A DNA stretch of 64,000 bases from Halosegnis marinus (GTDB lineage Archaea; Halobacteriota; Halobacteria; Halobacteriales; Haloarculaceae), in assembly GCF_029338355.1 (NCBI RefSeq), contig NZ_CP119802.1, positions 2,046,001 through 2,110,000 on the forward strand. The letters run 5' to 3'. Every line of letters starts with the position of its first letter. Position 1 is the first letter of the stretch. Positions 1-64,000 of the stretch are shown in pieces. The translations under genes were made by a program, and so were the position numbers. Below the pieces are notes generated by a model. That model saw only the letters and a list, made by a program, of their open reading frames with translations, was not told the origin of the DNA and ran no database searches.

Positions 1-626
1 CGGTCGTCGGCGAGCAGCTCGACGGGCGTCTCGTCGCGCTCGACGTCGAGCCGGAGTCCCTCGGTCGGCAGCACCCAGCTGTCCTCGCTCGTCGCGAACG
101 GCGCGACGGGGACGACGACCACGGCGCCGAGTTCGGGGGCGAGCACCGGGCCGTCCGCCCGGCGGGCGTACCCGTGCGAGCCGGCCGGGGTCGCGACGAC
201 GACGCCGTCCGCGCGGAACGAGGCGACCGTCTCCGTCCCCGAGCGGACGGTGTACTCGGAGATGCGCGCCGGCTCGCCGGTGACGAGCATCAGGTCACAC
301 AGCGCGCGCGTCTCCCCGAGCGGCGAGCGCGCCACGAGCAGCGGGAGCGACGCCGTGTCGTACTCGCCCGCGACGAGCGCGGCTATCGCTCCGGGCGCGT
401 CCGAGCGCGCCACGGAACGGACGCCCGGCCCCGCGTCCACGGGGAGCACCGGGACGTCCGGGGCCGCGGCCGCCACGGCGAGCAGCGCCGACTCGCCGCC
501 GGCGACGACGGCCTCGGGCCCGGCGGCGAGCACGTCGGCGACGGCGCCCGCGACGGGGTCGCCGCCCGCCTCGCGGACGGGTTCGGTCGGGGCGTCGCCG
601 ACGACGCCGACCGGCGGAGTGTCCAT
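1..626 (-). CDS. NAD kinase-like protein, 3' end missing
   Basis: The visible 208 residues match the ATP-NAD kinase fold. The second domain carries an ADGVVVATPAGSHGYARRAD stretch, equivalent to the family's DG-x-x-x-x-TP-x-GS-x-x-Y motif, followed by a PVAPF strand that matches the usual TPICPH. The catalytic GGDGT loop of real NAD kinases appears here as GGESALL near residue 44, so the catalytic Asp is absent. The conserved NE motif is also not recognisable (CDLML). This is therefore probably a paralogue with altered or lost kinase activity. It starts at ATG 626 and runs off the window before its stop. It lies 48 nt after the bc-complex operon on the same strand and may be read through from it. 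Confidence 0.7.
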   Translation of the reverse strand, partial: MDTPPVGVVGDAPTEPVREAGGDPVAGAVADVLAAGPEAVVAGGESALLAVAAAAPDVPVLPVDAGPGVRSVARSDAPGAIAALVAGEYDTASLPLLVARSPLGETRALCDLMLVTGEPARISEYTVRSGTETVASFRADGVVVATPAGSHGYARRADGPVLAPELGAVVVVPVAPFATSEDSWVLPTEGLRLDVERDETPVELLADD

Positions 627-674
627 ACGGCGGCGTGGCTCGGGAGGGGGAAAAACGGTCGGATACGCGGCGGC

Positions 675-953
675 TTACTCCGGGATCTCCGGCGTGCCCG
701 CGTACGCGTCGCGCGCCTTGCGGAGCGCCGGGATGACGAAGACGAACGTGAGGAAGCCGAGGATGGCGAACCAGAAGAACCCCTCCTTCAGCACGAGCGC
801 GAGGGTGTCGTACACCGTCAGCCCCGTCTCCGGGTCGGGCGCGGTGAGCTGTGTGCCCTCGAACGACGGCGTGTTGTACCAGCCGGCGAGGGTCATCCAC
901 GCGAGCCCGGACCCGACGAGGATCGTGAAGCCCTTGGCGAATTCGTCAGCCAT
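675..953 (-). CDS. Small membrane protein of the bc-complex operon (DUF7314-like)
   Basis: A 92-residue protein with two hydrophobic segments, at about residues 8-25 and 55-75, and a short polar C-terminus. It is the last gene of the minus-strand respiratory operon, 9 nt after the previous gene. Small proteins of this type accompany haloarchaeal cytochrome b/Rieske genes. I believe it corresponds to Pfam DUF7314, but that is from memory. The position suggests an accessory subunit or assembly factor of the quinol-oxidising complex. No catalytic or metal-binding motif is visible. Confidence 0.75.
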   Translation of the reverse strand: MADEFAKGFTILVGSGLAWMTLAGWYNTPSFEGTQLTAPDPETGLTVYDTLALVLKEGFFWFAILGFLTFVFVIPALRKARDAYAGTPEIPE

Positions 954-962
954 TATCGAAGG

Positions 963-1265
963 TTAGGTAGCGTCGTCTTTAGAGTTTCCCATTTCCCGGG
1001 CACGGAAGCGCGTCGAGAAGGCGTAGACGCCCGCCCCGAGCGCGATGGCGCCGAGGCCGACGACGGCCAACACGACGTTCACGTCCTCCGGCGCGGCCGT
1101 TGCCCGCTGGGTGGCGGCGTCGAGGACGACGAACCCGACGACGACACACAACACGGCGAACAGCGTCGAGAACACCGTTACGGCCTTGTACACGTCCATC
1201 GGCACCTCTACGTCGCGACCCCCCGTCTCGGCGTCGGCGCTCGCCGTCGGCTCGTCGTCGGTCAT
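963..1265 (-). CDS. Small membrane protein of the bc-complex operon (DUF7315-like)
   Basis: A 100-residue protein with an acidic, Thr/Ala-rich N-terminus of about 25 residues, typical of a haloarchaeal cytoplasmic tail, then two membrane spans (about 28-50 and 64-84) and a short basic/polar tail. It lies 33 nt downstream of petD and 9 nt upstream of another small membrane protein, so it is almost certainly co-transcribed with the bc-type complex. The function is unknown and the association with cytochrome b is by context only. DUF7315 is my recollection of the family name. Confidence 0.75.
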   Translation of the reverse strand: MTDDEPTASADAETGGRDVEVPMDVYKAVTVFSTLFAVLCVVVGFVVLDAATQRATAAPEDVNVVLAVVGLGAIALGAGVYAFSTRFRAREMGNSKDDAT

Positions 1266-1298
1266 CGAGCGGAGAAAGGGACCGCAGGGACTTCCGTG

Positions 1299-2069
1299 TT
1301 ACTTCGGCGGCCGCAGCCGGTAGTACCGGCGGTTCAGCTCGAACATGTACCCCTCGCGCATGGACTTGAACACCGCGTAGCTGATGAACCCGGCCACGAA
1401 GGGCAGCAGGAACGTCAGGTCCAGCAGCAGGTTCGAGTCCATCGGGAGCAGGTTCTTCACCGACAGCGCCGAGATGGTGACGGCGTAGACGACGCCGCCG
1501 ACGCCGACGGCCGCCCAGAACGGCTGCTCGACCGGGCGCCGGGCCGACCCCTTGTTCAGGAACGGCACGATGGCGATGAAGCCGACGACGACGAGGTTCG
1601 CGACGACGCCGTACGTCCGGTCGGCCATCAGCTGCTGGCCGCCGAGCAGCGCCAGCTCGGGGTTGAGCGGGCCGAGCTTGAGCAGGCCGAACGACCAGTA
1701 GAGGTACCAGTCGGGCAGGATGATGGCGGGCGTGCTGGACGGGTTCGCCGGCGCGCCGATGTGCGGCGGCAGCGCCGCGGCGAGGAACACCATCATGCCG
1801 ACGAAGAAGCTCGTCAGCGCGAGGTTCCGCACCATCTCGTGGGGCCACGCGGGGAACGCGAGCACGTCGCGCTCCACGTAGTCCGACTCGATGCGCAGGT
1901 CCTGGTCCTCGCGGCGGGCCCGCTCGAAGTACTCGTACGTCAGCCGGGGGAGCCCCTCGGTGCGCTGCTTGCGCTCGCTCCACGTCGGGGTCTCGTCGTC
2001 CGGCGCGACGATACCGGTGCCGTCGGCCGCTATCTCCTTGCCCTCGTTGGGGTTGTCTTCTTGACTCAT
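1299..2069 (-). CDS. petD: Cytochrome b/b6 C-terminal subunit (subunit IV type)
   Basis: A 256-residue membrane protein corresponding to the C-terminal half of cytochrome b, or subunit IV of b6f complexes. After a hydrophilic N-terminus of about 85 residues come four hydrophobic segments. The quinol-site loop reads ILPDWYLYWSFGLLK near residue 120, a PDWY variant of the PEWY motif that helps form the Qo site. It starts 4 nt after petB ends. Split b subunits resemble b6f and Gram-positive bc complexes. No cytochrome c1 or f gene is present in the operon, so the electron acceptor is probably the halocyanin encoded at its 5' end. Confidence 0.93.
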   Translation of the reverse strand: MSQEDNPNEGKEIAADGTGIVAPDDETPTWSERKQRTEGLPRLTYEYFERARREDQDLRIESDYVERDVLAFPAWPHEMVRNLALTSFFVGMMVFLAAALPPHIGAPANPSSTPAIILPDWYLYWSFGLLKLGPLNPELALLGGQQLMADRTYGVVANLVVVGFIAIVPFLNKGSARRPVEQPFWAAVGVGGVVYAVTISALSVKNLLPMDSNLLLDLTFLLPFVAGFISYAVFKSMREGYMFELNRRYYRLRPPK

Positions 2070-2073
2070 TGTA

Positions 2074-2868
2074 TCAGTGCGGTTCCGCGATGCCCTGCAT
2101 CCAGACGATGCCGATGTGGATGGCGATGATGGCGGTCGTGATGAACGGCAGGAAGAACACGTGCAGGATGTACATCCGCTGCAGCGTGGACTGGCTCAGC
2201 GAGAAGCCGCCGAACAGTAGCTGTGCCACCCACTCTCCCGCCACCGGGACCGAGAGGCTCATCTCGACGCCGATCTGGCCGGCCCAGAAGGCGAGCTGGT
2301 CCCACGGGAGCAGGTAGCCCGTGTAGCCGAACACCATCGTCAGCGAGATGAGGACGATGCCGATGATCCAGTTGAGTTCGCGCGGTTCCTTGTACGCGCC
2401 GGTGAAGTAGACGCGCAGCATGTGGAGGAACACGGCCGCGACCATCACTTGGGCGGACCAGCGGTGGAGGCTCCGGAGGAAGAAGCCGAACCGGAGCTCC
2501 GTCATGATGAACGTGATGGAGTTGTACGCGGTCGTCGGGTCGCCGGTGGTCGCCGGGCTGTAGTAGAAGCCGAGCAACGCGCCGGAGATCGCCGCGACGA
2601 CGTACGCGATGGTACTGAAGCTCCCCAGCGCGTAGAGGGGGTACCAGTACCAGAACTTGTTGTCGAGGTTGTACTGTTCGGTGTGGCTCTTCGGCATCTG
2701 CATGTTGACCTTGTAGTAGAGGTCCTCGAGTATCTCGAGGTAGTCAACGACGCGCAGCCGCTTGTCGAGCCACATCAGCACGGTCAGGTAGGTGGTTTCG
2801 ACGGGCGTGAGGTCACGCTCCTGCATCCACCCCTTGTGGTCGTGGTCGTCCTTGCGTTCCAGGCTCAT
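2074..2868 (-). CDS. petB: Cytochrome b N-terminal subunit (b6 type)
   Basis: A 264-residue diheme cytochrome b N-terminal domain. After about 85 polar residues there are four membrane helices. Haem-ligand histidine pairs are visible in RSLHRWSAQ with FLHMLRVY 13 residues later, and in ILHVFF with IIAIHIGIV. The loop GYTGYLLPWDQLAFWA is typical of the family. In the membrane complex it oxidises menaquinol and passes electrons to the Rieske protein. A GGAGG sequence lies just before the ATG, and the start overlaps by ATGA the stop of a 12-codon ORF, which suggests translational coupling. Confidence 0.95.
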   Translation of the reverse strand: MSLERKDDHDHKGWMQERDLTPVETTYLTVLMWLDKRLRVVDYLEILEDLYYKVNMQMPKSHTEQYNLDNKFWYWYPLYALGSFSTIAYVVAAISGALLGFYYSPATTGDPTTAYNSITFIMTELRFGFFLRSLHRWSAQVMVAAVFLHMLRVYFTGAYKEPRELNWIIGIVLISLTMVFGYTGYLLPWDQLAFWAGQIGVEMSLSVPVAGEWVAQLLFGGFSLSQSTLQRMYILHVFFLPFITTAIIAIHIGIVWMQGIAEPH

Positions 2869-2903
2869 TGTCCCTCCTTGTCGGTAGTGTAGTGCCCCAG
2901 CAT
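2865..2903 (-). CDS. Possible 12-residue leader peptide between Rieske and petB genes
   Basis: The 36-nt space between the Rieske stop and the petB start holds an ORF encoding MLGHYTTDKEGQ. It begins 1 nt after the Rieske TAA and ends with a TGA that overlaps the petB ATG in an ATGA. The fit at both ends is tight. It could act as a coupling device that brings ribosomes to petB, or be a real micropeptide. Short ORFs also occur by chance, so this needs comparison with other haloarchaea. Confidence 0.35.
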   Translation of the reverse strand: MLGHYTTDKEGQ

Positions 2904-2904
2904 C

Positions 2905-3753
2905 TTATTCCCCCGGTCGCGGAAGCGCGACGAACTGTGTCTGGACCGGACTGAACGGGTCGTACACCGACTGGTGACACTGACAGTACACCCGGTTCTC
3001 GGCCCCGAAGTTGGCCGACCCCGCGATGGACTTGAAGCCGGGCACACAGCAGAAGTGCGTACACTTGTTCAGCCACGCGATGAAGCCGTCCTGGGTCGCC
3101 GCCGCCAGGAACTCGTCCTCCTGTGCCAGTTCCTCGATGCGCGTCGAGCGCAGCACCTGAACCGGCATCGTGGACTGCGGCTCGACGTCCTCCGAGCGCC
3201 AGGTCCCGACGGCGGGCTTGCCGAGGCCGCTCTGGCCGATACCGTTGCCCCACGACTCGTAGTCGTCGAACATATCGACCGTGAGCGGCTCGCCGGCCTC
3301 CAGGTCGGACATCCACTCGTAGGTGTTGCCCGCGCCCGAAGCGACCCGGAACGTGTTGTTCTGGTCGGTGCCGGGTTCGACGCCCGGGTACGTCTGGACG
3401 CCGCAGTACTGGAACCACTGCGACGAGTAGGTGACGCCGCCGAGTTCCTGCTCCGCGACCTGCACCGTCCGGCCGCCCTCCGTTATCTCCTGCACCTCGG
3501 GCCAGACGCCCGTCAGCTCGCCGTCCTCGATGGTGAGCGGAACGATGGGCATCCCGCGCGGCGCGGGGCCGTCGGTGTTCTCGATGGCCATGTACTGCGT
3601 GATACCGCCGCCGGCACCGGTGGACGAGGTCGCGGTGCCGAGGGCGGCGAAGCCGCCGGTCCCGACGCCCGCGAGCGTCGCGGAGCCGACGACTCCCTTC
3701 ACGAAGCGTCTGCGGCCCGACTCTGTCGGATACTTGTCTTCGTCAGCTGGCAT
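2905..3753 (-). CDS. petA: Rieske iron-sulfur protein of the bc-type complex
   Basis: A 282-residue protein. The start at ATG 3753 overlaps the preceding gene by 1 nt (TAATG); an upstream in-frame start would add 35 unlikely residues. An N-terminal twin-arginine-like GRRRFVKGV followed by a hydrophobic stretch anchors it to the membrane. The 2Fe-2S ligands are in KCTHFCCVPG (C-x-H) and YCQCHQS (C-x-x-H) near residues 235-265, with an additional Cys in each box for the usual disulfide. It takes electrons from menaquinol at PetB/PetD. A long insertion between anchor and cluster, over 150 residues, is larger than in mitochondrial proteins. Confidence 0.95.
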   Translation of the reverse strand: MPADEDKYPTESGRRRFVKGVVGSATLAGVGTGGFAALGTATSSTGAGGGITQYMAIENTDGPAPRGMPIVPLTIEDGELTGVWPEVQEITEGGRTVQVAEQELGGVTYSSQWFQYCGVQTYPGVEPGTDQNNTFRVASGAGNTYEWMSDLEAGEPLTVDMFDDYESWGNGIGQSGLGKPAVGTWRSEDVEPQSTMPVQVLRSTRIEELAQEDEFLAAATQDGFIAWLNKCTHFCCVPGFKSIAGSANFGAENRVYCQCHQSVYDPFSPVQTQFVALPRPGE

Positions 3754-4139
3754 TATTTCTTGTAGTAGGGGTAGACCGCTCGTTTGATGTTCTCCCACGC
3801 GTCGCCGCCGAGGTCGGTACCGTCCATGTCCTCCTCGCGGATGTAGAGGTCCTCCCACTTCCGCCGGCGCTTCTTGACGATCATCACGTCGGGGAGGAAC
3901 TCCTTGCGGTACAGCAGCATCACGAAGGCGAGGTCGATGAGTATCATCGCGAGCAACCCGCCGAGGAACATGTTCCCGAACTCGGAGAAGCCCCAGCCGG
4001 CCACCAGCCCGTAGGTGAACAGGCCGATGAACACGACCTCCAGCACCGTCAGCAGGACGATGCCGATGGCCGCCGCCGTCGATTCGCGCGCCGGCTCGTA
4101 CCGGTGGATGTCGCCGTAGGTGTTGTTTCCGGAGCTCAT
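3753..4139 (-). CDS. Small membrane protein of the bc-complex operon (DUF7318-like)
   Basis: A 128-residue protein with a polar N-terminus, two membrane helices (about residues 20-45 and 54-77) and a charged cytoplasmic C-terminus rich in Lys/Arg and Asp/Glu that ends in tyrosines and lysines. It lies 1 nt after the halocyanin gene and overlaps the Rieske start by 1 nt, so its synthesis is coupled to both. It is likely a subunit or assembly factor of the complex. I recall it as DUF7318. No metal-binding motif is visible. Confidence 0.8.
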   Translation of the reverse strand: MSSGNNTYGDIHRYEPARESTAAAIGIVLLTVLEVVFIGLFTYGLVAGWGFSEFGNMFLGGLLAMILIDLAFVMLLYRKEFLPDVMIVKKRRRKWEDLYIREEDMDGTDLGGDAWENIKRAVYPYYKK

Positions 4140-4140
4140 A

Positions 4141-4689
4141 TCAGTTCCCTCCGCTGGCGTGTGGCGACTCGCCGTACTTCAGCAGGAAGAACGTGAACAT
4201 GAGCGACACCGCGATGGCGAGGATGGTGGCGATGCCGACGAAGTGCGCCTGAATCGGCACGCCCATCTCCTCGGGCTCGACCTCGCCGCCGCCTCCCGAC
4301 GGCGGGGCGCCGCTCTCGTTCACGACGACCGTGCCGACCATGCCGGCCTGTCGGTGGGGGGCACAGACGTACTCGTACTCGCCGAGTTCCTCGAAGGTGT
4401 GGCTGTACTCGTAGCCGGTGTCGTACAGCTGGCTCGCGCCGCCCTCGGTCCCTTCCCAGTTCGCGCCCTCGGGCTGGGAGTCGACGACGATGTTGTGGCC
4501 GTCCGACTCCCACACCCAGGTGACGGTGGTCCCCGGCGAGACGTACACCTCCGCCGGGTCGAAGACCAGACTACCCAACAGCGCGACCTCGGGGCCGCCG
4601 CTCTGGGCTGCTGCGGACCCGGAGGCGCTCACGGCGCCGGCCACGGCCGTCGCGCCGCCCGCGGTTCGCAGAAACTCCCGTCTGTTCAT
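4141..4689 (-). CDS. Membrane-anchored halocyanin (blue copper protein)
   Basis: A 182-residue protein with a Tat signal peptide (MNRREFLRTAGG...), a plastocyanin-like domain and a C-terminal membrane helix at about residues 145-170. The type 1 copper ligands are visible as His in DGHNIVV, then Cys, His and Met in YVCAPHRQAGMVGTVVV near residues 113-126. It is the first gene of the bc-type operon, which lacks a cytochrome c1/f gene, so it probably receives electrons from the Rieske protein on the outer membrane face. The transcript start is set by a clear TATA box about 30 nt upstream. The Pro/Gly/Glu linker before the anchor is flexible. Confidence 0.92.
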   Translation of the reverse strand: MNRREFLRTAGGATAVAGAVSASGSAAAQSGGPEVALLGSLVFDPAEVYVSPGTTVTWVWESDGHNIVVDSQPEGANWEGTEGGASQLYDTGYEYSHTFEELGEYEYVCAPHRQAGMVGTVVVNESGAPPSGGGGEVEPEEMGVPIQAHFVGIATILAIAVSLMFTFFLLKYGESPHASGGN

Positions 4690-4716
4690 AGACGTTCTAC
4701 CCTCGGGACTGTCCGC

Positions 4717-4724
4717 GTATAAAT
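4717..4724 (-). promoter_or_regulatory. TATA box of the halocyanin-bc operon
   Basis: On the minus strand this reads ATTTATAC, centred 32 nt upstream of the halocyanin ATG at 4689. That spacing implies a transcript beginning only a few nucleotides before the start codon. It is the only strong AT-rich block in the 109-nt gap. Confidence 0.65.
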
Positions 4725-4798
4725 TCTCCGAACCCCCCGCCCCGCGCGTCCGTTTTCGACCGATTCGGGGGGTCGCGGCTCGGGGCGCCGAGCGGCCC

Positions 4799-5635
4799 TC
4801 AGTCGCGGTTCTCGCCGTCGGGGGCGTCGGCCGCCGCGCCCCGGTCGAGCCCCGGCGTCTCGCGGGCGCTCTCCGGGAGCCACTCGGGCAGTTCGTCGTC
4901 CTCCATCCCGACCGCGCGCAGGCGGTTGCGGTACTCCTCCGCGCGGAAGCGGTCCGAGAGGCGCGCGTTTGCGACGGTGAAGAAGAGCACGCCGCCCGCG
5001 ACGAGGAAGAGGATGCCGGCGGTGCCGGCGATGACTCCGAGGTCGGCCGTGAACAGGGCCGCCCCCCCGAGGACGGCGCCCGACAGGAACAGCGCGCCCG
5101 CCACGAGCTGTATCATCAGGTTCCCGAACTCCCCGGAGCCCTGCGGGACCTCCATCGGCCGGGGGAGCAGGTCCTCGTCGGGGAGGTCGGGCGCCTCGTA
5201 GCTGTCCATCGAACACAGCGCGACGGACGGCTTCAGGTCGCGCAGCACCGTCCCCTCGCCCTCGATGGAGCCGTCCTCGTACACCACCGCGTACCCCTCG
5301 TCGGAGTACGCGACGACGCGGTCGGGGTTCGCCATCCGCTCGACGCGCGCGAACACGTCGCGGTCGAGGACGCGCCGCTTCGTGTCCGCCTCCACGCGGT
5401 CGAGCAGCTCCGGCCCCGTTATCCACGTGTCCGGGTCGAAGACGGCCTCCCACTCCTCGGGACTCATCCGCTTCATGTCCGCGGGGGTGAAGTCCTCGAA
5501 GTCGTACTCGTCCTCGACGCGGCGACGGAGCTCCTCGGTCGAGAGTTCCTCGGACTCGTCCGGCTCCACCCGCCGAACCGCCGACTCGACGGTTCCCTCC
5601 TCCGGTTCCGCGGGGTCGGAGCTGGCGTCTGCCAT
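4799..5635 (-). CDS. Haloarchaeal membrane protein next to bc operon (DUF7319-like)
   Basis: A 278-residue protein. Residues 1-160 are soluble, very acidic and without a motif I recognise. Residues about 170-220 form two closely spaced membrane helices, followed by an acidic tail. It is transcribed in the same direction as the halocyanin-bc operon but has its own TATA-like sequence (TGTTTACC on the minus strand near 5667). Orthologues sit beside the bc-complex genes in haloarchaea as far as I recall (DUF7319). A role in assembling or regulating the complex is inferred only from context. Confidence 0.75.
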   Translation of the reverse strand: MADASSDPAEPEEGTVESAVRRVEPDESEELSTEELRRRVEDEYDFEDFTPADMKRMSPEEWEAVFDPDTWITGPELLDRVEADTKRRVLDRDVFARVERMANPDRVVAYSDEGYAVVYEDGSIEGEGTVLRDLKPSVALCSMDSYEAPDLPDEDLLPRPMEVPQGSGEFGNLMIQLVAGALFLSGAVLGGAALFTADLGVIAGTAGILFLVAGGVLFFTVANARLSDRFRAEEYRNRLRAVGMEDDELPEWLPESARETPGLDRGAAADAPDGENRD

Positions 5636-5725
5636 CGCCGTGGAGTTCGGGTTCGCCCGGTAAACAGTTATCGGGAGCCGCCGGAGTCGGCACCCCTAAA
5701 CGCGGTCCGGCCCTACGCCGACGCG

Positions 5726-6223
5726 ATGGTCGCCGACGGCACTATCGCCGCCGTGGTCGCGCTCGCGGTCACGGTCAGTCTGCCGTGTTTCCTCTACGGC
5801 GCGTGGATAATGATCGACAACGACCCCGTGACGTGGGGCGTCCTGACGTGGCACCTCAAGTACATCCTCACCGGGCTGGCGCTGACGACCGTGCCGCTCG
5901 CGCTGTGGATGTTCCCCCGACTGTTCGGGCTGGCCGGACACTCCGCCCAGTTCGGCGGCTACGCCGTCATCCACGCCTTCCTCGGGCTGACGGCCTACGC
6001 CTTCCTGCTGTTCGGCTTCACGGGCATCGTTCGCATCTTCCGCGCGAAGTACGAACACGACCTCTACAACGCCTACGACGAGGACGTCCTGCTCGACGAG
6101 ATCGGCGGCGAGCGGATGAGCCACTGGCGCTCGCGGCTCCGCGTCGGCGTCTTCGGCTACACCTTCTTCTGGATACTCGCGTGGCTCACCGGGCTTACCC
6201 GCTACGCGATTCGCTACATCTAG
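5726..6223 (+). CDS. Four-helix membrane protein (DUF7321-like)
   Basis: A 165-residue membrane protein with four hydrophobic helices (about 5-28, 40-60, 70-100 and 140-163). Several His residues lie near helix ends (WHLKY, GHSAQ, IHAFLG), a pattern compatible with haem b binding, although I cannot show it. It starts at ATG 5726, about 28 nt after a CCTAAACG TATA-like element, so it is leaderless. It is divergent from the DUF7319-like gene. Its 3' end overlaps the convergent Nudix gene by 29 nt. The respiratory neighbourhood suggests an electron-transport accessory function. Confidence 0.8.
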   Translation: MVADGTIAAVVALAVTVSLPCFLYGAWIMIDNDPVTWGVLTWHLKYILTGLALTTVPLALWMFPRLFGLAGHSAQFGGYAVIHAFLGLTAYAFLLFGFTGIVRIFRAKYEHDLYNAYDEDVLLDEIGGERMSHWRSRLRVGVFGYTFFWILAWLTGLTRYAIRYI

Positions 6224-6674
6224 GCGGCGAGAGGACGTGCGTCTCCTCCCCACGGAGCAGGCGTTCGATGCCGGCCGGTAACAGTCGCTTCCCGTCGCCG
6301 AAGGAGTCGAGCCGTTCCCACGTCGCCGGCCGCCGCGACCCGTCGCTCTCGGTCACCGTGAACCGCTCGCGCTCGTAGCGGGTCCCGTCGCGGAACGACA
6401 CCGCGCGGACGACGACCAGCTGATGGAACGGCTCGTCGGCCCACCGGAACCGGTTCTCCATCGTCCCGAGCACCTCGCCGGCCGCGACGACCGCGTCGAG
6501 TTCCTCAGCGAACTCCCGGACGACTGCCTCGTCGCTCGGCTCGCCGAACTCGATGCCGCCGCCGAGCGGCCGGTAGAACTGCTCGTCGGCCTCGTCGTAG
6601 TACTCGACCAGTAGCTCGTCGCCGCGCCGCGGCACCCCGAGGACCTGCGGGCGGACGTTCCGCCGGTCTTTCAC
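6195..6674 (-). CDS. Nudix hydrolase
   Basis: A 159-residue protein. A Nudix box is visible at about residues 42-66 (GGGIEFGEPSDEAVVREF then AEEL), containing the REF-x-EE metal-binding core; the last Gly of the consensus is Asp. Such enzymes cleave nucleoside diphosphates linked to another moiety, such as oxidised NTPs or ADP-sugars. The specificity cannot be read here. The start is GTG 6674, overlapping the stop of nth as GTGA, so it is translationally coupled to the repair glycosylase. That pairing suggests, but does not prove, nucleotide-pool cleaning. Its end overlaps the convergent gene by 29 nt. Confidence 0.85.
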   Translation of the reverse strand: MKDRRNVRPQVLGVPRRGDELLVEYYDEADEQFYRPLGGGIEFGEPSDEAVVREFAEELDAVVAAGEVLGTMENRFRWADEPFHQLVVVRAVSFRDGTRYERERFTVTESDGSRRPATWERLDSFGDGKRLLPAGIERLLRGEETHVLSPPRCSESRSG

Positions 6675-7354
6675 CACGCCTCGCCGCTCGCGAGGTCGGT
6701 GTCCGAGTCGCCCTTCTCCGAGGGACAGATGTCCGCGAGTACGCACTCCCCGCAGTCGGGGTTCCGGGCGTCGCAGACGGCCCGCCCGTGGTCTATCATC
6801 AGGTGGGTGAACTCCTTCCAGTCGCGCTCGGGGACGATTCCCATCAGGTCCGTCTCTATCTTCCCGGGCGTCTCCTCCTCCGTGAGCCCCAGCCGTCGGG
6901 TGAGCCGCTGGACGTGGGTGTCCACGACGATGCCCTCCGTCAGGTCGTGGCCGTGCTGGAGGACGACGTTCGCCGTCTTCCGGCCCACGCCGGGCAGGTC
7001 CGTGAGCGCGCTCATCGTGTCGGGGACCTCGCCGCCGTGCTCCGCGACCAGCTTCTCGCCGATACCCTTCAGGTAGCCGCCCTTGCTGTTGTGGAAGGTG
7101 ATGCCGTAGATGTCCTCCGCGAGCTGTTCCTCCGAGGCCGCGGCGTAGTCCTCGGCGGACTCGTACGTCTCGAACAGGTCCGCCGTCACCTCGTTGACGC
7201 GCTCGTCGGTACACTGCGCGGAGAGGACGACCGCTATCAGCAGCTCCAGCCGCGTCGAGAAGTCGAGCGAGATGGTCGGGTCGGGGTACTCCTCGTAGAG
7301 GCGGTCGACGACCTCGACCGCCTGTGCCTCGCGGGTGTCGAGCGGGGTTCCCAT
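6671..7354 (-). CDS. nth: Endonuclease III (DNA glycosylase/AP lyase)
   Basis: A 227-residue protein that removes oxidised pyrimidines in base-excision repair. The helix-hairpin-helix LPGVGRKTANVV near residue 120 carries the catalytic Lys. The Asp of VVDTHVQRL is the second catalytic residue. The 4Fe-4S loop C-x6-C-x2-C-x5-C is present near the C-terminus (CDARNPDCGECVLADIC). The length is normal for the family. It is the first gene of a two-gene operon with a Nudix hydrolase. Confidence 0.96.
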   Translation of the reverse strand: MGTPLDTREAQAVEVVDRLYEEYPDPTISLDFSTRLELLIAVVLSAQCTDERVNEVTADLFETYESAEDYAAASEEQLAEDIYGITFHNSKGGYLKGIGEKLVAEHGGEVPDTMSALTDLPGVGRKTANVVLQHGHDLTEGIVVDTHVQRLTRRLGLTEEETPGKIETDLMGIVPERDWKEFTHLMIDHGRAVCDARNPDCGECVLADICPSEKGDSDTDLASGEAW

Positions 7355-7433
7355 ACCGGGCGGCGGGCCGCGCCGGGCATAAGTCCCCGCGCTCGGCCGT
7401 GAGGTTCATGCGCCCCGGCACGGACGCCCGAGT

Positions 7434-7985
7434 ATGGACCGCCGCCGCCACGCCGCGTGGACGCCCCGATACGGGACCGTCCGCGCGCTCGTGCTCTACG
7501 CCCTGCTCGTCGTCGTCGTCCTCCGCGGCGCGGCCCCGCTCCGCGAGACGCTCGTCGCCGTCGCCGGGGTCGACCCCGGCACCGCGGAGACTGTTCTCCT
7601 GGCGTTCCTCGTCGTCGTCGGCCTCGCCGTCGTGGCCGTCGAGGTGCGCCGGCAGGCCCGCGGCGAGCCGGAGTTCACCCTGAAGGCCGCGCGGCAGGCC
7701 TACCTCGAATCGCGCGTCCCGGCCCGGCCGATGTTCGGCGCGTACGTCCTGCTGCTCGTCGCGGGCACGTACGTCGCCCTGTTCGCCCGGGAGACGTTCT
7801 TCGCGCGCCTCGACAACGCCCTGCTCGTGGTGCGACGGGTCGCCGAGTCGGGCGACCCCGGCGCGTTCTCCGCCGACGCGCTCGCCTTCGGGGCGGCGTT
7901 CGTCGTCGCCGCCGTCACCGTCGCCCACGCCGCCGACCGCGTGCTCGTCGCCGCCCTCCGGCGGGTACTCGCGAGCCGTCGCTGA
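7434..7985 (+). CDS. Membrane protein of unknown function
   Basis: A 183-residue protein with four predicted membrane helices (about 18-36, 50-70, 98-118 and 145-165) joined by Arg-rich loops. There is a basic N-terminus (MDRRRHAAW) and a basic C-terminal tail. I recognise no motif and no family. It is divergent from nth with an 80-nt gap and ends 12 nt before a convergent Tat-exported protein gene. The codon use and base composition match the neighbours, so I consider it a real gene. Confidence 0.7.
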   Translation: MDRRRHAAWTPRYGTVRALVLYALLVVVVLRGAAPLRETLVAVAGVDPGTAETVLLAFLVVVGLAVVAVEVRRQARGEPEFTLKAARQAYLESRVPARPMFGAYVLLLVAGTYVALFARETFFARLDNALLVVRRVAESGDPGAFSADALAFGAAFVVAAVTVAHAADRVLVAALRRVLASRR

Positions 7986-7997
7986 CCCGTCCCCGTC

Positions 7998-8867
7998 TCA
8001 GTCCGTGCCGGGGAAGTGTTCGAACGACTCCAGCGCGATGTCGTAGCCGCCGGCCGTGCGCCGGACGACGTACTCGGTGGGGTATCGCCCGCCGTCGGTG
8101 AACCGCTCGGGCACGGGGAGGGGGGTGCGGTACTCGCCCTCGGCCAGCCCGTCGAGGTACGCCGTCGTCACCATCGGTTCCATGAAGATCACGTCGCCGG
8201 AGCCGTCGCCGTCGAAGTCGTACGCGCCGTAGATGAACACCGACCAGTCGGTCCGTCCCGGCGTGGGGAGGCTGACCGGGACGCTCACGAGGTGTTCACC
8301 CATCGCCGGCACGACGCCCCGGACGGGCGCGGAGGGGAACGGGGCGGGCAGGTCGTCGGCGTAGTAGGTGTCCGCCGGCAGCTGCTCGTCGGGTATCGTG
8401 TACGTGGCGACGCCCGGCGCGATGGTCGCTACCTCCGCGGCCCGCGGGAAGTAGAAGTGTACGTCGAAGTGCGGGTGGGTGTAGACGCCCTCCGGCTCGT
8501 GGCCGCCGGGGTTCCAGTCGAGGGTGGCGTGCGAGAAGTGACCCGTGTTGCCGCGCGGGAGGTCGAGCGCGTACTCGACCGTGTAGGGCACGTCGGCCGG
8601 AACGCCGGGGAACGGCCATCCCTCCGGCTCCTCGGGGAGGTTCGACAGCGCGTCCGCGGTCAGGTGGACGCCGATGGCGGACAGGCGGCCCCGCCCGGGA
8701 CCCTCGTATTCGACGTAGGCGTGTGCGGAGCCGTCGCCCACGCTCTCGGGGTGTCCCTCCGCGCCGCCGCCGTGGGCGGCCGCCGTGCCCGCGAGCGTCG
8801 TCGCTGCGAGGCCCGCGCCCGCGTACTTCAGTGCGTCACGCCGCGATAGCCGATACGTCTCGGACAT
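7998..8867 (-). CDS. Tat-exported protein, DUF5602/TTHB210-like
   Basis: A 289-residue protein with a Tat signal (LSRRDALKYAGAG then a hydrophobic core ending in AAA). The mature part starts His/Gly-rich (AHGGGAEGH) and contains THPHFDVHFYF near residue 150, a histidine cluster I associate with the DUF5602/TTHB210-like fold. Such clusters often bind metal, but none is shown here. I chose ATG 8867 over an upstream ATG because it puts the twin arginines at the usual distance and lies about 28 nt after a TATA-like ATAGCTATG. It is probably secreted or lipid-free on the cell surface. The function is unknown. Confidence 0.7.
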   Translation of the reverse strand: MSETYRLSRRDALKYAGAGLAATTLAGTAAAHGGGAEGHPESVGDGSAHAYVEYEGPGRGRLSAIGVHLTADALSNLPEEPEGWPFPGVPADVPYTVEYALDLPRGNTGHFSHATLDWNPGGHEPEGVYTHPHFDVHFYFPRAAEVATIAPGVATYTIPDEQLPADTYYADDLPAPFPSAPVRGVVPAMGEHLVSVPVSLPTPGRTDWSVFIYGAYDFDGDGSGDVIFMEPMVTTAYLDGLAEGEYRTPLPVPERFTDGGRYPTEYVVRRTAGGYDIALESFEHFPGTD

Positions 8868-8969
8868 ACCCGACCGGATGCCGAGGGCGGGCATAGCTAT
8901 GGTTCCCTGCCGCCGAATCCCGGCGCGTGAGAACGGTTCGGAACCGTTCGATTCCCCCGAAACCGGGCG

Positions 8970-10112
8970 TTACAGCCCGAGTTCGCGCCCGACGACGAGG
9001 TGCTGTATCTCGGAGGTTCCCTCGCCGATCTCCATCAGCTTCGCGTCGCGGTAGAACCGCTGGGGCGCGAAGTCGGTCGTGTAGCCGTAGCCGCCGTGGA
9101 CCTGCACGGCGTCCTCCGCGACCTCGCGGGAGATCTCCGAGGCGTCGAGCTTCGCCAGCGAGGAGATGCGCGTCACGTCCTCGCCCGCGTCGTACTGCGT
9201 CGCGGCCTTGTGGGTGAGCAGCCGCGCCCGCTCTATCTTCCGGTCCATGTCCACGACCATGTCGCGGACGGCGTCGAACTTCGAGATGGGCGAACCGAAC
9301 TGCTCGCGCTCGGTCGCGTAGTCGCGCGCGGCCTCGAACGCGCCCTGTGCCAGCCCCGTCGACAGCGCCGCGATGGAGATGCGCCCGCCGTTGAGCGTCT
9401 TCTTCGTCTGCTCCCAGCCCTCGCCCTCCTCGCCGAGCAGGCGGTCCTCCGGCACGCGGAGGTCGTTGAACTGTATCTCGCAGGTGGGCGAGGCGTTCAG
9501 CCCCATCTTGTCCCACACCTCGATGACCTCGAAGCCGTCGTCCTCCTCGGGGTCCACGATGAACGTGGAGATGCCGCCGTAGCCCGCGCCGGGGTCCGTC
9601 ACGGCCTTCACGAGGATCGACCCGGCGACGTTCGCGTTCGTGATGAACTGCTTCGTCCCGTTGATGACGTACTCGTCGCCGTCCTTCTCGGCCGTCGTGT
9701 CCATGTCGCTCGCGTCCGACCCCGACGAGGGCTCCGTGAGCGCCCACGCGCCGAGGTAGTCGCCCCGGGCCAGCGGCGTCGCCCACTCCTCCTTCTGGGC
9801 CTCCGTGCCGAACATCACGATGGGCATCAGCGACAGGGAGGTGTGGGCGACGTACGAGAGGCCCACGGAGCCGGAGACCCGGCCGAGTTCCTCCGCGACG
9901 AGCGCGTACATCAGGTAGTCGCCGCCCGCGCCGCCGTACGCCTCGGGGGCCGGCACGCCCATCAGGTCCAGCGCGGCGAGTTCGTCGAAGACCTCCGCGG
10001 GGAACCGATGCTCGTCCTCTATCTCCTGCGCGATGGGCGCGATTTCCGCCTCGCAGAAGTCGCGGACGGTGTCCCGTATCATCCGGTGTTCGCTCGGGAG
10101 GTCGAAGTCCAT
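8970..10112 (-). CDS. acd: Acyl-CoA dehydrogenase
   Basis: A 380-residue FAD enzyme of the acyl-CoA dehydrogenase family, which introduces the alpha-beta double bond in fatty or branched acyl-CoA. Signatures include ALTEPSSGSDASDM (flavin and substrate binding), a QVHGGYGYT motif and the C-terminal GEGTSEIQ, which holds the catalytic Glu. The start at ATG 10112 follows a TATA box by 26 nt; the longer in-frame start would add a non-conserved 17 residues. Substrate specificity cannot be decided. A second member of the family lies at 25.6 kb. Confidence 0.93.
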   Translation of the reverse strand: MDFDLPSEHRMIRDTVRDFCEAEIAPIAQEIEDEHRFPAEVFDELAALDLMGVPAPEAYGGAGGDYLMYALVAEELGRVSGSVGLSYVAHTSLSLMPIVMFGTEAQKEEWATPLARGDYLGAWALTEPSSGSDASDMDTTAEKDGDEYVINGTKQFITNANVAGSILVKAVTDPGAGYGGISTFIVDPEEDDGFEVIEVWDKMGLNASPTCEIQFNDLRVPEDRLLGEEGEGWEQTKKTLNGGRISIAALSTGLAQGAFEAARDYATEREQFGSPISKFDAVRDMVVDMDRKIERARLLTHKAATQYDAGEDVTRISSLAKLDASEISREVAEDAVQVHGGYGYTTDFAPQRFYRDAKLMEIGEGTSEIQHLVVGRELGL

Positions 10113-10133
10113 ATCGGGGGATGCGACGGCGCG

Positions 10134-10142
10134 AGTATAAGC
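10134..10142 (-). promoter_or_regulatory. TATA box of acyl-CoA dehydrogenase gene
   Basis: Minus-strand GCTTATACT, centred 26 nt before the ATG at 10112. This gives a leaderless transcript and supports the shorter start. Confidence 0.6.
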
Positions 10143-10194
10143 CGTTCGGGATATTCGCCGCAACCGAAACGCGCCGCGACGGCCGACTCCGAAC

Positions 10195-10202
10195 CGATTA
10201 AG
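10195..10202 (+). promoter_or_regulatory. TATA box of the 38-residue membrane protein gene
   Basis: CGATTAAG, centred 28 nt before ATG 10227. It is the haloarchaeal leaderless spacing and helps argue that the short ORF downstream is expressed. Confidence 0.5.
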
Positions 10203-10226
10203 ACCGCCCCGTTCGGAGCCCGGAGT

Positions 10227-10343
10227 ATGAACGCACTCCTACAGGCGGGCGGGAACCCGGCCGTCATCGACGCCGCCGGCTGGCTCGTCGCGCTCGTCAG
10301 CGTCGCCATCACCGTCGGCTGGCTCTACCGGCTCACGAACTGA
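10227..10343 (+). CDS. Small single-span membrane protein, 38 residues
   Basis: An ORF for MNALLQAGGNPAVIDAAGWL followed by one hydrophobic helix and a short WLYRLTN tail. It has its own TATA-like box at the correct distance and an ATG start. Its last 11 nt overlap the 3' end of the convergent CinA-like gene. A membrane-span micropeptide is plausible. No function can be assigned, and chance ORFs in G+C-rich DNA are the main alternative. Confidence 0.55.
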   Translation: MNALLQAGGNPAVIDAAGWLVALVSVAITVGWLYRLTN

Positions 10344-11025
10344 CCGCGTCGGCGTTGTCGCGGAGCCACGCCGCGGCCGCCCGCACGGCCTCGGCGTCCT
10401 CGCTCTCCAGTTTCACCCGTACCGTCTCGCCCGGGTACGACCCGACCTTGACGCCGAACCGCTCGCGGAGCCGGTCGAACCGTTCGACGAGGGCGCTCTC
10501 GGGTTCGTCCACGACCACGCTCTCGACGTGGCGGACGGTTCCCTCGAAGCGGTCCGCGACCGCGTCGAACATCGCCTTCATCTCGGCCGGCACCCCCGGC
10601 AGGACGTACACGTTCTCCAGGGCACAGCCCGGGGCGACCCCGACGTCGTTGTGGAGGGGGTTGCTCCCGGCCGGGAGGTCGGCGGTGCCCGCCGCGAGGT
10701 CGTCGGCGCTGTAGCCGCCCTCCTCGGTGAGCCACGCCAGCGCCCGCTCGTCGGTTTCGAGTCCGCGGTCGAAGGCGGCCGCGACGCCGTCCATCGTCAC
10801 GTCGTCGTGGGTCGGGCCGAGGCCGCCGGTGACGACGACGGCGTCGTAGCGGTCGGCGTGCTCGCGGACGACCTCGGCGATGTCGTCGACCCGGTCGGGG
10901 ACCGTCGTGACCCGCTCGACGGTCGCGCCGCGGGCCGTGAGCCGCTCGCCGAGCCACGCGGCGTTCGTGTTCACCGTGTCGCCGGCGAGCAGTTCGTCGC
11001 CGACGGTGAGGATGGAGACGCGCAT
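10333..11025 (-). CDS. CinA-like molybdopterin-binding domain protein
   Basis: A 230-residue protein matching the N-terminal (MoCF/molybdopterin-binding) domain of CinA. The core includes ILTVGDELLAGDTVNTNAAW, VVVTGGLGPTHDDVT and VYVLPGVPAEMKAMF. The C-terminal nicotinamide-mononucleotide deamidase domain of bacterial CinA is absent. In bacteria this domain is linked to ADP-ribose pyrophosphatase activity. The archaeal single-domain protein is less well defined, so I give only the domain call. It is followed on the same strand by the tfe operon, which is transcribed towards it. Confidence 0.9.
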   Translation of the reverse strand: MRVSILTVGDELLAGDTVNTNAAWLGERLTARGATVERVTTVPDRVDDIAEVVREHADRYDAVVVTGGLGPTHDDVTMDGVAAAFDRGLETDERALAWLTEEGGYSADDLAAGTADLPAGSNPLHNDVGVAPGCALENVYVLPGVPAEMKAMFDAVADRFEGTVRHVESVVVDEPESALVERFDRLRERFGVKVGSYPGETVRVKLESEDAEAVRAAAAWLRDNADAVSS

Positions 11026-11071
11026 GGGCTTCGTTCGGCGGGCGGCGACTTCAGGCGTTCCCCTCCGGGGA

Positions 11072-11932
11072 CTACCGCATCCCGGGCGGCGGGCCGTCGT
11101 CGCGGTCGTCGTCGCCGGTCTCCACGTCGAGGGCGACCTCCTCGCGCCGCCGGCGCGTCTCGCGCAGTTGGTAGACGAAGTACGCCGCGCCCCCGAGTGC
11201 CAGCGCCGTGCCGCCGACCGCGAGCGCGCCGAACAGCAGGAGGTCGCGCCCGAGGTAGTAGCGCACGACGAGGTTGCTCGCCGTCAGGCTCTCCCATCGG
11301 ATACGGACGCGGCCGTCCACGAGTTCGCGCTCGGTCGCGCCGGGGCGCACCTGTCCGAGCAGGGGGACGCCGACCTCCGCGTTCTCGGGCAGCACCATCT
11401 CGTAGCTCCCGGCGACGTAGGCGGGCATCGCGACCTGCTTGCCGTTCTTCGGCGTCGTGACGCCGAGCTTTCCGGTGTCGTTCGCCGGCAGGCCGACGAC
11501 GGTCCGCCGGCGCGTCCGGTCCACGGTCAGGAGGTCGGGGGCCGCGCGGCTCGTCCCGTTCGGGTAGGTGACGTACGCCGTCGCGTTGCCGTCGGCCTCT
11601 CGGAAGGCGACGTGCGTCCCGTTCGGGTAGCGGAACTGCACCGCCGACACCGTCTCCGGCTGTTCCGTCCCGAGGGTGTCGCGCGTGTATATCTCGACGG
11701 TCGGGTCCGTCGCGTTCAGCCGACCCGTGGTCCGGTTCGCCACGCGGTAGACGGCGGTGACGTTGTTCCGGTTCACCTCCAGATACGCGTCGGCCGACTC
11801 GTTCCACTCGTACGTCTCGCTGGCCGCGAGGTCCGAGGGGTTCGCCTGGCCGGGGCCGAGGAAGCCCGAACAGCCGGCGGTGACCGCGAGGAGGGCGAGC
11901 GCCGCGAAGCCGGCGAGGACCCGTCGGTTCAT
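11072..11932 (-). CDS. Lipoprotein with C-terminal membrane helix (DUF5803-like)
   Basis: A 286-residue protein with a lipobox (LLAVTAGC) at residues about 14-21, a mature extracellular domain rich in Asn-x-Ser/Thr sequons, one C-terminal membrane helix at about 225-250 and a cytoplasmic tail of Arg then Asp. I recognise it as the haloarchaeal DUF5803 family. Its ATG overlaps the stop of the DUF2110 gene (ATGA), so it is translated together with it and, through it, with TFE. The link between an anchored surface protein and a transcription factor operon is unexplained. Confidence 0.82.
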   Translation of the reverse strand: MNRRVLAGFAALALLAVTAGCSGFLGPGQANPSDLAASETYEWNESADAYLEVNRNNVTAVYRVANRTTGRLNATDPTVEIYTRDTLGTEQPETVSAVQFRYPNGTHVAFREADGNATAYVTYPNGTSRAAPDLLTVDRTRRRTVVGLPANDTGKLGVTTPKNGKQVAMPAYVAGSYEMVLPENAEVGVPLLGQVRPGATERELVDGRVRIRWESLTASNLVVRYYLGRDLLLFGALAVGGTALALGGAAYFVYQLRETRRRREEVALDVETGDDDRDDGPPPGMR

Positions 11933-12600
11933 GGAACGACGCAGAGCATCTCCGCCGGCAGGTGGGGGCCGATGTCGGAGAGCAGGCCCGGCGGGTCGGT
12001 CTCCGGCTTGCAGACGACGCTCTGTTCGAGCAGCCCCAGCCGCTCGACGGTCACGATGTCGTCGGCGTGGCCGGCGCGGTTCACCGTCGCGCGCACCTCG
12101 GCGCGCGTCGCGGAGTTCACGTTGACGCGGCCGGTGTCGGCGCGCGTCCAGTCGTAGAGGCGGTCGCGTTCGGCGTCGGCCAGCCGCGCCGTGCCGTCCT
12201 CCTCGACGAACCGGAGCGGCGTGTGCTGGACCAGCCCGTAGCGGGTGCGTATCTGCGAGGGCGTGCCCTGTCCGAGGCCGAGGTCGTCGCGCTCGACCCG
12301 GACCGGTTCGCCCGCGTCGAGGACGACGCCGTCCTCGTCCCACGAGTCGAGGGTACCGACGTACGTCTCCCCCTCCTCCCGGTGGGGGGTGATGGCGCCC
12401 CACTCCTCCGCGAGGACGTTGCGCGCGGCGGGCGCGTCCTCGCCAGTCACGGTGATGGAGGGGAAACCGTCGTCGCGCAGGCCGGTGGTCCACTCCACGT
12501 CGAGCGCGCCGATGTCGTTCCCGACGAGCGAGTCGAGCGAGTCGAGCGCGCGCTCGCCCGCGTCGCCGCCGACGTACACCTTCGTCGCGAGGACGACCAT
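11929..12600 (-). CDS. DUF2110 family protein
   Basis: A 223-residue soluble archaeal protein of unknown function. It contains a stretch (GVVLDAGEPVRVERDDLGLG) that could form a small beta-barrel, and TGRVNVNSATRAEVRATVNR, which resembles a DNA/RNA-contacting helix-loop. These are impressions from the sequence. The ATG shares its A with the TGA of tfe (TGATG), and its own stop overlaps the next gene, so it sits in the middle of a coupled three-gene unit. The constant position beside tfe suggests a role in transcription or RNA handling (inference). Confidence 0.82.
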   Translation of the reverse strand: MVVLATKVYVGGDAGERALDSLDSLVGNDIGALDVEWTTGLRDDGFPSITVTGEDAPAARNVLAEEWGAITPHREEGETYVGTLDSWDEDGVVLDAGEPVRVERDDLGLGQGTPSQIRTRYGLVQHTPLRFVEEDGTARLADAERDRLYDWTRADTGRVNVNSATRAEVRATVNRAGHADDIVTVERLGLLEQSVVCKPETDPPGLLSDIGPHLPAEMLCVVP

Positions 12601-13136
12601 CAGGCCTCGGCCTCTCGCTCGGCCGGTCGGTTCAGCTCGTCGCGCAGGTCGGCGATGCGCTCGTCCATCGCGTCCACGAGCCGCGCGTTGTCCATGTCCA
12701 CGAGCTGTTCGCCGCAGTTGGGGCACTCGAAGCCGAAGTCCATCGCCTCGCCGAACTCGAAGCGGATGGAGTCGTTCTCGCAGAGGTAGAACTCGTTGTT
12801 CATCTCGTACTCGCGGCGCTCGGCCAGCGCGTCGAGCAGGCGGTGCATCTCCTCCTCCAGCTTCTCCGGGATGTTGTCGTACTCGAACGTCCACAGGTAC
12901 GTGAGCCAGCCGGAGTCCTCGTCGCGGAGCCGGCGGTACGTGGCGAGGTCGTTCTCGTAGAGAATGAACAGCGCCCGCCGCACGTCGTTGAGTTCGAGCC
13001 CGAGGTCCTCCGCGAGCTCCTCGTCCGTTACCTCCCCGTCCGGGGGTGCCGCGGCCACGGGCATCCCGGTCGGGCCGACGAGCTCGTGGAGGTATTTCTG
13101 TATCACGGGGTCCTCCAGAAGTTCCTCGTACGCCAT
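12600..13136 (-). CDS. tfe: Transcription initiation factor E subunit alpha (TFE)
   Basis: A 178-residue archaeal homologue of TFIIE-alpha that helps RNA polymerase open promoter DNA. The N-terminal winged-helix domain covers about residues 1-100 (TDEELAEDLGLELNDVRRAL then ILYENDLATYRR). The C-terminal zinc-ribbon region reads YLCENDSIRFEF followed by FECPNCGEQL. The second knuckle (CPNC) is intact but the first has a single Cys, since the expected second Cys is missing (CEND). The gene starts an operon with DUF2110 and DUF5803 genes and has a strong TATA box. Confidence 0.95.
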   Translation of the reverse strand: MAYEELLEDPVIQKYLHELVGPTGMPVAAAPPDGEVTDEELAEDLGLELNDVRRALFILYENDLATYRRLRDEDSGWLTYLWTFEYDNIPEKLEEEMHRLLDALAERREYEMNNEFYLCENDSIRFEFGEAMDFGFECPNCGEQLVDMDNARLVDAMDERIADLRDELNRPAEREAEA

Positions 13137-13160
13137 TACCCCATACCGGGTGAGGAAGCC

Positions 13161-13170
13161 GTTTAAAAGC
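13161..13170 (-). promoter_or_regulatory. TATA box of the tfe operon
   Basis: Minus-strand GCTTTTAAAC, centred 29 nt before the ATG at 13136. It is one of the clearest TATA boxes in the window. Confidence 0.7.
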
Positions 13171-13181
13171 CCCGGTCGGCG

Positions 13182-13724
13182 CTACTCCCCGTCGTCCGGC
13201 TCGACGACCTCCTTGCCCGTCGCCTTCGGCACGACGACCCGGTCGGCGTCCGTCCACTCGCGGTCGAGTTCGCGGCCCTCGAACAGCCGGTCCAGCACGA
13301 CCGCCAGCCCCGCGATCTCGGAGTGGGGCTGGTTCGTCACGGCGACGTTGTGGTCGGCGTGTTCGTACACCTCGAACGGGACCTTCTCGCCCCCGACGAC
13401 GACGAGCAGCGGCTCCTCGGCGTGGGCCGCGCGCAGGTCCGCCTCCACGTCCTGTACGGGGAGGCCGTACATCGTCAGGTGGGCGACGGTGCCGGGCCAC
13501 TCGCGCACCAGCCGCTTCGGCGAGGCGTTGAGCTCCACGTCGAAGGGGCCGCCGAACCGGCCCGTGATGTCCTCGACCGTCTCCGCGGGGCCCGTGGCGT
13601 TGTCGGGGAACACGACGCGGTCCGCACCGAGCGCGCGCGCCGTGAGGCCGACGTGGGTCGTCATCCGGTCGTCGCGGCCGGGTCGGTGGGAGAGCCGACA
13701 CACCGCGACCTCGTGGTCGTCCAT
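13182..13724 (-). CDS. tRNA (cytidine(56)-2'-O)-methyltransferase
   Basis: A 180-residue SPOUT-class methyltransferase (aTrm56) that methylates C56 in the T-loop of archaeal tRNAs with S-adenosylmethionine. The N-terminus VAVCRLSHRPGRDDRMTTHV and the knot region LLVVVGGEKVPFEVYEHADH then AVTNQPHSEIAGLAVVLDRL match the family. The length is normal. It lies 45 nt upstream of tfe on the same strand but tfe has its own promoter. Confidence 0.93.
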   Translation of the reverse strand: MDDHEVAVCRLSHRPGRDDRMTTHVGLTARALGADRVVFPDNATGPAETVEDITGRFGGPFDVELNASPKRLVREWPGTVAHLTMYGLPVQDVEADLRAAHAEEPLLVVVGGEKVPFEVYEHADHNVAVTNQPHSEIAGLAVVLDRLFEGRELDREWTDADRVVVPKATGKEVVEPDDGE

Positions 13725-13794
13725 ACGCTCCCTCTCTCGTGCCGGCGTTTCCTGCTTTCGGAACGCCTACGTCGGCACGCTCGCCAGAGGGGCC

Positions 13795-14736
13795 ATGGAG
13801 CTCTCCGAGAAGCGCGTGGTCGTGACCGGGGGCGCGGGCTTCGTCGGCTCGCACCTCGCCGAGCGGCTGGTCGCCGACAACGAGGTCGTCGTCGCCGACG
13901 ACTTCCGCAACAGCCGCCGCGAGTGGGTCCCCGACGCGGCCGCGGTCGTCGAGGGCGACCTCACGGACCCCGAGGTCGTCGCCGAGGCCATCACCCCCGA
14001 CACCGATATCGTCTTCCACCTCGCGGCGGACAAGGACGCCGCCGCGGACACCGTCGAGCAGTACCGCGTCAACAACACGCTGACCGAGAACGTCGTCGAG
14101 CGGATGGACGCGGTCGGGGTCGACAACGTCGCCTTCACCTCCTCCGGGACGGTGTACGGCGAGGCCCCGCGGCCGACGCCCGAGGACTACGCGCCGCTCG
14201 AACCCATCTCGGTGTACGGCGCCTCGAAGCTCGGCGAGGAGGGCCTGCTCTCCGTGTTCGCCCACAGCCACGACTTCACCGTCTGGACGTTCCGCTTCGC
14301 CAACATCGTCGGCCCCCGGGCCCAGCTCGGGGCGGTCGTCCCGGACTTCATCGCCAAGCTCGCCGACGACCCCGAGGAGCTGGAGATACTCGGCGACGGC
14401 CGCCAGGAGAAGTCGTATATGCACGTCGACGACTGCGTGGACGCGATGTGTCACGTCGTGGAACACGCCGACGCGCCGGTCAACACGTACAACCTCGGGA
14501 CGCGGACGACGACGAGCGTGACGACCATCGCCGACATCGTCGCCGACGAGATGGGCCTCGACCCGGCGTACAGCTACACCGGCGGCGACCGCGGCTGGAC
14601 GGGCGACGTGCCGCGGATGCGCCTCTCGGTGGAGAAGCTCTCCGCGCTCGGCTGGGAACCCCCGGAATCGAGCGACGACGCCGTCCGCCGGGCGACGCGC
14701 GCGCTCGTCGCCGAGCACGCGCCCGAGTACGCGTAG
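13795..14736 (+). CDS. NAD-dependent epimerase/dehydratase (UDP-sugar type)
   Basis: A 313-residue extended short-chain dehydrogenase. Rossmann motif VTGGAGFVGSHLAERL is at residues 9-24. The catalytic Ser/Thr region is FTSSGTVYGE, with Y-x-x-x-K in VYGASKLGEE near residue 142. The family converts UDP- or dTDP-sugars; the closest general match is UDP-glucose 4-epimerase or dehydratase, and the substrate cannot be fixed. Two glycosyltransferases 1-4 kb downstream suggest a role in surface glycan synthesis. I used ATG 13795, since longer in-frame starts run into the divergent tRNA methyltransferase gene. Confidence 0.9.
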   Translation: MELSEKRVVVTGGAGFVGSHLAERLVADNEVVVADDFRNSRREWVPDAAAVVEGDLTDPEVVAEAITPDTDIVFHLAADKDAAADTVEQYRVNNTLTENVVERMDAVGVDNVAFTSSGTVYGEAPRPTPEDYAPLEPISVYGASKLGEEGLLSVFAHSHDFTVWTFRFANIVGPRAQLGAVVPDFIAKLADDPEELEILGDGRQEKSYMHVDDCVDAMCHVVEHADAPVNTYNLGTRTTTSVTTIADIVADEMGLDPAYSYTGGDRGWTGDVPRMRLSVEKLSALGWEPPESSDDAVRRATRALVAEHAPEYA

Positions 14737-14782
14737 GCCGGCGGACCGACAGCGGTTTGCCGGGCGGCGCGAACGGAGGGGC

Positions 14783-15505
14783 GTGCAGGTCGTCGGCTAC
14801 CGCCCCGCGCCCGACCCGGCCCTCCTCCTCGCCGACGGCGGGCCCGTGGAGCGGCTCGAACTCGAACCGGGCGCCGAACTCGCCTACGGGCTCGGCGCGC
14901 GGCGCTGTGCGGGCGCGATACGCAACGGCAACCACATCCCCTGCGACCGCGAGCGCGCGCCGAAGTGTTCGCGCCACGAGCGCGTCTTCGACGAGTCCAC
15001 GCTCCGCGAGCGCGAGGGCGAACACGCCGTCTATCTCGCGGCGTTCGCGCCCGCGACGTTCAAGGTGGGTATCACGCGGCTCGACCGGCTGGAGACGCGC
15101 CTGCGCGAGCAGGGCGCGGACCGCGGCGCGCACGTCTTCACCGTCGCGGACGGCGACATCGCCCGCGACGTGGAGGAGGACCTCGGCCGGGACCTCGCCC
15201 AGCGCGTCCGCGTCGCGACCAAGCTCGACGGCTTCGGCCGCGACGTCGACGCCGGGGCGTGGAACGAACTGCTCGCCGAACACGAGCCCATCGAGACGTA
15301 CGACCTCGACTACGGCTTCGCCCTCGACGCCGCGCCCGTCCCCGAGACGATGGCCGCCGGCACCGTGGTCGGTGTCCAGGGACGCGTCCTCCTGCTCGAC
15401 CGCGACGACACGGTGTACGCCGTCGATATGCGCGACCTCGTGGGGTACGAACTCCGCGAGGGCGAGACGACGCGCGACCGGCAGGCCTCGCTCGGCTCCT
15501 TCTGA
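14783..15505 (+). CDS. DUF2797 family protein
   Basis: A 240-residue protein starting at GTG 14783. It has a cysteine/histidine set near residues 40-75 (RRCAGAIRNG, PCDRERAPKCSRHERVF) that may bind zinc. A region then follows that resembles a GIY-YIG-like core, with VYLAAFAPATFKVGITRLDR and RLREQGAD; Tyr, Lys, Gly, Thr and Arg occur in the order seen in that nuclease fold. Activity has not been shown for this family as far as I know. It may be co-transcribed with the epimerase upstream (46 nt). Confidence 0.82.
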   Translation: MQVVGYRPAPDPALLLADGGPVERLELEPGAELAYGLGARRCAGAIRNGNHIPCDRERAPKCSRHERVFDESTLREREGEHAVYLAAFAPATFKVGITRLDRLETRLREQGADRGAHVFTVADGDIARDVEEDLGRDLAQRVRVATKLDGFGRDVDAGAWNELLAEHEPIETYDLDYGFALDAAPVPETMAAGTVVGVQGRVLLLDRDDTVYAVDMRDLVGYELREGETTRDRQASLGSF

Positions 15506-15547
15506 GCTTCCGGGAGCCTTTTCCGGCCCGCGACGGAACCCTGTCGC

Positions 15548-15946
15548 ATGGCAGACGACGAGGAACGACCGGACGAGTCGGCCGACGAGGGAGACGCGGA
15601 CGGCGAGAAGTCCTTCCGCGAGCGCGTCGAGGAGATCCGCCAGCAGCGCGCCGAGCGCGAGGAGGGCGAGGGCGACGAGCGCTCGCGCGAGGAGCGCATG
15701 GAGGAGATGATGGGCGGCGGCGGCCCCGGCGGCATGGGCGGCGGCGGCAACCCCTTCGCGCAGATGATGGGCGGCATGATGGGCGGCGGCGGCCCCGGCG
15801 GCGCGCTCGGCGGACAGCCGGGCGGCCGCGAGGGCGGCGGCTCCTCGAAGGCCGACGAGGAACTCGTCCGCGAGGTCCGCAAGGTCCGCGACGAGCTCCA
15901 CGACATCCGGCGCGAACTGGAGCGTATCGGCGACGCGCTGGAGTAG
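15548..15946 (+). CDS. Acidic Gly/Met-rich low-complexity protein
   Basis: A 132-residue protein in three parts: an acidic/basic charged N-terminus (about 1-50), a central Gly/Met/Pro run (MMGGGGPGGMGGGGNPF and repeats, about 54-95), and a C-terminal helical segment (about 100-132) with heptad-like charges suited to a coiled coil. I do not recognise a family beyond similar haloarchaeal proteins. The layout resembles small scaffolding or chaperone-like proteins, but no function is claimed. It abuts the convergent glycosyltransferase gene without any gap. Confidence 0.68.
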   Translation: MADDEERPDESADEGDADGEKSFRERVEEIRQQRAEREEGEGDERSREERMEEMMGGGGPGGMGGGGNPFAQMMGGMMGGGGPGGALGGQPGGREGGGSSKADEELVREVRKVRDELHDIRRELERIGDALE

Positions 15947-17050
15947 TCAGACCACCTTCTCGTACACCGCGGCGAGCGTATCGACCGCGGCCTCCATCGC
16001 CACGTCCTCGCGAGTGGCGAGACACGACTCGCGCAGGCGCTCGCGCTCGTCGAGCGCCCGCTCGATGCCCGCCCGGAAGGCGTCGGTGTCGCCGCGCGGG
16101 TAGTGGTAGCCGGTCTCGCCCTCGACCACCGTCTCGGCGAGGGCACCCGCGTCCACGCCGACGACGGGCGTGCCGCAGGCGTTCGCCTCCAGCGCGACGA
16201 GGCCCTGCGTCTCGACGGGGCTGGGGAAGGCGAACACGTCGAGCGTCGCGTAGAAGGCGGGGAGCTCCTCGCGGTCGAGGAAGCCGAGGAAGCGCACGTC
16301 GGCGGCCATCCCCTCGGCGCGCGCTTCGAGTCCCGACCGGGCGGGGCCGTCGCCGCCGAAGACGACCGTCGCGTCCAGCCCCGTCGCGGCGTCGAGTATC
16401 GCGTCGAGGTCCTTCTCGTAGCCGTGTCTGCCGGTGTAGCCGACGAGCGGCCCCTCGGGCAGGCCGTGGCGCTCGCGGAACGCCGCGCGCTCGTCCTCGC
16501 CGACGGGGGCGAACCGCTCCGTATCGACGCCGTTGGGGACGACCTCGACGGGTGCCTCGACGCCCAGTTCGCGGAGGTGGTCGCGCGTCGGCGCCGAGGG
16601 GACGACCACCGCGTCCGCGCGGTTCAGGTACCAGCGCTCGTAGCGGCCGGCGACCGACTCTACGACGGAGGCGAGCGGCCCCTTCGCGAGGTAGTCGGCG
16701 TACTCCGCGGTCGGGGTGTGGTAGGAGGCGACGAGCGGGAGGTCGCGCTTGCGGGCGAGCCGTCGCGCCGCGAGGCCGAGCGAGAACGGGGTGTGGGCGT
16801 GGACGGCGTCGAGGTCGCCGAGCCCCGACGGGACGGTCGGGAGCCCGGCGTAGAACCCCTCGTAGAACGGGAAGGTAAGGCTCCGGACCGGGAACTCGCC
16901 CTCCCCGGGGTCGTGGGGGCTGTCCGGGTAGACGACCGGCATCCGGCCGCCGCGGCGCACCCAGCGGTCGCGCCACGACTCGACCGTGTAGGTGACGCCG
17001 TTGACCGTCGGGAGGAACGTGTCCGTGAAGGCGGCGACGGCCGGTGGCAT
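15947..17050 (-). CDS. Glycosyltransferase family 4 protein
   Basis: A 367-residue GT-B glycosyltransferase. The N-terminal domain has FTDTFLPTVNGVTYTVESWR, a nucleotide-sugar type start. The C-terminal domain has GYTGRHGYEKDLD and the E-x7-E motif in SPVETQGLVALEANACGTPV near residue 290. It transfers a sugar, probably to a lipid or glycan; donor and acceptor are unknown. A second glycosyltransferase lies 23 nt upstream on the same strand, so they form an operon. There is no signal peptide, so it acts on the cytoplasmic side. Confidence 0.9.
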   Translation of the reverse strand: MPPAVAAFTDTFLPTVNGVTYTVESWRDRWVRRGGRMPVVYPDSPHDPGEGEFPVRSLTFPFYEGFYAGLPTVPSGLGDLDAVHAHTPFSLGLAARRLARKRDLPLVASYHTPTAEYADYLAKGPLASVVESVAGRYERWYLNRADAVVVPSAPTRDHLRELGVEAPVEVVPNGVDTERFAPVGEDERAAFRERHGLPEGPLVGYTGRHGYEKDLDAILDAATGLDATVVFGGDGPARSGLEARAEGMAADVRFLGFLDREELPAFYATLDVFAFPSPVETQGLVALEANACGTPVVGVDAGALAETVVEGETGYHYPRGDTDAFRAGIERALDERERLRESCLATREDVAMEAAVDTLAAVYEKVV

Positions 17051-17073
17051 GGGCGCGCTTCGGCGCTCCCCCG

Positions 17074-18096
17074 TTAATCGGTTGCGTTCTCCGTCAGGTC
17101 GCGGTAGAGGCCGACGAGCGACTCGCCTACGGTATCGAGGGTAAAATCCGCGGACTTCTCCCTCGCGTTCGCGCCGATACGCTCGCGCTCGTCGGGGTCG
17201 TCGAGGAGGTCGCGCAGCGCGGCCTCGAACCCCTCGACCGAGTCGGCCTTCCGGCACGTCTCGCCCTCCGCGAGCCACTCGTACGTGTCGATGGACCGGA
17301 CGACGGGCGGCGCGCCGACGGACATCGCCTCCAGCAGCGCCATCCCCTCGTTCTCGTTGTGGGTCGGGAAGTAGAACACGTCGCCGGCGGCGAACGCGCC
17401 CGCGATGTCCTCGACGTAGCCCGTGAAGGTGCAGTTCTCGGGCGCGGACTCGACGAGCCGCTTCGAGGCGCTCGACTGGAGGAACTGCCCGAGGAAGCCG
17501 CCCGTCGGATTGAGGTAGCCGAACCAGACGAAGTCCGTGTCGGGCATCCGCCGGGCCGTCTCGACGAACGTCGCGAGCCCCTTCCGTTCGAGGACGTGCG
17601 CGACGTTGAACACGACCGGCGGGTCGAGGTCGTAGCGGTCGAGGTACTCCTGCCTGAGCGCGGGGTCGTCGTGCCCGGCGAGCTTCGCCGGGTCGAAGCC
17701 GTTCGATATCACCCGCGTCGGCGTGTCGGTGTACTCCGCGACGACCGCGCGGTTGTGCTCGGAGGGACAGACGAGCACGTCCGCGAGCGAGTAGGCGCGT
17801 TCGAGGTAGGGCCGCATCGGCTTCGCCAGGACGTTCGAGAACGCGAAGCTGTTCTCGAAGTCGGCGGCCGTCTGGTGGGTGTGCGCGACCACGGGGACGC
17901 CCGCCCGGCGGGCGCGGGCCGCGTAGTAGGTCGAGCGCGGCCCCATGTTGTTGAGGTGGAGCAGGTCCGCGGAGAGGTCCGGCTTCGTGGTGTACTCGAT
18001 GCCGTGGTCGTCCATGACCCGGCGCTGGTTCCGCACCGACTGGGCCTGCCCGCCGGTGACGAACCGCTCCCACTCGAAGTAGTGGCTGACGCGCAT
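17074..18096 (-). CDS. Glycosyltransferase family 4 protein
   Basis: A 340-residue GT-B enzyme. The start at ATG 18096 (MRVSHYFEWERFVTGGQAQS) is preferred because the frame further upstream overlaps the divergent RNase P gene. The C-terminal donor domain shows VFNVAHVLERKGLATFVETA and E-x7-E in HNENEGMALLEAMSVGAPPV near residue 265. It is the first gene of a two-gene unit with another GT4 gene. The role in glycan or glycolipid synthesis is by family only. Confidence 0.88.
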   Translation of the reverse strand: MRVSHYFEWERFVTGGQAQSVRNQRRVMDDHGIEYTTKPDLSADLLHLNNMGPRSTYYAARARRAGVPVVAHTHQTAADFENSFAFSNVLAKPMRPYLERAYSLADVLVCPSEHNRAVVAEYTDTPTRVISNGFDPAKLAGHDDPALRQEYLDRYDLDPPVVFNVAHVLERKGLATFVETARRMPDTDFVWFGYLNPTGGFLGQFLQSSASKRLVESAPENCTFTGYVEDIAGAFAAGDVFYFPTHNENEGMALLEAMSVGAPPVVRSIDTYEWLAEGETCRKADSVEGFEAALRDLLDDPDERERIGANAREKSADFTLDTVGESLVGLYRDLTENATD

Positions 18097-18187
18097 CCGT
18101 TCGCCCGGACGGGGTCGGCCGGCGAGCATGAACCTGCCGGAACGCCGTCCGAAACCTACATCCCCGGCCGCCGCCACCTCGCGACCG

Positions 18188-18463
18188 ATGGGAATCGCCG
18201 CAGAGCGCATCGACCGGCTCGACGAACTGGCCCGCGAGGCCGCCCGCGACGGCGACGCCGAGCGCGCGCGGTCGTACGTCCGGCGGGCGCGCCGCGTCGC
18301 GGAGCGGAACCGGCTGACGCTGCCGGTTCGGTTCCGGCGGTTCACCTGCGACGACTGCGACGGGTACCTCGTTCCGGGCCGGAACGCGCGGGTCCGCACC
18401 CGCGACGGCCACGTCGTCGTCGCCTGCGACTGCGGCGCGCACGCGCGCTACCCCTATCGGTAA
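18188..18463 (+). CDS. rnp4: Ribonuclease P protein component 4 (Rpp21)
   Basis: A 91-residue zinc-ribbon protein, one of the archaeal RNase P proteins that help mature tRNA 5' ends. The N-terminal helical part is MGIAAERIDRLDELAREAAR and the RARSYVRRARRVAERN helices follow. Zinc ligands are in FTCDDCDGYL and VVACDCGAHARYPYR. ATG 18188 gives the family's usual length; a longer start is in the divergent gene's promoter area. It opens a unit with a CRM-domain gene and MscS. Confidence 0.9.
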   Translation: MGIAAERIDRLDELAREAARDGDAERARSYVRRARRVAERNRLTLPVRFRRFTCDDCDGYLVPGRNARVRTRDGHVVVACDCGAHARYPYR

Positions 18464-18502
18464 GCGACAAGCTTCAAACCGGGGCCCGCCGAACGACGCG
18501 CT

Positions 18503-18745
18503 ATGACAGACGACCTGCGCGCCCGCGCCCACGACGTGGACGCGACGCTTCGCATCGGGAAGGCCGGTATCGAGTCGGCCGCCGACGAACTCCGCACGCA
18601 GCTGAAGGAGCGCGAGCTGGTGAAGGTGAAGTTCCTCCGGTCGGCCCGCGGCGGGACGACGACGGAGGAGCTGGCCGAGGACCTCGCCGACCTCGTGAAC
18701 GCCGAGCTGGTGGAGACGCGCGGCCACACGGCGGTGTTCCACTGA
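18503..18745 (+). CDS. YhbY/CRM-domain RNA-binding protein
   Basis: An 80-residue CRM domain. The family binds ribosomal precursor RNA or, in plants, group II introns. The conserved core is visible as IGKAGIESAADELRTQL then KERELVKVKFLRS; the bacterial GxxG loop appears here as RGGT. It overlaps the MscS start (TGATG), so translation is coupled. Together with RNase P component 4 upstream it suggests an RNA-maturation unit. Confidence 0.9.
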   Translation: MTDDLRARAHDVDATLRIGKAGIESAADELRTQLKERELVKVKFLRSARGGTTTEELAEDLADLVNAELVETRGHTAVFH

Positions 18746-19671
18746 TGTTCCTGCCGCTGCAGGCGGGGACGGACGCGACCGGCTTCGTCGCGGAGTTCCT
18801 GAACCGGGTCCTGGGCGGGACGGCCCTGGAGCCGCTCTCCCAGCCGCTCGCGCAGGCCATCGTCTTCGTCGTCGTCTTCGTCCTCATCTACCTTATCGGC
18901 CGCACCCTCCTGCGGCCGCTCACGGACCGCGCGCTCGACCGTCGCGAGCTCGACGCCCACGCCAAGCGCCCTATCAAGCGGCTGGTCGGGCTCGTCGTCG
19001 TCTTCGTCGCCGTCGCCGTGGCGTTCGGGCTGGCCGGCTTCGGCGACTTCCTCCAGTCGCTCGCGACCGTCGCCGCGGCCGCGACCCTCGCCATCGGCTT
19101 CGCGATGCAGGACGTGCTGAAGAACTTCGTCGCGGGGCTGTTCATCTACACGGACAAGCCGTTCCGCATCGGCGACTGGATCGAGTGGGACGGCAATCAG
19201 GGCATCGTCGAGGACATCTCGCTGCGCGTCTCCCGCGTGCGCACGTTCGACAACGAACTGCTCACGGTGCCGAACGGCCAGCTCACCGACGGCGTCATCA
19301 AGAACCCCGTCGCGAAGGACAAGCTCCGTCTGAAGTTCGTCTTCGGCATCGATTACGAGGACGACATCGACGAGGCCACCGAGATAATCGTCGAGGAGGC
19401 GGAGGCGCACGACGAGATACTCGACGACCCCGCGCCCTCGGTCCGGCTGACGGAGCTCGCGGACTCGTACGTCGGGCTCCAGTCGCGCATCTGGATCGCC
19501 CAGCCGTCGCGGGCCGACTTCGTCCGCACGCGCGGCGAGTACGTCACCGCCGTCAAGAAGCGGTTCGACGAGGCCGGCATCACCATCCCGTTCCCGCAGA
19601 CGACCCTCTCGGGCCGGTCGGGGGCGGCGGACGCGATCCGGACGCGCCAGCTCGTCGAGGGCGACGACTGA
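18745..19671 (+). CDS. Small-conductance mechanosensitive channel (MscS)
   Basis: A 308-residue inner-membrane channel that opens on osmotic downshift. Three helices lie in residues about 28-135. The third, pore-lining helix carries the Ala/Gly-rich pattern AAATLAIGFAMQDVLKNFVA. The beta domain follows (DKPFRIGDWIEWDGNQGIVEDI, which exceeds 20 residues and is here shown in part) with the family signature ending LLTVPNGQL. The start ATG shares its A with the YhbY stop. For a halophile such a channel is an expected osmotic safety valve. Confidence 0.93.
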   Translation: MFLPLQAGTDATGFVAEFLNRVLGGTALEPLSQPLAQAIVFVVVFVLIYLIGRTLLRPLTDRALDRRELDAHAKRPIKRLVGLVVVFVAVAVAFGLAGFGDFLQSLATVAAAATLAIGFAMQDVLKNFVAGLFIYTDKPFRIGDWIEWDGNQGIVEDISLRVSRVRTFDNELLTVPNGQLTDGVIKNPVAKDKLRLKFVFGIDYEDDIDEATEIIVEEAEAHDEILDDPAPSVRLTELADSYVGLQSRIWIAQPSRADFVRTRGEYVTAVKKRFDEAGITIPFPQTTLSGRSGAADAIRTRQLVEGDD

Positions 19672-19695
19672 GCCCGTTCCCGGCGACCCGAAAGG

Positions 19696-19704
19696 CCCTT
19701 ATGG
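19696..19704 (+). promoter_or_regulatory. TATA box of the SRP RNA gene
   Basis: CCCTTATGG, centred about 24 nt upstream of the inferred RNA 5' end at 19724, preceded by a purine-rich BRE-like CCCGAAAGG. Confidence 0.6.
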
Positions 19705-19723
19705 CACACCGGGATACGGTGAA

Positions 19724-20034
19724 GTGGACTAGGTCGGGCGGTTAGGCCCCGCTCGTCACCCGCGCTATGGTCTTCAGCGGGGACCGAATCCCGGTAGCGT
19801 CCGACCCGACCGGTTCGGGCCCCGGGAGCCAACGTAGAAACCTCGTCCCACGAGGGCAGCGGTCCGCGTACCGACCTCTGCAGGGAGGTCGCGGCGCGGT
19901 TAGTCGCGGGCACTCCGTCAGGCACGGAAGTGAGCAGCGGACCCGCGGACACCTGTCGCCCGTGGGGTCGCGGGGTGGAGGAGGCAACCGGGATTCCCCG
20001 AGTCGGAACGGCCGGGCAACGCCGGGCGTCCACC
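19724..20034 (+). ncRNA. ffs: Signal recognition particle RNA (7S RNA)
   Basis: About 311 nt, the size of haloarchaeal SRP RNA, in a 374-nt gap between protein genes. Ends pair: GTGGAC at 19724-19729 with GTCCAC at 20028-20033. The S-domain contains the helix 8 signature, CAGGCACGGAAGTGAGCAGC at 19918-19937, which holds the GGAA tetraloop and the AGCAGC internal loop that binds SRP54. Helix 6 is seen as GACCTC (19873-19878) pairing with GAGGTC (19885-19890), the SRP19 site. The 5' Alu domain starts with the TCGGGCGGTTAGG stretch. It targets proteins to the membrane. The exact ends are estimated from pairing and the TATA spacing. Confidence 0.9.
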
Positions 20035-20045
20035 CATTCATTCCG

Positions 20046-20666
20046 TCATTCCTCGTCGAGCCGCGGTACCCGGAACGCCCGGAGCGTGTCGCGGCCCATG
20101 TCGCCGACGGCGACCTGTTCGAGCCCGCGACCCGCGAACACCTCGCGCCAGTCCCGGTGGTAGAGGGGTATCGTGTCGTTGACGCGCGTCACGTCGTCGC
20201 CGCTCCCGTCCATCGGCGTCTCGTTCTCCACCGTGACGAGGAGCGACCCGGCAACCCGAGCGACGTCGTCGAACACCGACGCGTCGGCCGGCGCGACGTG
20301 CTGGAGCGTCTCGACCGAGTAAACGACGTCGAACGCCCCCGCTCCGAGGTCCGCGAACGTCGCGACGAGGTCCGCGACGAGAAACTCTCCGGCCGCGGCG
20401 AGGTCGGGGTACGTCTCGCGGAGTTCGGCGATGGCCTCCGCGTTGATGTCGAGCCCCGTCAGGTCGGCGAACCCCTCGTCGTGGAGGTGGGCGAGGTGGC
20501 GGCCGACGTTACAGCCGACCTCCAGCACGGAGGCGTCGCGCCCGAGGCGCGCGGCGAGCAGGTCGGCGAGGGCCTCGCTCGTCGCGTCGGGCCCCTTGTG
20601 GGCGTAGTAGGTCGGCGAGAACTCGCCGTCGCGCCCGCGCCACGGCTCCGTGGAGTCGTCTGTCAC
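20046..20666 (-). CDS. SAM-dependent methyltransferase
   Basis: A 206-residue class I methyltransferase that starts at GTG 20666. Motif I is VLEVGCNVGRHLAHL near residue 50; motif II region LTGLDINAEAI; motif IV FDVVYSVETLQHVAP. This matches small methyltransferases of the UbiE/biotin-synthesis type, but the substrate is unknown. It is convergent to the SRP RNA, with its stop codon 12 nt beyond the RNA 3' end. No partner gene suggests a pathway. Confidence 0.85.
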   Translation of the reverse strand: MTDDSTEPWRGRDGEFSPTYYAHKGPDATSEALADLLAARLGRDASVLEVGCNVGRHLAHLHDEGFADLTGLDINAEAIAELRETYPDLAAAGEFLVADLVATFADLGAGAFDVVYSVETLQHVAPADASVFDDVARVAGSLLVTVENETPMDGSGDDVTRVNDTIPLYHRDWREVFAGRGLEQVAVGDMGRDTLRAFRVPRLDEE

Positions 20667-20723
20667 TGCGAGTACGGAGCGGACGGGCGCGTAAACCCCC
20701 GTCGCTTGCCGGGCCGACGGCGG

Positions 20724-21152
20724 CTACAGCAGGCGGAGGACCCGCGCGTACCACGCGCCGGCCCCGGCGACGCCCGCGGCCGCGAGCGTGACGAGGAAGC
20801 GGTGGTACTCCAGGAAGACCGCGACGGGACCGTCGGCGGTGCCGAGCTGGAGCGCCACCGACGCGGGCACCGTCGCGGCCCACGCGAGACACACGGCGAG
20901 CGAGAAGCCGCCGAACACGAGGCCGGCCCCGGCGGCCAGCGGCGGGTCGGTGCGCTCCTCGCGGCCGGCCGCGAACACGATGACCCCGACGAGCGAGAAC
21001 AGCCCGGCCGCGAGCGGGGTGATGGCCCCGGCGTCGTAGTAGGCGCTCACGGCGGAGCCGGGCGCGACGAGCAGGTAGGGAACGAGGAGGGCGACCACCA
21101 CGAGCAGGCAGGCGGCGATGCCGGCGGTCGGCGCGGCGCGGACGTCGTCCAT
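20724..21152 (-). CDS. Four-helix haloarchaeal membrane protein
   Basis: A 142-residue protein with four predicted membrane helices (about 11-32, 44-64, 74-96 and 115-137) and short loops. A TATA-like GGTTAAGGG on the minus strand, centred 26 nt before ATG 21152, supports this start. I do not recognise a characterised family; DUF7548 is a possible name from memory. The gene lies 57 nt upstream of the methyltransferase on the same strand. Confidence 0.68.
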   Translation of the reverse strand: MDDVRAAPTAGIAACLLVVVALLVPYLLVAPGSAVSAYYDAGAITPLAAGLFSLVGVIVFAAGREERTDPPLAAGAGLVFGGFSLAVCLAWAATVPASVALQLGTADGPVAVFLEYHRFLVTLAAAGVAGAGAWYARVLRLL

Positions 21153-21230
21153 GTCGCGAACCCCGAACGGGCGACCCTTAACCGTGCCGAGAAGCGGAAG
21201 GGTCAGGGGGGTCCGGCTCCGGGAACCGGT

Positions 21231-21518
21231 ATGGTCGGACTCGGCGACACGACGAAGAAGCTCCAGAAGCTCGCGGACACCGCTGAACAGCTGTTCGAGC
21301 GGATGAACGAGCTCCGCCAGCAGGTGCAGGAGACCCGCGAGCGGGTCAACGACACCCACGACAAGGTGGAGGAGCTGGCGGCCGAACAGGGCGAACAGCG
21401 CGCCATCGTCGAGGCGCTCGCGGAGGCGCAGGGCGTCGACGTGGACCAGGTGCTCACGGAGGCGGCCATCGAGGAGGCCGAACCCGCCATCGAGGAAGCC
21501 GAACCCTCCGACACGTAG
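21231..21518 (+). CDS. Coiled-coil protein, DUF5798-like
   Basis: A 95-residue protein, nearly all heptad-like. It begins MVGLGDTTKKLQKLADTAEQ and continues with a long Glu/Gln/Arg helix (about 15-62). It ends in an imperfect tandem repeat AAIEEAEPAIEEAEP before SDT. I recognise the family as haloarchaeal DUF5798, function unknown. A helical oligomeriser or chromosome/cell-surface scaffold would fit, but nothing specific is shown. Confidence 0.78.
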   Translation: MVGLGDTTKKLQKLADTAEQLFERMNELRQQVQETRERVNDTHDKVEELAAEQGEQRAIVEALAEAQGVDVDQVLTEAAIEEAEPAIEEAEPSDT

Positions 21519-21567
21519 CCGGGCCGAACCCGGGCCGCTTTAGTCGGGCGGCAACCTTTGCCGGCAC

Positions 21568-22548
21568 ATGACCACCCACCGGGAACCGCTCGACTCGGTG
21601 CTCGACACCGTCGGCGAGACGCCGCTCGTCCGGGTCCACGGCTCGCCCGACGCGGTCCCCGTTTACGCCAAGCTGGAGTCGTTCAACCCCGGCGCCTCGA
21701 TAAAGGACCGCATCGGGAAGTACATGCTCGAAGCGATGCTCGACTCGGGCGAGTTGCCCGAGGGCGGAACCGTCGTGGAGCCGACGGCCGGCAACACGGG
21801 CATCGGCTTCGCCGTCGCCGCGCGCCAACTCGACATCCGGGCCGTCTTCGTCGTGCCCGAGCGCTTCTCGGTCGAGAAGCAGACGCTGATGCGCGCGCTC
21901 GGCGCGGACGTCATCAACACGCCCACCGACGCCGGGATGGGCGGGGCCATCGAGCGCGCCCGCGAACTCGCCGACGAACTCGACGACGCGGTCGTCCCCC
22001 AGCAGTTCTCGAACCCGCTGAACGCGGAGGCCCACTACGCCACCACGGGGCCGGAGATATACGACGCGCTCGACGGCGAGGTGGGCGCCGTCGTCGCCGG
22101 CTGTGGCACCGCGGGGACGCTCATGGGTATCGCGCGGTACGCCCGCGAGCAGCACCCCGACACCTACGTCTGTGCCGTCGAGCCGACCGGGTCGATGTAC
22201 GCCGCGAAGTTCGGGAGCGACCCCGACGAGGGCGACTACAAGACGGAGGGCATCGGCACCCACGACCCCGCGACGAACGAACTGTTCGACCCGGACCTCG
22301 TGGACGAACTCCGGGCGGTCCCGGACGAGCGCGCCCACGAGGAACTGGGACGACTGGCCGCCGAGGAGGGCCACCTCGTCGCCTCGTCGGCGGGCGCGGC
22401 CTCGGTCGCGGCCCGCTCGGTCGCCGAGCGCGCGGCCGCGGGCGACATCGACCTCCCCCACGACTCGGTGGTCACGGTCTTTCCCGACTCCTCCGAGCGC
22501 TACCTCTCGAAGGGCATCTACCGCGAGTTCGAGGCGTGGGAGGGGTGA
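21568..22548 (+). CDS. PLP-dependent cysteine synthase family enzyme
   Basis: A 326-residue fold-type II PLP enzyme. The Lys that binds PLP is in NPGASIKDRIGKYM near residue 47. The phosphate-binding loop appears as TAGNTGIGF and GCGTAGTLMG. It resembles cysteine synthase and cystathionine beta-synthase; the choice between O-acetylserine and another donor cannot be made from sequence. It likely works in cysteine formation. A TATA-like GCTTTAGTC lies about 27 nt upstream. Confidence 0.9.
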   Translation: MTTHREPLDSVLDTVGETPLVRVHGSPDAVPVYAKLESFNPGASIKDRIGKYMLEAMLDSGELPEGGTVVEPTAGNTGIGFAVAARQLDIRAVFVVPERFSVEKQTLMRALGADVINTPTDAGMGGAIERARELADELDDAVVPQQFSNPLNAEAHYATTGPEIYDALDGEVGAVVAGCGTAGTLMGIARYAREQHPDTYVCAVEPTGSMYAAKFGSDPDEGDYKTEGIGTHDPATNELFDPDLVDELRAVPDERAHEELGRLAAEEGHLVASSAGAASVAARSVAERAAAGDIDLPHDSVVTVFPDSSERYLSKGIYREFEAWEG

Positions 22549-22580
22549 CGCTTTTGCCCGCGCCGGCCCACGCCTGAGGC

Positions 22581-23492
22581 GTGAAACTCCGCTACGCCGC
22601 ACTCGGTCTCGCCGGGGCCGTCGGGGGCCTCGCCGCCGCGAACGGCGGTCTGCGCGCCGACGGCTTCGAGCCGCCGCTCTCCCGCGAGCAGGACACCTAC
22701 CGCTGGCGCGGCTTCGACGTGGCCTACACCGACCTCGGCGACCCCTCGGACCCGGACCTCGTCCTCCTCCACGGGCTGAACGCCGCCGGCTCCTCCCACG
22801 AGTTCCGGGAGATAGCGGAGGAACTCGCCGAGGAGTACCACGTCGTCGCGCCGGACCTGCCCGGCTTCGGCGGCTCCGACCGCCCGCCGCTGATGTACTC
22901 GGGGTCGCTGTACGTCGCCTTCGTGACCGACTTCCTGCGCGAGGCGGTCGACGACCCCGTCGTCGTCGCCTCGTCGCTGTCGGCCGCGTACGCGACGAAG
23001 GCCGCCGCCGAGGTTCCTGTCTCCGAACTGTTCCTCGTCGTTCCGACGGCGACGACGGTTCCGGGCCGGCGGACGTGGCTCCGCTCCGTACTCCGGTCGC
23101 CGGTCGTCGGCGAGGCGCTGTACAACGCCCTCACGTCGAAGCGCTCCATCCGGTGGTTCCTCGCGGACCACGGGTTCGCGCGCGAGGAGTCGATAACCGA
23201 CGAGTGGGTCGACTACGACTGGAACACGGCCCACCAGCCGAACGCGCGGTTCGCGCCCGCGTCGTTCGTCGCGGGCTTCCTCGACCTCGACACCGACCTC
23301 GGCGCGGACCTCGCGGCGCTCGACTGCCCCGTAACTATCGTCTGGGGCGGCGAGGCGCGGATGCCCGACCCCGACACGGGGAGAGAACTCGCGGCGGCGG
23401 CGGACGCGCCGTTCGTCGGGATACCCGACACCGACCTGCTCCCCCACGCCGAGGAGCCGGCGGCGTTCCTCGACGCGTTCCGGGAGCGGTAG
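22581..23492 (+). CDS. Alpha/beta hydrolase fold protein
   Basis: A 303-residue protein starting at GTG 22581. The N-terminus is hydrophobic ([16 protein letters not shown]), which may anchor it or act as a signal. The fold is shown by [16 protein letters not shown] (oxyanion loop), [15 protein letters not shown], and a late His in LLPHAEEP. The nucleophile elbow is [11 protein letters not shown] rather than the usual G-x-S-x-G, so the flanking glycines are replaced by Ser and Ala. Activity is therefore uncertain, although the Ser is kept. The substrate is unknown. Confidence 0.84.
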
Positions 23493-23493
23493 G

Positions 23494-23763
23494 CTACATC
23501 CCCATGTCGGCGGCGTCCTCCGGCACGGGGAGGTCGTGCGGCGAGACGCCGAGCAGTTCCGCGGCGTGGTCGAGCGCCATGTCGAAGCCGTAGTACCGCT
23601 CCAGTTCGTCGCCGTCCGCGGTCGGCCGCACCTTCAACATGGCGTACCCCTCGATGTTCTGTGCGACCGCGGCGGTCGCGCCGTCGCGCTCGAACACCAG
23701 CAGTCGCTCGTCGTCCGTCTCGGTGTACTCGGCGGTGACGCCGTCGGCCTCGGCGGTGCTCAT
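23494..23763 (-). CDS. Conserved haloarchaeal protein (DUF7111-like)
   Basis: An 89-residue soluble acidic protein with the core AAVAQNIEGYAMLKVRPTAD and a C-terminus RYYGFDMALDHAAELLGVSP. I recall very similar sequences in many haloarchaea (DUF7111), with strong conservation in the last 50 residues, so it is a real gene. The function is unknown. It ends 1 nt from the convergent hydrolase gene and diverges from the KaiC-like gene over an 83-nt region with palindromes. Confidence 0.78.
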   Translation of the reverse strand: MSTAEADGVTAEYTETDDERLLVFERDGATAAVAQNIEGYAMLKVRPTADGDELERYYGFDMALDHAAELLGVSPHDLPVPEDAADMGM

Positions 23764-23764
23764 G

Positions 23765-23803
23765 GGTTCCCTTGGAACCGACGGTAATCGAACCCTGCGG
23801 TTC
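23765..23803. promoter_or_regulatory. Paired palindromes in divergent promoter region
   Basis: GGTTCC-CTT-GGAACC (23765-23779) is a perfect 6-bp inverted repeat, and GAACC-CTGC-GGTTC (23790-23803) is a second with the same half-site. They lie between the DUF7111-like gene and the KaiC-like gene and would overlap the minus-strand promoter. The repeated half-site suggests an operator, perhaps for the winged-helix protein at 25357, but the regulator is not shown. Confidence 0.45.
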
Positions 23804-23815
23804 CGGTGCGGGTAC

Positions 23816-23823
23816 GCTTATCA
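23816..23823 (+). promoter_or_regulatory. TATA box of KaiC-like gene
   Basis: GCTTATCA centred 27 nt before the ATG at 23847, implying a leaderless transcript. Confidence 0.6.
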
Positions 23824-23846
23824 CGGTTCGCTCGGAGAGACGAACA

Positions 23847-25322
23847 ATGACGCAGGGCGATAGATTGCCGACGGGGGACGCCGTCGTCGACCGGATGCTG
23901 CGGGGCGGCATTCCCGAGGGACGCGCGGTGCTCGTTCGGGGGGGCCCGGGAACCGGGAAGACGACGTTCGCGATGCAGTTCCTCCAGGAGGGTATCGCGA
24001 CGGGCGAACGGTGTCTGTTCGTCTCCACCGAACAGACCCGCGAGGAGCTACGCGACTCCTTCGCGGGCTACGAGTTCGACCTCGACCACGAGCTGCTGGG
24101 CGTGACGACGCTCCACCCCTCCCCCTCGGGAACGGGCGACGGGGACAGCCTCACGCTCCGCACGCTGGAGGGCGGCAACACGGTCGACGACCGCGAGATA
24201 CCGTTCACGACCGAGAACGTCGCGCGGTACTTCGAGAGCGCGCGCGGCTGCGACCGGCTGGTGCTCGACTCCGTCTCCGCGCTCCGCGCGGTGACCGACG
24301 ACGGCGAACTGTTCCGCCGGCAGCTGCTCGAACTCATCCGGGTGTTCTCCGACCAGTTGGGCGCGACGACGCTGTTCACCGCCGAGAACAACGACGGGCA
24401 CGACCCGCTCTCCTTTACGACCCACGGGGTCATCGGGCTGCGGCGCGAGCGCATCGACGACGACCCGCACCGGTTCCTCGAGGTCGAGAAGATGCGGGGC
24501 GTGGACCACGACCGCCGCACCGTCGAGTACACGCTCGAACCGACCGGCATCGAGGCGGGACCGGTGCGCCGCTCCCAGCCGCCGGAGCTCAAGACGCACA
24601 AGCACACGAGCATCGGCATCGACGGGCTGGACGCGCTGTGCGGGGGCGGGCTCGCCACCGGCGCGGGCGTCCTGCTCGAACACGACGGGCACGCGAACCT
24701 GACGGCGCTGTTCGGCGCGCTGCTGTCGCGGGCCGTCGAGCGCGACTCGACGCTCGTGCTCTCGCCGACCATCCGGATGCGACCCTCCTCCGTGCGCACG
24801 ATACTGGAGGGGCACGACGTGTCGCTCGACGACCTGCTGGAGCGGGACCGGCTGTTCGTCATCGACATGATCGGCGCGTGGGACGGGAGCCGCGAGAACG
24901 TGTACGCCGACTGCCACACCGCCGACGCGGTGGCCGCGGCGTACGACGACATCGCGCGCCGCGCGGGCGACGCGCCCCGCTTCTCGCTCGTCAACGCCGA
25001 CGCGATGGTGAACACGCTCGGCCCGGAGGAGGCGCGCGCCTCCCGCTACGCGCTCGAATCGGACTGGCTCCGCCCGGAGGACCTGCTCGTCCACATCCAG
25101 AACCCGAAGGAGACCTCCGAGCAGATGAACGGCTTCTACACCAACGCGGCCGAACAGATACTCCGGACGTGGGTGACCGACGCCGGCCTCCAGTACGTCT
25201 CGCTGCGGAAGTCGCCGTGCGGCTTCGTCGGCACCACCTCGCTCGTGGAGTACACGACCGAGCCGCCGTACCTGACGGTCCAGGAGCCGCCGGAGGAGCG
25301 GGAGAACCCCTACGCGGAATAG
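23847..25322 (+). CDS. KaiC/RAD55-like ATPase with degenerate second domain
   Basis: A 491-residue protein of two RecA-like halves, as in KaiC. The first half has a Walker A loop GGPGTGKTT at residues 32-40 and a Walker B-type RLVLDSVSAL near residue 138. The second half (from about residue 250, HTSIGIDGLDALCGGGL) keeps the fold outline but its loop reads LLEHDGHANLT, so it has no Walker A Lys and probably does not bind ATP. Roles in signalling are known for KaiC-like proteins, but none is assigned here. The ATG at 23847 fits the TATA box. It is followed by a winged-helix regulator gene. Confidence 0.85.
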   Translation: MTQGDRLPTGDAVVDRMLRGGIPEGRAVLVRGGPGTGKTTFAMQFLQEGIATGERCLFVSTEQTREELRDSFAGYEFDLDHELLGVTTLHPSPSGTGDGDSLTLRTLEGGNTVDDREIPFTTENVARYFESARGCDRLVLDSVSALRAVTDDGELFRRQLLELIRVFSDQLGATTLFTAENNDGHDPLSFTTHGVIGLRRERIDDDPHRFLEVEKMRGVDHDRRTVEYTLEPTGIEAGPVRRSQPPELKTHKHTSIGIDGLDALCGGGLATGAGVLLEHDGHANLTALFGALLSRAVERDSTLVLSPTIRMRPSSVRTILEGHDVSLDDLLERDRLFVIDMIGAWDGSRENVYADCHTADAVAAAYDDIARRAGDAPRFSLVNADAMVNTLGPEEARASRYALESDWLRPEDLLVHIQNPKETSEQMNGFYTNAAEQILRTWVTDAGLQYVSLRKSPCGFVGTTSLVEYTTEPPYLTVQEPPEERENPYAE

Positions 25323-25356
25323 CAACGCCTTCGGCGCGGCCCCCGCTCGTCGGGGT

Positions 25357-25638
25357 ATGGAGTGGTTCGCGAGCGGGATGCGCCGCGACGTCTGCCTGCT
25401 GTTGTACGGCGAGGAGCGGAAGGTACAGAAGCTCAAGACCGCGCTCGGGCGACGGTACGACCGCCGCGTGCGCCCGAAACAGTTCGACGGCGCGATACGG
25501 GCGCTGGAGGAGGCGGGCCACGTCGAGCGCCGCACCGAGGGCATCGCGGACGTGCTCGCGCTCACCGAGCGCGGAGAGCGGGGGGTCGAGACGCAGTACG
25601 AGTTCTTCCGCGAACGGGTCGCCGGCTCAGGCGAGTAG
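25357..25638 (+). CDS. Winged-helix DNA-binding protein, PadR-like
   Basis: A 93-residue protein. Residues 1-70 form a helix-turn-helix with a wing: [40 protein letters not shown] and a wing strand [10 protein letters not shown]. It is near the size of small PadR/ArsR-type regulators. It lies 34 nt after the KaiC-like gene and probably in the same transcript, so it may regulate or answer to it. Its 3' end overlaps the convergent acyl-CoA dehydrogenase gene by 12 nt. Confidence 0.78.
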
Positions 25639-26769
25639 CTCGTTCGCGATGGTGTTGCGCAGCACCTCGCTGGTCCCCTCGTATATCTCGTTGAGCTTCG
25701 CGTCGCGGTAGAACCGCTCGGCGGGGAAGTCCTTCGTGTAGCCGTAGCCGCCGTGGATCTGGATGCCCTCGTTCGCCACCTCGCGGGAGACCTCCGAGGC
25801 GCGGAGCTTCGCCTGCGCGGCCTCCTTGACGTAGTTCTCGCCGCGCATCTTCCGGTCGGCGGCGTCGTGCATCAGCAGGCGGGCCGCCCGCGTCTTCGTG
25901 TCCATGTCCGCCAGCTTGTGCTGGATGGCCTGGAACTCCGAGATGGGGTTGCCGAACTGCTCGCGGTCCTGTGCGTACGCCGTCGCCTCGTCGAGCGCGG
26001 CCTGCGCGATGCCGACCGAGCGGGCCGCGATGGTGATGCGCCCGCCGTTGAGCGTCTTCAGCGCGTGGACGAAGCCCGCGCCCTCCTCGTCGAGCAGGCG
26101 CTCCTCCGGGATCCACATGTCGTCGAAGCGGAGTTCGGCGGTGGGACAGCCCTTGTCGCCGAGCTTGTCCTCCGTCCCCTCCACGATGAAGCCGTCGTCC
26201 TCCTCCGGACGGACGATGAACGAGGAGATGCCCTTGTTGCCGGCCTCGGGGTCGGTCTTGGCGAACAGCGTCACGGTGTCCGCGACGGAGCCGTTCGATA
26301 TCCAGAGCTTGTTCCCGTCAACACGGTAGCCGTCGCCGTCCTTCTCGGCGGTCGTCCCCATCGCCGGCACGTCGGAGCCGGCCTGCGGCTCCGAGAGCGC
26401 GAACGCGCCGATGTCGCTCCCCTCGGCGAGCGGGGTGAGGTACTCCTCCTTCTGGGCCTCGCTCCCGAACTCGTACACCATGTTGCCCGCCAGCGAGATG
26501 TGCGCGGCGACGATGGTGCCGAGGCCGCCCGACCCGCGGCTTATCTCCTCTAACGCCATCGGGTAGGCGTGGTAGTCGAGCCCCGCGCCGCCGTACTCCT
26601 CCGGGAACGGCATCCCCATCAGGCCGAGGTCGGCGAGTTCGCCCACGAGGTCGGCCGGGAACTCGTCCTCCTTGTCGATCTCCGCGGCGCGGGGGACGAC
26701 CTCCTCGTCCACGAACTCCGCGACCATCTCCTTGATCTGTTTCTGTTCGGGCGTGAGGCTCAGGTCCAT
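25627..26769 (-). CDS. acd: Acyl-CoA dehydrogenase
   Basis: A 380-residue FAD acyl-CoA dehydrogenase, a paralogue of the one at 9 kb. The flavin/substrate motif is [15 protein letters not shown]; the C-terminus [12 protein letters not shown] holds the catalytic Glu. With the 3-hydroxyacyl-CoA dehydrogenase gene upstream it makes two of the beta-oxidation steps; the order on the minus strand is hbd then acd. Short- or branched-chain specificity cannot be told. Confidence 0.93.
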
Positions 26770-26922
26770 ACTGCAGCCTTCGACGCGCCGTACTTGGCCC
26801 TTTCGAGGCCGTCGAGCCCCGTTCTAAGCCAGAAAACACATACCCCCCGCGTGAGTACCCTCGGGTGACGGCGGACACGGGTAGGGGTACACGGCGTCCG
26901 CCCGGGCCGATTCTTTCGCGCG

Positions 26923-27783
26923 CTACTCGTACTCGTAGAAGCCTCGCCCGGTCTTCTTCCCGAGGTCGCCCGCGTCCACCTTCCGGCGGAGCAGGTACGC
27001 CGGCTTGTAGCGGTCGCCCAGCTCCTCGTGGAGCGTCTCGGAGGCGTCGAGACAGATGTCGAGGCCGATGTGGTCGGCGAGTTCGAGCGGCCCCATCGGG
27101 ACGTTCGTGCCGAGCGTCATCCCGCGGTCGATGTCCTCCTTCGCGGCGACGCCCTCGTCGAACGCGCGCACGCCCTCGTTTATCCACGGCATGAGGATGC
27201 GGTTGGTGACGAAGCCGGGCTTGTCGTCGGACTCCCACGTCTCCTTGCCCAGCGCCTCGGAGAACCCGTGTGCGAGCTCGGTCGCCCCGTCGCTCGTGTG
27301 CTCGCCCGTCACCACCTCGACGCCCTTCATCACGGGCACGGGGTTCATGAAGTGGAGGCCGACGACGAGGTCGGGCCGCTCCGTCGCGGCCGCGATGGTC
27401 GTGATGGAGAGCGTCGAGGTGTTCGTCGCCAGCACGACGTCCTCGTCCGTCACCTCGTCGAGGTCCGCGAAGATATCGCGCTTGATGTCCATCTTCTCGA
27501 CCGCGGCCTCGACGACGAGGTCGCAGTCCCCGAGGTCGGCGAGGTCCGTCGTCCCCGCGATGCGGTCCAGCGCGTCGGCCTTCTCCGCCTCGGTCATCTC
27601 CTCCTTGCGGACGAACCGCGACAGCGAGTCGTCGATGGCATCGAGGCCCTTCTCGACGAACTCCGTCTCGATGTCGCGCATCACCACGTCGTAGCCGGCC
27701 GCCGCGGCGACCTGCGCGATGCCGTTGCCCATCGTGCCCGCGCCGACGACGCCCACCCGCTCTACCTCGTCCAGTTCGCGCAT
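26923..27783 (-). CDS. hbd: 3-hydroxyacyl-CoA dehydrogenase
   Basis: A 286-residue NAD enzyme oxidising 3-hydroxyacyl-CoA in beta-oxidation or crotonate-type pathways. The Rossmann motif is VGVVGAGTMGNGIAQVAAAA. The catalytic His is in VGLHFMNPVPVMKGVEVV, and the C-terminal helical domain ends with GDLGKKTGRGFYEYE. The length fits the single-function bacterial-type enzyme rather than a multifunctional FadB. The downstream acyl-CoA dehydrogenase, 153 nt away, uses the product of earlier steps. Confidence 0.95.
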   Translation of the reverse strand: MRELDEVERVGVVGAGTMGNGIAQVAAAAGYDVVMRDIETEFVEKGLDAIDDSLSRFVRKEEMTEAEKADALDRIAGTTDLADLGDCDLVVEAAVEKMDIKRDIFADLDEVTDEDVVLATNTSTLSITTIAAATERPDLVVGLHFMNPVPVMKGVEVVTGEHTSDGATELAHGFSEALGKETWESDDKPGFVTNRILMPWINEGVRAFDEGVAAKEDIDRGMTLGTNVPMGPLELADHIGLDICLDASETLHEELGDRYKPAYLLRRKVDAGDLGKKTGRGFYEYE

Positions 27784-27828
27784 GGTCCCCGTTCGACGCG
27801 GCGGGTCGTAAAGACTGCCGAACGCGAC

Positions 27829-28728
27829 TCAGGGCTCGACCCGGTCGTGGAACGCGGCGACCCGGTCGAACAGCGCCCCGCGCCGGCGCTCGACGGCGAG
27901 GAAGTGCGACCCGCCCGCGAGTTCGGCGTACTCGCGGTCGTCGCTCCCGAGCGCGTCGTAGAGGCCGAGCGCGTCCGCCCGGGTCGCGGTGCGGTCGAGC
28001 GACCCCCGGACGACGAGCGCCGGCGCCGTCACCGCACCGGCGTCGTAGGCGCGCTCGCCCCGCGCCGCGGCGGTCAGGTCCGCGAGCGTGCCGTTCGGGG
28101 CCGCTATGCTGTCCGGGCCGACGCCCTGTCCCTCGTGGAGCGTCTCCCAGAACGCGTCGAACGCGCCGGGGTCCCGGTAGTCGTCCGGTTCCGATTCCCC
28201 GAAGTGCGCGTCCCACCGCTCGCGGGTTTCCTCGCGCGTCGCCTCCCGCTTCGGGGCCGGCGGGTCGCCGGGGTCGAAGGCCGAGACGCGTTCCGGGTCG
28301 GGTCGGTACACGGGTGCGTAGAGGACCACGGAATCGACCGACACGCCGCGTTCGAGCGCGACGCCGGCTATCATCGACCCCCACGAGTAACCGACGAGGT
28401 GGACGACCTCGTGGCGCTTCCGCACGAAGTCGAGCGCGGCCGCGAGGTCGCCGGCCGCCTCCGGGGCGCGTACCGGGGGGTCGCCGCCGGGCGGGTCGTC
28501 CATCGCGGCGGGCCGGTCGCTGTCGCCGTACCCACGCACGTCGAGCGCGTAGGCCGCGCGACCCGCGTCCGCGACCGCGGCGAGCCACGAGCGGTCGGGG
28601 GTGTCGAACGCCGGGCGCGCGCCGAACGTCGCGCCGTGGACGAACACGACGGCGGTGTCGCCCGCGCCCGCGGCGTGGAGCGCGAGGCCGGTACCGTCGG
28701 GTGCCGCGAGCCGATGGGTCGTGGACAT
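27829..28728 (-). CDS. Alpha/beta hydrolase
   Basis: A 299-residue protein. The nucleophile elbow is VGYSWGSMIA (G-x-S-x-G) near residue 117, after the oxyanion motif VFVHGATFGARP. The Asp is likely in VVRGSLDRTAT and the His in AGGSHFLAVE. It has no signal peptide. Family members include esterases and haloalkane-type enzymes, and the substrate cannot be told. The upstream start at ATG 28728 gives the normal N-terminus. It is divergent from the aldolase gene. Confidence 0.88.
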   Translation of the reverse strand: MSTTHRLAAPDGTGLALHAAGAGDTAVVFVHGATFGARPAFDTPDRSWLAAVADAGRAAYALDVRGYGDSDRPAAMDDPPGGDPPVRAPEAAGDLAAALDFVRKRHEVVHLVGYSWGSMIAGVALERGVSVDSVVLYAPVYRPDPERVSAFDPGDPPAPKREATREETRERWDAHFGESEPDDYRDPGAFDAFWETLHEGQGVGPDSIAAPNGTLADLTAAARGERAYDAGAVTAPALVVRGSLDRTATRADALGLYDALGSDDREYAELAGGSHFLAVERRRGALFDRVAAFHDRVEP

Positions 28729-28815
28729 ACCCGTTCCCGACGCCCGCACGACATAGTTCCCCGCGCCGCGTGGGGCATCAGTAGCTTCTTTGTCGCCCTG
28801 ACTGGAGTGGCGCGT

Positions 28816-29610
28816 ATGCGACCCTTCGACGACACGCCGCTCGCCCGCGACGGCAAGGTACTCATCCTCGCGTACGACCACGGCCTCGAACACGGCCCGG
28901 TGGACTTCGAGGGACTGGCCGGGAGCGAGGACCCCGCCCGGACCTTCGAGGCGGCTACCCACCCCGCGGTCACCTCCCTCGCGGTCCAGAAGGGGCCGGC
29001 GGAGGCGTACTACCCCTCCTACGAGGACGACGTGGACCTGCTCCTGAAGCTCAACGGCACGTCGAACCTCTGGATGGGCGAACCGGACTCGGCGGTTAAC
29101 TGCACGGTCGACTACGCCCACGATATCGGCGCGTCGTCGGTCGGGTTCACCGTCTACGGCGGCTCGAACCACGAGATAGAGATGGTCGAGGAGTTCCGCG
29201 ACGCACAGGAGGCCGCCCGCGCCCGCGACCTCCCCGTCGTGATGTGGTCGTACCCGCGCGGCCAGGGGCTGAAGAACGACACCGCGCCGGACACCATCGC
29301 GTACGCGGCGCGACAGGCGCTCGAACTCGGCGCGGACGTGGCGAAGGTGAAGTACCCCGGCTCGCGCGAGGCGATGGAACACGCCGTCTCGATGGCCGGG
29401 CGCACGAAGGTCGTCATGTCCGGCGGCTCGAAGACCACCGACCGGGAGTTCCTCTCCTCGGTGAAGGACGTCATCGACGCGGGCGGCGCCGGCCTCGCCG
29501 TCGGCCGCAACGTCTGGCAGCGCGAGGACCCGACGCGCATCCTCGACGCGCTCGAAGCCGTCATCTTCGACGAGACGACGGTGGACGAAGCGCTCGCTCG
29601 CGCCGAGTAG
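28816..29610 (+). CDS. fba: Class I fructose-bisphosphate aldolase
   Basis: A 264-residue archaeal-type class I aldolase (DhnA family) cleaving or joining fructose-1,6-bisphosphate. N-terminus KVLILAYDHGLEHGPVDF carries the typical YDHG. The Schiff-base Lys is in GADVAKVKYPGSREAM near residue 180. The phosphate site is KVVMSGGSKTTDREF with AGLAVGRNVWQR. It starts 1 nt before an FBPase gene, so the pair works in gluconeogenesis. Upstream a T-rich GTAGCTTCTT is the likely core promoter. Confidence 0.94.
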   Translation: MRPFDDTPLARDGKVLILAYDHGLEHGPVDFEGLAGSEDPARTFEAATHPAVTSLAVQKGPAEAYYPSYEDDVDLLLKLNGTSNLWMGEPDSAVNCTVDYAHDIGASSVGFTVYGGSNHEIEMVEEFRDAQEAARARDLPVVMWSYPRGQGLKNDTAPDTIAYAARQALELGADVAKVKYPGSREAMEHAVSMAGRTKVVMSGGSKTTDREFLSSVKDVIDAGGAGLAVGRNVWQREDPTRILDALEAVIFDETTVDEALARAE

Positions 29611-29611
29611 C

Positions 29612-30445
29612 ATGGTCGGGGAGATACTCGACGCCGTCGCCCGCACCGCGCCCGAGGTCCGCGCCGGCCTGCCGGGGCGGCGCGCCTACGGCGACGAGGA
29701 GAACCCCTCCGGCGAGCGCCGCCTCGCGGCCGACGAGTACGCCGACTCCCTCCTCGAGGAACGCCTGCTGGCGCTCGACTCGGTCGGGAGCTACGCCAGC
29801 GAGGAGCAGTCGGGGGTCGTCGACGACGACGGGGAGTACCACGTCGCCTGCGACCCGCTCGACGGCTCCTCGAACCTCAAGTCGAACAACGCGATGGGCA
29901 CTATCGTCGGCGTGTACGACGAACCGCTCCCCGCCGGCGGCCGGAGCCTCGTCGCCAGCGCGTTCGTCCTGTTCGGTCCCATCACGACGATGACCGTCGC
30001 CCGCGACGGGACGGTGACCGAATATCTCCTCGAGGACGGCGAGCGCACCGCGGTCACCGAGGACCTCGCGCTCCCCGACGACCCCGTTGTCTACGGCTTC
30101 GGCGGGCGCGTCCCGGACTGGCCCGCCGACTTCGCGGGCTACGTCGAGTCCGTCGAGCAGGAGCTGAAACTCCGCTACGGCGGCGCGATGATAGCCGACG
30201 TGAACCAGGTGCTCACCTACGGGGGAATCTTCGCCTACCCGGCGCTCGACTCCGCGCCCGCGGGCAAACTCCGGCTCCAGTTCGAGGGGAACCCCATCGC
30301 GCACATCGTTGAGACGGCCGGCGGCGCGTCCTCGGACGGCGAGCGGTCGCTCCTCGACGTGGAACCGACGGACCTCCATCAGCGGGTCCCGGTCCACGTC
30401 GGGAACGAGTCGCTTATCGACCGGCTCGAAGCCGCGCTGTCGTAG
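29612..30445 (+). CDS. fbp: Fructose-1,6-bisphosphatase, class I
   Basis: A 277-residue enzyme that removes the C1 phosphate of fructose-1,6-bisphosphate. The metal-binding CDPLDGSSNLKSNN motif near residue 83 is the class I signature. A preceding Glu pair is in YASEEQSGVV, and KLRLQFEGNPIAHIVETAGG is the substrate region. It lies 1 nt after the aldolase stop, so both products are made together and push carbon to hexoses. Confidence 0.94.
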   Translation: MVGEILDAVARTAPEVRAGLPGRRAYGDEENPSGERRLAADEYADSLLEERLLALDSVGSYASEEQSGVVDDDGEYHVACDPLDGSSNLKSNNAMGTIVGVYDEPLPAGGRSLVASAFVLFGPITTMTVARDGTVTEYLLEDGERTAVTEDLALPDDPVVYGFGGRVPDWPADFAGYVESVEQELKLRYGGAMIADVNQVLTYGGIFAYPALDSAPAGKLRLQFEGNPIAHIVETAGGASSDGERSLLDVEPTDLHQRVPVHVGNESLIDRLEAALS

Positions 30446-30525
30446 GCCGGTCCGCGCGTCGCGTTTCACGTCACTTTCTCCCATACGGACGGAGGGCTGA
30501 AACCCCGCCGCGCCGAGCGACCGAC

Positions 30526-30993
30526 ATGGACCTCGTCGAAGCCACGGCCGACGACCTCGACGCGCTCGCCGAGCGCTGGTACGCGCTCGCGACGGCGATG
30601 GAGGGCCACTCCGACCTGAACGAACTGGCCTACGCGGACGCGGACGAGGTGCCGGTCGACGGTTTCCGCGCACACCTCGACGACGACTCGGTTACGGACT
30701 ACCTCGTCCGCGAGGACGGCGGGACCGTCGGGTTCGTCACGCTCTCGGAGGGCACCCATCCCTCGCGGGAGTACTCGCGGTACCTCCGGGTCGTGAACCT
30801 CGCCATCGACGAGGGGCACCGGAACCGGGGCCTCGGTGCGGCGGTGCTGGACCGCGTTCGGGAACTGGCCCGCGAACGGGGCTGTGACCACCTGAAGGTG
30901 TCCTGCGAGTGGGGCAACGAGGGCGCGCGCCGGTTCTACCGCGAGGCGGGGTTCGAGCCGAAGCAGGTGGACTTCGCGACGCCGCTGGAGTGA
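30526..30993 (+). CDS. GNAT family N-acetyltransferase
   Basis: A 155-residue acetyltransferase. The acetyl-CoA binding loop is visible in LAIDEGHRNRGLGAAVLDRV (R-x-x-G-x-G/A), and the C-terminal strand-turn RRFYREAGFEPKQVDF is typical. The acceptor is unknown; it may be a protein N-terminus, a small amine or an antibiotic. A TATA-like GGGCTGAAACC lies about 27 nt upstream. It is not clearly part of an operon. Confidence 0.88.
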   Translation: MDLVEATADDLDALAERWYALATAMEGHSDLNELAYADADEVPVDGFRAHLDDDSVTDYLVREDGGTVGFVTLSEGTHPSREYSRYLRVVNLAIDEGHRNRGLGAAVLDRVRELARERGCDHLKVSCEWGNEGARRFYREAGFEPKQVDFATPLE

Positions 30994-31038
30994 ATCCCCC
31001 CTCGCGGGCGGCTCACGACAATACTTGCGAACGGAAAC

Positions 31039-31048
31039 CGATTAGTCG
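31039..31048 (+). promoter_or_regulatory. TATA-like element of carboxylase gene
   Basis: CGATTAGTCG centred 25 nt before ATG 31069, giving a leaderless transcript. Confidence 0.5.
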
Positions 31049-31068
31049 CGGGCGGGGGCAGAACGGGT

Positions 31069-32814
31069 ATGGACGTCACTATCGGGGCCGACGCGACCGA
31101 GGAGGAGGCCTCGGCCATCGCCAGCGCGCTGTCGGAACACACCGACGACGACGAGATACGCGTCTTCGTCGGGGACAGCGACGAGCCCGTCCTCGTGCGC
31201 GAGGTGGACCTCACCGCGCCCATCGAGGACGACCTCGGGCCGACGGAGCGCGAGGAACGGCTCCGCGAGGAGATCGCCGACATCGAGGCGGGCGGCCCGT
31301 CGAAGTACAAGGAGCGCCTGTCGGAACAGGGGAAGCTGTTCGTCCGCGACCGGCTGGACCTGTGGTTCGGCGACGACGTCCACTTCGAGGACGGGAAGTT
31401 CGCCCACTTCGACGCGTGGCACGGGAACAGTCCCGAGGTCGAGGAGGCCGAGGAGTCCGACCGCGTGCCGGCCGACGGCCTGCTCACGGGCGCGGCGGAG
31501 TTCGAGGGGCGCGACCTCCACTTCATGGCGAACGACTTCACGGTGAAGGCCGGGTCGATGGCCGGCCGCGGCGTCGAGAAGTTCCTCCGGATGCAACAGC
31601 GCGCGCTCAAGACGGGCAAGCCGGTCCTCTACCTGATGGACTCCTCGGGCGGGCGCATCGACCAGCAGACGGGCTTCTTCGCCAATAGGGAAGGAATCGG
31701 GAAGTACTACTACAACCACTCGATGCTCTCCGGGCGCGTCCCGCAGATATGCGTCCTCTACGGGCCGTGTATCGCCGGCGCGGCGTACACCCCGGTGTTC
31801 GCCGACTTCACCGTCATGGTCGAGGGGATGAGCGCGATGGCCATCGCCTCCCCGCGGATGGTGAAGATGGTCACGGGCGAGGACATCGACATGCAGGACC
31901 TCGGCGGCCCGGAGATACACGCGAAGTACTCCTCCAGCGCGGACCTCGTGGCCCGAGACGAGGAGCACGCTCGCGAACTCGTCTCCCAGCTCGTCACCTA
32001 CCTGCCGGACAACAGCGACGAGGACCCGCCGATGTCGAAGCCGAAGGCCCCGCGCAAGGACCCGAAGGGCATCGACGCCGTCGTCCCCGAGGCCCCGAAC
32101 GAGCCGTACGACATGGAGCGGGTCATCGAGCGCGTGGTCGACCACGGCTCGTACTTCGAGCTCCAGCCGGAGTTCGGCAAGGAGATCATCACCGCGTTCG
32201 CCCGCGTGGACGGCCGCCCGGTCGGCATCGTGGCGAACCAGCCGAACGAGCGCGCGGGCGCCATCTTCCCCGACGCCGCGGAGAAGGCCGCCGGCTTCGT
32301 CTGGAAGTGCGACGCCTACGACATCCCGCTCCTCTACCTCTGTGACACGCCCGGCTTCATGGCCGGGTCGTCGGTGGAGAAGGAGGGTATCCTGGAGAAG
32401 GGGAAGAAGATGATCTACGCCACCTCCGAGGCCACCGTCCCCAAGCAGTCCGTCATCGTCCGGAAGGCGTACGGTGCGGGCATCTACGCCATGTCGGGGC
32501 CGGCCTACGACCCGGAAGCCACCCTCGGCCTCCCGTCCGGGGAAATCGGCATCATGGGTCCCGAAGCCGCCATCAACGCCGTGTACGCGAACAAGCTGAA
32601 CGACATCGACGACCCCGAGGAGCGCGCCGAGACGGAGGAGCGCCTGCGCGAGGAGTACCGCCGCGACATCGACGTCCACCGGATGGCGAGCGAGGTCGTC
32701 ATCGACGAGATAATCCCGCCGTCCGAACTCCGCGAGGAACTCGCGGCGCGGTTCGCGTTCTACGAGGACGTCGAGAAGGACCGTCCCTCGAAGAAACACG
32801 GCACCGTCTTCTAG
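31069..32814 (+). CDS. pccB: Acyl-CoA carboxylase beta subunit (propionyl-CoA type)
   Basis: A 581-residue carboxyltransferase. It transfers the carboxyl from biotin to acyl-CoA, most likely propionyl-CoA. The crotonase-like core is seen in two halves: MDSSGGRIDQQTGFFANREG, GPCIAGAAYTPVFAD, and later VANQPNERAGAIFPDAAEKA, CDTPGFMAGSSVEKEG. Residues 1 to about 65 are an extension (TIGADATEEEASAIASALSE) resembling small epsilon-like carboxylase subunits. The biotin-carrying alpha subunit is not in the window. The gene has its own promoter and overlaps the DoxX stop by 4 nt at the end. Confidence 0.92.
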   Translation: MDVTIGADATEEEASAIASALSEHTDDDEIRVFVGDSDEPVLVREVDLTAPIEDDLGPTEREERLREEIADIEAGGPSKYKERLSEQGKLFVRDRLDLWFGDDVHFEDGKFAHFDAWHGNSPEVEEAEESDRVPADGLLTGAAEFEGRDLHFMANDFTVKAGSMAGRGVEKFLRMQQRALKTGKPVLYLMDSSGGRIDQQTGFFANREGIGKYYYNHSMLSGRVPQICVLYGPCIAGAAYTPVFADFTVMVEGMSAMAIASPRMVKMVTGEDIDMQDLGGPEIHAKYSSSADLVARDEEHARELVSQLVTYLPDNSDEDPPMSKPKAPRKDPKGIDAVVPEAPNEPYDMERVIERVVDHGSYFELQPEFGKEIITAFARVDGRPVGIVANQPNERAGAIFPDAAEKAAGFVWKCDAYDIPLLYLCDTPGFMAGSSVEKEGILEKGKKMIYATSEATVPKQSVIVRKAYGAGIYAMSGPAYDPEATLGLPSGEIGIMGPEAAINAVYANKLNDIDDPEERAETEERLREEYRRDIDVHRMASEVVIDEIIPPSELREELAARFAFYEDVEKDRPSKKHGTVF

Positions 32815-33233
32815 CGGCGGAGCGCGCCCACCGTCACGGCCCACGCCAGCCCCGCGAGGCCCACGTCGCGCGCGAGCACGTCCCCGAACAGCCCCGCTGT
32901 CGCCCAGACTGCGGCGAGGTAGAGACACGTCGCCGAGAGCGAGACGGCCGCGACGAACGCCGCGAACGCGGTGTAGCGGTCCACGAGCAGGGCGACGCCG
33001 AACGCGACCTCGAGCCAGCCGTTCGCGAGCATGAACGTCGTCGGCGAGACGACGAGGAACGGTTCGAGCCAGTCCACGACGTAGAGGGTCCAGGCGGCGG
33101 GGTCGAGCAGTTTGTGGACGCCCGCGAGCAGTACCATCCCGCCGAGGCCGACGCGCGCGAACACGCCCGGCCGCGGCGCGCGCTCCGCCGTCCGCCGCGC
33201 CGCGTCCGTCACGCGCCCCCGTGTCGTGGTCAT
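32811..33233 (-). CDS. DoxX-like membrane protein
   Basis: A 140-residue membrane protein with four helices (about 25-45, 60-82, 88-108 and 116-137). The region LGGMVLLAGVHKLLDPAAW and NGWLEVAFGVALL match the DoxX family, which includes terminal-oxidase subunits and small quinone-related proteins. The precise activity is unknown. Its stop is convergent with pccB and overlaps by 4 nt. Confidence 0.84.
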   Translation of the reverse strand: MTTTRGRVTDAARRTAERAPRPGVFARVGLGGMVLLAGVHKLLDPAAWTLYVVDWLEPFLVVSPTTFMLANGWLEVAFGVALLVDRYTAFAAFVAAVSLSATCLYLAAVWATAGLFGDVLARDVGLAGLAWAVTVGALRR

Positions 33234-33263
33234 GGCGGGGGTAGGCGAGGCCCCGACGAAAAG

Positions 33264-33815
33264 CTACCGCGGCCGCGACTCGACCGCGCGGCGCAGCGCC
33301 CGCGTCTCCGCGAGCACCGCGCGCCACTGGTCGAGGCTCCCCGGAATCTCGTCGCCCGTCGCGCGGTCGACGGTCCGGCGCACCCCCTTCGGGTCGTCGA
33401 TGCGCCGGAAGCGCACGTCGTTGCCACCCGCTATCTCGAAGGTCACCGTCCCGTAGCCGAAGGCGGCGCCGAGCGCGTCCTGCGAGAACGCGGAGTTCTG
33501 GACGCGCGACAGCGCCGCCTCGGTGACACGAACCCCGACGATGCCCGACTTCGCGTACAGCGCGCGGTCGCTGACGACGTACTCGGTGTTCACGACGGCG
33601 AGGTACGCGCCGACGGCGGCGGCGACCCCGGCCGCGGCGAGGGCCGCGCCCCCGAGCGTCGCGGCGAGGCCGGCGGGGCCGACGACGGCGAGCCACGCCC
33701 CGGCGACGACGAGCGCGATGCCGACCCCGACGCCGGGGAGCGACGTCGTGAGGATGGGGCTTCCCTCCCACGCCACCGTCTCCCCGTCGGCGAGCGTCAG
33801 CCAGTCGCGGCTCAC
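33264..33815 (-). CDS. PH-domain membrane protein (bPH2/YdbS type)
   Basis: A 183-residue protein with two membrane helices (about 27-70) and a pleckstrin-like domain (about 75-150) that reads YVVSDRALYAKSGIVGVRVT and RVQNSAFSQDALGAAFGYGT. It begins at GTG 33815, whose last three bases overlap the stop of the preceding PH-domain gene (GTGA). The two genes are a tandem duplicate, translationally coupled. The family binds membrane phospholipids or forms complexes; function here is unknown. Confidence 0.82.
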   Translation of the reverse strand: MSRDWLTLADGETVAWEGSPILTTSLPGVGVGIALVVAGAWLAVVGPAGLAATLGGAALAAAGVAAAVGAYLAVVNTEYVVSDRALYAKSGIVGVRVTEAALSRVQNSAFSQDALGAAFGYGTVTFEIAGGNDVRFRRIDDPKGVRRTVDRATGDEIPGSLDQWRAVLAETRALRRAVESRPR

Positions 33816-34354
33816 GACGCGTCCCCGCTCGTCGGCGGTTCCTCCTCCTCCATCGCCGTGCGGATGGCGCGCAGTTCGTCGAGTATCTCGTCGAGGACCG
33901 CCTCCTTGTCGCCCGCCTCGTCGCGGCCGTCGCCCTTCACCCGCTTGTTGATGCGCTCCTGGACGTCCTTGGGGTCCGGCACCGAGTCGAAAGAGAGTTC
34001 CACCCCCGCGCCGCCCGCGGTGGAGATGCCGACGGTGCCGTAGCCGAACTGCTTGCCGAAGAAGCCCTGCGTGTAGGTGGTGTTCTGCACCTTGCCGAAG
34101 TCGACGCGCTGGACGTTCCGCGAGAACACGCCGCTCTTGCGGTAGAGCGCGTCGGTGGTGACGACGTACTCGGTGTTCTCCCGCTGGAGGTACGCCGCGG
34201 CGATTATCGCGACGCCCACGAGCACGAGCGACAGCGGGACGCCGACGACGAGCGCCGGCACCAGACTGCTCTTGTGCGGGATTCCCTGCCAGACGACCTC
34301 CTCGCCCTCGTCGAGCGAGAGCCAGTCGAACGTTCCCTCGGTGTCGGAGACCAT
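33812..34354 (-). CDS. PH-domain membrane protein (bPH2/YdbS type)
   Basis: A 180-residue protein with the same layout as the next gene: a short N-terminal part with WLSLDEGEEVVWQG, one or two helices (about 30-60), and a PH-like domain with YVVTTDALYRKSGVFSRNVQ and QNTTYTQGFFGKQFGYGTVG. It ends with an acidic, partly coiled-coil tail (residues about 140-180, Glu-rich) that the neighbour lacks. It is the upstream member of the tandem pair and has a TATA box. Confidence 0.83.
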   Translation of the reverse strand: MVSDTEGTFDWLSLDEGEEVVWQGIPHKSSLVPALVVGVPLSLVLVGVAIIAAAYLQRENTEYVVTTDALYRKSGVFSRNVQRVDFGKVQNTTYTQGFFGKQFGYGTVGISTAGGAGVELSFDSVPDPKDVQERINKRVKGDGRDEAGDKEAVLDEILDELRAIRTAMEEEEPPTSGDAS

Positions 34355-34376
34355 AGGACACGAAGCCCCCCCGACG

Positions 34377-34384
34377 CGATAAAG
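34377..34384 (-). promoter_or_regulatory. TATA box of the PH-domain pair
   Basis: Minus-strand CTTTATCG centred about 27 nt before the ATG at 34354. It ends 1 nt before the MaoC stop codon. Confidence 0.55.
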
Positions 34385-34858
34385 CTACGCCGGTTGTTTC
34401 AGCGACAGCGCGGTGCGGTCGAACGAACAGACGAGCGTGTCGCCGTTCGGCCCGTCGCCGCCCTCGTCCACTTTGAACGCCTCGACGTGCATCTCGACGA
34501 CGCCCCGCTCCCCGTCGCTCGTCTCGCGCTTGTCCGTCACCGTCGTCCGCGCGTAGAGGGTGTCGCCGTGGAAGACGGGGTTCGGGTGCTCGACGGCGTC
34601 GTACGAGAGGTTCGCGACGATGGTGCCGTCCGTCGTCTCGGGGATGGTCATGCCGACGGCGAGCGACATCGTGTAGAGCCCGTTCACCAGCCGCTCGCCG
34701 AAGTCGGTGTCCGCCGCGAAGTCGGCGTCGAGGTGGAGCGGCTGTTGGTTCATCGTCATGTCGCAGAACGTCTGGTTGTCCCGCTCCGAGACGGTCCGCC
34801 GGCGCGGGTGCTCGATGGTCTCGCCGACGTGGAACTCCTCGTAGTAGAGTCCGGACAT
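34385..34858 (-). CDS. MaoC-like hydratase (hot-dog fold)
   Basis: A 157-residue hot-dog protein. The active-site Asp/His motif of R-hydratases appears as TMNQQPLHLDADFAADTDFG near residue 35, with VHGD-like VFHGDTLYARTTV later. It fits MaoC enzymes that hydrate enoyl-CoA, and the methylaspartate-cycle enzyme mesaconyl-CoA hydratase belongs to this group, but the substrate is not known. The gene faces the PKD gene from a divergent promoter region and has a TATA-like GGCTATTTG. Confidence 0.87.
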   Translation of the reverse strand: MSGLYYEEFHVGETIEHPRRRTVSERDNQTFCDMTMNQQPLHLDADFAADTDFGERLVNGLYTMSLAVGMTIPETTDGTIVANLSYDAVEHPNPVFHGDTLYARTTVTDKRETSDGERGVVEMHVEAFKVDEGGDGPNGDTLVCSFDRTALSLKQPA

Positions 34859-34881
34859 ACTCGGACGTCGGCGCGGCGCGG

Positions 34882-34889
34882 CAAATAGC
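34882..34889 (-). promoter_or_regulatory. TATA box of the MaoC gene
   Basis: Minus-strand GCTATTTG centred about 27 nt before ATG 34858. Confidence 0.5.
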
Positions 34890-34984
34890 CTCCCGTCCGA
34901 GACGACCGTGCGACCCGGTTCGCGGCCGTTTCACCCCCTATCCCTATTGCCGATGTACGTGTCAGTCGGGCCAAGAGTTCCCCA

Positions 34985-37759
34985 GTGACGACACGTACAC
35001 CCCCTACCTCGCGGAAACTGCGGACGCTGGCGTTCGTGACGCTGCTCGTCGTCGCCGCCGCCGGGCCGTTCGTCGGCTTCGGCGCCGCGGCCGGCCAGGG
35101 CTCCATCAACGTCTCCCCGGACGGGGCGGGCGTCGCGTCCGAGCACGCGACGACGGCCACCGTCGATAGCGGCTCCTCCGGCATCAGCGGCGCGTCGTGG
35201 ACCGGCTACAAGGTGTACTACGACGCCGCGGACGTGAGCGACGTCACCGAGAGCGATATCGTCACCATCGGTATCGACGACGGCGACGACGACCCCGGTA
35301 CCGCCATCGACCGCGATGTCTCCGGCGACGTCGACGGCGTCACCGCCGAGGACAACGGCCGCACGCTGAACATCGCGCTCGGCGGCAACGAGGGGCTGGA
35401 GAACGGCGACGAACTCGTCGTCGTCTACCGGAACGTCACGAACCCCTCCTCGACCGGCGAGTACGACGCCACCCTCGAAATCAACCCCCAGAGCGAGGGG
35501 AAGCAGGTGACTGCGAACTACACCGTCACGAACGAGTCGCCGACGGCTCGCTTCGGCTACACCCCGGGCGCGCCGGCTACGGACGAGCAGGTGTTGTTCG
35601 ACGGGACGAACAGCTCCGACCCGGACGGGTCGGTAGCGAGCTACGAGTGGGACCTCGACGGCGACGGCTCCGTGGAGGGCACGGGGCCGACGCCGACGTA
35701 CACGTACGCCGACGACGGGACGTACGACGCGACGCTCACGGTGACGGACGACGGCGGCGCGACGGACACCCGGACGCGGACGGTGACCGTCTCGAACCGC
35801 CCGCCGAACGCAACGTTCACCTACGAGCCGACCGACCCCGACACGACCGACGAGGTGTCGTTCGACGCGGGCGGCTCGTCGGACCCGGACGGCTCCGTCG
35901 CCTCCTACGCGTGGGAGTTCGGTGACGGCACGACTGCGACCGGGGCGACCCCGACCCACACCTACGCCGACGACGGGACCTACACCGTCTCGCTGACGGT
36001 GACGGACGACGACGGCGCGACCGACACCTCCGAGTACGAGGTCACGGTGGCGAACGCGCCCCCGAACGCGAGCGCGACGTACGACCCCGCCGAGCCGCTG
36101 ACCGACGAGCAGGTGGCGTTCGACGGGGCGAACAGCACCGACCCCGACGGGTCGATAGCGAGCTACGAGTGGGACTTCGGCGACGGCACGGCGGCGACCG
36201 GCGTCTCGCCGACCCACGCGTACGCGCAGGACGGGGCCTACACCGTCTCGCTCACCGTCACCGACGACGACGGCGCGACGGACACGACGACGTTCGACGT
36301 CGCCGTCGCCAACCGCCCGCCGGACGCTGCCTTCTCGTACGCGCCCGACGCCCCGGACACGAGCGAGCGGGTGACGTTCGACGCCGCGAACGCCTCCGAC
36401 CCGGGCGGCTCCGTCGCCGCCTACGAGTGGAGCTTCGAGGACGGCGGCTCGGCCTCTGGCGAGACGGCGACCGAGACGTGGGAGACGACCGGCACGCGGA
36501 CGGTGACGCTCACGGTGACGGACGACGACGGCGCGACCGACACCGCGACGCGGAACGTCACGGTCGGAACCCAACCCCCCGGAGCGAACTTCACCTACGT
36601 CACGGCGGGGGACGACGACCCCGTCGCCTTCGACGCGACCGCGTCGTACGACCCCGACGGCAGCATCGAGTCGTACGCGTGGGCGTTCGGCGACGGTACG
36701 TCGGGCGACGGCGTCGCGCCGAACCACACCTACGCGGGGCCGGGCGAGTACGCGGTGACGCTGACCGTGACCGACGACGACGGCGCCCGGGACACCTACT
36801 CGACGACCGTCGTCGTGGAGAACCCGCCGCCGAACGCGACCTTCGTTCACGCGCCCGACGACCCGCGGACGGGCGAGTCGGTCGCGTTCGACGCGACCGG
36901 CTCGTCGGACCCCGACGACGCGGTAGCGGGCTACGCGTGGGAGTTCGGCGACGGCGCGACTGCGACCGGGGCGACCCCGAACCACACCTACGGCGACGAC
37001 GGGACCTACACGGTCACGCTGACGGTGACCGACGAGGACGGCGCGACCGACAGCTACATGGCGACCGTGGCGGTCGCGAACCGGCCGCCGAACGCCTCCG
37101 CGACCGCCGCGCCGAACGCGACCGTCACGGGCACCGAGGTGTCGTTCGACGGGACGAACTCGTCGGACCCCGACGGCTCGGTCGCCTCCTACGCGTGGGC
37201 GTTCGGCGATGGTGTTTCCGAATCCGGCGCGAAGCCGACCCATACGTACGACGCGGCCGGCACCTACGAGGCGACGCTGAGGGTGACCGACGAGGACGGC
37301 GCGACCGACACCGCGACGGTAACCGTCGAGGTGGACGCGGCGGCGACCGCGACGCCCACACCGACCGCGACCCCGACTCCGACCGCGACATCCACGCCGA
37401 CTCCGACACCCACGCCGACTGCGACGCCTACCCCGACCCCGGCCGCCACGGCGACCGACACCGTGACCCCGACTCCGACCGCTACACCCACGGCCACGCC
37501 GACGCCGACCGCGTCCGCGACGCCGACCCCCACCGCCGGGTCGGTCCCGGCGAGCGCGACGCCGTCCCCGACGCCGACCGCGACCGGAACGGCGACGGCG
37601 AGCGCAACGCCGACGGTGTCGGCGACCGCGACGCCGACGGGGACCCCCGACTCGTCGGGGGCGCTGCCGGGCGGGCTGCCGCGGTCGTACGGCGTCCCGC
37701 TCTCGCTCATCGTGCTCTCGGGCGCGTCGCTGGCGCTGTTCGGCCTGACCCCGGAGTGA
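34985..37759 (+). CDS. Surface protein with seven PKD domains
   Basis: A 924-residue protein starting at GTG 34985. There is a signal peptide (about 1-36), a unique N-terminal domain (about 37-180) and seven PKD domains of about 85 residues each (about 183-785), each with [19 protein letters not shown] then [20 protein letters not shown]-type repeats. A linker of Thr, Pro and Ala ([11 protein letters not shown], about 785-890) and a C-terminal membrane helix (about 897-918) follow. The layout is a cell-wall adhesin or S-layer-like protein. Repeats differ in detail, domain 5 being the shortest. The DNA of the linker is repetitive and codon use is biased accordingly. Confidence 0.88.
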
Positions 37760-37788
37760 TTTAGCCCCTCGCCGCCGACTCCTCCGGC

Positions 37789-38646
37789 ATGGCACGACGC
37801 TCGCTGCTGTTCTCGCCCGGCGACCGGCCCGAACTGATGCGGAAAGCGCCCGGGACGGGCGCCGACACCGTCTGCTTCGACCTGGAGGACGCCGTCGCGC
37901 CCGCGGCGAAGGCGGATGCGCGCGCGGCCGTCGCCGACGTGCTCTCCGACCCCGCGTTCGACCCGGACTGCGAGGTGTGCGTCCGGGTGAACGCCGACCC
38001 CGACGCGGCCCGCGCGGACCTCGACGCCCTGCCCGACGGCGCGCGCCTCGACGCGGTGATGGTCCCCAAAGTCGAGTCGGCCGCCGACGCCGAGACGGTG
38101 GCGAGGATGCTCGCGGAGCGGGACCGCGACGTGCCGCTCGTCGCGCTGTGTGAGTCCGCCGCGGGTGTGCTCCACGCCGAGGCCATCGCCGCCGTCGAGG
38201 CGGTCGGGGCGGTCGCGTTCGGCGCGGAGGACCTCGCGGCCGACATCGGCGCGACCCGGACGCCCGAGGGCACCGAAGTGCTGCACGCCCGCGAGCACGT
38301 CGTTCTCGCGGCGGCGGCCGCCGGGGTGGACGCCATCGACACCGTGTTCACGGACATCGAGGACACCGACCGACTGGCCGACGAGACGGCGTTCGCGGCG
38401 GGGCTGGGCTACGACGGGAAGATGTGTATCCACCCGGCGCAGGTGCCGGTGGTGAACGACGCCTTCACGCCGGATCCGGAGCGGGTCGCGTGGGCCGCGC
38501 GGGTGCTCGACGCCGTGGAAGAGGGCGCCCGCGACGAGGTCGGCGTCCTCCGGGTCGACGGCGAGATGATCGACGCGCCGCTGGTCGCGCAGGCCGAGCG
38601 CGTCCGCGAGCGGGCCCGCGCCGCCGGGGCCTGGACCGGCCCCTAA
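37789..38646 (+). CDS. HpcH/HpaI aldolase, CitE-type lyase
   Basis: A 285-residue TIM-barrel lyase of the citrate-lyase beta/malyl-CoA lyase family. N-terminus RRSLLFSPGDRPELMRKAPG and CFDLEDAVAPAAKADARAAV carry the typical Asp, Glu metal site; later IDTVFTDIEDTDRL and GKMCIHPAQVPVVNDAF. In haloarchaea, beta-methylmalyl-CoA lyase and other C-C lyases come from this family. The substrate is not fixed by sequence. A TATA-like GATTTAGCC lies about 26 nt upstream. Confidence 0.9.
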   Translation: MARRSLLFSPGDRPELMRKAPGTGADTVCFDLEDAVAPAAKADARAAVADVLSDPAFDPDCEVCVRVNADPDAARADLDALPDGARLDAVMVPKVESAADAETVARMLAERDRDVPLVALCESAAGVLHAEAIAAVEAVGAVAFGAEDLAADIGATRTPEGTEVLHAREHVVLAAAAAGVDAIDTVFTDIEDTDRLADETAFAAGLGYDGKMCIHPAQVPVVNDAFTPDPERVAWAARVLDAVEEGARDEVGVLRVDGEMIDAPLVAQAERVRERARAAGAWTGP

Positions 38647-38648
38647 TA

Positions 38649-38662
38649 TTGTATTAATTCAA
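38649..38662. promoter_or_regulatory. AT-rich palindrome upstream of gdh
   Basis: TTGTATTAATTCAA is palindromic except for one symmetric pair of T's. It sits in a 20-nt AT island within high-G+C DNA, about 54 nt before the ATG at 38716 and upstream of a likely TATA (CCCTTTT). It resembles an operator, for an unknown regulator. Confidence 0.45.
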
Positions 38663-38715
38663 CCCCGTGATATAGTTCCGAAGCCCTTTTGCGCGCCACG
38701 AGCGACCCGACAGCC

Positions 38716-39975
38716 ATGTCAGACGAGGCGAACCCGTTCGAGAGCCTGCAGGAGCAGATCGACGACGCGGCGGCCTACATCGACGTCGACGACGGCCTGC
38801 TCACGCGGTTGAAGAACCCCGAGCGGGTGCTCGAAACCAACCTCACTATCCGGATGGACGACGGGCGACTGGAGACGTTCCGCGCCTACCGCTCGCAGTT
38901 CAACGGCGACCGCGGCCCGTACAAGGGCGGCATCCGCTTCCACCCCGGCGTCACCCGCGACGAGGTGAAGGCGCTCTCCGGCTGGATGGTGTACAAGACC
39001 GCGACCGTCGATATCCCCTACGGCGGCGGGAAGGGGGGCATCGTCGTGGACCCCCGAGAGCTCTCCACGACCGAACTCGAACGGCTCACCCGCGCGTTCG
39101 CGACGGAACTCCGCCCCTTCGTCGGCGAGGACAAGGACATCCCGGCGCCGGACGTGAACACCGGCCAGCGGGAGATGAACTGGATCAAGGACACCTACGA
39201 GACGCTGGAGAACACGACGGAGCCGGGCGTCGTCACCGGGAAGGCGCTCGACTCGGGCGGCTCGGAGGGCCGCGTCGAGGCGACCGGCCGCTCCACGATG
39301 CTCACCGCCCGCGAGGCGTTCGACTACCTCGGCCGTGACATCTCCGGCGCGACCGTCGCGGTCCAGGGGTACGGCAACGCCGGCTCCGTCGCCGCGAAGC
39401 TCCTCGAATCCGACCTCGGCGCGAACGTGGTCGCCGTCTCGGACTCCTCGGGCGCGGTGTTCAACCCCGCGGGTCTCGACGCCGCGGCGGCCAAGGACTA
39501 CAAGACCGAGACGGGCTCCGTCGTCGGCTTCGACGAGGCCACGCAGGAGCTGACGAACGAGGAACTGCTCGAACTCGACGTGGACCTGCTCGTCCCCGCC
39601 GCGCTCGAGAACGCTATCGACGGCGACCTCGCGGAGCGCGTCGAGGCCGACGTCATCGTCGAGGCCGCGAACGGCCCGCTCACGCCCGAGGCCGACGACG
39701 TGCTCACCGAGCGCGACGTCCACGTGTTCCCGGACATCCTCGCCAACGCGGGCGGCGTCACGGTGTCGTACTTCGAGTGGGTTCAGAACCGCCAGCGGTT
39801 CTACTGGTCCGAGGAGCGCGTCAACGACGAACTGGAGCGCCACATCACGAACGCCTTCGACGGGCTGACGGAGGCGTACCGGGCCTACGACCTGCCGAAC
39901 TTCCGGACCGCGGCGTACGTCGTCGCGCTCAAGCGCGTCATCGCCGCCCACGCCGAGTCCGGGACGTGGCCGTAA
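38716..39975 (+). CDS. gdh: Glutamate dehydrogenase
   Basis: A 419-residue enzyme interconverting glutamate and 2-oxoglutarate plus ammonia. The catalytic Lys and glycine-rich sequence [17 protein letters not shown] lie near residue 95. The NAD(P)-binding Rossmann motif is [15 protein letters not shown] near residue 215. The C-terminus has [17 protein letters not shown]. The length is typical of the archaeal hexameric enzyme. I chose ATG 38716 and not the in-frame 38689 start. The upstream AT-rich region suggests regulated expression. Confidence 0.94.
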
Positions 39976-40019
39976 CGTAACCAGAAGGCTTTGTACCCCG
40001 TCGCGTGACGGGATGCGTG

Positions 40020-41768
40020 ATGACCGACCTCCGCTCCGACCGGGTCGTGCAGGCCGTCGCCGGCCTCGCCGTCGTCGCCCTCCTCGCCCGGCTGGTCCTC
40101 CTCGGCGCGCGCCCCGCCCACTACGACGAGGGGCGCGTCGCCTTCTGGACGCTCCACTACCTCGAAACGGGGGAGTTCCACTACCGCTTCATCATCCACG
40201 GCCCGCTCGTCCAGCACGTCGGCGCGGCGCTGTTCGGCCTGCTCGGCGCGAACGACTTCACCGCGCGGCTCCCCGTCGCGCTCGCCGGCGGCCTCCTCCC
40301 GCTGTCGGCGCTGTGGTTCCGTCACCGGCTCTCCGACACGGAGGTGGGCGCGCTCGCCTTCTTCCTCGCGGCGAACCCCCTCCTGCTCTACTACGGGCGG
40401 TTCATGCGCTCGTCGGTGCTCGTCGCCGCGTTCTGTTTCGTCGCGTTCGCGGCGTTCGTCCGGGCCTACGACGGCTTCGGCGTCCGCTACCTCTACCTCG
40501 GGAGCGCGAGCCTCGCGCTCGGCTTCGGCGCGAAGGAGAACGCGATCCTCTACGTGCTCTGCTGGCTCGGCGCGGCGGCGCTGCTGCTCGACGCGCGGCT
40601 GTTCCGCCCCCGGGGGCCCGACTCCGGGGTCTCGTGGCTGGCAGGGCGCTACGACGCGCTCCGCGAGCGGCTCGCCGGCCGGGGAACGACGCCGACCGAC
40701 TGGGTGGTCCGGTGGGCCGCCCACGGCGCGCTCGCCGGCTTGCTGTTCGCGGTGCTGTTCGTCTTCCTCTACGCGCCGCGCGGCGGCGACTGGGTCGGGC
40801 TCTACGACGCGCTCGCGAACCCGCTGCTCCTCCCCGAGATGCTCTCGACGACCGCCGACCAGGTCGCGGAGGGGTACGGCTACTGGTTCGGCGGCGGCGG
40901 CGAGCGCACCGTGACGGAGTTCATCGAGTCGCTCGGCTACCTCCTTCGGCCCATCGCCGCGTACGCCGGCCCGCTCGTCGGCTTAGCGCTCGCCGGCTTC
41001 CTCGTGGAGCGGTGGGGAAGCGACTCCCCGCGCCCGTTCGTGATGGGCGCGGCCTACTGGGGGCTCGTCTCGATTCCGGGCTACGCGCTCGGCACGGACA
41101 TCAACAACCCGTGGATACTGACGAACGCGCTGGTGCCGCTCGCGATACCCGCCGCCGTGGGACTGGCGCTCGTCGTCGATACCGGCCGGGAGGCGCTCGC
41201 CACGGACGACGAGGTGAACGCCGGCATCGTCGCGGTCCTGCTGTTGCTCGTGGTCGGCTCCGTCGTCGGCGGGGCGGCCGCCGGCGTGTACACGAACACG
41301 ACCGAGCCGGACAACAGGCTCGTCCAGTTCGCCCAGCCGAGCGCCGACATGCGCCCGGCCGTCGACGCGCTCGTCGCCGCGAGCGCGGAGAACGAGGGCA
41401 CCGACGCGCTGTTCTACGACGCGACGGGTGACCTCGTGGACATGCAGACGGACGCCCCGCGGACGCCCGCCTGCATCAGGTGGTTCAACGCGCTGTCGCT
41501 CCCGTGGTACCTGGAGGCGCACGACGTGGCGACCGACTGCGCCGACACGCCCGGGGCCCTCCCCGACGACCTCCCGCCGGTGGTCGTCGTCATCGGGGAC
41601 TGCACGCTCCCGACCGCCGTGGAGTGTCGGGCGAACCCGGACGCGATGGTGCCGCCCGGGGAGATGGAGGGGCGGCTCGACGGCTACGAGCGGTACGCCT
41701 ACCTCCACCGGACGACCGGCGGGAACGACTTCGACGGCTTCCTCGTCTACGTCGAGTCGGACGCCTGA
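40020..41768 (+). CDS. Agl23-type multi-span membrane protein (TIGR03663)
   Basis: A 582-residue protein with about ten membrane helices in residues 1-430 and a soluble C-terminal domain of about 150 residues. The N-terminal loop has HYDEGRVAFWTLHYLETGEF, an acidic motif shared with dolichyl-phosphate-mannose mannosyltransferases and the TIGR03663/Agl23 group. Agl23 is named for association with archaeal N-glycosylation flippases. A function in glycan handling is a family-based inference. Three in-frame starts exist (40005, 40017 and 40020); I give the ATG at 40020, with a TATA-like GGCTTTGTA about 28 nt before it. Confidence 0.82.
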   Translation: MTDLRSDRVVQAVAGLAVVALLARLVLLGARPAHYDEGRVAFWTLHYLETGEFHYRFIIHGPLVQHVGAALFGLLGANDFTARLPVALAGGLLPLSALWFRHRLSDTEVGALAFFLAANPLLLYYGRFMRSSVLVAAFCFVAFAAFVRAYDGFGVRYLYLGSASLALGFGAKENAILYVLCWLGAAALLLDARLFRPRGPDSGVSWLAGRYDALRERLAGRGTTPTDWVVRWAAHGALAGLLFAVLFVFLYAPRGGDWVGLYDALANPLLLPEMLSTTADQVAEGYGYWFGGGGERTVTEFIESLGYLLRPIAAYAGPLVGLALAGFLVERWGSDSPRPFVMGAAYWGLVSIPGYALGTDINNPWILTNALVPLAIPAAVGLALVVDTGREALATDDEVNAGIVAVLLLLVVGSVVGGAAAGVYTNTTEPDNRLVQFAQPSADMRPAVDALVAASAENEGTDALFYDATGDLVDMQTDAPRTPACIRWFNALSLPWYLEAHDVATDCADTPGALPDDLPPVVVVIGDCTLPTAVECRANPDAMVPPGEMEGRLDGYERYAYLHRTTGGNDFDGFLVYVESDA

Positions 41769-41807
41769 GACCGCAACGTTGACGCGGTCGGCCGCGACGG
41801 TACCGGT

Positions 41808-43025
41808 ATGCGACTCACCTCTCCCGGCCCGACGCTCGGCGTCGTGGGCGGCGGCCAGCTCGGGCGGATGCTCGGCGAGGCCGCCGGGCCGCTCGGCGTC
41901 TCCGTCGTCGTCTCGGACCCGACCCCCGACTGCCCCGCGAGCCCCGTCGTCGCCGACCAGCTGGTCGGGGACTTCGACGACTACGGGACGCTGCGCGCGC
42001 TCGCCGAGCGCGCCGACGTGCTCACCTACGAGATAGAGCTTGCCGACCCCGACACCCTCGCGGCCGTAAGCGAGGAGACGGGAACGCCCGTCCACCCGAC
42101 CCCGGACACGCTCCGCACGATTCAGGACAAGCTCGTCCAGAACGAACGCTTCGACGACGCCGGCGTTCCCCTCCCCGACTACCGGCGCGTGGACGACGCC
42201 GAGGACCTGCGCGATGCCGGCGACGACCTCGGCTGGCCGGTCATGCTGAAGGCCCGTACGGGGGGGTACGACGGGCGCGGCAACGTCCCCGTCGCGAACC
42301 CCGAGGACGCCGAGGCCGCGCTCGCGGAGGTCGGCGCCGGCGAGGGCGGGGCGCTCGCCGAGCGGATGGTCGACTTCGACCGCGAGATGGCGATAATCGG
42401 CGTTCGGGGGGCCGACGGCGAGACGGACGCGTTCCCCGTCACCGAGACGATACACGAGGACGAGATCATGCGCGAGACGGTGTCGCCGGCCCGGACCGAC
42501 GGCGCGGTCCGGGAGCGGGCCCGCGAGGTGGCCCTCGACGTGCTGGACGCCCTGGAGGGGCGCGGCGTGTTCGGCATCGAGTTGTTCGAGCGGTCGTCGC
42601 GGAGCGACGACGGAAGGTCGAGCGGGCACCGCCCGCGAGCGGGCGGCGAGATACTCCTGAACGAGGTGGCCCCCCGACCGCACAACTCCGGGCACTGGAC
42701 CATCGAGGGCGCGGTGACCTCGCAGTTCGAACAGCACGTCCGCGCCGTGCTCGGCCTGCCGCTCGGCTCGACCGAACGGCGCTGTCCGACGGTGATGGCG
42801 AACGTGCTCGGGGACGTCCAGGAGCCGACCCGCGCGGAGCTAACGGGGGTCGAGGACCTGCTCGCCGCGGACGGCACACACCTCCACTGGTACGGGAAGC
42901 GGGAGGTGCGCCCGCTCCGGAAGATGGGCCACGTCACGCTCACCGCGGACGGGGCGGGGACGCGCGACGTCGAGGAACTGCTGGAGCGCGTCGCCGAACG
43001 CCGCGACGACCTGACGTTCGCGTAG
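41808..43025 (+). CDS. purK: N5-carboxyaminoimidazole ribonucleotide synthase
   Basis: A 405-residue ATP-grasp enzyme in purine synthesis; it adds bicarbonate to AIR. The start is TLGVVGGGQLGRMLGEAAGP; the grasp loop is LKARTGGYDGRGNVPV; the late substrate motif is EVAPRPHNSGHWTIEGAV. At residues about 262-279 there is an extra stretch, RSSRSDDGRSSGHRPRAG, between IELFE and GEILLNEV, absent from the usual family sequence. Its DNA consists of two perfect inverted repeats. PurE follows 38 nt downstream. Confidence 0.93.
   Translation: MRLTSPGPTLGVVGGGQLGRMLGEAAGPLGVSVVVSDPTPDCPASPVVADQLVGDFDDYGTLRALAERADVLTYEIELADPDTLAAVSEETGTPVHPTPDTLRTIQDKLVQNERFDDAGVPLPDYRRVDDAEDLRDAGDDLGWPVMLKARTGGYDGRGNVPVANPEDAEAALAEVGAGEGGALAERMVDFDREMAIIGVRGADGETDAFPVTETIHEDEIMRETVSPARTDGAVRERAREVALDVLDALEGRGVFGIELFERSSRSDDGRSSGHRPRAGGEILLNEVAPRPHNSGHWTIEGAVTSQFEQHVRAVLGLPLGSTERRCPTVMANVLGDVQEPTRAELTGVEDLLAADGTHLHWYGKREVRPLRKMGHVTLTADGAGTRDVEELLERVAERRDDLTFA
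42593..42646. repeat. Two tandem inverted repeats inside purK
   Basis: First palindrome: GTCGTCGC-GGA-GCGACGAC (42593-42611). Second: CCGCCCGC-GA-GCGGGCGG (42629-42646). Both have perfect 8-bp arms and tiny loops. They make up most of the extra residues in PurK, so they look like an in-frame insertion of a small palindromic element. Confidence 0.6.
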
Positions 43026-43063
43026 ACCACAACGGGGAAGTCGGCGGCCGACGGGCCTCCGGT

Positions 43064-43681
43064 ATGGCAGACGCCGTCGACTCGCTCGTCGCCGACCTGC
43101 GTGCCGAGGCCGACCGGGACCGCGACCCCGAGGACACCCCCGAGGTGGGTATCGTGATGGGGTCGGACTCGGACCTCGACACGATGTACGGGGCCTACGA
43201 GGCGCTGACCGAACTCGGCTTCGCCGAGGTGACGGACTACGACGACCCGCCCGAGGCTCGCTTCACCTTCGAGACGTACGTCGTCTCGGCCCACCGGACG
43301 CCCGAACTTATGTACGCGTACGGCGAAACCGCCCGCGACCGCGGGCTCGACGTCGTTATCGCCGGCGCGGGCGGGAAGTCCGCGGACCTCCCGAACATGA
43401 CCGCGAGCATCGCGTACCCGCTTCCCGTCGTCGGCGTGCCGGTCCAGGAGAAGTCCGTGGACTCGGTCATCGGGATGCCGACGGGCGCACCCATCACCGC
43501 CGTCGACGCCGGCAAGTCGTTCAACGCCGCGCTGTCCGCGGTGCAGGTCCTCGCCCGCGAACACGACGAACTGGAGGAGCGGCTGGTCGCGTACCACGAG
43601 GCGCTCCAGCAGGGGGTCGGCGAGGACTCCCGGCGGCTCCACGAACTCGGGACCGAGGCGTACCGCGACGCGACGGAGTAG
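43064..43681 (+). CDS. purE: N5-carboxyaminoimidazole ribonucleotide mutase
   Basis: A 205-residue PurE, the next step after PurK. Phosphate-binding region GIVMGSDSDLDTMYGAYEAL, then VVSAHRTPELMYAYGETA with the catalytic His, and VIAGAGGKSADLPNM. It has a C-terminal extension beyond the usual 165-170 residues (Glu-rich helix). It lies 38 nt after purK and is followed by an 83-nt gap with the nuo promoter. Confidence 0.94.
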   Translation: MADAVDSLVADLRAEADRDRDPEDTPEVGIVMGSDSDLDTMYGAYEALTELGFAEVTDYDDPPEARFTFETYVVSAHRTPELMYAYGETARDRGLDVVIAGAGGKSADLPNMTASIAYPLPVVGVPVQEKSVDSVIGMPTGAPITAVDAGKSFNAALSAVQVLAREHDELEERLVAYHEALQQGVGEDSRRLHELGTEAYRDATE

Positions 43682-43722
43682 GCGGGCGCGCTCGCGGAAC
43701 GCGCGTGCGGGCAACAATCAAT

Positions 43723-43730
43723 CCTTATGT
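43723..43730 (+). promoter_or_regulatory. TATA box of the nuo operon
   Basis: CCTTATGT centred about 38 nt before ATG 43765, in an AT-rich stretch; the transcript would carry a leader of about 12 nt. Confidence 0.55.
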
Positions 43731-43764
43731 ACCCGCCTTCCTAAGTTCGGTTTGATACAGACAG

Positions 43765-44175
43765 ATGAGCAATCCGTGGATCGCTATCGGCGCGCTCACG
43801 TTGATATCCATCGTCATCCCGATCTCGATGGTGGTGGTGTCGGCGTTACTCCGACCGAGCGTGCCGGAGCAAGGGAAAACCGCCGTCTACGAGTCCGGCG
43901 AGGTGCCGACGGGCGACACGCGCATCCGGTTCAATATCCAGTACTACATGGTCGCGCTGTTGTTCGTCATCTTCGACATCGAGACCGTCCTGATCTTCCC
44001 GTGGACGGTTATCTACCGCGATGCGGTCCAGCAGTTCGGCCTTGTCAACGCGCTCGTGCCGATGCTGGTCTTCATCGGGGTGCTCGTCGTCGGGCTCGCG
44101 TGGGCGTGGCGGAACGGCGCGGTGCGGTGGATCAAGTCACCGCGGGCCCGCGAGACCAGCGGGAGCGCGGAGTAA
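43765..44175 (+). CDS. nuoA: NADH-quinone oxidoreductase subunit A
   Basis: A 136-residue membrane subunit of complex I with three helices (about 6-27, 62-82 and 96-115). The conserved loop is YESGEVPTGDTRIRFNIQYY and the second helix ends with FDIETVLIFPW. It helps form the quinone channel with NuoH and NuoJ. It is the first of eleven genes in the same direction. Confidence 0.95.
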   Translation: MSNPWIAIGALTLISIVIPISMVVVSALLRPSVPEQGKTAVYESGEVPTGDTRIRFNIQYYMVALLFVIFDIETVLIFPWTVIYRDAVQQFGLVNALVPMLVFIGVLVVGLAWAWRNGAVRWIKSPRARETSGSAE

Positions 44176-44179
44176 TTCT

Positions 44180-44866
44180 ATGAGTAGCGACAACATACCA
44201 CAGACGACACAGGAAGCGCGGATGGGCGAGGGCGTCGACGCCCGGTTCAACTCCAAGCTGCGTGAGGCGTTCGGCTCGTCGCCGTTCATCCTCACCAAGT
44301 TCGACAAGTTCATGAACTGGGTTCGGGGCTCCTCGATGTTCATGCTGCAGTTCGGCATCGCCTGCTGCAGCATCGAGATGATGCACACCTACGCGGTCAA
44401 ACACGACCTCGACCGCTTCGGGGCCGGCGTGCCCCGCGCGTCCCCGCGACAAGCGGACGTCATCATCGTCCCGGGGACCATCGTCTCGAAGTTCGCCCCG
44501 CGGATGAAGCGTGTCTACGACCAGATGCCCGAGCCGAAGTTCGTCGTCGGGATGGGCTCGTGTACCATCTCCGGCGGTCCCTTCCAGGAGGGGTACAACG
44601 TCATCAAGGGCGCCGAGGAGGTCATCCCGGTGGACATCCACGTCCCCGGCTGCCCCCCGCGCCCGGAGGCGCTCGTCTACGGCATCGCCAAGCTCCAGGA
44701 GCGGGTCGCGAACGGCGAGACCTCCCCGGTGACGGTGAAGCCGTACGAGCTCGAACAGTTCGGCGACCTCGACGACGACGAACTCGTCCAGCACCTCGCG
44801 GACCGGATCGACGAGGACGAACTGGTCATGCGCTACGACTGGGCGGAGTCTCCCCCCGAACAATGA
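44180..44866 (+). CDS. nuoB: NADH-quinone oxidoreductase subunit B
   Basis: A 228-residue subunit carrying the last iron-sulfur cluster (N2). Ligands are in FGIACCSIEMMHTYAV (paired Cys), GMGSCTISGG and VPGCPPRPEAL. The N-terminus starts at ATG 44180, 4 nt after the nuoA stop. The longer C-terminal tail of about 50 residues is acidic. It passes electrons to quinone at the junction of the membrane and peripheral arms. Confidence 0.95.
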   Translation: MSSDNIPQTTQEARMGEGVDARFNSKLREAFGSSPFILTKFDKFMNWVRGSSMFMLQFGIACCSIEMMHTYAVKHDLDRFGAGVPRASPRQADVIIVPGTIVSKFAPRMKRVYDQMPEPKFVVGMGSCTISGGPFQEGYNVIKGAEEVIPVDIHVPGCPPRPEALVYGIAKLQERVANGETSPVTVKPYELEQFGDLDDDELVQHLADRIDEDELVMRYDWAESPPEQ

Positions 44867-46542
44867 GTCTGGAAGACCCCACCCGGCCGGAGCTCCCGGT
44901 CGGCGAGACGGAGGAGGGCGTCGATTACGACGCGCTCGAATCGCTGCTCGGCGACCACGTCATCGGTCGCGAGGAGCACGTCAACGCCGAGGCGTTCGTC
45001 GTCCGCCCCGACGAGGTCCAGGACGCGCTGTACCTCCTGCGCGACGAGGCGGGCTTCGACCACTGTTCGTGCGTCACCGCTCAGGAGTACGAGGACCGCT
45101 ACGAGTCCATCTATCACCTGAAGAAGTACAACGACCCGACACAGGAGGTCGGCGTCGTCGTTCCCACCTCGAAGGACGACCCCGTTTCGGAGTCGGCCGC
45201 CCCCGTCTACCGGACGGCCGACTGGCACGAGCGCGAGGCGTACGACCTCGTCGGCATCGAGTACGACGACCACCCGGACCTGCGCCGCATCCTGCTGCCC
45301 GAGTCGTGGCAGGGCCACCCGCTCTCGCTCGACTACGACCAGGAGCAGCCGCAGGTCGTCACGTTCACCGAGCACGCGAACCCGCTGCAGGAGGACCACC
45401 GCTCCGGCGAGGACTCGGACACGATGTTCCTCAACATCGGGCCGCACCACCCGGCGACGCACGGCGTCCTCCACCTGAAGACGACGCTCGACGGCGAGCA
45501 GGTCGCCGACGTCGAGTCCGACATCGGCTACCTCCACCGCTGTGAGGAGCAGATCTGCCAGCAGGGCACCTACCGCCACCAGATAATGCCGTACCCGGAC
45601 CGCTGGGACTACATCTCGGCGGGCATCCTCAACGAGTGGGCGTACGCCCGCGCCGCGGAGGACATGGCGGACATCGACGTGCCGGAGTACGCGCAGGTCA
45701 TCCGTACCATGTCGGCGGAACTGTGCCGCATCGCGAGCCACATGCTCGCGCTCGGGACGTTCGCGCTCGACGTGTACGGCGACTTCACGGCCATCTTCAT
45801 GTACGCGACCCGCGACCGCGAGGTCGTCCAGAACATCCTGGAGGACCTCACGGGTCAGCGGCTGATGTTCAACTACCTCCGGCTCGGCGGCGTCGCGTGG
45901 GACCTCCCGGAGCCCCGCGAGGAGTTCTTCGAGAAGACCCGCGACTTCCTCGACGACCTGCCGGAGAAGCTGGAGGAGTACCACAACCTCGTCACCTCGA
46001 ACGAGATCTTCCAGCTCCGGTGTGTCAACACCGGCGTCCTCGAACCCGAGGTCGCGAAGAGCTACGGCGCGACCGGCCCGGTCGCGCGCGGCTCCGGCAT
46101 CGACTTCGACCTCCGGCGCGACGACCCGTACGGCTACTACGACGAGCTCGACTGGGACGTCGTCACCGAGGACGGCTGTGACAACTACAGCCGCGTCCTC
46201 GTGCGGATGCAGGAGGTCGAGGAGTCGGCGAAGATCATCGACCAGTGTATCGACCTGCTGGAGGACTGGCCCGAGGAGGACCGGACCATCCAGTCGAACG
46301 TGCCCCGCACGCTGAAGCCGGACGCGGACACGGAGATCTACCGCTCGGTCGAGGCCGCGAAGGGCGAGCTCGGCATCTACATGCGCGCCGACGGCACGGA
46401 CAAGCCGGCGCGGTTCAAGATCCGGTCGCCGTGCTTCTCGAACCTCCAGACGCTCCCGGAGATGTCGCAGGGCGAGTACATCCCGGACCTCATCGCGTCG
46501 CTCGGTAGCCTCGACATCGTGCTCGGCGAGGTGGACCGGTGA
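44863..46542 (+). CDS. nuoCD: NADH-quinone oxidoreductase subunits C and D, fused
   Basis: A 559-residue fusion. NuoC-like part about 1-170 (YESIYHLKKYNDPTQEVGVV, ADWHEREAYDLVGIEYDDHP); NuoD-like part about 180-559 (NIGPHHPATHGVLHLKT near residue 190, later GSGIDFDLRRDDPYGYYDE). It starts with ATGA overlap on nuoB. Such C/D fusions occur in several lineages. The subunit helps bind quinone and clusters. Confidence 0.95.
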   Translation: MSLEDPTRPELPVGETEEGVDYDALESLLGDHVIGREEHVNAEAFVVRPDEVQDALYLLRDEAGFDHCSCVTAQEYEDRYESIYHLKKYNDPTQEVGVVVPTSKDDPVSESAAPVYRTADWHEREAYDLVGIEYDDHPDLRRILLPESWQGHPLSLDYDQEQPQVVTFTEHANPLQEDHRSGEDSDTMFLNIGPHHPATHGVLHLKTTLDGEQVADVESDIGYLHRCEEQICQQGTYRHQIMPYPDRWDYISAGILNEWAYARAAEDMADIDVPEYAQVIRTMSAELCRIASHMLALGTFALDVYGDFTAIFMYATRDREVVQNILEDLTGQRLMFNYLRLGGVAWDLPEPREEFFEKTRDFLDDLPEKLEEYHNLVTSNEIFQLRCVNTGVLEPEVAKSYGATGPVARGSGIDFDLRRDDPYGYYDELDWDVVTEDGCDNYSRVLVRMQEVEESAKIIDQCIDLLEDWPEEDRTIQSNVPRTLKPDADTEIYRSVEAAKGELGIYMRADGTDKPARFKIRSPCFSNLQTLPEMSQGEYIPDLIASLGSLDIVLGEVDR

Positions 46543-47645
46543 TGCAGGAGGCGAACGCCACCAACGCGACGAACGCCTCCGCCGCGCCCCAGATGCTCCC
46601 GGACACCATCGCGGGCGCGGTCGGCCTGCAGGGGACCCTGCTCGGCGACGTGTTCGGTTCCCTCGTCGGCGCGGCGCTCATCGGCACGCTGATGCTCACG
46701 ATGACGGCGCTCGCCGGCCCGTGGGCGAAGCGGAAGATAACCGCCGCGTTCACCGACCGCATCGCGGTCAACCGCATCGGCCCGTTCGGCCTGCTCATCA
46801 TCGTGGCCGACGCGGTCCGCCTGCTGTCGAAGGAGCTCATCGTCCCGGACGGCGTCGACCGGCCCGCGTGGGACCTCGCGCCGCTCGTCATCGCGTCGTC
46901 GGCGCTGCTCGGCTTCGCGGTCATCCCGATGGGTTCCATCGCCGGTATCAACGTCCAGCTCGCCGACCCCGAGTCGGGGCTGGCGTACGTGTTCGCGGTC
47001 GCGTCCATCGCGTCGCTCGGCCTCGTGATGGCCGGCTACGCGTCGAACAACAAGTTCTCGCTGCTGGGCGGGCTGCGCGCGGTCGCACAGAACCTCGCGT
47101 ACGAGATACCGCTCGTCATCACGGCGGCGTCGGTGGTCATCTTCGCCGGCTCGCTCCAGATGAGCGAGATCGTCGCGGCCCAGCAGGAGTCGCTCGGCTT
47201 CGGCCTGAAGAGCTGGTACGCGTTCGTGAACCCGTTCGCGTTCCTGCTGTTCCTCGCCGCGAACCTCGCGGAGGTCGGCCGGAACCCGTTCGACACGCCG
47301 GAGGCCCCGACCGAGATCGTCGCCGGTTACCAGACGGAGTACTCGTCGGTGTACTTCGTGCTCATCTACCTCGGGGAGTTCATCCACATCTTCCTCGGGG
47401 GCGCCATCATCGCGACGGTGTTCCTCGGCGGCCCGACCAGCCCCATCGTCGGGCTGGAGATACTGCCCGGCTTCCTGTGGTTCATCATCAAGATCTGGGC
47501 GGTGTTCCTGTTCACCCAGTGGATGCGCTCGGCGATTCCGCGCGTGCGCATCGACCAGCTCATCGAGATCGGCTGGAAGGGAATGCTGGTGTTATCGTTC
47601 GCTAACCTCGTGCTCACGGCCGTCATCGTGGGGGTGATAGTATGA
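46542..47645 (+). CDS. nuoH: NADH-quinone oxidoreductase subunit H
   Basis: A 367-residue membrane subunit with about eight helices; signature RIGPFGLLIIVADAVRLLSK and ANLAEVGRNPFDTPEAPTEI near residue 245. It has an Asn/Ala-rich N-terminus (MQEANATNATNASAAPQM) of about 20 residues. It starts within the nuoCD stop (TGATG) and overlaps the nuoI start (ATGA). It forms part of the quinone channel. Confidence 0.95.
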   Translation: MQEANATNATNASAAPQMLPDTIAGAVGLQGTLLGDVFGSLVGAALIGTLMLTMTALAGPWAKRKITAAFTDRIAVNRIGPFGLLIIVADAVRLLSKELIVPDGVDRPAWDLAPLVIASSALLGFAVIPMGSIAGINVQLADPESGLAYVFAVASIASLGLVMAGYASNNKFSLLGGLRAVAQNLAYEIPLVITAASVVIFAGSLQMSEIVAAQQESLGFGLKSWYAFVNPFAFLLFLAANLAEVGRNPFDTPEAPTEIVAGYQTEYSSVYFVLIYLGEFIHIFLGGAIIATVFLGGPTSPIVGLEILPGFLWFIIKIWAVFLFTQWMRSAIPRVRIDQLIEIGWKGMLVLSFANLVLTAVIVGVIV

Positions 47646-48103
47646 TCGGACTGCTCAAATCCATGGCAACGACGATGAAGCACGCGCTCGACGGGAACAC
47701 GTTCACCGTGGAGTACCCGGAGGAGACCCCCGAGGTCTCCCCCCGGTTCCGCGGCGTCCACAAGTTCTCCCAGGAGCGGTGTATCTGGTGTCGCCAGTGC
47801 GAGAACGTCTGCCCGAACGACACCATCCAGATCGTCACGGACGACCAGCGCAACGGCGAACAGTACAACCTCCACATCGGCCAGTGTATCTACTGCCGGC
47901 TGTGCGAGGAGGTGTGTCCGGTGGACGCCATCCTGCTCACGCAGAACTTCGAGTTCACCGGCGACACGAAGGACGACCTCGCGTACAACATGGAACAGCT
48001 GAAGAACGTTCCGTGGTACAAGGACATCGACCCGCTCGCGTCGCGCGAACCCGACCGCGGCGCGTGGATCGGCGAGGGCGAGGGCGAAGTCGACTACCAG
48101 TAG
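47642..48103 (+). CDS. nuoI: NADH-quinone oxidoreductase subunit I
   Basis: A 153-residue ferredoxin-like subunit with two 4Fe-4S motifs: CIWCRQCENVCP near residue 45 and CIYCRLCEEVCP near residue 84. It relays electrons towards NuoB. The ATG overlaps the nuoH stop by 4 nt. The 133-nt gap after it, before nuoJ, breaks the otherwise tight operon. Confidence 0.95.
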   Translation: MIGLLKSMATTMKHALDGNTFTVEYPEETPEVSPRFRGVHKFSQERCIWCRQCENVCPNDTIQIVTDDQRNGEQYNLHIGQCIYCRLCEEVCPVDAILLTQNFEFTGDTKDDLAYNMEQLKNVPWYKDIDPLASREPDRGAWIGEGEGEVDYQ

Positions 48104-48236
48104 CGCCGTTCCCCTCTTCTCCACCGTTCAGCCGGCCGAGAGCCGCGCCTCCGCGGGCGAAATCCGCACGCGAGCGCGCCCCCGCGTGTGAGCGCGTAAA
48201 GAAAGGTTCAAACCGGACGCGGCTGAGTTCAACGTA

Positions 48237-48518
48237 ATGGCTGTAGCACCGGTCGAACTAGCGGCGTTTCTGCTGTTCGCGCTGTTGACCGCAGCGAGCA
48301 GCCTCGGCGTCGTGCTGGTTCGTGACGTGTGGCACAGCGCGCTCCTCCTCGGGGTGGCGTTGGTCTCCGTCGCGATCCACTACGTAATGTTGCGCGCCGA
48401 GTTCCTCGCGGCGATGCAGATCCTCGTCTACGTGGGCGGGGTTCTCATCCTCATCACGTTCGCCGTGATGCTGGTCCGCGAGACGGACGAGGACGAAGGA
48501 ATCGAGGTGGTCGGATGA
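48237..48518 (+). CDS. nuoJ1: NADH-quinone oxidoreductase subunit J, first half
   Basis: A 93-residue protein holding the first part of NuoJ with three helices (about 6-26, 32-52 and 60-80); conserved region RAEFLAAMQILVYVGGVLIL. The subunit is split into two ORFs, the second overlapping by ATGA. A promoter may lie in the preceding gap (GTTCAAACC near 48205). Confidence 0.93.
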   Translation: MAVAPVELAAFLLFALLTAASSLGVVLVRDVWHSALLLGVALVSVAIHYVMLRAEFLAAMQILVYVGGVLILITFAVMLVRETDEDEGIEVVG

Positions 48519-48862
48519 CGACGCGACCGCGCCTCTACACGAGCGGGCGACAGGTAATCGGCCTCGTCGCGTTCGTGTTGTTCGGCGTGCTCGCGGCCGT
48601 CTTCCTGACGGCCGACTTCGGCGCGGCCGAGACCTTCGCGGGGGCGGAGGGCATCACCGCGGCCATCGGCTACGCGATGTTCAACCTCGACGCCGGCTCC
48701 GTGCCGTCGGAGGGGTTCCTCGTGGCCTTCGAGATAATCGACGTCGTCCTGCTGGCGGCGTTGGCCGCGGCGGTCATGCTCGCCCGCCGGGAGTCCGAGT
48801 CGGGCGGCTTCCTGCCGCTCACGGACGGCGGCGAGGACGAGGGGAAAGGGGGTGACCGCTGA
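48515..48862 (+). CDS. nuoJ2: NADH-quinone oxidoreductase subunit J, second half
   Basis: A 115-residue protein with two helices (about 15-35 and 65-90) making up the C-terminal part of NuoJ. It ends with an acidic/Lys tail. The ATG overlaps the nuoJ1 stop. The split of NuoJ into two is seen in haloarchaea. No domain motif is visible beyond hydrophobicity, so the call rests on position and size. Confidence 0.87.
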   Translation: MTTRPRLYTSGRQVIGLVAFVLFGVLAAVFLTADFGAAETFAGAEGITAAIGYAMFNLDAGSVPSEGFLVAFEIIDVVLLAALAAAVMLARRESESGGFLPLTDGGEDEGKGGDR

Positions 48863-49168
48863 ATGGCGGTCCCCGTCGAGTACTACCTCGTCCTCTCGGC
48901 GTTCGTGTTCTGCGTCGGCGTCTTCGGGCTGCTCACCCGTCGGAACGCGCTCCTGTTCCTGATGTCGGTCGAGCTCATGCTCAACGCCGCGAACATCAAC
49001 TTCGTCGCGTTCTCGTACCAGTACGGGAACCTCACCGGGCAGGTGTTCAGCCTGTTCACGATGGCGCTCGCGGCCGCGGAGGTCGCGGTCGGCATCGGCA
49101 TCATCCTGGTGTTGTACCGCAACTTCGCGGACGTGGACGTGACCGAAGCGACGACTCTGAGGTGGTAA
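48863..49168 (+). CDS. nuoK: NADH-quinone oxidoreductase subunit K
   Basis: A 101-residue three-helix membrane subunit. The motif ALLFLMSVELMLNAANINFVAF has the conserved Glu in helix 2 and a second acidic residue (VAVGIGII) nearby. It is part of the proton-pumping antiporter-like module. It begins right after the nuoJ2 stop and ends 1 nt before nuoL. Confidence 0.95.
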   Translation: MAVPVEYYLVLSAFVFCVGVFGLLTRRNALLFLMSVELMLNAANINFVAFSYQYGNLTGQVFSLFTMALAAAEVAVGIGIILVLYRNFADVDVTEATTLRW

Positions 49169-49169
49169 G

Positions 49170-51224
49170 ATGGCAGAGATAACTTCATTCGCACCCGCTA
49201 TCGCGGTCCTGCCGTTCGTATCGTTCCTGGTCGCGCTGCTGGCCGGCAAGTACCTCCCGAAGAAGGGGGCCATCGCGGGCATCGTCGCCACGGGCGGCTC
49301 GCTCGTGCTGTCGCTCGTGATGCTGTACACCGTCTTCACGGACGGCGCCCACCAGGCGACGCTGTACACGTGGGTCGGCGGCGACGCGGTGCCGTTCCAG
49401 CTGACCTTCGGCATCCTGCTCGACCAGCTCTCGACGCTGATGCTGGTCATCGTCTCGACCATCGCCCTGCTGGTCCACGTCTTCTCGATGGGGTACATGA
49501 ACGACGAGGGCGAGGGCGGCCTGCCGCGCTACTACGCGGAACTCGGTCTGTTCACGGCCTCGATGCTCGCCTTCGTCTTCTCGGACAACCTCCTGATGGC
49601 GTTCATGTTCTTCGAGCTGGTCGGGCTCTGCTCGTACCTGCTCATCGGCTTCTGGTTCCGCGAGGCGGGGCCGCCGTCGGCGGCGAAGAAGGCGTTCCTC
49701 GTCACCCGCTTCGGCGACTACTTCTTCCTCATCGGCGTCGTCGCCGTCTTCGCGACGTTCGGGACGGCCGCGTTCGGCGGTCCCGGCGTCGAGAACTCCT
49801 TCCCCCACATCGCCGAGCAGGCGCTCAACGGCGAGGCGTCCGTGACGACGTTCTTCGGGCTGGACCCGCAGGCGTGGTTCACGGTCATCGGCCTCCTCGT
49901 GCTGGGCGGCGTGATGGGGAAGTCGGCGCAGTTCCCCTTCCACACGTGGCTCCCGGACGCGATGGAGGGTCCGACGCCCGTCTCGGCACTGATTCACGCG
50001 GCGACGATGGTCGCGGCCGGCGTGTACCTGGTCGCCCGGATGTACGGCTTCTACGCGCTGTCGCCGACCGCGCTCGCGGTCATCGCCTTCGTCGGCGGCT
50101 TCACGGCGCTGTTCGCCGCGACGATGGGCGTCGTCAAGCGCGAGATCAAGCAGGTGCTCGCGTACTCGACTATCTCGCAGTACGGCTACATCATGCTCGC
50201 GCTGGGCGGCGGCGGCTACGTGGCCGGCGTCTTCCACCTGACCACCCACGCCTTCTTCAAGGCGCTGCTGTTCCTCGGCGCCGGGTCGGTCATCATCGCG
50301 ATGCACCACAACGAGGACATGTGGGACATGGGCGGGCTGAAGGAGAAGATGCCCGTCACCTACTACGCGTTCCTCTCCGGGTCGCTCGCGCTCGCGGGCA
50401 TCGTCCCGTTCTCCGGCTTCTGGTCGAAGGACGAGGTGCTCTACGAGACGCTCGTCCACGGCCTCGGCGGCTCGCCGCTGCTGTTGGCCGCGTACGCGAT
50501 GGGTATCGTCGCGGTGTTCTTCACCGGCTTCTACACGTTCCGGATGGTGCTGCTCACCTTCCACGGCGAGCCCCGCTCGGACACCGCGCGCGACCCGCAC
50601 GGCGTCCGCTGGAACGTGAAGGTGCCGCTGGGGATCCTCGGCGTGCTCGCGGCCGTCATCGGGGTCATCAACCTCGTGCCGGTCCACGCCGTCGTGGGTG
50701 CCGTGCCCGAGTTCCTCCACGACTGGCTCTACTACGGGCCGGAGGGGCTCAACGGCGAGCACTACCACGAACTCATCACGACCGCCGAGTTCGGCGGCTA
50801 CTCGGCGGGCACGCTGCCCGGCCTCGGCGAACTCGGCACGCTGTTCGCGTCGGCCGGCATCTCGCTGGCCGTCGCGCTCGCCGGCTCCGGCGTCGCTATC
50901 GCGCTCTACCGCGGCTCGGACCCGGTCGAGCACACGGACAAACTCGGCTCTCTCAAGACCGTGCTCTTCAACAACTACTACCAGGACGAGTACCAGGTGT
51001 GGCTCGCCGAGGGACTCACCGCGCGGGTCGCCCGCGCGGCCGACACCTTCGACCGCAAGGGTATCGACGGAACGGTGAACTTCGTCTCCAGCCTGAGCCT
51101 CTTCACGGGCGACCGCCTGCGTCGCGTCCAGACGGGTATCGTGAGTAACTACGCCGCGCTCCTGACGCTGGGGCTGGTTCTGCTGCTCGTCGGCTTCGGC
51201 GTCATGCAGGGGTGGTTCGCGTGA
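49170..51224 (+). CDS. nuoL: NADH-quinone oxidoreductase subunit L
   Basis: A 684-residue antiporter-like subunit with many helices. The core holds LVGLCSYLLIGFWFREAGPP (near residue 150) and KSAQFPFHTWLPDAMEGPTP (near 250), with the conserved Glu/Lys of the channel. The C-terminal part is long, as in other NuoL, and includes the lateral helix. Two hairpins follow the stop, before nuoM. Confidence 0.95.
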   Translation: MAEITSFAPAIAVLPFVSFLVALLAGKYLPKKGAIAGIVATGGSLVLSLVMLYTVFTDGAHQATLYTWVGGDAVPFQLTFGILLDQLSTLMLVIVSTIALLVHVFSMGYMNDEGEGGLPRYYAELGLFTASMLAFVFSDNLLMAFMFFELVGLCSYLLIGFWFREAGPPSAAKKAFLVTRFGDYFFLIGVVAVFATFGTAAFGGPGVENSFPHIAEQALNGEASVTTFFGLDPQAWFTVIGLLVLGGVMGKSAQFPFHTWLPDAMEGPTPVSALIHAATMVAAGVYLVARMYGFYALSPTALAVIAFVGGFTALFAATMGVVKREIKQVLAYSTISQYGYIMLALGGGGYVAGVFHLTTHAFFKALLFLGAGSVIIAMHHNEDMWDMGGLKEKMPVTYYAFLSGSLALAGIVPFSGFWSKDEVLYETLVHGLGGSPLLLAAYAMGIVAVFFTGFYTFRMVLLTFHGEPRSDTARDPHGVRWNVKVPLGILGVLAAVIGVINLVPVHAVVGAVPEFLHDWLYYGPEGLNGEHYHELITTAEFGGYSAGTLPGLGELGTLFASAGISLAVALAGSGVAIALYRGSDPVEHTDKLGSLKTVLFNNYYQDEYQVWLAEGLTARVARAADTFDRKGIDGTVNFVSSLSLFTGDRLRRVQTGIVSNYAALLTLGLVLLLVGFGVMQGWFA

Positions 51225-51229
51225 CTCCC

Positions 51230-51287
51230 GCGAGACGGAACGTCTCGCAACGCCATGCGGACGCGACCCCTACGGGGTGGTCCGCAT
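51230..51287 (+). promoter_or_regulatory. Two RNA hairpins at the nuoL-nuoM junction
   Basis: Hairpin 1: GCGAGACG-GAA-CGTCTCGC (51230-51248). Hairpin 2: ATGCGGAC (51255-51262) pairs with GTCCGCAT (51280-51287) and has an inner ACCCC/GGGGT stem. The nuoM ATG at 51286 lies partly within the second stem. This looks like a translation-control or processing site. Confidence 0.55.
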
Positions 51288-52839
51288 GATGCTCGAACTC
51301 CTCATCGGGCTCTGCCTGCTGGGGGCGTTCGTCGTGTTCGTCCTCCCGGACGAGTACGCACCGAAGGCCGCGCTCGGCATCTCGCTGGCGCCGCTGGCCG
51401 TCGCGCTGTACATGTACTCGCAGTTCGACGGGGCCGGCAACGCGCTGCTCGGCGGCGACATCGCCTTCGAGTCGCAGTACGCGTGGCTGACGCTCGGCCG
51501 CTACGACGTGACGTGGCACATGGGCCTCGACGGCATCTCGATGCCGCTCGTCGTCCTGTCGGCGCTGCTCACCACGCTCGCGATACTGGCGTCGTGGACG
51601 CCCATCGACGAGCGCCACAGCCAGTTCTACGGGCTGATGCTGTTCATGGAGGCGGCGCTCATCGGCGTCTTCGGCGCGCTCGACTTCCTCGTCTGGTTCG
51701 TCTTCTGGGAGGCCGTCCTCGTGCCGATGTACTTCCTCATCGGCGTCTGGGGCGGCGCCCGCCGCAAGTACGCGGCGATCAAGTTCTTCGTCTACACCAA
51801 CATCGCCTCCATCGTGATGTTCATCGGCTTCTTCGGGCTGGTGTTCGGGCTGGGCGACTCGATCTCCTCGCTCGATCTGCCGGCCATCGCGCAGGCGCTG
51901 CGCGCCGACGAACTCGGCTCGCTCGGCCTGCTGTCGGCCGGACAGGTGGCGACGCTCGCGTTCGTCGCCATGTTCATCGGCTTCGCGGTGAAGGTGCCCG
52001 TCGTCCCGTTCCACACGTGGCTCCCGGACGCCCACGTCGAGGCTCCCACCCCGGCGTCGGTGATGCTGGCGGGCGTCCTCCTGAAGATGGGAACGTACGC
52101 GCTGCTCCGGTTCAACTTCACCATGCTGCCCGAGCAGGCGGCGGCGCTCGCGGTGCCCATCGCCCTGCTCGGCGTGATATCCATCATCTACGGCGCGCTG
52201 CTCGCGCTGGCGCAGTCGGACCTCAAGCGCATCGTCGCGTACTCGTCCGTCTCGTCGATGGGGTATGTCACGCTCGGCCTCGTCGCCTACACGCTGTACG
52301 GCGTCGGCGGCGCGACGTTCCAGATGGTGAGCCACGGTCTCATCTCCGGCCTGCTGTTCGCCTGCGTCGGCGTCATCTACAACACGACGCACACGCGTAC
52401 GGTCGGGGACATGTCCGGACTCGCGGACAAGATGCCCGTGACGGTCGGCGCGTTCATCGCGGGCGCGTTCGCCTACATGGGCCTGCCGCTGATGGCCGGC
52501 TTCGCGGCCGAGTTCTTCGTCTTCGTCGGCTCGTTCGGCGCCGCCTTCGCCGGCGCGCCGATATTCACGGCCGTGGCGATGTTCGGTATCGTCATCGTGG
52601 CCGGCTACCTGCTGTGGTCGATGCAGCGCACGCTGTTCGGCCCGTTCCGCTCGGAGACCGACTACGAGGTCGTCCCCGCGGCGGTCCACGACGTGGTGCC
52701 GCTGCTCGTGCTCATCGCCTTCATCATCGCGCTGGGCACGTTCCCGTACGACCTCGCGTTCGACATGATACTCGACGCGACCGAACCCGTCCTCGAAACC
52801 GGCGGTGAGGTCGCGGCGACCTACGGAGGTGTTCCCTGA
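51286..52839 (+). CDS. nuoM: NADH-quinone oxidoreductase subunit M
   Basis: A 517-residue antiporter-like subunit. Motifs WHMGLDGISMPLVVLSALLT, FWEAVLVPMYFLIGVWGG with the conserved Glu, VVPFHTWLPDAHVEAPTP near residue 245. Start options are GTG 51277, ATG 51286 and ATG 51289; ATG 51286 is taken. It is followed by nuoN with a TGATG overlap. Confidence 0.94.
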   Translation: MMLELLIGLCLLGAFVVFVLPDEYAPKAALGISLAPLAVALYMYSQFDGAGNALLGGDIAFESQYAWLTLGRYDVTWHMGLDGISMPLVVLSALLTTLAILASWTPIDERHSQFYGLMLFMEAALIGVFGALDFLVWFVFWEAVLVPMYFLIGVWGGARRKYAAIKFFVYTNIASIVMFIGFFGLVFGLGDSISSLDLPAIAQALRADELGSLGLLSAGQVATLAFVAMFIGFAVKVPVVPFHTWLPDAHVEAPTPASVMLAGVLLKMGTYALLRFNFTMLPEQAAALAVPIALLGVISIIYGALLALAQSDLKRIVAYSSVSSMGYVTLGLVAYTLYGVGGATFQMVSHGLISGLLFACVGVIYNTTHTRTVGDMSGLADKMPVTVGAFIAGAFAYMGLPLMAGFAAEFFVFVGSFGAAFAGAPIFTAVAMFGIVIVAGYLLWSMQRTLFGPFRSETDYEVVPAAVHDVVPLLVLIAFIIALGTFPYDLAFDMILDATEPVLETGGEVAATYGGVP

Positions 52840-54317
52840 TGGCGATAGAACCCCCACTCGCGGCCGTCGCGCCGACCTTCGTGTTGGCCGTGACCGCGCT
52901 CGTCCTGTTCGCGTTCGACAGCATCGACCCCGATTCGAGCAACAACCCCGTGCTGGCGGGCATCGCGTTCGTCGGCTCGCTCGCCTCGATGGGCGTCGCC
53001 GCGGTGTATCTCGTCTCGGGCGTCGGCTCGCCCGCGACCGAGGTGTACGGCGGCCAGCTCGTCGTCGACGACATGGCGCTGTTCTTCCAGTTCATCTTCG
53101 GCAGCGTCACGGCGCTCGTCGCGCTCGCGAGCTACGACTACCTGCAGGACCTCCGCTACCAGGCGGAGTACTACATCCTGCTGCTGCTGGCGGCGACGGG
53201 GATGAGCCTGATGGCCTCCGCGGGGTCGCTCGCGGTGGGCTTCGTCGCCCTCGAACTCGCGTCGCTCCCCTCGTACGCGCTCGTCTCCTTCCTCAAGGAG
53301 GACCGCGGCAGCGTCGAGGCGGGGCTGAAGTACTTCCTCATCGGCGCGCTCTCGTCGGCGGTGTTCGCGTACGGCATCTCGCTGGTGTACGGCGCGACCG
53401 GGTCGCTGCTGCTCTCGGACGTGGCGACCGCGGTCGGCGGCTCCGGCCTGCCCGGCGTGCTCGGCGTCGGCGTGCTGATGGTGCTTGGCGGCTTCGCGTT
53501 CAAGACCGCCTCCGTCCCGTTCCACTTCTGGGCGCCGGAGGCCTACGAGGGGGCGCCCGCGCCCGTCTCGGCGTTCATCTCCTCGGCCTCGAAGGCGGCC
53601 GGCTTCGCGCTCGCCTTCCGCGTGATGGTCGTCGCGTTCCCCATCGGGAGCGTCGTCGGCGCCATCGACTGGGTGCTCGCGGTGCAGATACTCGCCGTCG
53701 TCACGATGACGCTCGGCAACTTCGCCGCGGCGACCCAGGAGAACGTCAAGCGGATGCTCGCGTACTCGTCGGTCGGCCACGCCGGCTACGTCCTCATCGG
53801 GCTGGCCGCGCTCACCGGCACCGGGAACGCGGACATCGTCCTCGGCTCGGGGATGATCCACCTGCTCGTCTACGGCTTCATGAACACCGGCGCGTTCCTG
53901 TTCATCGCGCTGGCCGAGTACTGGGGCGTCGGCCGCACCTTCGAGGACTACAACGGCCTCGCGACGCGCGCGCCGCTGGCGTGCGTGGCGATGACCGTCT
54001 TCATGTTCTCGCTCGCCGGCCTCCCGGTCGGCGGCGGCTTCGTCTCGAAGTACTACCTCTTCGCCGGCGCGGTCAACGCCGGCGTCTGGTGGCTCGCCCT
54101 CGTCGGCGCGGTGAACAGCGCCCTGTCGCTGTTCTACTACAGCCGCGTCGTCAAGGCGATGTGGATAGAGGAGCCGGCCGAGGGCGTCGACGTGTCCTCC
54201 TACCCGGCGACGCTGTACGCGGCCGTCATCGCGGCGGCCGTCGCCACCGTCGTCCTGCTGCCCGCGCTCGGGCTGTTCTCCGGTATCGCGTTCGACGCCG
54301 CGGCCGTCTTCTTCTGA
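52839..54317 (+). CDS. nuoN: NADH-quinone oxidoreductase subunit N
   Basis: A 492-residue antiporter-like subunit. Signature ELASLPSYALVSFLKEDRGS with the conserved Glu (about residue 137), FKTASVPFHFWAPEAYEGAP and NVKRMLAYSSVGHAGYVLIG. It closes the operon. There are no nuoE, F or G genes after it, as expected for archaeal complexes using another electron donor module. Confidence 0.94.
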   Translation: MAIEPPLAAVAPTFVLAVTALVLFAFDSIDPDSSNNPVLAGIAFVGSLASMGVAAVYLVSGVGSPATEVYGGQLVVDDMALFFQFIFGSVTALVALASYDYLQDLRYQAEYYILLLLAATGMSLMASAGSLAVGFVALELASLPSYALVSFLKEDRGSVEAGLKYFLIGALSSAVFAYGISLVYGATGSLLLSDVATAVGGSGLPGVLGVGVLMVLGGFAFKTASVPFHFWAPEAYEGAPAPVSAFISSASKAAGFALAFRVMVVAFPIGSVVGAIDWVLAVQILAVVTMTLGNFAAATQENVKRMLAYSSVGHAGYVLIGLAALTGTGNADIVLGSGMIHLLVYGFMNTGAFLFIALAEYWGVGRTFEDYNGLATRAPLACVAMTVFMFSLAGLPVGGGFVSKYYLFAGAVNAGVWWLALVGAVNSALSLFYYSRVVKAMWIEEPAEGVDVSSYPATLYAAVIAAAVATVVLLPALGLFSGIAFDAAAVFF

Positions 54318-54374
54318 GACGGTCGCGTTCTCCACGTTCTCCTCCCGGGGAGCCGTCGGCCCGCCCGAACGGTG

Positions 54375-54383
54375 GCTTTTACC
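54375..54383 (+). promoter_or_regulatory. TATA box of the Rossmann-DHH gene
   Basis: GCTTTTACC centred 28 nt before ATG 54407, which separates this gene from the nuo operon. Confidence 0.55.
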
Positions 54384-54406
54384 GCGTGGCCGCGGTAGCT
54401 CGGGAT

Positions 54407-55879
54407 ATGCCATCCCGGCTCGTGTTGGGGTGCGGGTCGGTCGGCCGCCGCCTCGCCGTCGCGGGGAACGGCCGCGTCCATGTCGTGACGACCGACGAAC
54501 ACCGCGTCGAAACCCTTCGGTCGGACGGAATCGCCGCCACCCGCGGCGACCCGACGGACCCAGACGTGCTCGCGGAGGTCCCCTTCGACCCCGAGACGGT
54601 CATCGTCGGGAGCGACGACCCCGCCCGCAACCGCGCGGCCGTCCGCGTCGCCGCCGAGCGGTACCCCGACGCGCGGCTGTTCGCGTTCGCCGGCCGCGCC
54701 CCGACGGACGCGGACATGACGGCGCTCACCGCCGTCGCGGACGACGTGGTCGACCCCCGCGCGGAGATATCGGAGTTCCTCATGGAGCGGGTCGGCGACG
54801 CCGGCCTCCGCACCCGCCGGCTGAAGCGCGTCCTGCGGAACGCCGCCGCCCCGCTCGCCGTCATCGCCCACGACAACCCCGACCCCGACGCCATCGCCAG
54901 CGCCGTCGCGCTGAAACACGTCGCGGAACGCGCCGGAACGCCCGCGGAGGCGTGTTACTTCGGGGACATCAACCACCAGGAGAACCGCGCGCTCGTGAAC
55001 CTGCTTGAGTTCGAACTGACCGAACTCGACCCCGACGAGGACCTCTCGCGGTTCGGCTCCGTCGCGCTCGTGGACCACTCCCGGCCCGGGGTGAACGACC
55101 AGCTCCCGGAGGACACCGAGGTGGACGTGGTCATCGACCACCACCCGCCGCGCGCACCCGTCGAGGCGCGGTTCGTGGACCTCCGCTCGGACGTGGGCGC
55201 GACCTCGACGCTCCTCACGGGCTACCTCCGGAAGCTCGGCATCGAGCCGACGCCGTCGCTCGCTACCGCCCTGCTGTTCGGCATCCAGGTCGACACCCGG
55301 GACTTCTCGCGGGAGGTCGCCGGCGAGGACTTCGACGCGGCGGCGTATCTCGTCCCGCACGCCGACGCCGCGATGCTCGAACGCATCGAATCGCCCAGCG
55401 TCAGCGTCGAGACGTACGAGATACTCGCGCGCGCCATCACCGCCCGCGACGTGCGCGAGGACGTGGTGACGACCTACGTCGGCGACATCGGCGACCGCGA
55501 CGCGCTCGCACAGGCGGCGGACCAGCTGCTCGGGCTGGAGGGGGTGACAACGACGCTCGTCTTCGGGACGGTCGACGACACCGTGTTCGTGTCCGCGCGC
55601 GCACGCGGGACGGACCTCGACCTCGGGGAGGCGCTCCGCGAGGCGTTCGGACAGATCGGCTCCGCGGGCGGCCACGCCGACATGGCGGGCGCCCAGATAC
55701 CCGTCGGCGGGCTCGCGGACGACGAGGAGGACACCGACGAGGTCATCCGCGGCGTCATCACGGACCGCTTCTTCGAGACGCTCGGCGTAGGGGAAAACAC
55801 CGCGGCACGAGCCGTGTACGCCGACGGCGAGTACCTCGGCACGCTCGACCGCTCGCCCGAGCGCGGCGACGGCGACTGA
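54407..55879 (+). CDS. DHH-DHHA1 phosphoesterase with N-terminal Rossmann domain
   Basis: A 490-residue protein. Residues about 1-125 form a TrkA-N/RCK-like Rossmann domain (LVLGCGSVGRRLAVA at the start). Residues about 140-480 are DHH plus DHHA1: AHDNPDPDAIASAVALKH, VALVDHSRPG, DVVIDHHPPR and GIQVDTRDFS metal sites, and the DHHA1 loop GSAGGHADMAGAQIP. All catalytic residues look intact. Relatives degrade short RNAs or cyclic dinucleotides, or phosphate esters. The N-terminal fold usually senses NAD or ion-transport ligands. The substrate is unknown. Confidence 0.88.
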   Translation: MPSRLVLGCGSVGRRLAVAGNGRVHVVTTDEHRVETLRSDGIAATRGDPTDPDVLAEVPFDPETVIVGSDDPARNRAAVRVAAERYPDARLFAFAGRAPTDADMTALTAVADDVVDPRAEISEFLMERVGDAGLRTRRLKRVLRNAAAPLAVIAHDNPDPDAIASAVALKHVAERAGTPAEACYFGDINHQENRALVNLLEFELTELDPDEDLSRFGSVALVDHSRPGVNDQLPEDTEVDVVIDHHPPRAPVEARFVDLRSDVGATSTLLTGYLRKLGIEPTPSLATALLFGIQVDTRDFSREVAGEDFDAAAYLVPHADAAMLERIESPSVSVETYEILARAITARDVREDVVTTYVGDIGDRDALAQAADQLLGLEGVTTTLVFGTVDDTVFVSARARGTDLDLGEALREAFGQIGSAGGHADMAGAQIPVGGLADDEEDTDEVIRGVITDRFFETLGVGENTAARAVYADGEYLGTLDRSPERGDGD

Positions 55880-55890
55880 CGGGGCGCGGG

Positions 55891-55898
55891 GTTTTTGC
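55891..55898 (+). promoter_or_regulatory. TATA-like element of the CBS-ParB-like gene
   Basis: GTTTTTGC centred about 27 nt before ATG 55922, giving a leaderless transcript and favouring this start over an upstream in-frame one. Confidence 0.45.
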
Positions 55899-55921
55899 GC
55901 GCCGCCGTCCTCGCTCGGGGC

Positions 55922-56752
55922 ATGGCACAGGGGACGCTCGACGGCAAGCCCGAGGTCCGCGACTACATGACGCGGGACGTGGCGACCGTCTCGCCGGACG
56001 ACACCGTCGCGGAGGTGGCCCGCCGCATCGCCGAGAGCGAGGAGACCCACTCGGGGTTCCCGGTGACGAGCGGCCGGCGCGTCGAGGGGTTCATCACGGC
56101 GCGCGACCTGCTGCTCGCCGACGACGAGGCGCCCATCTTCACCGTGATGACCGACGACATCATCGTCGCCCACCCGGACATGAAGATAACCGACGCCGCG
56201 CGGGTCATCCTCCGGTCGGGCATCCAGCGGCTCCCCGTCGTCGACGACGCGGGGAACCTCGTTGGCATCATCTCGAACGCCGACGTGGTGCGCTCCCAGA
56301 TAGAGCGCGCGACCCCGGACAAGGTGGCGAAGCTCATGAAGACGCTGACGAACATCCACGACGTGGGGACGCGCGAGGAGCGCCGAACCGTGAGGCTCGC
56401 CGATCTGACGCCGACCCAGAGCAAGGTGTACACGGACGAACTGGAGGGCCGCAGCTACGAGCTGGAGAACGGGCTCGCGGAGCCGCTCGTCGTCATCGAC
56501 AGCCCCGTCCGCCGGGGGCCGGGCGGCGACGGCCGCCTCCTGCTCGCGGACGGCCACCACCGCGTGAAGGCGGCCCACCGGCTCGGCATCGAGGAGATGG
56601 ACGCGTACGTCATCGTGCTCGACGAGCCGGTGGAACTGGGGATGGCCGAGACGGCCCGCAAGGAGGGCCTCGACTCGGTGGCCGACATCGAGGAGGTCGA
56701 CTACGCACACCACCCGCTCGTGGAGACGACGAAGCGGCTCCAGGAGGAGTAA
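55922..56752 (+). CDS. CBS-domain pair fused to ParB-like domain
   Basis: A 276-residue protein. Residues about 10-125 are two CBS domains (MTRDVATVSPDDTVAEVARR and ITDAARVILRSGIQRLPVVD), which bind adenine nucleotides. Residues about 160-245 show ParB/sulfiredoxin-like features: LADLTPTQSKVYTDELEGRS, PLVVIDSP and LLLADGHHRVKAAHRLG with the conserved GHHR. Thus it may sense energy or nucleotides and act on DNA or a phosphorylated substrate. The function is unknown. It lies 42 nt after the DHH gene. Confidence 0.85.
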   Translation: MAQGTLDGKPEVRDYMTRDVATVSPDDTVAEVARRIAESEETHSGFPVTSGRRVEGFITARDLLLADDEAPIFTVMTDDIIVAHPDMKITDAARVILRSGIQRLPVVDDAGNLVGIISNADVVRSQIERATPDKVAKLMKTLTNIHDVGTREERRTVRLADLTPTQSKVYTDELEGRSYELENGLAEPLVVIDSPVRRGPGGDGRLLLADGHHRVKAAHRLGIEEMDAYVIVLDEPVELGMAETARKEGLDSVADIEEVDYAHHPLVETTKRLQEE

Positions 56753-56767
56753 CACCGGCAAGCCTTG

Positions 56768-56782
56768 CTAAAGCTTCTTTAG
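56768..56782. promoter_or_regulatory. Palindrome overlapping the TATA of mcmA
   Basis: CTAAAG-CTT-CTTTAG is a perfect 6-bp inverted repeat with a 3-nt loop. Its right half is the likely TATA (CTTTAGG), 25 nt before ATG 56805. Binding here would block initiation. Confidence 0.5.
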
Positions 56783-56804
56783 GCGGCTCACCGTAGCCGG
56801 GTCC

Positions 56805-58502
<1,698 letters not shown>

Positions 58503-58518
58503 CGGGCTCGACAGAACG

Positions 58519-58526
58519 CTTATACG
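58519..58526 (+). promoter_or_regulatory. TATA box of the acs-like gene
   Basis: GCTTATAC centred about 34 nt before ATG 58557. Confidence 0.55.
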
Positions 58527-58556
58527 CCGGTTCGCCAAAGCGGTTCCCGTAACGGA

Positions 58557-60455
58557 ATGGGGACGGACAACGAGCCGGGGCGCGGCGACCGCGTCGCGCC
58601 CCCGTCGGGTTTCGTCGGGAGCGCGAACGTCACGGCGGGTATCCGTGAGGAGTTCGCCGAGGAGGGCGTCGAGGCGTGGGCGCGCGCCGCCGACCTGCTG
58701 GACTGGGACCGCGAGTACGAGACGGTGCTGCGCGACGACGGCGGCCTGGAGTGGTTCGCCGACGGGCGGCTCAACGCGGCCGCGAACTGTCTCGACCGCC
58801 ACCTCGAGGAGCGGAAGAACCGGGTCGCGCTCCGCTGGGAGGGCGCGACCGGCGACGCCCGCACCTACACCTACCTCGACCTCCACCGCGAGGTGAACGA
58901 GGCCGCCGCCGCGCTGCGCGACCTCGGGGTCGAGGCGGACGACGTGGTCACCACCTACCTCCCGAACGTCCCCGAACTCGTCGTGACGATGCTCGCCTGT
59001 GCGCGGCTGGGCGCGCTCCACAACGTCGTCTTCGCCGGCTTTTCGGCGGACGAACTCGCGGCCCGACTGCGCCGAACCGAGTCCGGATACCTCGTCACCT
59101 GCGACGGCTACTACCGGCGGGGGAACGCCGTCAATCAGCTCACGACCGCGGACAACGCCCGGATGGCGGTCGACCACGCCGTGGAGACGGTCGTCGTCGG
59201 CCGGCTTGACGACGGCGTCTACCTGAGCGACGACCACCGCCGCTACGAGGACCTGCTCGACGGCCACCGCGGCGAGACCGTCGCACCCGTCGCCCGCGAC
59301 GCGACGGACCCGCTGTTCGTCATCTACACCTCGGGGACGACGGGTGAACCCTCGCGGGTGACCCACACGACGGGCGGCTACCTCGCCCACGTCGCGTGGA
59401 CCGGCCACTCGGTCCTCGACATCAAGCCGACGGACACCCACTGGTGTGCCGCCGACGCGGCGTGGATCACCGGCCACTCCTACATGGTGTACGCGCCGCT
59501 CGCGCTCGGCGCGACCACCCTGCTGTACGAGGGCGCGCCCGACCAGCCGGCGAAGGACCGGCTGTGGGGCCTCGTCGAGCGCCACCGCGTCGATACCTTC
59601 TACACGGCCTCGACGGCCGTCCGCGCGTTCATGAAGTGGGGCGAGGAGTACCCGGCGAGCCACGACCTCTCCTCGCTCCGCCTCCTCGGGATGGTCGGCG
59701 AGCCCATCGACCCGCGGGCGTGGAACTGGTACCGCGACCACGTCGGGCGCCGCGAGTGCCCGGTCGTCGATACCTGGTGGCAGACGGAGACGGGCGGCGT
59801 GCTCGTCTCGACGGTCCCGGGGGTCGACGACATGAAGCCCGGAAGCGCCGGCCCCGCGGTCCCCGGCGTCGACGTCGCCGCCGTGGACCGCGAGGGCGAC
59901 CCCGTGGCCGAGGGCGACCCCGGCCACCTCGCCGTGACGACGCCGTGGCCCGGGATGTCCCGTTCGCTCGCGCGCGAGGCGGGCGGCGCGGGCGACGACT
60001 GGCTCTACGTGACGAGCGACCGCGCGGTCGTGGACGGCGACGGCTACGTCACCTTCCTCGGGCGCGAGGACGACACCGTCACGGTCGGCAACACCGCCTT
60101 CGGCCCGGCGACGCTCGAGAGCGCCGTCATCGAGACGGACGGCGTCGCCGAGGCCGCGGTCGTCGAGTCGAGCGAGCGCGGTGGCACCGCCGTCGCCTAC
60201 GTCTGCACGGAGCGGGGCCGCTCCGGCGACGCGGCCATGCGCGAGCGCATCGCCGACCACGTCGCCGAACGACTCGGGCCGACCGCCCGCTTCGGCGCCA
60301 TCGTCTTCACCCCCGACCTCCCGAAGACCCACTCGGGGAAGATAATGCGCCGCCTGCTCGGGGCCATCGCGGACGGCGAGGAGTACGGCGACACCTCCGC
60401 GCTGCGCAACCCCGAGACGGTCGGCGAGATAGAGACGGTCGTGGACGACGGCTGA
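58557..60455 (+). CDS. Divergent acetyl-CoA synthetase paralogue
   Basis: A 632-residue AMP-forming synthetase family protein, clearly homologous to the acs at 62.7 kb over its whole length. The ATP-binding P-loop is FVIYTSGTTGEPSRVTHTTG, where canonical has GKPKG; the Lys and second Gly of the loop are lost. The A8 region GREDDTVTVGNTAFGPATLE has lost the SGHR pattern that contacts CoA. The late catalytic Lys region PKTHSGKIMRRLL is kept. It may be inactive, slow or use another acid. Confidence 0.88.
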   Translation: MGTDNEPGRGDRVAPPSGFVGSANVTAGIREEFAEEGVEAWARAADLLDWDREYETVLRDDGGLEWFADGRLNAAANCLDRHLEERKNRVALRWEGATGDARTYTYLDLHREVNEAAAALRDLGVEADDVVTTYLPNVPELVVTMLACARLGALHNVVFAGFSADELAARLRRTESGYLVTCDGYYRRGNAVNQLTTADNARMAVDHAVETVVVGRLDDGVYLSDDHRRYEDLLDGHRGETVAPVARDATDPLFVIYTSGTTGEPSRVTHTTGGYLAHVAWTGHSVLDIKPTDTHWCAADAAWITGHSYMVYAPLALGATTLLYEGAPDQPAKDRLWGLVERHRVDTFYTASTAVRAFMKWGEEYPASHDLSSLRLLGMVGEPIDPRAWNWYRDHVGRRECPVVDTWWQTETGGVLVSTVPGVDDMKPGSAGPAVPGVDVAAVDREGDPVAEGDPGHLAVTTPWPGMSRSLAREAGGAGDDWLYVTSDRAVVDGDGYVTFLGREDDTVTVGNTAFGPATLESAVIETDGVAEAAVVESSERGGTAVAYVCTERGRSGDAAMRERIADHVAERLGPTARFGAIVFTPDLPKTHSGKIMRRLLGAIADGEEYGDTSALRNPETVGEIETVVDDG

Positions 60456-60559
60456 GTTTCGCCCTCTCGCGAGTTTCCGAAACGACTTTCGCGCGTGTAT
60501 GACGGCCACAACGGCAGCGAGGGGGCTCGCGCGTTACTTCGGGCGCGTTTCGCCGGTAG

Positions 60560-60567
60560 TTTTATTT
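60560..60567 (+). promoter_or_regulatory. TATA box of the Bat-like regulator gene
   Basis: TTTTATTT centred about 29 nt before ATG 60593, in an otherwise unremarkable 137-nt gap. Confidence 0.6.
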
Positions 60568-60592
60568 CGCGTTGTGACAATCCTGCGAACCG

Positions 60593-62593
60593 ATGGGGCG
60601 GACACAGGGGGCCGGGGGGCTCGACGCGGCGGACTACGAGCGGCTGCGGCGCGCGGCCGACACGTACCGGCGCCGACTCGCGATACGGCTCTGCGGCGAG
60701 GCGGGTCTGACACCCGGGGAGGCCGCTCGCCTCCGCCCGGCGGACGTGACGGCGCGCGTCCACGAGGGCGCGCTCCACTACTTCATCGCGGTTCGCGACG
60801 GCGACGGCGGCGGCCGCGACGCCTACCTCCCCGGGGAGGTGAAGCGCGACCTCGACCGCTACGTCGCGTCGAACGGCCGCGGCGACGACGAGCCGGTGTT
60901 CGCGGTGAGCGCGCGCCGGCTCCAGATGCTCGTCGGCGAGACCGCGGCCGAGGCGGCCGACGGCGAGGGCGACCCGCTCGCGGACGCATCCACCGCGGAC
61001 CTGCGACGCCACTTCGCGCGGACACAGCTCCGCCGGGGCGTGCCGCCCGCCGTCGTGATGACGGTCGGCGGCTGGCGACGGCTCGACGGCATCGCCGACG
61101 ACCCCGCGGACGTGGGGCGCGGTACCGTCGCGGCGGCGTTCGCCCGGGCGGGCGCGGCGGGCGACGACCGGTTCCGGGCCGCGTTCGACGCACTCGACCG
61201 GCCCGCGCTGCTGCTCGACGCCGACGGCGGGGTCGAGCGCGCGACCGACCGGTTCGCGGCCCTGACGGACGGGGCGCCGGCCGGCCGCGACCTCGCGGAG
61301 CTGGTCGCCGTCGACGACACCGCCGGCCTCTGGGAGACGGCGCTGTCCGGCGAGACCTGGCGGGGCCGTGCCGTCCTCGCCCCGGACGGCGACGCGGCCG
61401 AGGGGACGCTCGCCGTCTCGGCGGTCGGCGGCACTCCCCGACCGACCGGCTTCCTCGCGGTGTTCGACCCCGGCGACGACCGTTCGGACCGGCCGAGCGG
61501 TGGACGGCTCGACGCCGTCCAGTCGCGGGTGCTCGCCGTCGGGGAATCGCTCGACGCCGGCTCGACGCGGGCGGGGGTCCTCTCGCGGGCCTGCTCGGGG
61601 CTGGTCGAGGGCGACGCCTACCGGGGGGCGTGGGCGTTCGACGCGCCGGTCGAGACCGGCGCCGAGCCCGTCGTGGATGCGGGCGGGACGGAGCCGCCCG
61701 AGGACGCCGCGGCGTTCGCGGCGGCCGCGGCGACCGACGACCGGACGACCGTCCGCGACGGGCCGAACCCGCTCGTCGCCGTGCCGCTCTCGGCCGGCGA
61801 CACGGGCTACGGTGTGCTCGTGGTCGCGCCCGCGGGCGACCCCGGGGACTACGAGCGGCGGGCGCTCGCCGCCTTCGGGGGATGGGCCGCCGAGACGCTC
61901 GCGGCCGTCGAGTGGAAGCGGCTCCTGCTCGCGGACGCCGTGCTCGAACTCGAACTGCGGAGCACCGACCGCGACTCGCTGTTCGTCGGGGCCTCCGCGA
62001 CGCTCGGCTGTGCGCTCTCCGTCGAGGGGCTGGTGCCGCTCGACGGCGACGCCCTGCTCTACTACGTCTCCGTCGAGGGGGTGCCGACCGAGGCGGCGCT
62101 GGACCACTTCGGCGACGCCGCCGAATCGGCGCGACTCATCGCCGCGGCCAGCGACGCCTCGCTGCTGGAGGTGACCGCGCCCGGCGACTCCCTGCTCGGG
62201 GAGCTCATCGCGCGCGGGGCACACGTCACCGACCTCGGGGCGGAGGAGGGCGCGGCGCGGCTCACCTGCGAGACGGCCCCGAACGCGGACGTCCGCGACC
62301 TCGTGGAGGGGGTCGCCGAGCGGTTCCCGGGCGTGCGCCTCGTCGCCAAGCGCGAGGTCGAGCGCTCGGTGCGGACGCCGACGGAGTTCCAGCAGGCGCT
62401 GGAGGAGCGGCTCACCGACCGGCAGCGCTCGGTGTTGCAGGCCGCCTACCACGCCGGCTACTTCGACTGGCCGCGCGGCTCGACCGCCGAGGAACTGGCC
62501 GACTCCATCGGCGTCTCCTCGCCGACGCTCCACAACCACCTGCGCCGCGCTCAGCGGAAGCTCCTCGCGGCCTTCTTCGACGGCGAGACGTAG
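60593..62593 (+). CDS. Bat-like HTH-10 regulator with integrase-like N-terminus
   Basis: A 666-residue regulator. Residues about 15-180 resemble a tyrosine-recombinase catalytic fold (RLAIRLCGEAGLTPGEAARL; STADLRRHFARTQLRRGVPP; VGGWRRL). The active Arg is Thr in GLTPGE and no active Tyr follows, so it should be non-catalytic. A PAS-like part (about 195-310), a GAF-like part (about 320-450), the bacterio-opsin activator segment and a C-terminal HTH-10 (LTDRQRSVLQAAYHAGYFDW then STAEELADSIGVSSPTLHNH) follow. It lies directly before acs, which it may regulate. Confidence 0.87.
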   Translation: MGRTQGAGGLDAADYERLRRAADTYRRRLAIRLCGEAGLTPGEAARLRPADVTARVHEGALHYFIAVRDGDGGGRDAYLPGEVKRDLDRYVASNGRGDDEPVFAVSARRLQMLVGETAAEAADGEGDPLADASTADLRRHFARTQLRRGVPPAVVMTVGGWRRLDGIADDPADVGRGTVAAAFARAGAAGDDRFRAAFDALDRPALLLDADGGVERATDRFAALTDGAPAGRDLAELVAVDDTAGLWETALSGETWRGRAVLAPDGDAAEGTLAVSAVGGTPRPTGFLAVFDPGDDRSDRPSGGRLDAVQSRVLAVGESLDAGSTRAGVLSRACSGLVEGDAYRGAWAFDAPVETGAEPVVDAGGTEPPEDAAAFAAAAATDDRTTVRDGPNPLVAVPLSAGDTGYGVLVVAPAGDPGDYERRALAAFGGWAAETLAAVEWKRLLLADAVLELELRSTDRDSLFVGASATLGCALSVEGLVPLDGDALLYYVSVEGVPTEAALDHFGDAAESARLIAAASDASLLEVTAPGDSLLGELIARGAHVTDLGAEEGAARLTCETAPNADVRDLVEGVAERFPGVRLVAKREVERSVRTPTEFQQALEERLTDRQRSVLQAAYHAGYFDWPRGSTAEELADSIGVSSPTLHNHLRRAQRKLLAAFFDGET

Positions 62594-62626
62594 CGCGGGC
62601 CGTCGTCGGCCGGGAGTTGGGATAGT

Positions 62627-62659
62627 TAGGTGGCGTGATTAATATACTCCTGTAGGTGG
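62627..62659 (+). promoter_or_regulatory. acs promoter: TATA box between direct repeats
   Basis: The TATA box ATTAATATAC (62638-62647) is centred 29 nt before ATG 62671. It is flanked by direct repeats TAGGTGG at 62627-62633 and 62653-62659, spaced 26 bp, which may bind a regulator such as the Bat-like protein upstream. Confidence 0.5.
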
Positions 62660-62670
62660 TAGCGGGTAGC

Positions 62671-64000
62671 ATGTCCGAGTCAGACGATACCGACGTGCAA
62701 CTGGAAGCACGGCTCCGGGAGCAGGACTACTTCCGCCCGCCATCGAAGTTCGTCGGGCAGGCGAACGCCACGGACCCGGCCATCCACGACGAGGTGGGGG
62801 AGTTCCCCGAGGGGTTCGACCGCTACGCCGAACTCCTCGACTGGGACGAGCGCTGGGACGAGACGTTCGACGGCTCGAACCCGCCCTTCTTCGAGTGGTT
62901 CGTCGGCGGCAAGCTCAACGCCTCCTACAACTGCGTCGACCGCCACCTCGACGAGCGGAAGAACCAGACGGCCCTGCTGTGGGAGGGCTCGGACGGCGAG
63001 CAGGAGAACATCACGTATCAGGACCTCTACGTCCGGGTCAACGAGATGGCCGCCGCCCTCCGCTCGATCGGCGTCGAGGAGGACGACGTGGTCACCGTCC
63101 ACCTCCCGATGGTGCCCGCCCTCCCGGTCACGATGCTGGCGTGTGCCCGCATCGGCGCGCCCCACTCCGTCGTCTTCGCCGGCTTCTCGGCGCAGGCGCT
63201 CGCCGAGCGCGTCGACTCCGCCGACTCCGACTACGTCGTCACCATCGACGGCTACTACCGCCGCGGCGAGTTCCTCGACCACATCGAGAAGGCCGACGAG
63301 GGGGTCGAGTCGGCCGACAACGACCCCGAAGTGCTCGTCCACTACCGCCACGACGAGCCGAACGCCGACGTCTCGGACGACTACACGCCCGTTGACGACC
63401 TGCTCGCCGAGCACGAGCGCGAGCGGGTCGAGCCGGTGTCGCGCGACGCCGAGGACCCGCTCTTCCTGATGTACACCTCGGGGACCACCGGCAAGCCGAA
63501 GGGGTGTCAACACCGCACCGGGGGGTATCTCGCGTATGCGGCCGCAACCTCGAAGAACGTCCTCGACATCAAGCCGGAGGACACCTACTGGTGTGCCGCG
63601 GACATCGGCTGGATTACGGGCCACTCCTACATCGTCTACGGCCCGCTCGCGCTCGGCACGACGAGCGTGATGTACGAGGACACGCCCGACTACCCGCACA
63701 AGGGCCGTATCTGGGAGATAGCGGAGCGGTACGACGTGGACATCTTCCACACCTCCCCGACCGCGGTGCGGATGTTCATGAAGTGGGGCGAGGAGTACCC
63801 CGAGGAGTACGACTTCGACTTCCGGCACATGACGACGGTCGGCGAGCCGATCCAGCCGGAGGCGTGGCTGTGGTACTACAAGCACATCGGCGACGAGGAC
63901 GCCGTCATCGTGGACACGTGGTGGCAGACGGAGACGGGCGGCCACCTCATCACGAACCTCCCCGCGCTGGAGGACATGAAGCCCGGGAGCGCCGGGAAGG
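62671..64000 (+). CDS. acs: Acetyl-CoA synthetase, 3' end missing
   Basis: The first 443 residues of an AMP-forming acetate-CoA ligase. P-loop MYTSGTTGKPKGCQHRTGGY near residue 265 is canonical; WCAADIGWITGHSYIVYGPL and VDTWWQTETGGHLITNLPAL match acetyl-CoA synthetases. It activates acetate to acetyl-CoA. The C-terminal domain is beyond the window. It has its own TATA and follows the Bat-like regulator by 77 nt. Confidence 0.95.
   Translation, partial: MSESDDTDVQLEARLREQDYFRPPSKFVGQANATDPAIHDEVGEFPEGFDRYAELLDWDERWDETFDGSNPPFFEWFVGGKLNASYNCVDRHLDERKNQTALLWEGSDGEQENITYQDLYVRVNEMAAALRSIGVEEDDVVTVHLPMVPALPVTMLACARIGAPHSVVFAGFSAQALAERVDSADSDYVVTIDGYYRRGEFLDHIEKADEGVESADNDPEVLVHYRHDEPNADVSDDYTPVDDLLAEHERERVEPVSRDAEDPLFLMYTSGTTGKPKGCQHRTGGYLAYAAATSKNVLDIKPEDTYWCAADIGWITGHSYIVYGPLALGTTSVMYEDTPDYPHKGRIWEIAERYDVDIFHTSPTAVRMFMKWGEEYPEEYDFDFRHMTTVGEPIQPEAWLWYYKHIGDEDAVIVDTWWQTETGGHLITNLPALEDMKPGSAGK

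Follow-up and report, generated by a model that had tools for sequence, protein, structure and literature searches.

The closest described relative of the phosphoesterase studied here is GdpP (PDB 5xsi and 9n0l), a membrane protein that also has PAS and GGDEF-like domains. Our protein has all of GdpP's catalytic motifs and finds in it its best match by both sequence and fold, yet the two are only ~24% identical, and the archaeal protein carries an N-terminal TrkA_N Rossmann domain instead of the additional parts of GdpP. The stand-alone phosphodiesterases NrnA, CnpB and DhhP share the same DHH-DHHA1 core and are strong fold matches, but they have no Rossmann domain and differ in their substrate ranges (nanoRNA, pAp, pApA and c-di-AMP).

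Cellular c-di-AMP must be tightly controlled, and three proteins of Haloferax volcanii, HVO_0756, HVO_0990 and HVO_1690, have been predicted to be its phosphodiesterases, the enzyme itself not having been identified (PMC8305020); the Haloferax enzymes that degrade c-di-AMP or pApA have elsewhere been stated to be unknown (PMC8646023). HVO_0990 and HVO_1690 increase in abundance under hypochlorite stress (PMC10294847). As HVO_0979 is nuoB, HVO_0990 falls just after the nuo operon and is, by gene position only, probably the ortholog of the DHH gene described here; a c-di-AMP phosphodiesterase had thus been predicted before for this probable ortholog. No activity of HVO_0990 is reported in the literature that we found, and the literature searched did not contain the co-loss test, the mirror-image decay of paralogs, the promoter evidence or the separation of the neighbouring gene presented below.

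The neighbouring gene encodes a protein with the same architecture as the archaeal CBS-ParB fusions of PMC12704722. In that survey, CBS is the most frequent archaeal fusion partner of the ParB fold, mainly in Methanobacteriota and Haloarchaea; members of the fold have CTP, ATP or GTP as their ligand, and no sequence rule is reliable. We follow its description of the roles of the C-motif and the P-motif; the sections consulted name no nucleotide for this family and discuss neither the gene neighbours of CBS-ParB nor its independence from c-di-AMP. SerK (TK0378, PDB 5x0b) has the ParB/Srx fold and the DGHHR sequence in common with CBS-ParB but lacks the CBS pair, and its E30 corresponds to a Gln in the CBS-ParB family.

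Results

The window, that is, the whole stretch of 64,000 nucleotides of Halosegnis marinus DNA that was analysed, contains the features listed in Table 1. The original prediction placed an intact DHH-DHHA1 protein 42 nt before a protein with two CBS domains and a ParB-like domain, and the open reading frames, both on the (+) strand, their domains and their motifs confirm this. The N terminus of the first protein had been called TrkA-N/RCK-like: TrkA_N (RCK_N) is indeed present, while TrkA_C is absent, and the Rossmann domain shows little conservation across the clade to which the protein belongs (clade A). The window also holds an archaeal SRP RNA at 19722-20035 (+; Rfam RF01857, 198.7 bits).

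Table 1. Features of the DHH and CBS-ParB locus, in window positions
Feature	Position	Strand	Basis or remarks
nuoN, at the end of the nuo (complex I) operon	52839..54317	+	ORF list; conserved upstream neighbour, context only
TATA-like element ctttta, centred ~28 nt 5' of the DHH start codon; putative leaderless promoter	54376..54381	+	
Rossmann(TrkA_N)-DHH-DHHA1 phosphoesterase, clade A, 490 aa; proposed c-di-AMP/pApA phosphodiesterase	54407..55879	+	Pfam, motifs, tree, DAC profile of single-copy relatives, model
TrkA_N Rossmann domain, residues 1-115	54407..54751	+	GxGxxG kept here but degraded in the majority of clade-A orthologs
DHH catalytic domain, residues 151-293	54857..55285	+	HDNPDPDA, VDH, DHH (codons 55136-55144); DT just downstream
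DHHA1 substrate-binding domain, residues 353-441	55463..55729	+	SAR and AGGH motifs
T-run, centred ~28 nt 5' of the CBS-ParB start codon; putative separate leaderless promoter	55892..55896	+	
CBS-CBS-ParB/sulfiredoxin-fold protein, 276 aa; putative adenylate-sensing, NTP-binding	55922..56752	+	
CBS pair, residues 12-125	55955..56296	+	
ParB/Srx-fold domain, residues 150-259	56369..56698	+	C-motif loop GLAEP 184-188; P motif DGHHR 210-214 (56549-56563)

In the DHH protein, Pfam shows TrkA_N (residues 5-115; 47.1 bits, cut-off 23.8), DHH (151-293; 45.6 bits, cut-off 28.1) and DHHA1 (353-441; 53.7 bits, cut-off 25.9) alone, all above the curated cut-offs; the PAS and GGDEF-like domains and the membrane segments of GdpP were not found. 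The catalytic motifs H155-DNPDPDA, VDH, D244-H245-H246, DT, SAR and AGGH are all intact, making up a complete set of DHH motifs I-IV and the GGH of DHHA1, and the same motifs are invariant or near-invariant in 44 clade members. The top PDB match by sequence is the cyclic-di-AMP phosphodiesterase 9n0l (E 5e-15), with 5xsi second, and the AlphaFold2 model (pLDDT 89) likewise matches GdpP first by fold (E 5e-21); the T. maritima phosphodiesterase and Borrelia DhhP are among its best fold matches too, Mn-pyrophosphatases are also matched, and NrnA, Rv2837c and Deinococcus RecJ-like structures are matched strongly. The Rossmann domain has its GxGxxG in the form LGCGSVG. The acidic residue after beta-2, which in RCK (TrkA) proteins holds the nucleotide ribose, is missing (VVTTDEHRV, versus VLILDKDEGRVE in the paralog B described below). 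TrkA_C (RCK_C) is the c-di-AMP site of KtrA-type receptors, and with no Pfam match to it up to E 1, the DHH protein does not have the hallmark of the RCK (TrkA) receptors of c-di-AMP.

The window genome encodes a protein with the domain of c-di-AMP synthases (DAC), and the co-occurrence of the two families was analysed within one phylum. Inside the haloarchaea, nearly all genomes have both, and the profile is uninformative. Among 204 non-haloarchaeal Halobacteriota, where the Rossmann-DHH protein is mostly single-copy, the two agree in 190 genomes (173 with both and 17 with neither), seven having just the one and seven just the other. At a completeness of at least 95%, 120 of 135 genomes have both, 13 have neither and two are discordant, one (G151) with DAC but without DHH and one (G167) with the reverse; Fisher's test of this association gives 4e-16, a value that ignores the relatedness of the genomes. 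The co-losses represent at least two independent events, one in family f33, where both genes are missing from 9 of 9 genomes, and one in genus g69, where 8 of 8 are concordant, two with both genes and six with neither. Since other, weaker DHH-domain matches remain in the genomes lacking Rossmann-DHH, its absence is specific and not a problem of detection. Joint occurrence and co-loss with DAC support a role of the Rossmann-DHH protein as a putative c-di-AMP phosphodiesterase. The original suggestion of a nucleotide degrader thus gains a likely substrate class, c-di-AMP, from the DAC profile and from the GdpP-type proteins that are the best matches in sequence and fold.

Four DHH paralogs are present in the window genome: A, the gene of this locus; B, full length at 475 aa; C, 367 aa, which lacks the Rossmann domain; and D, 390 aa, whose DHH-DHHA1 part follows a hydrophobic N-terminal stretch. 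The active sites of C and D are intact. In the tree, clade A is exclusively haloarchaeal (support 99/99), and B clusters with the single copies of methanogens rather than with A, the support of 94/86 being not decisive. When A and B were compared across 14 matched haloarchaeal genomes, the mean pairwise identity of A was 0.32 in the Rossmann part and 0.61 in the DHH part, and that of B 0.69 and 0.66, respectively. The GxGxxG motif is intact in 4 of the 14 A proteins, eroded in the other 10, and intact in every B; the DHH triad, conversely, is intact in all 14 A proteins and in two of the B proteins. In B, the motif-IV Asp has become Glu and the AGGHADMAG signature is lost. Both the Rossmann part and the active site are kept in the sampled methanogen copies. 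Haloarchaeal B, to judge from these motifs, is likely a pseudoenzyme; no conserved neighbours that would explain it were found. The simplest reading of the mirror-image decay would be a division of labour after duplication.

The lineages f2, f9 and f11, early or reduced haloarchaea, have DAC, and no clade-A protein was found in them: f9 and f11 carry B together with a C-type protein, and the incomplete genomes of f2 have a D-like protein only. C or D could therefore be the main c-di-AMP enzyme, and they may share that role or hold it. Some further observations concern these paralogs. In the window genome, B lies at G000:C1:2419793-2421181; in haloarchaeal B generally, GxGxxG is pristine, DHH has changed to DHY, DHF or DRF and the other catalytic motifs are lost. 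The gene at G000:C1:1931654-1932583 encodes a D-type protein whose N terminus is hydrophobic and whose active site is intact; it lacks the Rossmann domain, and a relative is the sole DHH match of this group in two reduced f2 genomes with DAC. In one genome (G038, L071), a D-type gene sits just upstream of A, and in another (G115, L150), B sits beside A on the opposite strand.

Of the 146 genomes covered in the haloarchaeal order, 142 have CBS-ParB and 144 a DHH match. In 112 of the 135 genomes with matches listed for both, CBS-ParB follows the DHH gene within 1 kb and in the same orientation, a strongly conserved gene order; these genomes represent every one of the 14 families and 47 of the 52 genera, and contig breaks account for 4 of the 23 exceptions. 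Outside the haloarchaea, a DHH gene was found near CBS-ParB in none of 20 loci from 17 families. The wider haloarchaeal block reads nuoL-nuoM-nuoN-DHH-CBS-ParB-mcm, with nuoN adjacent to DHH in 90 of the 113 genomes having both on one contig. All three of nuoN, DHH and CBS-ParB are together in 78 genomes, DHH-CBS-ParB is kept without nuoN in 19 and nuoN-DHH without CBS-ParB in 12, and 4 genomes have none of the links; in a further 15, nuoN is on a separate contig. These counts mean that the two links break independently, that of the pair being somewhat more durable. In the reduced or early lineages f2 and f9, CBS-ParB follows nuoN with no DHH between them. The nuo neighbourhood looks like an inherited nuo-DHH-CBS-mcm block.

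Upstream of the DHH gene, the AT frequency rises at -28 to 0.94, against ~0.3 around it (66 orthologous loci), and upstream of CBS-ParB it rises at -28/-27 to 0.79, against the same background of ~0.3 (81 loci). An AT peak at -28 is the pattern expected of TATA boxes in leaderless haloarchaeal genes, and each gene thus probably has its own putative promoter, read-through being possible. A reading of the pair as an operon was considered and is weakened by these separate TATA-like signals.

The CBS-ParB protein has two CBS domains above the Pfam cut-off and a ParBc_2 match below it (E 0.0012). A PDB fold search with the whole model was swamped by the CBS domains, and the C-terminal domain was searched by itself as a profile built from 24 diverse archaea; this profile finds ParB (E 4e-5) and Spo0J (0.0025) and, weakly, the free serine kinase SerK (0.038), in which DGHHR is identical. 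The structural matches of the AlphaFold2 model (pLDDT 85) are viral ParB/sulfiredoxin proteins. The protein has the ParB/Srx fold with the C-motif loop and a GxxR P motif, and G184, E187, P188 and DGHHR are invariant across the family. No helix-turn-helix match was found, and the chain ends after the ParB fold with no C-terminal dimerisation domain; it is therefore not a canonical ParB DNA clamp. Orthologs are full-length and 43-57% identical among the non-haloarchaeal Halobacteriota, and the family is, judging by these sequences, ancient.

Two features separate this family from c-di-AMP: it is kept in all 8 genomes of g69, including the six without DAC and Rossmann-DHH, and it is missing from families f19, f22 and f24, which mostly have both. 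CBS-ParB thus does not follow c-di-AMP, and the profile speaks against it as an effector of that signal, the part that the original prediction had suggested for it. The NCBIfam model of the c-di-AMP-binding CbpB scores 25.4 bits on CBS-ParB (cut-off 125). Another gene is its frequent neighbour: in 31 of 71 genomes from outside the haloarchaea, the gene that comes directly after CBS-ParB on its strand is hisE. These include all sampled genomes of 8 of the 14 families, in which the two genes nearly touch or overlap (L111, L115, L117, L118, L124 and L127-L130). The identity of hisE is given by TIGR03188, above cut-off. In several methanogen families (L115, L117, L118, L119, L122, L127 and L130), a further ORF that clusters with CBS-ParB adjoins it on the opposite strand and is probably a second CBS protein. 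Our best guess for CBS-ParB, based on its domains and motifs, is a putative adenylate-sensing, NTP-binding regulator.

Discussion

The original interpretation is supported in part. Taken as a whole, the reading that we hold to be somewhat favoured is that the clade-A DHH protein is a c-di-AMP-class phosphodiesterase standing beside an independent CBS-ParB protein. As for substrate, ligands and regulation, we infer that the clade-A protein would use divalent metals at its DHH motifs to hydrolyse c-di-AMP, yielding pApA and/or AMP, and would end the signal of a DacZ-type cyclase whose gene lies at another place in this genome. CBS-ParB would be a separate protein, in which a CBS pair with adenine nucleotides as its expected ligands precedes an NTP-binding ParB/sulfiredoxin fold; it would not be tied to c-di-AMP and would neighbour the DHH gene as part of the inherited nuo-DHH-CBS-mcm block. 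Several facts speak against this reading: C and D are two further intact DHH-DHHA1 proteins in the same genome; f2, f9 and f11 have DAC, and no clade-A protein was found in them; the co-losses were seen for the single-copy protein of methanogens, and that protein clusters, not decisively, with B and not with A; the independent co-losses are few; and two near-complete genomes disagree.

The DHH protein might instead be a housekeeping nanoRNase or a pAp/pApA phosphatase of the NrnA kind with no specific role in c-di-AMP turnover. DHH enzymes are often promiscuous, NrnA, Rv2837c and the Deinococcus RecJ-like structures are all strong fold matches, and four paralogs leave room to divide substrates; related archaeal DHH proteins can, furthermore, be pAp-specific and inactive on c-di-AMP, the P. 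yayanosii pApase being specific to pAp (PMC8268124), and NrnB proteins are inactive on c-di-AMP (PMC12709177). We nevertheless find this unlikely, as the loss of the diadenylate cyclase ought to leave a housekeeping RNase in place, whereas this protein has gone with the cyclase in two lineages that retain other DHH-domain matches, and as GdpP ranks first by both sequence and fold. That degrader and CBS-ParB effector should act jointly on c-di-AMP, in connection with energy or osmotic state through nuo, is improbable. The breadth of the adjacency (112/135 genomes, 47 genera) and the survival of the pair in the 19 genomes where nuo has moved away would suit such a module, but nuoN-DHH also survives without CBS-ParB in 12 genomes, the pair is found in none of the 20 loci outside haloarchaea and has separate promoter signatures, and the CbpB score of 25 is far from its cut-off of 125; CBS-ParB, moreover, persists where DAC and DHH are gone and is absent where both occur.

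For CBS-ParB, hisE offers one lead: the protein could be an adenylate-sensing regulator in histidine/purine metabolism linked to HisE, its place beside the haloarchaeal DHH gene being a relic of rearrangement. The linkage across all sampled genomes of eight families and the confirmed identity of hisE argue for this, yet CBS-ParB also occurs in genomes without a hisE-like match (f28 and f30 in part; in f18 the match is at most marginal), and hisE is unlinked in haloarchaea and six other families; the idea is a tentative one, and a partnership with HisE proper was set aside and retained as a rival because CBS-ParB occurs without hisE. A SerK-like small-molecule kinase regulated by the CBS pair, which the common ParB/Srx fold and DGHHR bring to mind, is very improbable and was dropped as the leading idea. 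Position 30 of SerK is Glu in 5x0b and Gln in the 5x0j sequence; its counterpart in the CBS-ParB alignment is Q166, which is invariant in 24 diverse members. As E30 has a catalytic role in SerK, an invariant Gln makes a SerK-type reaction unlikely. The authors of the SerK study could not find clear homologs outside four genera (PMC5120207).

The reading as a c-di-AMP-class phosphodiesterase also takes in the decay of A and B, with A as the catalytic one of the two haloarchaeal paralogs. In methanogenic relatives, one protein combines an intact Rossmann domain with an intact active site; in haloarchaea, A has kept the active site while its Rossmann domain drifts, and B has kept a perfect Rossmann motif and lost the catalytic triad, and may regulate A or another DHH enzyme in trans. 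In its full form, this would mean that an ancestral c-di-AMP phosphodiesterase with a nucleotide sensor was divided in haloarchaea between two near-universal proteins, a catalytic A with a decaying Rossmann sensor and a sensor pseudoenzyme B that controls A in trans by reading NAD(H), ATP or c-di-AMP, a scenario that we consider doubtful. If true, c-di-AMP turnover would be set by pseudoenzyme B. Whatever the details, the mirror-image decay provides a clear case for dissecting sensor from catalyst.

The DHH protein is a candidate for the missing 'off switch' of the archaeal c-di-AMP signal, and the co-loss pattern directs the question of the degrader to one protein family, where it is testable in a genetic model archaeon. 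On the side of CBS-ParB, independence from c-di-AMP spares the search for a false effector, and hisE provides a new lead for a widespread archaeal family. Genus g69 makes a natural experiment on the loss of c-di-AMP signalling: G201, G225, G292, G300, G316 and G340 have neither DAC nor Rossmann-DHH, and their sister species have both.
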